From a virus, in the IMG/VR virus record IMGVR_UViG_3300025828_002535, positions 1 through 20,549 of that record: a stretch of DNA of 20,549 bases. One strand, written 5' to 3'. Shown here one piece after another: positions 1-20,549 of this stretch. Every line of letters starts with the position of its first letter. Positions within the stretch are counted from its first letter, which is position 1. Under the pieces are notes generated by a model. That model was not told where the DNA came from, searched no databases, and saw nothing but the letters and a program-made list of their open reading frames with translations. The position numbers and the translations under genes were made by a program.

Positions 1-1
1 T

Positions 2-133
2 GTCAATGAAGCAGAAGATACCGTCACCATTCTCTCTAAGTATATTGAGAACATGGAGACAAATGTGTCGAAGAAAAGACTTGACAATCTGATGCGAAGT
101 CTTTATAATGAAGCACTGTATATGGAAATGTAG
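2..133 (+). CDS. 47: Recombination endonuclease subunit gp47 (Mre11/SbcD-like), C-terminal fragment
   Basis: This is the last 43 codons of a gene entering from the left edge, read in frame 2 and ending at TAG 131-133. The peptide ends in ...RLDNLMRSLYNEALYMEM. It is a short helical tail of the kind that closes T4-like gp47, in which a conserved 'L..L...IY.EA' stretch is expected. gp47 is the Mre11-type nuclease that acts with the Rad50-like gp46 to resect double-strand breaks for recombination-dependent replication and to degrade host DNA. The identification rests mainly on position (gp46 follows at 796) and on this tail. The catalytic phosphoesterase domain lies outside the window. Confidence 0.72.
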   Translation, partial: VNEAEDTVTILSKYIENMETNVSKKRLDNLMRSLYNEALYMEM

Positions 134-160
134 ACATGATTCGTGAATGAGGTATAGGTT

Positions 161-643
161 ATGGCAAGTTGTGCTGACCAGATTGAAGAGATGTATGCTC
201 AAAAATTTAATACTGAGACAACATCAAGAAAGAACATTGGTGATTTTTATGTAAGGGGAGTGCCAATTAATGTTAAATCGAGTAATGTTGATAAGGATAA
301 TTATTCGCCAAATCTAATTAGTGCTAAACGAGCATGGGAATATTTGAAGGACTCTGAGAACAAACTCAAGTTTTTGTTTGTAAAGTATCGTGATGTGAAT
401 GGTTTTCCAAATATTTTGGAAGAATTGATGGTTGATGTAGAACAAATTGATTGGGATTGCTTGACGATTCAATGTCAAGGAAATGGTGTCATTCAGATGT
501 GCAAACCACTTAAACTTAATCCGAATGAAAATCGTGAACAATGGATGGCAAAGTTAAAAGATGAATACTTGTCATACATAGAGAGACAAAAAATAAAGTT
601 AAACAAACTTTCTGGTATGCTTAATGATGAAGTCTACCATTGA
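161..643 (+). CDS. HincII-like PD-(D/E)XK endonuclease domain protein, possibly catalytically altered
   Basis: This 160-residue protein starts at ATG 161 behind a purine-rich GAGGTATAGG. Its order of motifs resembles, from my memory of the sequence, the catalytic half of restriction endonuclease HincII: a GDFYV strand (Asp28), then PINVKSSN (Asn37-x-Lys39), then SPNLISAKRAW (49-59). Near the C-terminus there is an NREQWMAKLKDEYLSYIE segment, where HincII has a TREEWAKSYLKHF-like helix. In HincII the metal-binding set is Asp-(x)n-Asp-x-Lys. Here the second Asp corresponds to Asn37, so cleavage may be lost or changed. At 160 residues it is well short of HincII (about 258) and lacks the N-terminal part. 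It sits between 47 and the zinc-ribbon gene, overlapping the latter by 20 bases, which suggests an insertion into the 47-46 unit. The fold assignment is moderately supported; activity is unknown. Confidence 0.5.
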   Translation: MASCADQIEEMYAQKFNTETTSRKNIGDFYVRGVPINVKSSNVDKDNYSPNLISAKRAWEYLKDSENKLKFLFVKYRDVNGFPNILEELMVDVEQIDWDCLTIQCQGNGVIQMCKPLKLNPNENREQWMAKLKDEYLSYIERQKIKLNKLSGMLNDEVYH

Positions 644-818
644 GTATCTACACCACTTCACCTGTAGCGAGTGCATAGGTTGGTGGAGTATTGCAAGTCA
701 TGAGAACTATAGACCTAAGAAGATGTATTGTCCTCATTGTGGACACTACCATGAAAAAATTGAAAGACATGATGTAAGGACTGGTGAACCACAGTATGAT
801 TTATTTCAAGACGATTAG
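624..818 (+). CDS. Small zinc-ribbon protein
   Basis: This 64-residue protein has two CxxC knuckles: CSEC (residues 14-17) in an FTCSECIGWWSIA context and CPHC (35-38) followed by GH. This is a single treble-clef or zinc-ribbon module, probably binding one Zn(II). It starts at ATG 624 or the next codon, ATG 627. The Shine-Dalgarno sequence is poor, so it may be translated by coupling, since it overlaps the preceding gene by 20 bases. Its end overlaps the start of gene 46 by 23 bases. Similar small zinc-ribbon proteins sit beside 46/47 in marine T4-like phages as far as I recall. The role is unknown; nucleic-acid binding or help to the gp46/gp47 complex would be a guess from context. Confidence 0.75.
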   Translation: MMKSTIEYLHHFTCSECIGWWSIASHENYRPKKMYCPHCGHYHEKIERHDVRTGEPQYDLFQDD

Positions 819-2511
819 ATGGAAGAACTTTCTATCAACAGGCAATGTAAACACTGAAATCCAACTAAATCGTTCACCAAACACAATCGTTGTTGGTGAA
901 AACGGTGCGGGCAAGTCTACAATACTTGACGCATTATGTTATGTTTTGTTCAGCAAACCATTCCGTAGAATTTCAAAATCGCAACTACTTAATACTATCA
1001 ATCAACGAGACTTGATGGTAGAGATTGAGTTTAGTATTGGTAAGCAAGAATACATCATTAAGAGAGGTATGAAGCCTGCTAAGTTTGAAATCTATCAGAA
1101 TGGTAATCTATTAAACCAGCCAGGTTCAGTAAGAGATTATCAGAAGCAACTTGAAGAGACTATTCTCAAACTTAACTATAAATCTTTCACACAAATCGTT
1201 GTGTTGGGTGCATCTACATTTGTGCCTTTCATGCAGTTGACAGCGGCTAATCGTAGAGAGGTTATTGAAGACTTACTGGACATTAGTATCTTCTCTTCTA
1301 TGGGTAAGTTGTTGAAAGATAGGATTGCAGAGAACAAAGAAGATATTCGTGAAACTGAATATCAGATGCAGTTGGTTGAGAGTAAGATTGAGACACAGAA
1401 AGATTACATTCGTAAACTGAAAGAACAGAGTGATGATACCATTGCTACCTTTCAGAACATGATTGATGAATCAGAGAAAGAGATACAGTCTCTTACATCT
1501 AACAATGCTTGTATGATTACAAAAACAGAACTGCTACTTGAAAAGGTAAAGGACTCCGATTCTATTACACTTAAAAGTGGTAAGGTGTTTGACTTGATTA
1601 ATAAGTTAAGGAGCAAACATGACAAAGCGCACAAACGAATTGACTTCTTTGAAAGAAATGATGAATGCCCTACCTGTTCACAGGAGATTGAAGATTCTAT
1701 TAAGAGCAAGGTTATTGAGGACACAAATCAGATTATCGAAAAAGTCAAAGATGGTATACAAGAACTGGAAGAAGAATACAATACGCTACAGGAAAGACTT
1801 ACTGAGATACAAACTACTCAGCAAGAGGTCAGTGTTTTGCAGTCTAATGTTTCAACAAATCAATCAACAATTAAATCCTTGGAGAAGTCCGTTTCCAAGA
1901 ACCAAGGAGAAATTCAGCGAATACAAAGCGCAAATGCTGACGACACTGAGGCAAAAGATACTCTTGAAACATTACAGAGAGAAAATCAGACATTCTCTGA
2001 GAAGAAAGAAGAACTAATCAACGACAGAGAATTATTTGGTGTTGCTTCTGATATGCTGAAGGATGGTGGTATCAAAACCAAAATCATTCGACAGTATGTT
2101 CCGATTATGAACAAACTGATTAACAAGTATCTCGCCGCACTAGATTTCTTTGTAGCATTTGAGTTAGACGAGGAGTTCAATGAGATTATTAAGAGTAGGC
2201 ATCGTGACGAGTTTTCTTATGCTTCATTCTCTGAAGGGGAGAAGATGCGAATTGATTTGGCATTACTATTCACATGGCGTGCAATTGCTAAACTCAAAAA
2301 CTCTACTAACACTAACCTACTCATCTTGGATGAAGTCTTTGATGCTTCACTTGATACTGCTGGCTGTGATGAGTTTCTAAAACTGATTCATCAGTTGGGT
2401 GGTGAGACTAATGTGTTTGTCATCTCACATAAGGGTGATGTTCTGTCAGAGAAGTTTCGTAATCAGATTCGCTTTGAGAAAGTGAAGAACTTTAGTAGAG
2501 TAGCGGCATGA
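796..2511 (+). CDS. 46: Recombination endonuclease subunit gp46 (Rad50/SbcC-like ATPase)
   Basis: This 571-residue protein (T4 gp46 is about 560) shows the full SMC/Rad50 layout: Walker A GENGAGKST at 34-42, a long charged coiled coil broken by a zinc hook CPTC at 291-294, the ABC signature FSEGEK at 478-483, Walker B LLILDE at 508-513, and a late VISHKG histidine switch. With gp47 it forms the ATP-driven nuclease that resects DNA ends for recombination-primed replication and helps degrade host DNA. I chose ATG 796 rather than GTG 784: GGTGA lies 8 bases before ATG 796, and the protein then begins MIYFKTIRWKNF, as expected of the first strand of this family. The 3' end overlaps the next gene by ATGA. 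Confidence 0.97.
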   Translation: MIYFKTIRWKNFLSTGNVNTEIQLNRSPNTIVVGENGAGKSTILDALCYVLFSKPFRRISKSQLLNTINQRDLMVEIEFSIGKQEYIIKRGMKPAKFEIYQNGNLLNQPGSVRDYQKQLEETILKLNYKSFTQIVVLGASTFVPFMQLTAANRREVIEDLLDISIFSSMGKLLKDRIAENKEDIRETEYQMQLVESKIETQKDYIRKLKEQSDDTIATFQNMIDESEKEIQSLTSNNACMITKTELLLEKVKDSDSITLKSGKVFDLINKLRSKHDKAHKRIDFFERNDECPTCSQEIEDSIKSKVIEDTNQIIEKVKDGIQELEEEYNTLQERLTEIQTTQQEVSVLQSNVSTNQSTIKSLEKSVSKNQGEIQRIQSANADDTEAKDTLETLQRENQTFSEKKEELINDRELFGVASDMLKDGGIKTKIIRQYVPIMNKLINKYLAALDFFVAFELDEEFNEIIKSRHRDEFSYASFSEGEKMRIDLALLFTWRAIAKLKNSTNTNLLILDEVFDASLDTAGCDEFLKLIHQLGGETNVFVISHKGDVLSEKFRNQIRFEKVKNFSRVAA

Positions 2512-2828
2512 ATGAATACAATCCAGACAATTGGGTAATATTAAAAATTCCAACAGCACTGACCGTCAGTGGTTTCTTTTATAAGGTTCTTGCTGGATGG
2601 TCAGGTGGATATCTAGATGGCGATTCATGGAGAATGAATAGCGGTATCGTTAATTGCACCTATGAAGAAGGATATTACTTTTTCTATGGTGAATCTGGTA
2701 GTTGCTATATCTGTCACAAAGATAGTTATGGTTTACGAATGAATAATTCACACATTTATGAAAAATATAAAAATGTACTCACTCTAATGGATGAGAACAC
2801 AAACTGGTTAGAATTAGATTATGGGTAA
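2508..2828 (+). CDS. Conserved phage protein of unknown function
   Basis: This 106-residue protein begins MNEYNPDNWVILKI and contains YKVLAGWSGGYLDGDSW (25-41) and a later SCYICHKDSYGLRM segment (65-78). I recall similar short proteins in marine T4-like phages, always uncharacterised. It is rich in Tyr, Trp and Gly, has no signal peptide or membrane segment, and looks like a small beta-rich cytoplasmic protein. It has three cysteines, two of them as CxxC with His next to it (CYICH), but no second knuckle, so metal binding is not supported. It is coupled to gene 46 by an ATGA overlap and overlaps the next gene by 8 bases. Confidence 0.8.
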   Translation: MNEYNPDNWVILKIPTALTVSGFFYKVLAGWSGGYLDGDSWRMNSGIVNCTYEEGYYFFYGESGSCYICHKDSYGLRMNNSHIYEKYKNVLTLMDENTNWLELDYG

Positions 2829-3354
2829 ACGAAGTGATTTTGAAAGAGTAGAACGAGACTTCTATCCAACACCAGAAGCGGCTGTTCTACCCCTTTTACC
2901 GCATTTGCCACCAAACTGTCCTTTTGTAGAGCCTTGTGCTGGCGATGGAAAACTCATAGATATACTATGCAAATATGGACATGAGTGTGTGTTTGCTAGT
3001 GATATCGAACCTCAGAGAGATGATATTAGGAAAGCAGACTTTGAGGAACTTGGATACTTTGCATATCAGAAGGGTCATAAGATAATTACCAATCCACCTT
3101 GGAATCGAAAGATACTTCATCCGATGATTGAAAGATTCAGAGAAGTTGGTAAAGGTGCGTGGTTACTCTTTGATGCTGATTGGATGCATACAAAACAAGC
3201 AATACCTTATCTACCATATGTCAGTAAAATTGTAAGTATTGGTAGAGTAAAATGGATACCAGACAGCAACTCTACTGGTAAAGACAATTGTTGTTGGTAT
3301 TATTTTTCATCACTCAAAGCATACAGAACAGAATTTTATGGGAGAACAGAATGA
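2821..3354 (+). CDS. SAM-dependent methyltransferase with NPPW motif (probable DNA N6-adenine type)
   Basis: This 177-residue protein begins with the phage-typical RDFYPTPEAA (12-21). SAM-binding motif I follows as VEPCAGDGKL (36-45), then an acidic residue at the end of strand 2 (SDIEP, 60-64), and motif IV ITNPPW (89-94). NPPW/NPPY is the amino-methyltransferase signature that holds the exocyclic amine of adenine (or cytosine N4, or a protein amide). The order motif I then NPPW in a compact protein without an obvious recognition domain fits small phage orphan methyltransferases. Whether the target is DNA is inferred. It overlaps its neighbours by 8 bases (5') and ATGA (3'). The cysteine pair near 157-158 (NCCWYYFS) is unexplained. 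Confidence 0.82.
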   Translation: MGKRSDFERVERDFYPTPEAAVLPLLPHLPPNCPFVEPCAGDGKLIDILCKYGHECVFASDIEPQRDDIRKADFEELGYFAYQKGHKIITNPPWNRKILHPMIERFREVGKGAWLLFDADWMHTKQAIPYLPYVSKIVSIGRVKWIPDSNSTGKDNCCWYYFSSLKAYRTEFYGRTE

Positions 3355-3878
3355 AACTTGATTTGATTGGAAGTATGGATGAGAGATTGAGAGTTCATAG
3401 TGAACCTTTCGATTTTCAAAATCCACAGATGGACGCTAATGAGTTATTTGAAAATCTAAAAGAGACAATGATTGAAAACAATGGTGTAGGGTTGTCTGCT
3501 ATTCAGTGTGGTATTCCATTGAGAGTTTTTGTGATGGGAAGTCCTACTGACCCTGACAATATTGCTGGAGTTTTTAATCCAAAAATTGTTGACTCATCCA
3601 AAGAAACAACACTAGAGGAAGAAGGATGCTTGACATTCCCAGGCCTTTATGTTAAAGTAAAAAGATATGATTGGATTCGTGTAAGATACACCACACAAGA
3701 GGGTGTAACTGACACAATAAAGTTTGGTGGAATGACTGCTAGAATTTTTCAGCATGAACTCGACCATTGTAACGGCATTCTGTATACAACGAGAGCAAAT
3801 AGGTATCACCTTGAGCAAGCGAAAAAACAGAAAGCAAAACTTGATAAACTAAGGAAAAAGCATAGGATGGTAGCATGA
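3351..3878 (+). CDS. def: Peptide deformylase
   Basis: This 175-residue protein removes the N-formyl group from nascent proteins. All three family motifs are present: GVGLSAIQ (45-52, for GxGLAAxQ), EGCLTFPG (91-98) with the metal-binding Cys93, and QHELDHCNG (134-142) with metal ligands His135 and His139 and catalytic Glu136. The start is ATG 3351, which forms an ATGA overlap with the preceding stop and has GGAGAA 4 bases upstream of it. The open frame extends further upstream but is not needed. The C-terminus is Lys-rich (about 155-172). Deformylases are recurrent auxiliary genes of marine myophages, where they may keep processing of phage or photosystem proteins going late in infection. 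Confidence 0.96.
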   Translation: MKLDLIGSMDERLRVHSEPFDFQNPQMDANELFENLKETMIENNGVGLSAIQCGIPLRVFVMGSPTDPDNIAGVFNPKIVDSSKETTLEEEGCLTFPGLYVKVKRYDWIRVRYTTQEGVTDTIKFGGMTARIFQHELDHCNGILYTTRANRYHLEQAKKQKAKLDKLRKKHRMVA

Positions 3879-4240
3879 TTGCTGGTAAAGTGTGGGGAAC
3901 TACAGAACTTATCGAAGCAAATGGAGTTCTGGAGTTTCATAGGATTGAAACAGATGCAGGCGGCGTCTGCTCAAAGCATTTGCATGAATATAAGTGGAAT
4001 GGTTTCTTTGTAGAATCTGGTAAACTTCTCATTCGTGTATGGCAAAAAGACTATGACTTGGTTGATGAAACTATTCTCGGCCCAGGCGATTTTACAAAAG
4101 TAAAGCCTGGCGTGTATCATCAATTTGAGTGTTTGGAAGATGCAATCGCATATGAACTATACTGGGCTGAATTTAATCATAACGATATTAAGCGTGAGAG
4201 CGTAGGATACATGGGAGATGAATATGAGTTACATAGATGA
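3875..4240 (+). CDS. Single-domain cupin protein (mannose-6-phosphate-isomerase-like)
   Basis: This 121-residue protein is one cupin barrel. Cupin motif 1 appears as GGVCSKHLHEYKWNGFFVESG (split: His35, His37, Glu47) and motif 2 as GDFTKVKPGVYHQFE (71-85, His82). Together these give the usual 3-His/1-Glu metal site. The general look (stronger resemblance to small C-terminal cupins of mannose-6-phosphate isomerase/GDP-mannose pyrophosphorylase) suggests sugar or sugar-phosphate handling, but single-domain cupins are functionally diverse. It starts at ATG 3875 (ATGA overlap) with AGGA 7 bases upstream, and overlaps the next gene. No partner is obvious; the downstream nucleotidylyltransferase fusion could belong to the same pathway. 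Confidence 0.85.
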   Translation: MIAGKVWGTTELIEANGVLEFHRIETDAGGVCSKHLHEYKWNGFFVESGKLLIRVWQKDYDLVDETILGPGDFTKVKPGVYHQFECLEDAIAYELYWAEFNHNDIKRESVGYMGDEYELHR

Positions 4241-4400
4241 TTTGAAAGCAATTCTAAACAATGAGATTAAGGTTGCAGAAAGCAAACTACAACCACATGA
4301 TACTGGACACATTAGCACAGCAATCAGTTATATGAAGAGCCGTCTTGTGGAAATTGAAAATACTGAAAAAGAATTGAGAGGAGATAATTTAGATGGCTAA
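4224..4400 (+). CDS. Small helical protein of unknown function
   Basis: This 58-residue protein begins MSYIDDLKAIL and is mostly amphipathic helix with charged residues; I do not recognise it. I prefer ATG 4224 to ATG 4218 because GGGAG at 4213-4217 then lies 6 bases upstream, a normal distance. It overlaps the cupin gene by 17 bases and the following kinase gene by 8 bases, so it sits within a translationally coupled series, which supports its being real. There is no metal, membrane or catalytic signature. Confidence 0.65.
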   Translation: MSYIDDLKAILNNEIKVAESKLQPHDTGHISTAISYMKSRLVEIENTEKELRGDNLDG

Positions 4401-5181
4401 AACAATTCTTGTCATGGGCCTGCCCGGCTCTGGTAAAACAACATTTGCAAATAAGTTGCGACAGAAACTTGGTGACTGTGACCATTTCAATGCTGATGAA
4501 GTTCGCAAGCGATTTGACGATTGGGATTTTAGTGAAGAAGGTCGTATGCGTCAAGCAGAAAGAATGAGAGTGCTTGGTGCTGAATCTGATAAGCAGTGGG
4601 CTATTCTTGATTTTGTATGCCCAAAGACAGAGTATCGTCATATCGTCATGCCTGATGTTTCTGTATTCATGGATACTATTGAAGAGGGTCGTTATGAGGA
4701 TACAAACAAGATGTTTGACTATCCTGTAAATGAAATGGGAACAGTAACGACAGATTATCACTTTGATAAGTTTGATTCGGATGCACAATCTGATTTGGTA
4801 TCAAAGGATTTACAGCCGTTTGACTGGAGAAAAGAAACGGTGCAGATGTTGGGTAGATGGCAACCATGGCACGATGGACACACAGAACTATTTAAGCGGT
4901 GTCTAGCAAAGACTGGACAGGTCTGTATTCAAGTGCGTGATGTGCAAGGATGGGATAACAGCAATCCATTTGACTTTGAACAAGTAAAGCGAAATATTAT
5001 CAAAGGTTTGAGCGAAAAGGGCTTTACACATGGTAAGGAATATGTTATTATGCTCGTTCCGAATATTGTAAACATCACCTATGGACGCAAGGTGGGATAT
5101 GCTATTGAGCAAGAACACTTTGATGAAAAGGTAGAGAATATTTCTGCAACTGCTATTAGAGCGAAAATGGGATTGAAGTGA
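4393..5181 (+). CDS. APS-kinase-like / nucleotidylyltransferase fusion protein
   Basis: This 262-residue two-domain protein has a P-loop GLPGSGKTT (9-17) at the N-terminus, followed by NADEVRKRF and DFSEEGRMRQAERMR. These match the substrate-binding pattern of adenylylsulfate (APS) kinases. From about residue 150 there is a HIGH-superfamily nucleotidylyltransferase domain: GRWQPWHDGH (HDGH at 160-163) and ISATAIR (250-256), the two ATP/CTP-binding signatures. Similar fusions occur in marine T4-like phages, commonly annotated as adenylylsulfate kinase or cytidylyltransferase. The real substrate is unknown: sulfate activation, a sugar nucleotide or a phospho-cofactor are all possible. A good AGGAG lies 9 bases before ATG 4393. 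The gene ends in a GTGA overlap with the DNA methyltransferase. Confidence 0.9.
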   Translation: MAKTILVMGLPGSGKTTFANKLRQKLGDCDHFNADEVRKRFDDWDFSEEGRMRQAERMRVLGAESDKQWAILDFVCPKTEYRHIVMPDVSVFMDTIEEGRYEDTNKMFDYPVNEMGTVTTDYHFDKFDSDAQSDLVSKDLQPFDWRKETVQMLGRWQPWHDGHTELFKRCLAKTGQVCIQVRDVQGWDNSNPFDFEQVKRNIIKGLSEKGFTHGKEYVIMLVPNIVNITYGRKVGYAIEQEHFDEKVENISATAIRAKMGLK

Positions 5182-6320
5182 AGTATACGCCCTACACATT
5201 AGAAGATGTAAAGAAAGCATCTGCACAGAAGAAGTTCTCTGTCATCAGTTTATTCGCTGGTGGTGGAGGCTCTTCCACAGGTTATCGACTTGCTGGTGGA
5301 GACATTCGACTTATCAATGAGTTTGTTGAAGCCGCAGTCGAAACCTATACTGCTAACTTTCCTGATACACCAGTTCTGGTGGATGATATCAAAAAGTATA
5401 GTGGACAAGACTTTCTTGATAAGACAGGACTAAAGGAAGGTGAGTTAGACATTCTAGATGGCTCGCCTCCTTGTTCTGCTTACTCTGTTTCTTCTATGGT
5501 GTCTCGTAATCAAGAGGGATGGAACAAGACTAAAAATTACTCAGATGGTAAAAAGGTAGAGAACATCGAAGATTTGTTTCTTGAGTTCATTCGTGTAGCA
5601 GAGGTTATCAAACCAAAGGTAATTGTTGCTGAGAATGTCAAGGGAATCACAATGGACTTTGCTAAACCAAAGTTGCGACAATTTGTCAATGCATTTGAAA
5701 GCATTGGTTACAATATGTCTTATAAGGTAATGTCCGCCGCTGATTATGGAGTTCCACAGCATAGAGAAAGAACAATCTTTATTGGTATTCGTGATGATGT
5801 ATGCTCTAAGGTTGGTTTGACCTTTCTCAACATTCATGGTATTTTTCCAGAACCATTTAGTGAGCGTATTCGATTTGAGGATGCGCTACAAGGATTAGAG
5901 AATGATGAAGAGCAAGCAAAGATGCTTGAGGACTATCTCAAAGATTCTTGGCAATGGAAATTTGTTGAACCTATTCCTTTCAGACCCAACAGGTATCTCA
6001 AAGCATCTAATCCCATGTTCAAAGAAACCAATCCAAAGGGTTCATGTTTCAATATGATTCGTTGCAGTCCAGATTTGCCTTGTCCTACACTAACTCAGAC
6101 TGGACAAAAGAAGGGTATGTCAGGCATCATACATTATGAAGCAAATCGCAAACTGACTATCAATGAAATGAAAAGAGCAATGGCGCTACCAGATGATTAC
6201 ATTTTGACAGGTGACTTTGATGCACAAGCAGAACGCATTGGTAGAATGGTTGCCCCTAAGATGATGAAAGAGATTGCTGGTTCAATCTATGAGAAGGTAT
6301 TGGAGAAGTATAATGGCTGA
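5178..6320 (+). CDS. C5-cytosine DNA methyltransferase family; candidate carboxymethyltransferase
   Basis: This 380-residue protein has the m5C methyltransferase motifs in canonical order: I SLFAGGGGSSTGY (24-36), IV GSPPCS (95-100) with catalytic Cys99, VI AENVKG (151-156), VIII PQHRERTIFIG (193-203), a variable target-recognition region (about 205-320), IX LTINEMKRAMALPDDY, and X RIGRMVAP (353-360). In classical enzymes motif X reads GN; here it is Gly355-Arg356. The start is GTG 5178, overlapping the previous stop (GTGA), with GGGA 5 bases upstream; no ATG lies before motif I. The next gene, a CmoA homologue, starts inside this one. What is seen is a complete cytosine-C5 alkyltransferase; that its donor is carboxy-SAM rather than SAM is inferred from Arg356 and the neighbour. 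A plain methyltransferase remains possible. The DNA target sequence cannot be read from the protein. Confidence 0.96.
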   Translation: MKYTPYTLEDVKKASAQKKFSVISLFAGGGGSSTGYRLAGGDIRLINEFVEAAVETYTANFPDTPVLVDDIKKYSGQDFLDKTGLKEGELDILDGSPPCSAYSVSSMVSRNQEGWNKTKNYSDGKKVENIEDLFLEFIRVAEVIKPKVIVAENVKGITMDFAKPKLRQFVNAFESIGYNMSYKVMSAADYGVPQHRERTIFIGIRDDVCSKVGLTFLNIHGIFPEPFSERIRFEDALQGLENDEEQAKMLEDYLKDSWQWKFVEPIPFRPNRYLKASNPMFKETNPKGSCFNMIRCSPDLPCPTLTQTGQKKGMSGIIHYEANRKLTINEMKRAMALPDDYILTGDFDAQAERIGRMVAPKMMKEIAGSIYEKVLEKYNG

Positions 6321-7008
6321 TTTTACATTTGCACATCGTGAGGAAGGATTTGACAATCACATCGACAAATCTATTCGTGGATACTCAGACTTGCTTGATG
6401 ATGTAGTTGCCATGTCTCGTTACTTTGTTGAGGACAATACCACAGTCGTTGATATTGGGTGTTCTACTGGTAAGATGACACAGAGAATGTTAGAAGAAAA
6501 TCAAGACCATTCTCAGGATGCTTACTATATCGGTGTAGAGATTGCAGAGGGTTTCTACGAAGATTTGCAGAAGCGTGAGCATGATTTATTTGAAAAATAT
6601 CCATGGGCTACTGTTGGATTTGAGCAAGAAGATGTTCGTGATTTTGACTTTTACAATTGTTCTCTCGTTACATCCATTTTTACTTTACAGTTCATGTCAC
6701 ATAGGGATAGAGAGAAAGTAATCAAAAATATCTATGAAGGATTGAACAGGGGTGGTGCTTTTATCTTTGCAGAGAAGACTATCTGTGAAAATCCAAAGTT
6801 ACAGGATATGCTCACCTTTAACTATTACGACTTCAAGCGTAAAACCTTTAGCACTGAAGACATCATGGATAAAGAAAGAACGCTTAGACATATGCTAAAG
6901 CCTAATACATGGGCTGAGATTCAAGACATGATTACAGAAGCAGGCTTCTCGAATCTACAGCCCTTCTGGAGAAATCATATGTTTGTCGGAGCAATTGCAA
7001 TAAAATAA
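6313..7008 (+). CDS. cmoA: CmoA-like carboxy-S-adenosyl-L-methionine synthase
   Basis: This 231-residue protein resembles bacterial CmoA (about 247) over its whole length: IDKSIRGYSDLL (17-28, for the S-V-P-GY segment), DIGCSTG (47-53, SAM motif I), DVRDF (107-111), FTLQFM (123-128), IYEGLNRGGAFIFAEK (140-155), DFKRK (173-177) and the closing FVGAIAIK. CmoA converts SAM plus prephenate to carboxy-SAM; in bacteria CmoB then transfers the carboxymethyl group to ho5U34 of tRNA. The start is ATG 6313 with GGAGAA 5 bases upstream, overlapping the DNA methyltransferase stop by 8 bases, so the two are probably co-translated. In E. coli CmoA an Arg (199 from memory) contacts the carboxylate; in my ungapped alignment it falls on Glu188, with Arg189 next to it. 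It is the last gene of its run and is followed by a new promoter. The family call is strong; the role in DNA modification is inferred. Confidence 0.9.
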   Translation: MADFTFAHREEGFDNHIDKSIRGYSDLLDDVVAMSRYFVEDNTTVVDIGCSTGKMTQRMLEENQDHSQDAYYIGVEIAEGFYEDLQKREHDLFEKYPWATVGFEQEDVRDFDFYNCSLVTSIFTLQFMSHRDREKVIKNIYEGLNRGGAFIFAEKTICENPKLQDMLTFNYYDFKRKTFSTEDIMDKERTLRHMLKPNTWAEIQDMITEAGFSNLQPFWRNHMFVGAIAIK

Positions 7009-7029
7009 AAAAATATTTGCCTATAGCCC

Positions 7030-7058
7030 TTGACATCTGATACACCGCCACTTATATT
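7030..7058 (+). promoter_or_regulatory. Sigma70-like promoter for the metallopeptidase/VWA gene
   Basis: TTGACA (7030-7035) and TATATT (7053-7058) are separated by exactly 17 bases, near-consensus for a host sigma70 promoter as used by early T4-like genes. The expected start is near 7065, leaving a leader of roughly 23 bases with AGAGGA (7072-7077) before ATG 7088. A 6-base inverted repeat CACTTA/TAAGTG (7049-7054 and 7066-7071) overlaps the -10 box and could be an operator or a leader hairpin. The sequence shares much more than the two boxes with the promoter at 9366. Confidence 0.85.
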
Positions 7059-7087
7059 AGTATTGTAAGTGAGAGGAATGATTCGTT

Positions 7088-9337
7088 ATGGTAAATATTC
7101 AGTCTAAAGAAGTTCTTGCCCGTTTGTTGGCCACTGAGAATTTGACAGTGGTTCATCAGAATGTGCAGACTGCTTCATTTAATGTAAAAGACCGTGTTCT
7201 CACTCTCCCACTTTGGGATGAGATGGAGAACTACACTTATGACCACCTTGTTGGCCATGAGGTTGCTCACGCATTGTATACGCCCGCTGATGAATGGGAA
7301 AAGCAAGCAAAAGCAGGTGGTTCTGGTTTTCAGTCTTTTATGAATGTCGTTGAGGATGCTCGTATTGAGAAACTTGTTCAACGGCGTTATCCTGGCCTTC
7401 GCAAGTCATTCATTCAGTCTTACAAGAAACTGCTTGCTGATGGTTTCTTTGGTAAGAGTGCTGATGAGATAAATAATTTCAAACTTATTGACCGTCTGAA
7501 TATTTTGTTCAAGTGTGGACAGACTGTCGGTGTTCAATTCAGCAAAGAAGAGAAGACTTGGATTACTGAGATTGAGAATGCTGAGACTTTTGAACAAGTC
7601 GTAGATATTGCTACTCGTCTTTACGGTAAAGCAAAAGAAGAGTTTGATGAAGAGCAACAAGCGATGTCTCAAGCCTTTGCTGAAATGCAAGCGGAGTACG
7701 GCGATGAAGAAGACGAGTTTGATGCTGGCGAATACGGTTCTGATTACGAGGATGAATCAGAATTTGACGCTGAAGCAGACGATGGCTCTGAAGAGGAATC
7801 GGATGCGGAGCAAGGCGAAAAAACCGATACAGAACAAACCAGTGATGTAGACGAGGACTCAACTGCAAACGGCAGTTCTGAGCCGTCTGAGAGCGATGCA
7901 GAGGGGTCTGAGGCCACCACTGTCGGGCATGAAGGTGGTGAGCAAGGTCCGCAATCTATCACTGATAAGTCACTGAATGAGAACATCTCAAAAGAGTTTG
8001 CGTCTGACCCCAATAAGACTTTCTATAACTTGAAACTTCCTACTGACAAGCCTCAACTGGCTCTCGACCGTGTTGTTGATTACAAAGAAATCTTGTCTCT
8101 CTTTGATGATAATCAAGAGGCTGTCGAGGCTGGTGGTGAATTTCTAAAAATCTTTCAGCGTGACAACAAAAAGACAATCAACTACCTTGTCAAAGAATTT
8201 GAGATGAAAAAGAAAGCCTCTGAATACCAGCGGGCTACTGTCTCAAAGACTGGTGTTATCGACACTCTAAAAATGAACAACTACAAGTTCAGTGATGACA
8301 TTTTCAAAAAGATGACTGTGTTGCCTGAGGGTAAGAATCATGGACTGCTGATGTTCATCGACTGGTCTGGTTCGATGGTTGACCAACTCAAAAATACTAT
8401 CGACCAGTTGTTGAACTTGGTAATGTTCTGCAAGCAAGTCAATATTCCTTTCGAGGTCTATGCCTTCAGCGACAGGTATTACAATGTAAATAATAAGAAG
8501 ACCTTCAAACATCGTGACATATTTGATTTGTATGAGATTGGATATGATGACAAGTTTCATATGCTTCAGTTGTTCACAAACAAGATGGGTCGTTCAGACT
8601 ATCAGAAAATGCTCAAGGTGATGCTTGCGATTGGTGAATACATGGATAATTATAACGCCAGAATGCGTTACAATGTTCCTTACAACTTGTATCTAGGTGG
8701 AACACCACTTGATGATGCTATCGTTGCTGGTATTACGCTTCACAAAATCTTCAAGACTAAAAATCGGTTGGATGTTGTCAATACTGTATTCCTTACTGAT
8801 GGTGCGAGTGCCGCATTGGAGTTCAGTGAAGAAGTTGTTGATAACTTTAGTCACAATAAGCAACAATACATTCATGAGAATAGGTTGTCATTCCGTCAGT
8901 CATTTAAGGCAGAAAGAACTGTTGTCTATGTTACTGACCCTGTGACTAAGAAGCGGTATCGTTGGATTAATCAAGACTTGGCTACGCCTCAACTGCTGAA
9001 GATGTTCAAGGAACACACTCAGTCGAATGCAATCGGCTTTCATATTTTACCATATCGTAAGCCATCAGCAATTCGGGAAATTCCTTCTGGAGATTACTTT
9101 GAGCGAGAGCAGTTGTGGGAAAATCTGAAAAAGGATAAGTTCTGCATCATTCCTAACTATGGATACACTCAATACTTTGGTATTCTAGGTGGTCGTGCGC
9201 TTGCTACCTCTAATGGACAGATTCAAGTTTCTGATGATGCTAGTAAGTCTCAAATCCGCAACGCCTTCAAGAAAGCGAATGGTAATCGGAAAGGTAGTCG
9301 AGTGATGCTTTCTAAGTTCATCGACTTGGTGGCCTAA
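7088..9337 (+). CDS. Metallopeptidase-like / VWA domain protein (CobT-type partner of the AAA+ ATPase)
   Basis: This is a 749-residue protein in three parts. The N-terminal domain carries HEVAH (57-61) and a downstream NVVEDARIEK (86-95), a pattern of zinc metallopeptidase-like domains (HExxH...ED). A very acidic low-complexity linker spans about residues 202-288. The C-terminal von Willebrand A domain has the MIDAS motif DWSGS (425-429), a threonine loop in LGGTPLDD and TDG at 570-572. The same arrangement is seen in bacterial proteins paired with MoxR-type ATPases and in the CobT subunit of cobaltochelatase. In marine myophages the gene is usually called a peptidase. Its ATPase partner follows at 9443. 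Together they may act as a chaperone-like machine that remodels or cleaves a protein; a cobalamin role is not supported here. The start ATG 7088 has AGAGGA 10 bases upstream. Confidence 0.9.
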   Translation: MVNIQSKEVLARLLATENLTVVHQNVQTASFNVKDRVLTLPLWDEMENYTYDHLVGHEVAHALYTPADEWEKQAKAGGSGFQSFMNVVEDARIEKLVQRRYPGLRKSFIQSYKKLLADGFFGKSADEINNFKLIDRLNILFKCGQTVGVQFSKEEKTWITEIENAETFEQVVDIATRLYGKAKEEFDEEQQAMSQAFAEMQAEYGDEEDEFDAGEYGSDYEDESEFDAEADDGSEEESDAEQGEKTDTEQTSDVDEDSTANGSSEPSESDAEGSEATTVGHEGGEQGPQSITDKSLNENISKEFASDPNKTFYNLKLPTDKPQLALDRVVDYKEILSLFDDNQEAVEAGGEFLKIFQRDNKKTINYLVKEFEMKKKASEYQRATVSKTGVIDTLKMNNYKFSDDIFKKMTVLPEGKNHGLLMFIDWSGSMVDQLKNTIDQLLNLVMFCKQVNIPFEVYAFSDRYYNVNNKKTFKHRDIFDLYEIGYDDKFHMLQLFTNKMGRSDYQKMLKVMLAIGEYMDNYNARMRYNVPYNLYLGGTPLDDAIVAGITLHKIFKTKNRLDVVNTVFLTDGASAALEFSEEVVDNFSHNKQQYIHENRLSFRQSFKAERTVVYVTDPVTKKRYRWINQDLATPQLLKMFKEHTQSNAIGFHILPYRKPSAIREIPSGDYFEREQLWENLKKDKFCIIPNYGYTQYFGILGGRALATSNGQIQVSDDASKSQIRNAFKKANGNRKGSRVMLSKFIDLVA

Positions 9338-9349
9338 AAAAATGAAAAA

Positions 9350-9389
9350 AGTTGGCTCATTGCCATTGACATATGATACTGAGCCAACT
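9350..9389. repeat. 10-bp inverted repeat around the cobS promoter -35 box
   Basis: AGTTGGCTCA (9350-9359) and TGAGCCAACT (9380-9389) are exact reverse complements separated by 20 bases. The -35 TTGACA lies inside the loop and the right arm runs up to the first base of the -10 TATATT. As RNA it would form a hairpin just after the stop codon of the upstream gene (9337), but no U-tract follows. As DNA it would be a good operator covering the spacer of the promoter. Both uses are possible. Confidence 0.75.
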
Positions 9390-9394
9390 ATATT
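9366..9394 (+). promoter_or_regulatory. Sigma70-like promoter for the AAA+ (cobS-like) gene
   Basis: TTGACA (9366-9371) and TATATT (9389-9394) are 17 bases apart. The start should fall near 9401, giving a leader of about 40 bases with AGAGGA (9431-9436). Outside the boxes it shares TGATAC, CCA and the bases after the -10 with the promoter at 7030, so the two AAA+/VWA genes appear to be fired by sister promoters rather than as one operon. Confidence 0.85.
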
Positions 9395-9442
9395 AATACT
9401 GTGAGATTAAAAAATTGTGAAACCTTTGAGAGAGGACTTGTT

Positions 9443-10597
9443 ATGAAACTCACTAAAAACCAAGAAGCGTTTGTTACTGCCGCTTCCCAAAAATACGGTA
9501 ACACTATTACTCGTCAACAGATTCTTGAGTTGATGGAAACTGAGGGCTTTAAGAAGCCAGTATGGTTGGTGCGTGGTAATAAGTATCGTATCGACCGTGG
9601 TATGTATCGTCTTCCTGTTGCTGGTGCAGAACCAGTTCCTACTCCAAAGCCTGAAACGCAAGTTGCTCTACAGCCTGCCGCTTTGGTAAAGGATATGAAT
9701 GTGACTACAGAATCTTTCACTGAAAATCTTGTTCCAGAGAAAGACCCTTTGTTTGTTCCATTTGGTAACTTTACCAAAATCAAGCAAATCGTTGCTTCTA
9801 AAATGTTCTATCCAGTTTATGTGACAGGTCTGTCAGGTAATGGTAAAACATTCGGTATTGAGCAAGCCTGCGCTCAAACCAATCGTGAAGTCATTCGTAT
9901 CAACTTTACTGTTGAGACTGATGAAGACGATTTGATTGGTGGCTTCCGTCTGATTGACGGTGATACCAAGTTCTTCAAAGGCCCTATCATCAAAGCGATG
10001 GAAAAGGGTGCAGTTGCTCTGCTTGATGAACTTGACCTTGCTAATCCTGCCAAGGTGATGTGTCTTCAGTCAATTCTAGAAGGTAAGGGATACTTCATCA
10101 AAAAGACTGGTGAGTATGTCAAGCCTGCCCCTGGCTTTACTGTGATTGCTACTGCAAACACTAAAGGTAAGGGTTCTGATGATGGACGCTTTATCGGAAC
10201 TAATGTGATGAACGAAGCGTTTCTTGAGCGTTTCCCTATCACTGTCGAACAGGAATATCCACCAGTTACTACTGAGAAAAAGATTCTTGGTAAGGTGTTT
10301 GATGACCTTGGTATTAATGATGCTGAGTTTGTCGAGAAACTGGTAGACTGGGCTGACATCATTCGTAAGACATTCTACGATGGTGGTGTCGATGAGATTG
10401 TATCAACTCGCCGTTTGGTTCACATTGCAAAAGCATACAGCATCTTCAGTGATAAGATGACTGCTATTGAGATGTGTATCAATCGTTTCGATGAGGATAC
10501 TAAGCAGTCCTTCAAAGACCTCTATACCAAAGTTGATTCTGGTGTAGAGGAGCAGACTGAGACTTCTGAGGAAGTTACTGATAATGTTCCTTTCTAA
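9443..10597 (+). CDS. cobS: MoxR/CobS-family AAA+ ATPase
   Basis: This 384-residue ATPase has Walker A GLSGNGKT (129-136), Walker B ALLDELD with Asp195-Glu196, sensor-1 IATANT, an arginine-finger-like FLERF and a sensor-2 STRRLVH near residue 310. The N-terminal 100 residues form a separate region with a Pro-rich linker. The closest description is the 'CobS' ATPase of marine T4-like phages, a relative of the CobS cobaltochelatase subunit and of MoxR. MoxR-type ATPases work with VWA proteins, and that partner is the gene just upstream. Cobalamin synthesis is a name carried over from annotation, not a demonstrated role. I chose ATG 9443 (AGAGGA 6 bases upstream) over an in-frame GTG at 9401 that would sit at the predicted transcription start. 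Confidence 0.93.
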   Translation: MKLTKNQEAFVTAASQKYGNTITRQQILELMETEGFKKPVWLVRGNKYRIDRGMYRLPVAGAEPVPTPKPETQVALQPAALVKDMNVTTESFTENLVPEKDPLFVPFGNFTKIKQIVASKMFYPVYVTGLSGNGKTFGIEQACAQTNREVIRINFTVETDEDDLIGGFRLIDGDTKFFKGPIIKAMEKGAVALLDELDLANPAKVMCLQSILEGKGYFIKKTGEYVKPAPGFTVIATANTKGKGSDDGRFIGTNVMNEAFLERFPITVEQEYPPVTTEKKILGKVFDDLGINDAEFVEKLVDWADIIRKTFYDGGVDEIVSTRRLVHIAKAYSIFSDKMTAIEMCINRFDEDTKQSFKDLYTKVDSGVEEQTETSEEVTDNVPF

Positions 10598-10778
10598 AGG
10601 TGTCCTAAATAGATAGGGTGAGCCAGTAGTTCCCTGTCGCTGAGTTGGCCTCGGACTAAAAATGCTGGTATACATAGAACGACCTGAGCAAGTCATAAAA
10701 CTGCTCATATTGCCTTGACAACCAAGGCATTGTTGATATATACTCTACGCAATGTTTTTATTATAAGGAGTTTTTGAG
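10598..10778. other. 181-base intergenic region with hairpins and promoter
   Basis: This is the longest gap in the window. It holds a late-promoter-like CCTAAATA (10605-10612, two differences from TATAAATA), a GC-richer segment at 10614-10655 that could fold (GAG-CCA against TGG-CCTC with a bulge), and a bulged hairpin GAGC-AGT/ACTGCTC at 10686-10706. The sigma70-like promoter and Shine-Dalgarno for the next gene follow and are listed separately. The only possible reading frame is 18 codons (10661-10717) without a Shine-Dalgarno, which I do not call. I see no tRNA cloverleaf. Confidence 0.5.
10711..10744 (+). promoter_or_regulatory. Sigma70-like promoter with overlapping hairpin, upstream of the glycosyltransferase and clamp genes
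   Basis: TTGACA (10715-10720) is followed by an AT-rich -10 region, best read as TATACT (10739-10744, 18-base spacer) or TATATA (10737-10742, 16-base spacer). A 7-base inverted repeat, TGCCTTG (10711-10717) and CAAGGCA (10723-10729) with a 5-base loop, covers the -35 box. This is the second promoter in the window with an inverted repeat at the -35. Transcription would enter the run from the glycosyltransferase through 45, 44, 62 and regA. Confidence 0.7.
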
Positions 10779-10781
10779 TTG
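10765..10781 (+). promoter_or_regulatory. Strong Shine-Dalgarno site fixing a TTG start
   Basis: AAGGAG (10765-10770) is followed by 8 bases and TTG at 10779. No ATG or GTG is available in frame near it; an ATG at 10752 meets TAA after three codons. The TTG is therefore the likely start of the next gene, a rare start in this window. Confidence 0.8.
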
Positions 10782-11642
10782 GAAATCACAATTGAATTGA
10801 GCGAACTAAAGAAAAAGAAAATCTTTGTCGCTACACCTATGTACGGTGGTAACTGTCATGGTATGTATACCAAGTCAACTGCCGACTTAGCAAAACTTGG
10901 TGCGCTATATGAGATGGACATCAAGTTCTTTTATCTCTTCAACGAATCCCTAATCACAAGAGCGAGAAACTATTGCGTGGATGAGTTCATGCGTGGTGAC
11001 TATACACATCTTATGTTCATCGACTCCGATATTGGATTCGACCCTAATGATGTTTTGACACTAGCCGCTCTTTGTGATGAGAAAGAACAAGACCCTGAGA
11101 AGCGTATGGACATTCTCTGTGGCCCATATCCTAAGAAGACTATCGCTTGGGAAAAGATTAAGCGGGCTGTAGACAAAGGATATGCTGATGAGAATCCAGG
11201 CGAACTGGAGCGTTTTGTTGGTGACTATGTTTTCAATCCAGATACAGGACAATCTCAAGTGAGACTTGATGAGCCTGTTCCTGTGCTTGAAGGTGGCACT
11301 GGTTTTATGATGGTAACAAAGAATGCTTTCAAAAAATTTAATGAAGCATATCCAGATTATTCTTATAAGCCTGACCATGTTCGCACAAAACACTTTGATG
11401 GTAGTCGTGAAATCATGATGTATTTCCAAGCACTGATTGACCCTGAGTCAAAACGATATCTGTCAGAAGATTATATGTTCTGTCAGTGGATGCGTAAAGT
11501 CGGTGTGAAGACTTGGATGTGTCCTTGGATGAAACTTCTCCACACTGGCTCATATACTTTCGGTGGTAGTCTGAGTGACCTTGCGGCACTTGGTGCTACT
11601 GCAACTGCTGACCCTGATGAAATTAAGTTGATGAAAAAATGA
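10779..11642 (+). CDS. GT-A-fold glycosyltransferase-like protein
   Basis: This 287-residue protein begins after the TTG start with KKIFVATPMYGG (13-24), the first strand of a Rossmann-like nucleotide-sugar domain. HLMFIDSDIGFDP (77-89) follows, with the metal-binding DxD as Asp82-Ser83-Asp84. Further on are a GGTGFMMV strand, YLSEDYMFCQW (227-237) with a candidate catalytic Glu230-Asp231 pair, and a C-terminal LLHTGSY with a His often used as the last metal ligand in this fold. Such proteins are conserved in marine T4-like phages but their acceptor is unknown: DNA base, virion protein or host surface glycan. It ends with an ATGA overlap. Confidence 0.82.
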   Translation: MEITIELSELKKKKIFVATPMYGGNCHGMYTKSTADLAKLGALYEMDIKFFYLFNESLITRARNYCVDEFMRGDYTHLMFIDSDIGFDPNDVLTLAALCDEKEQDPEKRMDILCGPYPKKTIAWEKIKRAVDKGYADENPGELERFVGDYVFNPDTGQSQVRLDEPVPVLEGGTGFMMVTKNAFKKFNEAYPDYSYKPDHVRTKHFDGSREIMMYFQALIDPESKRYLSEDYMFCQWMRKVGVKTWMCPWMKLLHTGSYTFGGSLSDLAALGATATADPDEIKLMKK

Positions 11643-11935
11643 GTAAGTTCAAGTTTGATGAAGATAAAATTCTGAAAGAGGTCTATGATTATGTGGCCGC
11701 CACTTACGATGGTCACTACTCTTTCAATAAGTTCCAGTCTACTGAGTTTATTATCGACAGTGGACACGGCGAAGGTTTTTGTATGGGTAACATCATCAAG
11801 TATTGCCAACGCTATGGAAAGAAAGATGGTAAGAATAGAAATGACTTGCTAAAGGTCGTTCACTATGCTATAATGGCACTTTATATTGATTCAATTGAAA
11901 ACAGAACTGAGGTAGATAATGATGAGAATCAGTGA
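11639..11935 (+). CDS. DUF3310-like protein
   Basis: This 98-residue protein has a C-terminal helical block GFCMGNIIKYCQRYGKKDG (46-64) followed by NRNDLLKVVHYAIMAL (67-82). That is the pattern of the DUF3310 / phage nucleotide-kinase-like family, in which a 'G-N-x-I-K-Y-x-x-R-x-G-K' helix is followed by a 'D-L-x-K-x-x-x-Y' helix. The first half (FDEDKILKEVYDYV...) is a separate helical region. Function is unknown; a link to nucleotide metabolism is often suggested. It is coupled to the gene before it by an ATGA overlap and overlaps the clamp gene by 17 bases, so it may affect clamp translation. Confidence 0.75.
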   Translation: MSKFKFDEDKILKEVYDYVAATYDGHYSFNKFQSTEFIIDSGHGEGFCMGNIIKYCQRYGKKDGKNRNDLLKVVHYAIMALYIDSIENRTEVDNDENQ

Positions 11936-12599
11936 CAAGACTTTTGATGTGTTGAAGAACTTTTCGACAATCAATCCCTCTCTTGCATTCAAGCGAGGGA
12001 ATACACTCCGCACAGTGAGTGAACAAAAGAACATCCTCGCTCAAGCAGTGGTGGATGAGACATTCCCACAAGACTTTGCTATCTATGAACTGAACCAGTT
12101 TCTAGGCCTTGCTAGTCTATTTGAAAATGCAGACTTTGCATTTGGTGAAATGGATGTAACGATTCGTGATGAGAGTAATAAGTCTCGTTCTCGTTATACT
12201 TACACTGACCCTTCTATGGTGACATCACCACCAGAGAAAAATATTGATATGCCTGACCCAGAGATTTCATTCACTGTCACTGCTGGTGATTTGAAGGCGG
12301 TCGTATCTGCATCCAATCAACTGGGTCTTCCTCATGTTGTAGTTCGTGGTGGCACAATGGGTATCTCTCTTGTTGCAACCGACACCAAGAATCCAACATC
12401 CAATGAATACAGTCGTGATGTTGCTCCAAGTAACGGTGCAATTTTCGATATGATATTCAAAACTGAAAACCTTAAATTTATCCCAGGCGACTATGATGTG
12501 AAGATTTCCAAGGCTGGTATCTCTCACTTCAAGAATACTTCAGAACAGATTGAGTATTGGGTTGCCACTGAAACAAATTCGGAGTATAATAATGATTAG
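11919..12599 (+). CDS. 45: DNA polymerase sliding clamp gp45
   Basis: This 226-residue protein (T4 gp45 is 228) aligns with T4 clamp landmarks: an N-terminal VLKNFSTINPSLAFKRG (10-26), DFAIYELNQFLGLASL (52-67), a central DP-S-V pattern, a second domain starting at GDLKAVV, and a closing FIPGDYDVKISKAG - W/YVATETNS ending like T4's 'YVVALEADS'. The trimeric ring tethers gp43 to DNA and, in T4-like phages, also activates late transcription together with gp55 and gp33. That fits the TATAAATA late boxes further on. The start is ATG 11919 or the adjacent ATG 11922, with GAGG 6 or 9 bases upstream. No conserved residue is missing that I can see. Confidence 0.95.
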   Translation: MMRISDKTFDVLKNFSTINPSLAFKRGNTLRTVSEQKNILAQAVVDETFPQDFAIYELNQFLGLASLFENADFAFGEMDVTIRDESNKSRSRYTYTDPSMVTSPPEKNIDMPDPEISFTVTAGDLKAVVSASNQLGLPHVVVRGGTMGISLVATDTKNPTSNEYSRDVAPSNGAIFDMIFKTENLKFIPGDYDVKISKAGISHFKNTSEQIEYWVATETNSEYNND

Positions 12600-12801
12600 C
12601 GTAGACCCAGCACTTCTTCAAAGCATGATTCAAATTATTGATACTGGAGCCCAGCGTGGTTCTTTTAAGGGGCCAGAACTAGCGGCGGTTGGTAGTGTAA
12701 GACAAGTTATTGCTGAACACCTAGCACAGTTCCAACAGCAACAAGCACAAGCCCCCACAACTGAACAGGAACAGGAAACGAAAAAAGAAAGCAAGAAGTA
12801 G
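12592..12801 (+). CDS. Small conserved protein between clamp and clamp loader, unknown function
   Basis: This 69-residue protein begins MISVDPALLQSMIQIID. A helical N-terminal half contains GAQRGSFKGPELAAVG, followed by a Gln-rich, then Lys/Glu-rich disordered tail (QQQQAQAPTTEQEQETKK). ATG 12592 has GGAGTA 5 bases upstream and overlaps the end of 45 by 8 bases; the open frame extends upstream but this is the best start. I recall similar small genes at this place in marine T4-like phages. Its location suggests something to do with the replisome, which is only inference. Confidence 0.75.
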   Translation: MISVDPALLQSMIQIIDTGAQRGSFKGPELAAVGSVRQVIAEHLAQFQQQQAQAPTTEQEQETKKESKK

Positions 12802-12828
12802 TTTCCAACAATTATATTATGGTGAATT

Positions 12829-13773
12829 ATGCGTGAGCAATTTTTATGGGTAGAGAAATATCGACCAAAGATGGTTAAGGATACTGTTCTGCCACCCTCA
12901 CTGAAAGAAACCTTTCAGACTTTCGTAGATAATAAAAACATTCCAAACCTTCTTCTAACTGGTTCTGCTGGTGTAGGTAAGACTACTATTGCTAGAGCCA
13001 TGTTAGAAGAGTTGGACTGTGATTACATTTTAATCAATGGCTCCGATGAAGGTCGTTCTATTGATGTTCTAAGAAATGAACTGAGAAATTTTGCATCATC
13101 AGTATCACTTGCTGGTGGTCGAAAGTATGTTATCTTAGATGAAGCAGACTATCTAAATCCAAACTCTGTGCAACCAGCACTGAGAAACTTTATGGAAGAA
13201 TACAGTGCCAACTGTGGATTCATTCTGACTTGTAACTTTGTTAATAAGATTATCGCACCATTACAAAGTCGTTGTTCTGTTGTAGATTTCAAAATTAGCA
13301 ATGCTGACAAACCTCAAATGGCTAAAGAGTTTTTTGGTATGGTGCAGAAGATTCTTCTACTAGAACAGGTGGAGTATGAGCAAAAGGTTGTTGCTGAAGT
13401 AATCAAGAAACACTTTCCAGATAATAGGAGAATCTTAAATGAACTACAGAGATATTCTGCTACTGGTTTTATTGACTCTGGTATTTTATCTAATCTTTCA
13501 GATACAAATATTAAAACTCTTATTGATGCAATAAAGAACAAAGAGTTTAGTGCTGTTCGTAAATGGGTAGCACAGAATGTCGATGGTGATGTAGCGCCAC
13601 TTTTTCGTAAAATTTATGATGGAATGAATGAATACATTCAGCCTCAGAGCATACCACAGACTGTAGTTACACTCGCCGACTACCAATATAAGTCTGCTTT
13701 TGTTGCTGACCAAGAGATTAACTTTATGGCGTGTCTGACAGAACTAATGGTGGAAGTAGAATGGAAACAATAA
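12829..13773 (+). CDS. 44: Clamp loader ATPase subunit gp44
   Basis: This 314-residue AAA+ ATPase (T4 gp44 is about 319) begins WVEKYRPK (7-14), the clamp-loader signature. Walker A is GSAGVGKTT (45-53), the DEAD-form Walker B is VILDEAD (101-107), sensor 1 is at TCN (134-136) and the SRC arginine finger at 147-149. gp44 forms a four-subunit ring that with one gp62 opens gp45 and loads it at primer ends. The Shine-Dalgarno (GGTGA, 3 bases before ATG) is unusually close, and there is a 27-base gap after the previous gene. Unlike T4, the next gene is not 62 but an oxygenase whose start lies within the last 13 bases of this one. Confidence 0.97.
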   Translation: MREQFLWVEKYRPKMVKDTVLPPSLKETFQTFVDNKNIPNLLLTGSAGVGKTTIARAMLEELDCDYILINGSDEGRSIDVLRNELRNFASSVSLAGGRKYVILDEADYLNPNSVQPALRNFMEEYSANCGFILTCNFVNKIIAPLQSRCSVVDFKISNADKPQMAKEFFGMVQKILLLEQVEYEQKVVAEVIKKHFPDNRRILNELQRYSATGFIDSGILSNLSDTNIKTLIDAIKNKEFSAVRKWVAQNVDGDVAPLFRKIYDGMNEYIQPQSIPQTVVTLADYQYKSAFVADQEINFMACLTELMVEVEWKQ

Positions 13774-14519
13774 TCAATCAAATGAATGAAGAAAAAGAGA
13801 CCAAGGCTCTTGAAGAAATGCAGAAGTGGAAAGAAGAGAATGTCATTGAATATGTGGAAAACAATGACACTGTTCCATATCAATGGTATTCTTGGGGTCC
13901 ACCACTATGTCAATTTCAAATCACCGATGAAGAACTTGATATTGTAAAGGAACAAATCGAGAAAGATGAAGATGGAACAAATTATGCTCATCAGTTAGCG
14001 GGCGCAGTAGAAACACAAACTGGATTTAGTGGTTTAACGAGATATAATATTTTCAATACAATTGCAAGATATTTCTATGCGTATACTAGACACGCATTTT
14101 TGAATCATTCGGTTATGGCTGAAACTGAAGAATTTAATGTGAATCACATATGTCAATCGTTAGAGTGTAGAACTATGTGGGTAAATCATATGGTTGCTGG
14201 TGATTATAATCCTCTGCACACTCATGATGAACAAATGTCGTTTGTTCTTTATACAGAAGTGCCTGAAGGACTTGACGCTGAGATAGAAAACAGTTATAAT
14301 GAAAGCACTAGAAGAGTAGCACCTGGCGCAATTGAGTTTAGATATGGAACATCAAACATTCATCCATTGTCCTGTATTATCAAAAGGTCATTTCCCCCAA
14401 AGACGGGCGAATTGTTTATCTTTCCAAACTATCTGGAGCATCAAGTGTATCCATTTAAGAGTGAAGGAGTAAGAACTTCAATATCAGGAAATCTAAGATA
14501 TAATAGAGTTTACGAATGA
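13761..14519 (+). CDS. 2-oxoglutarate/Fe(II)-dependent oxygenase (PF13759-like), inserted between 44 and 62
   Basis: This 252-residue protein has a double-stranded beta-helix oxygenase core in its C-terminal half: WVNHMVAGDYNPLHTHDEQM (140-159) with candidate iron ligands His153, His155 or Asp156, then LYTEVP, and GELFIFPNYLEHQVYPF (216-232) with His227. RTSISGNLRY (238-247) follows, with Arg238 as the likely 2-oxoglutarate contact. This is the pattern of the phage/cyanobacterial '2OG-Fe(II) oxygenase' family PF13759. The N-terminal 35 residues are charged helix. The start ATG 13761 has GGTGGAAG just upstream; GTG 13731 is in frame but deeper inside gp44. It ends with an ATGA overlap with gene 62. 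The substrate is unknown. Confidence 0.82.
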   Translation: METIINQMNEEKETKALEEMQKWKEENVIEYVENNDTVPYQWYSWGPPLCQFQITDEELDIVKEQIEKDEDGTNYAHQLAGAVETQTGFSGLTRYNIFNTIARYFYAYTRHAFLNHSVMAETEEFNVNHICQSLECRTMWVNHMVAGDYNPLHTHDEQMSFVLYTEVPEGLDAEIENSYNESTRRVAPGAIEFRYGTSNIHPLSCIIKRSFPPKTGELFIFPNYLEHQVYPFKSEGVRTSISGNLRYNRVYE

Positions 14520-14911
14520 ATCCATTTGATTATATTAATGCTATCAATACTAGTAAGAAGAATCTCATGCGAGGTTCAGATAATGACACTCTCGCTGAGA
14601 AGTCATATTCTTCTTACATGACTAATCGTGCATTGTCTTATCATTTAGATACAATTGGTGTTGCGAATGAGATGAATAAGCGTTGGGAAACAGACAATCT
14701 CCTTCAGTTCGAGTATTTACTAAATACTGTTAGACCCAAAAAGAGGTTTGCAAAATGGGTGAAGAAAGATAATGAAGGCGATTTGTCTGTTGTGAAAGAA
14801 TACTATGGTTACAACGATTCTAAAGCATTACAAGCCCTTTCTATCCTTTCTTCAGAACAATTAATAAAGATAAGAAAAACACTGGAAAAAGGTGGGAGTA
14901 ATGACGGTTGA
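14516..14911 (+). CDS. 62: Clamp loader small subunit gp62
   Basis: This 131-residue protein is the single non-ATPase subunit of the T4-type clamp loader. Recognisable features are SYSSYMTNRALSYH (30-43), QFEYLLNTVRPKKRFAKWVK (64-83) and VKEYYGYNDSKALQAL. T4 gp62 carries 'YSKFMVENALSQF', 'FNYLMAAVPRGKRYGKWAK' and 'LAKRYQVN' in the same order. At 131 residues it is shorter than T4 gp62 (187) but of the length I recall for marine T4-like phages. It starts by an ATGA overlap with the oxygenase, not with gp44, and overlaps regA by 11 bases. Confidence 0.92.
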   Translation: MNPFDYINAINTSKKNLMRGSDNDTLAEKSYSSYMTNRALSYHLDTIGVANEMNKRWETDNLLQFEYLLNTVRPKKRFAKWVKKDNEGDLSVVKEYYGYNDSKALQALSILSSEQLIKIRKTLEKGGSNDG

Positions 14912-15299
14912 TATTAGTAATCTCGTAGAGGTGACATTAAAAGAGGATGATGATTTTCTAAAGATTAGAGAAACACTAACTCGTATTGGTGTTGCATCTC
15001 GTAAAGATAAGACAATCTATCAGTCTTGTCACATTCTACACAAACAAGGTAAGTATTATATTGTACACTTCAAAGAGTTGTTTGCGCTTGATGGAAAGCC
15101 AAGTAACTTTACTGATGATGATAAAGCACGGCGAAATACCATTGCTAACTTACTTGCTGAGTGGGGATTGATTGGACTAGCAGATGAAAGTAAATCATCT
15201 GAACCAGTAGCACCATTATCACAAATTAAGGTGCTACCATATAAAGAAAAAGACGAATGGATTTTGACTGCTAAATATAATATTGGAAAGAAAAGATAG
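14901..15299 (+). CDS. regA: Translational repressor RegA
   Basis: This 132-residue protein closely follows T4 RegA (122): VEVTLKEDDDFLKIRETLTR (8-27), then SRKDKTIYQSCHILHKQGKY, YIVHFKELFALDG, and LLAEWGLI near residue 90. RegA binds ribosome-binding regions of many early phage mRNAs, in T4 including those of 44, 45 and 46, and shuts off their translation. The start ATG 14901 is preceded by AAAGG and GGGAG; an upstream in-frame GTG at 14892 is possible but needless. It overlaps 62 by 11 bases. Confidence 0.97.
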   Translation: MTVDISNLVEVTLKEDDDFLKIRETLTRIGVASRKDKTIYQSCHILHKQGKYYIVHFKELFALDGKPSNFTDDDKARRNTIANLLAEWGLIGLADESKSSEPVAPLSQIKVLPYKEKDEWILTAKYNIGKKR

Positions 15300-15300
15300 T

Positions 15301-15747
15301 ATGGAAAAAAGATTGATATACTCTAACTTTCGTGGTGTAGAGGACTTTATGAATGCATTTGGACAGGAAGTAAAAACTGAGCCAGAATTTCCAAACGAAG
15401 AAACACAAAAATTAAGAGTAGAACTCATCGAAGAAGAACTTGGTGAGTTGAAAGAAGCAATCGAAGCAAAGAACCTTGTAGCGGTTGCTGATGCTCTTAC
15501 CGATATACTCTATGTTACTTACGGTGCAGGTCATGCATTTGGTATCGACTTAGACAGATGCTTTGCTGAAGTGCAACGAAGTAATATGAGTAAACTTGGT
15601 GCAGATGGGAAGCCAATCTATCGTGAAGATGGTAAGGTGCTGAAGGGGCCTAACTATCGTGAGCCGAATCTGTACGAAGTCATGTACTCTACATATCTTG
15701 ATGCGAGAGCAAAAAAGATTGCAGAGAACAAGCCTGATGGGCTATAA
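15301..15747 (+). CDS. mazG: MazG-like nucleotide pyrophosphohydrolase
   Basis: This 148-residue all-alpha NTP pyrophosphatase has ELIEEELGELKEAI (41-54) and VADALTDILYV (62-72). These supply the ExxE and D(x)xD metal sites, with Glu45, Glu49, Asp65-equivalent and Asp68 region residues. NMSKLGADGKPIYREDGKVLKGPNY follows in two parts (95-119), a tail typical of marine phage MazG proteins. Phage MazG hydrolyses dNTPs and may change (p)ppGpp levels or clear non-canonical nucleotides; in vivo substrate is debated. It starts at ATG 15301 with GGAAAG 10 bases upstream, one base after the regA stop. The stop codon lies inside a late promoter box. Confidence 0.88.
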   Translation: MEKRLIYSNFRGVEDFMNAFGQEVKTEPEFPNEETQKLRVELIEEELGELKEAIEAKNLVAVADALTDILYVTYGAGHAFGIDLDRCFAEVQRSNMSKLGADGKPIYREDGKVLKGPNYREPNLYEVMYSTYLDARAKKIAENKPDGL

Positions 15748-15750
15748 ATA
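15743..15750 (+). promoter_or_regulatory. T4-type late promoter (TATAAATA) for hsp20
   Basis: TATAAATA at 15743-15750 is an exact match to the T4 late consensus, read by host RNA polymerase with phage gp55, gp33 and the DNA-bound clamp gp45. It overlaps the mazG stop. The start should be close to 15756, at the beginning of a palindromic segment, leaving about a 55-base leader before hsp20. No -35 box is required in this class. Confidence 0.8.
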
Positions 15751-15755
15751 AACCG

Positions 15756-15776
15756 TATGGCGCCATAATGGGCCAT
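15756..15776. repeat. Overlapping palindromes at the hsp20 transcript 5' end
   Basis: TATGGCGCCATA (15756-15767) is a perfect 12-base palindrome, directly followed by ATGGGCCAT (15768-15776), an odd palindrome. ATGGC (15757-15761) can also pair with GCCAT (15772-15776). Several mutually exclusive hairpins are thus possible right where the late transcript should begin. Confidence 0.75.
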
Positions 15777-15811
15777 CTATAAAACAATCTTGCTTAATAG
15801 GAGATTAGCAA

Positions 15812-16240
15812 ATGACACATTTAACTACTTTCGATATTAATCGACTCACCCCTTATGCAGTTGGCTTTGACCGTGTATTCGACAATTTGTGGAAATATGC
15901 GGAGCATCAATCACAGTCAACAGGTTTCCCACCCTACAACATTCGCAAGGAATCGGAGACTGAGTTCTTCATTGACTTGGCGGTTGCAGGCCTCTCAAAA
16001 GAGGACTTAGAAGTGGAGCATAAGCAAGGTGAAATCACAGTTCGCTCAACCTATGAAAATATCAGTGATGGTGCTGAACTAATTCATAGAGGTATTTCCT
16101 TCAAAAAGTTTAATCGTAAGTTTACACTTGCAGATGACATTGAAGTAAAGAGTGCTGAACTGAAAAACGGAATGCTTACAATCGAACTTGAGCGTATCAT
16201 TCCAGAAGAGAAGAAGCCTAAGTTAATTGAAATCAAATAA
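15812..16240 (+). CDS. hsp20: Small heat shock protein Hsp20
   Basis: This 142-residue alpha-crystallin-type chaperone has an N-terminal arm with FDRVFDNLWKYA, a core beginning YNIRKESETEFFIDLAVAGL (43-62), a middle LEVEHKQGEITVRSTYE and a C-terminal LADDIEVKSAELKNGMLTIE ending in the I/V-x-I-type tail (LIEIK). Hsp20 holds unfolding proteins and is a regular member of marine T4-like phages, where it is expected to assist capsid or tail assembly. It sits behind a late promoter and a good AGGAG (15799-15803, 8 bases before ATG), and ends in a strong hairpin terminator, so it looks like a single-gene late unit. Confidence 0.96.
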   Translation: MTHLTTFDINRLTPYAVGFDRVFDNLWKYAEHQSQSTGFPPYNIRKESETEFFIDLAVAGLSKEDLEVEHKQGEITVRSTYENISDGAELIHRGISFKKFNRKFTLADDIEVKSAELKNGMLTIELERIIPEEKKPKLIEIK

Positions 16241-16244
16241 GGAC

Positions 16245-16262
16245 AGGGGGCTTCGGCCCCCT
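16245..16262 (+). terminator. Hairpin with UUCG loop after hsp20
   Basis: AGGGGGC (16245-16251), loop TTCG (16252-16255) and GCCCCCT (16256-16262) form a perfect 7-bp GC-rich stem, 4 bases after the hsp20 stop. The tetraloop is of the very stable UUCG class. Only two T bases follow, so it could be a weak intrinsic terminator or an mRNA 3'-end barrier; it ends 16 bases before the next start codon. Confidence 0.85.
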
Positions 16263-16278
16263 TCCACATGAGGATGAT

Positions 16279-16905
16279 ATGCTGACATATTATAATGATG
16301 ATGGTATTGCAGTCATTGACGATTTAATGCCAGTTGAGGAAGCAGAAAGATTCAATCATATTTTCTTTGAAGATAAGAGTTGGATTGCTGGTTGGAATAG
16401 AGGACTATCAGATAAGAATGTTGATAAGTGGAACTGGCATCGCTCTGTAGGGAATGATGTTCAAAACCTTTATACAGAATCAGTAGACTTGAGTATTTTA
16501 CCAGATGAAATTTCAAATCTCTGGTATTATGTCGAAGAAGCAATCACAGAACATTTCAGCGTGAAACATTATATGACACGCTATTATTCAAATTCACACA
16601 CATATGGAGTGGATGGAAGCATACATACTGATGACGGTGATGTAACGGCTCTCTATTATCCTTGTATGGGTTGGGATGCTGAATGGGAAGGTGGAACTTC
16701 TTTTTACAACAAAGAGAAAGATGACTGTATTCATTATTCGTCATACAAGTTTAACAGACTTATTCTGTTCAAAGCAAAGATACCACATAGGGCTATGCCT
16801 GTGACAAGAGAATGTTATCAGTTAAGAACCTCTGTGGTGTTCAAAACTAAAATGGATATTAATGACCCCACATATGCAGAGTGGTATAGGAGAAGAAATG
16901 GCTGA
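16279..16905 (+). CDS. 2-oxoglutarate/Fe(II)-dependent oxygenase (prolyl-4-hydroxylase-like)
   Basis: This 208-residue protein has the HxD...H iron site: HTDDGDVT (His116, Asp118) and KIPHRAMPV (His170), plus QLRTSVVFKT (Arg183) to hold the 2-oxoglutarate carboxylate. WEGGTSFYN (136-144) is the usual strand after the first metal motif. This arrangement is that of P4H-type phage oxygenases and differs from the PF13759-type one at 13761. Substrate is unknown; protein or free amino-acid hydroxylation are possible. The start ATG 16279 has GAGGATGAT upstream. It overlaps the endolysin gene by 8 bases, so it may be expressed late. Confidence 0.87.
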   Translation: MLTYYNDDGIAVIDDLMPVEEAERFNHIFFEDKSWIAGWNRGLSDKNVDKWNWHRSVGNDVQNLYTESVDLSILPDEISNLWYYVEEAITEHFSVKHYMTRYYSNSHTYGVDGSIHTDDGDVTALYYPCMGWDAEWEGGTSFYNKEKDDCIHYSSYKFNRLILFKAKIPHRAMPVTRECYQLRTSVVFKTKMDINDPTYAEWYRRRNG

Positions 16906-17413
16906 ACAAAATTGGGAAAAGTGTCTAGAAACTATCCTTCATCATGAAGGTGGTTATGTAAACCATCCAAAAGACCCTGGCGGTGAAACTAATCTTGGTG
17001 TTACCAAAAGAGTTTATGAAGAATGGGGTGGCACAAAAGATATGCAAGACTTGACAGTAGAAGATGTCGAGCCTATCTACAAGAAGAACTATTGGGATAG
17101 AGTAAAGGGTGATGATTTGCCTGCTGGACTTGACCTTTGTGTGTTCGATTTCGGTGTTAATGCTGGAACAGGTAGAGCGGCAAAGTTTCTACAAGGACTA
17201 GTTGGTGCTGGACAAGATGGTGCAATCGGCCCAGGCACACTAGGTAAACTTGCTGAGTATCTTGAAAGCCATACTGTTGAAGAGGCAATTGGTGAGTATC
17301 AACACAAGAGACAAGGTTACTATGAAAGTTTGTCTACCTTTGGTACATTTGGTAGAGGTTGGACACGGCGTGTAACTGAAACTACTGAACTTGCACTTGA
17401 GATGATTGATTAA
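16898..17413 (+). CDS. Endolysin, GH108-family muramidase
   Basis: This 171-residue protein shows the family's N-terminal signature HHEGGYVNHPKDPGGETNLG (15-34), with Glu17 in the EGGY motif as the likely catalytic acid. LDLCVFDFGVNAGTGRA then leads into a C-terminal peptidoglycan-binding segment containing GQDGAIGPGTLGKL. GH108 enzymes cut the glycan strand of peptidoglycan to release virions. There is no signal peptide or transmembrane helix, so a holin would be needed; none is seen in the window. The start ATG 16898 has AGGAG 5 bases upstream and lies inside the end of the oxygenase gene. The next gene follows after a 106-base regulatory gap. Confidence 0.93.
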   Translation: MAEQNWEKCLETILHHEGGYVNHPKDPGGETNLGVTKRVYEEWGGTKDMQDLTVEDVEPIYKKNYWDRVKGDDLPAGLDLCVFDFGVNAGTGRAAKFLQGLVGAGQDGAIGPGTLGKLAEYLESHTVEEAIGEYQHKRQGYYESLSTFGTFGRGWTRRVTETTELALEMID

Positions 17414-17416
17414 TTT

Positions 17417-17445
17417 TTGTCACAAAAGTGCAAAAAAACTCACAT
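17417..17445 (+). promoter_or_regulatory. Possible Pho-box-like 11-base repeats upstream of pstS
   Basis: Three 7-mers TTGTCAC, GTGCAAA and CTCACAT are spaced by AAAA at an exact 11-base period just upstream of the pstS promoter box. The first and third match 5-6 and 5 of 7 bases of the enterobacterial PhoB half-site CTGTCAT; the middle one matches poorly. The phasing and the downstream phosphate gene are suggestive, but the A-rich spacers could create this by chance. Confidence 0.3.
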
Positions 17446-17446
17446 C

Positions 17447-17454
17447 TATAAATA
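17447..17454 (+). promoter_or_regulatory. T4-type late promoter (TATAAATA) for pstS
   Basis: An exact TATAAATA match 66 bases before ATG 17520. The expected start is around 17460, within the left arm of the hairpin at 17456. The box could also act as a -10 element for host polymerase with PhoB. This is the second exact late box in the window; both precede an auxiliary gene. Confidence 0.75.
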
Positions 17455-17455
17455 C

Positions 17456-17493
17456 GAAAAGAGACACCAAAGGGAGAAATGGTGCCTCTTTTC
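17456..17493. terminator. Hairpin between endolysin and pstS
   Basis: GAAAAGAG (17456-17463) pairs with CTCTTTTC (17486-17493) and CACCA (17465-17469) with TGGTG (17480-17484), with one A-C mismatch between and a 10-base loop. The T-rich right arm would suit a terminator for the endolysin transcript. Since it lies where pstS transcription should start, it may instead be a 5' leader hairpin. It reads similarly on both strands. Confidence 0.7.
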
Positions 17494-17519
17494 TATTTCT
17501 AATCATAGGAGAACGATTA

Positions 17520-18470
17520 ATGCATAAATCGCTCGTAGTACTATTTAGTGCTTTTTTAATTTCAATAACTTCTACAGCATTTGCCCGTGACCAAATTTCA
17601 GTCGTAGGTTCATCTACAGTCTTTCCATTCGCAACATCAGTAGCAGAAAAATTCGGACAACAACAAGGTTTCAAAACACCAGTCATTGAATCAACTGGTT
17701 CTGGTGGCGGTATAAAGATGTTTTGTAAAGGCCTTGGTGCTGTCACGCCTGACATTGCTAACGCATCAAGAGCAATCAAACAAAAAGAAATTGATGACTG
17801 TAAATCAAATGGTGTAACACCAATCGAATACCTTATTGGTTATGATGGTATTACATTCTCAAATTCTAGAGAGGGTGAGAAAGTAAGTTTCACAAAAAGT
17901 GATATCTTCAATGCTGTCTCTGAAAAAGTTTTAATCAACGGTGAATGGGTAGACAATCCATATACAAAGTGGAATGAGATTAATCCATCACTTCCAGATT
18001 ATAGAATTGATGTAATGATTCCACCAACAACATCTGGAACAAGAGATGCCTTTGTAGAACTCATTATGCATGACTATTGTAAAAAAGAACTCAAAATGAG
18101 TAAGAAAGAATACAAAGCACACTGCACTGCTACTCGCACAGATATTCATGTAGTGCAAATGGGAGAGAATGATAATCTAATCATTGAGAAACTTGTCAGT
18201 GAGCCAAAGAGATTTGGTGTGTTTGGTTTTTCTTTTCTCGACCAGAATGTTGACAAAGTTCAAGCATCATTCGTTGATGGTGTAGAGCCTACTTTTGACA
18301 CTATTGCAGACGGCTCTTATACAGTATCACGGCCTCTATTCTTCTATGTAAAGAAAGAGCATATTGGTGTCATTCCAGGCATTCAAGATTTTGTCGATGC
18401 GTTTATGTCTGAGCAGGCAATTGGAGATGATGGTTATTTGGTAGAACAGGGGCTAATTCCTCTACAATAA
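17520..18470 (+). CDS. pstS: Phosphate-binding protein PstS
   Basis: This 316-residue protein has a clear signal peptide, MHKSLVVLFSAFLISITST with cleavage after AFA (residues 21-23 region). It then shows the PstS hallmarks: ISVVGSSTVFPFA (about 25-37), STGSGGGIKMF (59-69), a phosphate-binding SRAI (84-87) and PTTSGTRDAF (about 169-178). It binds periplasmic orthophosphate for the host PstCAB transporter. Phage pstS is a known auxiliary gene of marine T4-like phages for phosphate-poor water. AGGAG (17507-17511) lies 8 bases before ATG 17520; the open frame upstream has no Shine-Dalgarno and would bury the signal peptide. Its stop at 18470 is 3 bases before the -35 box of gene 43. Confidence 0.96.
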   Translation: MHKSLVVLFSAFLISITSTAFARDQISVVGSSTVFPFATSVAEKFGQQQGFKTPVIESTGSGGGIKMFCKGLGAVTPDIANASRAIKQKEIDDCKSNGVTPIEYLIGYDGITFSNSREGEKVSFTKSDIFNAVSEKVLINGEWVDNPYTKWNEINPSLPDYRIDVMIPPTTSGTRDAFVELIMHDYCKKELKMSKKEYKAHCTATRTDIHVVQMGENDNLIIEKLVSEPKRFGVFGFSFLDQNVDKVQASFVDGVEPTFDTIADGSYTVSRPLFFYVKKEHIGVIPGIQDFVDAFMSEQAIGDDGYLVEQGLIPLQ

Positions 18471-18473
18471 CAC

Positions 18474-18502
18474 TTGACATACTTGACGACCTGTGATATA
18501 TT
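18474..18502 (+). promoter_or_regulatory. Sigma70-like promoter of gene 43
   Basis: TTGACA (18474-18479) and TATATT (18497-18502) are separated by 17 bases, the same boxes and spacing as at 7030 and 9366. A second TTGAC occurs at 18483. The start codon of 43 is at 18509, only 6 bases after the -10 box, so a start at the usual distance would give a message with no or almost no leader. Confidence 0.75.
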
Positions 18503-18508
18503 TACATC

Positions 18509-20549
18509 ATGCGATTCTATACAAACACATACACAAGAGGTAATCTTGTCTACATTCGTGGATACGACAACGGTGTTCGCTTTGTAGACAAGATACCATA
18601 CTCCCCAACATTCTATCTTGCAAGCAAGCGAGAGAGTGATTGGAAGACTGTCTATAGACAATCTGTTGAGCCAGTCGTCCAAGGCTCTATTCGTGAAGCG
18701 AGAGATTTTGTCAAGCGATATGCTGATGTCGATGGGTTTACCGTCTATGGTTCAAACCTGTATGAGTATGCTTGTCTGAATGAGCAGTATGGTAACGATT
18801 ACGATATCGAACACATTCGTGTTGCTAACATTGACATTGAGGTTGGTTCTGAGGAAGGGTTTCCAGAGCCGTCTGATGCTAAACAACCTATCACTGCTAT
18901 CACTGTGAAGATGAATGGTAAGGTGTTCGTGCTTGGTGTTGGCGAGTATCACAATACCAGAGATGATGTTCGCTATCTCAACTGTCAGACTGAAGACAGA
19001 TTGATTATGAAGTTCCTTGACTTGTGGGAAAAACTTGATGCTGATATCGTCACTGGTTGGAATGTTCGCTTCTTTGATATTCCCTACCTTGTCAATCGTA
19101 TCACTCGTCTGTTCGATGAGAAGATGGCTCAAAGGATGTCTCCGCATCGTAGTCTGAACTATCGACAGATACAACAATGGAACAGACAACAAGAGTGCTA
19201 TGAACTCGCTGGTGTCTCTATCCTCGACTATCTTGAACTCTATCGTAAGTTCACATACTCACAACAAGAATCCTATCGACTTGACCATATCGCTCATGTG
19301 GAGATTGGTGAGAAGAAACTCGACTACTCTGAGGTTGGAACACTGCATGAGTTGTATCGAACTGACTATCAGAAGTTCATTGACTATAACATCAAGGATG
19401 TGGAACTTGTCGAGCGTATTGATGACAAGATGAAACTGATTGAGATGGCTCTCGCTATCGCATATGATGCAAAGGTGAACTACAACGATGTGTTTACACA
19501 GGTGCGTCTGTGGGATGTTCTCATTCACAACTATCTTCTAAAGAAGAAGATGGTGATACCACCAAAGAAGTCTAGCATCAAGACGCAAGCGTATGCTGGT
19601 GCTTATGTCAAAGACCCGCAAGTAGGTCAACACAAATGGGTGGTGTCGTTTGACTTGAACTCGCTGTATCCACACCTGATTATGCAATACAATATCTCGC
19701 CTGACACTTTCGTTGAGGGTAAGTTTGCACAGATATCTGTTGACAAACTGATTGCTGGTGAGACACCAGAGTGTCCAAAAGACATGGTGTTGACTGCAAA
19801 TGGACACTATTATAACCGAACCTTCCAAGGCTTCCTTCCTGAGATGATGCAGACAATGTATGATGAGCGTTCTCTCTATAAGAAACAGATGATTGAAGCG
19901 GAGAAAGAACTTCAGAAATCTAAATCGAATGAACTAGTGAAGAAGATATCCAAGTATAAGAACTTGCAAATGGCCAAGAAGGTTCAGTTGAACTCTGCTT
20001 ATGGTGCGCTTGGTAATCAATACTTTCGGTTCTTTGATGTACGACAAGCGGAATCTATCACACTGTCTGGTCAGTTGTCTATTCGGTGGATTGAGAAACG
20101 CTTGAACGAATACCTAAACAAACTGCTAGAAACTGATGGAGAAGATTATGTCATTGCTTCCGATACGGATTCAGTATACATTACTTTTGACAAACTTGTT
20201 GATAAGGTGTTTGAAAAAGGAGAGGGATTGGAGAAAAGTCAAAGTGAGGTATCGACCGAACGAGTGGTATCTTTCCTTGACAGAGTGGCGACAGAAAAGA
20301 TTGAACCGTTTATTGATAGTGCTTACGAGGACCTTGCTAAAAATATGAATGCTTATGAGCAGAAGATGTTCATGAAGCGTGAGGTGATTGCTGACAAGGG
20401 TATATGGACTGCTAAGAAGCGATATATGCTGAATGTTCACGATAGTGAGGGTGTTCGTTTCTCCACACCTAAACTAAAGATGATGGGTATCGAAACTGTC
20501 AAGTCTTCAACGCCTGCGTCTTGTCGTGACGCTCTGAAGGAAGCGATTG
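18509..20549 (+). CDS. 43: DNA polymerase gp43 (family B), N-terminal part
   Basis: There is an open frame of 680 codons to the window edge (T4 gp43 is 898 residues). It begins MRFYTNTYTRGNLVYIRGYD, aligning with the T4 start. Exonuclease motif I is NIDIEV (Asp109, Glu111) and motif II is WNVRFFD (Asn185-Asp190). Polymerase motif A is DLNSLYPHL (Asp382), motif B is KVQLNSAYG (Lys491-Gly499) and motif C is SDTDS (Asp552, Asp554). All catalytic residues for synthesis and proofreading are present; motif C has Ala-Ser before DTD where YG is usual. It is the replicative polymerase, held by gp45. No Shine-Dalgarno precedes ATG 18509. The C-terminal thumb and the clamp-binding tail lie outside the window. 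Confidence 0.97.
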   Translation, partial: MRFYTNTYTRGNLVYIRGYDNGVRFVDKIPYSPTFYLASKRESDWKTVYRQSVEPVVQGSIREARDFVKRYADVDGFTVYGSNLYEYACLNEQYGNDYDIEHIRVANIDIEVGSEEGFPEPSDAKQPITAITVKMNGKVFVLGVGEYHNTRDDVRYLNCQTEDRLIMKFLDLWEKLDADIVTGWNVRFFDIPYLVNRITRLFDEKMAQRMSPHRSLNYRQIQQWNRQQECYELAGVSILDYLELYRKFTYSQQESYRLDHIAHVEIGEKKLDYSEVGTLHELYRTDYQKFIDYNIKDVELVERIDDKMKLIEMALAIAYDAKVNYNDVFTQVRLWDVLIHNYLLKKKMVIPPKKSSIKTQAYAGAYVKDPQVGQHKWVVSFDLNSLYPHLIMQYNISPDTFVEGKFAQISVDKLIAGETPECPKDMVLTANGHYYNRTFQGFLPEMMQTMYDERSLYKKQMIEAEKELQKSKSNELVKKISKYKNLQMAKKVQLNSAYGALGNQYFRFFDVRQAESITLSGQLSIRWIEKRLNEYLNKLLETDGEDYVIASDTDSVYITFDKLVDKVFEKGEGLEKSQSEVSTERVVSFLDRVATEKIEPFIDSAYEDLAKNMNAYEQKMFMKREVIADKGIWTAKKRYMLNVHDSEGVRFSTPKLKMMGIETVKSSTPASCRDALKEAI

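Follow-up and report, generated by a model that had tools for sequence, protein, structure and literature searches.

A MoxR-type ATPase and a VWA protein with a metallopeptidase-like domain in the replication module of a marine T4-like phage

The DNA analysed here, a stretch of 20,549 nucleotides from an IMG/VR virus record (referred to as the window), comes from a marine T4-like phage that carries a two-gene ATP-powered machine. The genes and features that matter for the argument are the following:

784 to 2511, plus strand: gp46-like recombination endonuclease subunit, context (phrog_77, E 1.6e-175)
7030 to 7058, plus strand: sigma-70-type promoter of the VWA gene, TTGACA, 17 nt, TATATT (11/12 consensus)
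7088 to 9337, plus strand: VWA protein with an N-terminal metallopeptidase-like domain, 749 aa (PHROG 459, E 7.5e-195)
7088 to 7699, plus strand: N-terminal gluzincin-like domain, residues 1-204 (AlphaFold pLDDT 91.3, pTM 0.85)
7256 to 7270, plus strand: HEVAH, residues 57-61, on helix 48-64 (sequence and model)
7343 to 7369, plus strand: NVVEDARIE, residues 86-94, on helix 81-100, containing E89, D90 and R92
7700 to 7957, plus strand: acidic disordered linker, residues 205-290 (D/E 35/86, K/R 1/86)
8108 to 9337, plus strand: VWA domain with MIDAS, residues about 341-749 (VIA-align fold matches)
9366 to 9394, plus strand: sigma-70-type promoter of the MoxR gene (11/12 consensus)
9443 to 10597, plus strand: MoxR/CobS-type AAA+ ATPase, 384 aa (PHROG 249, E 1.1e-123)
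11919 to 12599, plus strand: gp45-like sliding clamp, context (phrog_223, E 1.5e-72)
12829 to 13773, plus strand: gp44-like clamp loader, context (phrog_168, E 1.5e-120)
15812 to 16240: hsp20, in the same window as the MoxR-VWA pair

The VWA protein has the architecture that had been read from the sequence before, with HEVAH and a downstream EDxR (E89-D90-x-R92), an acidic linker of more than 80 residues and an intact MIDAS (D425-x-S427-x-S429, T539 and D571). The predicted structure falls below a pLDDT of 50 from residue 208 to 283, within the linker. In VIA-align comparisons the modelled VWA domain matched the MIDAS domain of Midasin (8ql1; Z 16.6, 222 aa, 3.4 A) and NorD (9qhe; Z 16.2, 219 aa, 4.6 A), and as a model it resembles MoxR-type co-chaperones. 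The PHROG 459 profile covers the entire protein (residues 1-749 on profile positions 1-736 of 736). Homologues were found in 463 phage records, to each of which the identity is below 60%. PHROGs labels the family 'peptidase', a name that the gene also bears in 55 of 60 phage records among those listed.

Downstream lies the expected MoxR/CobS-type partner. It is a MoxR-type AAA+ protein by its AAA_5 domain (1.8e-19), its Walker A and B motifs (GLSGNGKT at 129, VALLDE at 191, with TAN at 237) and its VWA partner gene; a CbbQ_C match (4.2e-7) was also obtained. We prefer ATG 9443 over GTG 9401 as its start, since the TTGACA-17-TATATT promoter ends at 9394. ATPase and VWA protein gave equal numbers of phage records by name (365 Synechococcus, 61 Cyanophage, 24 Prochlorococcus, 3 Pelagibacter). 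Of 17 IMG/VR records searched over their full length, 13 contain the ATPase gene; the other four are 25 to 71 kb long and may be fragments. Strict adjacency of the two genes was considered and dropped: the ATPase gene is downstream of the VWA gene in 52 of 80 loci within the DNA examined.

What is the N-terminal domain? In the model (pLDDT 91) HExxH and E89 sit on two separate helices, and E89 is the likely third metal ligand. The top fold matches of the model (VIA-align rows 1-22) are all of zinc-metallopeptidase types: ZMPSTE24, ArdC, BlaR1, jannalysin, abylysin, selecase, IrrE/PprI, Q74D82 and BepA. ArdC, IrrE, selecase and BepA we take to be such types. The scores are modest. The best Z was 6.8 and none of the 525 chains reached 8; the best Foldseek E was 0.076, with no match at E <=0.001. 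CobT does not appear among the PDB fold matches of this model, an absence that excludes nothing. Searching the PDB by sequence, with the VWA protein of the window and with an N-terminal profile, gave no meaningful match, and in Pfam neither this protein nor the matches listed for 99 N-termini included a peptidase family above its cut-off. DUF2201_N (PF13203), presumably a metallopeptidase-VWA family, matched nothing in the 10 genomes of alphaproteobacteria that were searched.

The residues of the putative metal site are intact and, judged from the sequences, conserved. In a scan seeded on the VWA half only, the best 80 of 594 relatives were kept, so that the sample leans to closer relatives, and nine of the 80 loci were dropped because a contig end cut the N-terminus. 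HExxH and E-D-x-R were each present in 71 of the 71 complete homologues, 20-28 residues apart in 70 of them (in homologue L147 E-D-x-R was counted from its NAIEDVR). By our estimate about 0.09 HExxH would be expected by chance in 749 residues; together with its presence in all 71 homologues this argues that the motif is not a chance occurrence. The original prediction had named homologues without HExxH as evidence against its reading. None of the 71 in the near family lacks it, and among 14 VWA proteins of mobile elements or plasmids that were examined, 11 also have HExxH. Some distant relatives do lack the site, namely hairong, Caballeronia NK8 and bona fide CobT, and ICP2 has HECYH but, judged by eye, no Glu at the place of the third ligand. 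Hairong and Caballeronia NK8 retain the ATPase gene, which indicates that catalysis is dispensable in some relatives. Such degenerate proteins with an ATPase partner, CobT included, would also fit an adaptor that uses its HExxH domain to bind metal or a peptide, cuts nothing and only recruits clients to the MoxR ring. vWA-fused peptidase domains of conflict systems are described, in a passage of PMC7159879 on trypsin- and caspase-like ones, as mostly inactive. A purely structural site, however, is expected to tolerate changes of E58, and the catalytic Glu and both His are invariant in the 71 homologues. We consider a pure adaptor quite unlikely.

Is the pair then a cobaltochelatase? Excerpts of PMC8651126 put forward that phage CobS and CobT act as auxiliary subunits with the host CobN and raise cobalamin. 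The ATPase is indeed partly similar to CobS (PDB match 3.6e-28, behind Midasin with 2.7e-47), the VWA protein weakly matches phrog_5298, a cobalamin biosynthesis protein (8.1e-5), and several CobT-like proteins of mobile elements exceed the Pfam cut-off for CobT or CobT_C. The ATPase, however, scores only 94.8 bits with the CobS model TIGR01650, far below the cut-off of 558.55, and the VWA protein matched neither CobT (PF06213) nor CobT_C (PF11775) up to E 10. No CobN is encoded in the 20.5-kb window, which is a fragment. A chelatase function would also leave the invariant HExxH unexplained, since HExxH occurs in none of 79 close alphaproteobacterial CobT. These have SMALR/SIALK-type letters where HExxH stands in the window protein, and EQ replaces ED in 68 of the 79. 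The site-less CobT-type N-terminus (SMALR-type after RGxxD, AVEQARVE) is not found in the window protein, which has HEVAH and NVVEDARIE instead. Pelagibacter, Klebsiella and Proteus, moreover, are among the bacteria whose phages or elements carry the pair, and they are not known to make corrin through CobN. The earlier suspicion that the cobalt-chelatase label fits poorly is supported, and we regard an auxiliary chelatase as very improbable.

A relationship to CobT is nevertheless indicated through intermediates. Direct homology between the window VWA protein and CobT was undetectable by hhalign (N-terminus 1.5%, C-terminus 7.9%). By sequence profile, the window N-terminus shares homology with the same region of proteins named "CobT" that carry HExxH in other phages and plasmids (99.3%, E 4e-20, 181 columns, HExxH on HExxH). 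The mobile-element profile, built from ten HExxH-bearing sequences and leaving out hairong, Caballeronia NK8, Methylobacterium AMS5 and OC, in turn matched CobT (84.7%, E 6.7e-6), a moderate step. Thus, at the level of profiles, the N-termini of window protein and CobT are connected only via mobile-element relatives. In a MoxR tree of 46 rows, chelatase CobS fell into one clade (15 rows, five being divergent relatives; 100/100) outside the window clade (16 rows including the OC phage; 100/99). The HExxH-bearing CRP-810 adjoins CobS (97/94); the tree has several long branches that leave the deep order unsure, and it is rooted for display only.

Within the replication/recombination module the pair has gp46 on one side and gp45 on the other, and the order gp46-VWA-MoxR-gp45 is found in six phages. 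This neighbourhood is weak evidence, because early regions of phages and plasmids are rich in DNA genes; beside the pair of Caballeronia NK8 and of Methylobacterium AMS5 there is no replication gene. The 14-mer TTGACATNTGATAC is exact in both promoters (7030 and 9366), where 1.35 matches with <=2 mismatches are expected by chance. Sites with >=10/12 of the promoter consensus occurred in 41 of 96 upstream regions of homologues (mean 4.4 in shuffles, 3.4 inside the gene). Counted across the full length of the window, promoter-like sites are about as frequent as expected (60 against 55.8). The T4 late motif TATAAATA was seen in none of the 96 upstream regions, which is uninformative, since only 0.75 were expected. 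Gene position and promoters bear on a role in virion assembly or maturation, in which the MoxR-VWA pair would be a chaperone for virion parts and the peptidase would process structural proteins. Such a role is put forward in a passage of PMC7824862 for the same architecture in group 2.2 jumbo phages, and hsp20, tied to capsid scaffolding in an excerpt of PMC3037559, lies in the same window and, in HTVC008M, between the pair and gp45. Against it speak the position between gp46 and gp45, outside any structural module, and the consensus sigma-70 promoters before both genes, which are enriched in homologues. We judge a virion role unlikely. Of the two targets suggested earlier, host proteins and maturing virions, the latter looks the weaker one, because the pair is in the replication module and has host-type promoters.

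With moderate confidence we propose that in this pair the phage encodes an ATP-driven remodelling machine equipped with a metallopeptidase, active in early to mid-infection, rather than a cobalt chelatase. By analogy with its family the MoxR ATPase would form a ring, onto which the VWA/MIDAS domain may dock a substrate or adaptor, as the fold matches to Midasin and NorQ-NorD suggest. ATP-driven pulling would then bring the substrate to the gluzincin-like domain, which, tethered by the flexible acidic linker, could cut or trap it. The targets may be complexes of replication/recombination proteins or of host proteins, at an early or middle stage of infection. Chelatase CobT would be a relative that lost the site. 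It is tempting to go further, as a tentative and rather doubtful extension, and to see here a family of VWA metallopeptidases driven by ATP and spread over phages, phage-plasmids and conjugative elements, which dismantles DNA-bound or replication protein complexes as a mobile-element counterpart of Wss1/SPRTN-type proteases, and from which the chelatase CobST derived by loss of the active site.

The original prediction had offered a phage protease or chaperone as an open possibility. Sequence and model point to a machine that is linked to an ATPase and bears a peptidase-like domain; the idea is not open or new, given the 'peptidase' names in the phage records and in PHROGs and the description, in part of PMC7824862, of such a pair. 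The MoxR and peptidase-VWA family is already known, and is often filed under vitamin B12 (cobalt chelatase) genes. That label probably misleads, since the true chelatase protein has no HExxH site. Passages of PMC8651126 and PMC9503304 regard it as a mistake to label cyanophage cobT a peptidase. The conservation of the site, its lack in true CobT and the place of the pair in the replication module speak for that label; for the same reasons inferences on B12 from counts of viral cobS/cobT need care.

Among known systems, minigluzincins, ArdC, IrrE/PprI, M48 (ZMPSTE24, BepA), BlaR1 and Wss1 are what the N-terminal domain matches best in fold, at modest Z (3.4 to 6.8) and without significant sequence match. 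CobS-CobT shares with the window pair the AAA+ protein plus a VWA protein with acidic linker. The MIDAS of Midasin/Rea1 and NorQ-NorD are alike in VWA fold (Z 13.0 to 16.6) and AAA+ partnership; neither is known to have an HExxH domain. A MoxR plus metallopeptidase-vWA pair, with the records ASV44728/ASV44729, is reported in a section of PMC7824862 for group 2.2 jumbo phages, and the architecture described there, an N-terminal metallopeptidase-vWA fusion plus MoxR ATPase, is the same as here; the cyanophages and Ochrobactrum phage OC stand there in another group, 2.1. PHROG 459 'peptidase' and PHROG 249 'porphyrin biosynthesis' of T4-like cyanophages (Kyanoviridae) match the two window proteins over nearly their full length and stand in the same gene order.

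The residues named in the VWA protein by the original prediction are all found in its sequence, and we judge the observation itself to be correct. The window, a virus record of 20,549 bases, is a contig from a T4-like phage. In it the VWA gene and that of its ATPase partner have the following surroundings.

Genes of the window (nucleotide positions)
784-2511, gp46-like gene
7088-9337, VWA protein gene, between gp46 and gp45
9443-10597, MoxR ATPase gene, between gp46 and gp45
11919-12599, gp45-like gene
12829-13773, gp44-like gene
14516-14911, second clamp-loader gene
15812-16240, hsp20 gene
within the window, GH108 lysozyme gene

A protein identical to the VWA protein is present in the IMG/VR contigs L001, L002 and, in part, L007. 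Homologues were found in 463 phage records (E 1e-5), 435 of which cover at least 80% of the protein. In 450 of these 463 records the phage is named as Synechococcus, Cyanophage or Prochlorococcus, and the annotation is 'peptidase' in 55 of the 60 matches listed. The MoxR ATPase gave 505 phage records (E 1e-10), and the numbers for both proteins are equal (Synechococcus 365, Cyanophage 61, Prochlorococcus 24, Pelagibacter 3) when tallied by name, not paired record by record. The same arrangement, gp46-VWA-MoxR-gp45 interrupted by no more than a few genes, recurs in S-TIM4, Ochrobactrum phage OC, S-PM2, P-HM1, S-CAM7 and Pelagibacter phage HTVC008M. In IMG/VR the ATPase gene follows the VWA gene in 52 of 80 contigs and was unseen there in the remainder; among 17 records searched whole, 13 have the ATPase. 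In L111, a contig without downstream ATPase, the VWA gene follows an exonuclease gene and a gene partly similar to DNA ligase. A Foldseek search of predicted viral proteins returned 43 hits with an E-value of 0.001 or better, those listed including CobT-like or VWA-named proteins of Gordonia, Thermus and Haloarcula viruses.

Residues 2-62 of the MoxR protein (window 9446-9628), a predicted lineage-specific N-terminal extension, have matches in only three Pelagibacter phage records of the phage collection (E up to 1). Window 3288-3878 resembles peptide deformylase by eye (EEGCLTFPG, HELDH), and an annotated deformylase adjoins the CobT-like gene in phage OC. A PBP-like phosphate-binding (PstS-type) gene lies at 17406-18470 (Pfam PBP_like_2, E 5.2e-44).

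To avoid selection for the motif, the patterns for the IMG/VR scan were drawn from the VWA half alone, and the best 80 of 594 relatives were kept. Nine were cut at the contig end; all 71 others carry both HExxH and E-D-x-R, spaced by 20-28 residues in the 70 loci measured. Phage HTVC008M has HEVGH and NVIEDIR at the corresponding sites.

Fourteen VWA proteins from other mobile elements or plasmids were also read, and HExxH is present in 11: those of Rhizobium phage RHph_N2_6, Roseobacter phage CRP-810, Vibrio phage ICP2, Microcystis phage Mae-Yong1326-1, Ochrobactrum phage OC, a Klebsiella plasmid (which we take to be SSU5-like), Aeromonas, Marinobacter, Comamonas and Acinetobacter plasmids, and Proteus pR997 (presumably of the SXT/R391 type). 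By eye, all of these except ICP2 have N-x-x-E-D. HExxH is missing in Pseudomonas phage hairong, Caballeronia NK8 and Methylobacterium AMS5, the last without the N-terminal domain. Near the pair or the VWA gene, some mobile systems have a DNA polymerase III alpha gene and others exonuclease, bet, ssb and radC genes; further neighbours are a primase with a replicative-helicase-like ATPase, endonuclease V and a RecA-family ATPase. No replication gene was seen beside the pair in Caballeronia NK8 and Methylobacterium AMS5, and no ATPase gene is listed in the stretch around the Comamonas VWA gene. Such a neighbourhood is weak evidence of function, since genes of these kinds generally abound in the early regions of mobile elements. 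A DUF3150 gene adjoins the HExxH VWA gene, or lies one gene away, in the Marinobacter, Comamonas and Proteus plasmids (L183, L184, L185), where an exonuclease gene is close by, and in the Aeromonas plasmid (L180).

Bona fide CobT was gathered from the solved chain 9uka_G (80 loci, close alphaproteobacterial relatives), and none of the 79 parsed has HExxH. The facing letters are SMALR (35), SIALK (20), SMALK (10), AMALR (10), SIALR (2) and SLALR (1), with one unparsed. Pfam CobT occurs in 94 of 299 Pseudomonadota genomes, at 95 places; among 48 examined, HExxH is absent from the 37 stronger and stands at the site in four of the 11 weakest (L302, L303, L305, L306), L301 having it elsewhere. The chromosomal VWA protein of L304 has HEIVCH, a variant one residue longer. 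In profile comparisons the N-terminus of the window's VWA protein matches the N-termini of ten HExxH-bearing mobile-element CobT-like sequences (99.3%, E 4e-20), and these match CobT (84.7%, E 6.7e-6) with HExxH opposite SMALR; direct comparison of the window protein with CobT fails (N-terminus 1.5%; C-terminal halves 7.9%). The simplest reading is that the site was lost in CobT, but the tree bearing on the direction has long branches. Among the papers listed, literature searches found none linking CobT to a lost zincin site. Of 84 Pseudomonadota genomes in which CobT matched strongly, 20 gave no match to the CobN/BchH family (PF02514), and Caulobacter, one of 14 control genomes, has CobT and lacks CobN. 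In places CobST may do without CobN; the genomes may be incomplete.

AlphaFold modelled the whole VWA protein with a pLDDT of 81.6, the linker (208-283) being of low confidence. The VWA half is closest to the MIDAS domains of two co-chaperones of MoxR-type ATPases, Midasin/Rea1 (Z 14.6 to 16.6) and NorD (Z 13.0 to 16.2); other VWA domains follow from Z 12.8 down. When the N-terminal 204 residues were modelled alone (pLDDT 91.3), HExxH fell on the helix spanning 48-64 and E89 on the one spanning 81-100. In the PDB this model scores highest with proteins of zinc-metallopeptidase type (ZMPSTE24, ArdC, BlaR1, jannalysin, IrrE/PprI, selecase, BepA) at Z 6.8 and below, none reaching 8, with Wss1 further down (Z 3.5); Foldseek of this model gave none at E 0.001 or better. 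The modelled resemblance to a zinc-metallopeptidase fold is modest and consistent in kind.

TTGACA-17-TATATT stands directly upstream of both genes, each matching 11/12, and the 14-mer TTGACATNTGATAC is common to both upstream regions, exactly; counted across the window, promoter-like sites show no excess (60 against 55.8 expected). Among homologues, 41 of 96 upstream regions have a match of at least 10/12, where shuffled sequences gave a mean of 4.4 and the gene interior one of 3.4, and 32 of the 41 begin 48-70 bases ahead of the assigned ATG. These sites would fit transcription of the pair by a host-type polymerase, before the late genes. A T4-late-type TATAAATA lies at 15743-15750, just upstream of hsp20; the window has two such motifs versus 0.73 expected, a number reached by 14 of 100 shuffles.

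This kind of machine is already known. In jumbo phages of group 2.2, PMC7824862 describes MoxR paired with a metallopeptidase-vWA protein and proposes virion assembly with processing for the pair; cyanophages and phage OC are placed there in group 2.1. PMC8651126 proposes a hijack of CobN and judges the peptidase label mistaken, a view repeated in PMC9503304, and PMC7159879 treats MoxR-vWA conflict systems in which a metallopeptidase domain is a rare effector. What the present analysis adds is a motif-blind conservation test of the HExxH site, a connection to CobT, in which that site is missing, and evidence from promoters and gene position for an early role of the predicted machine.
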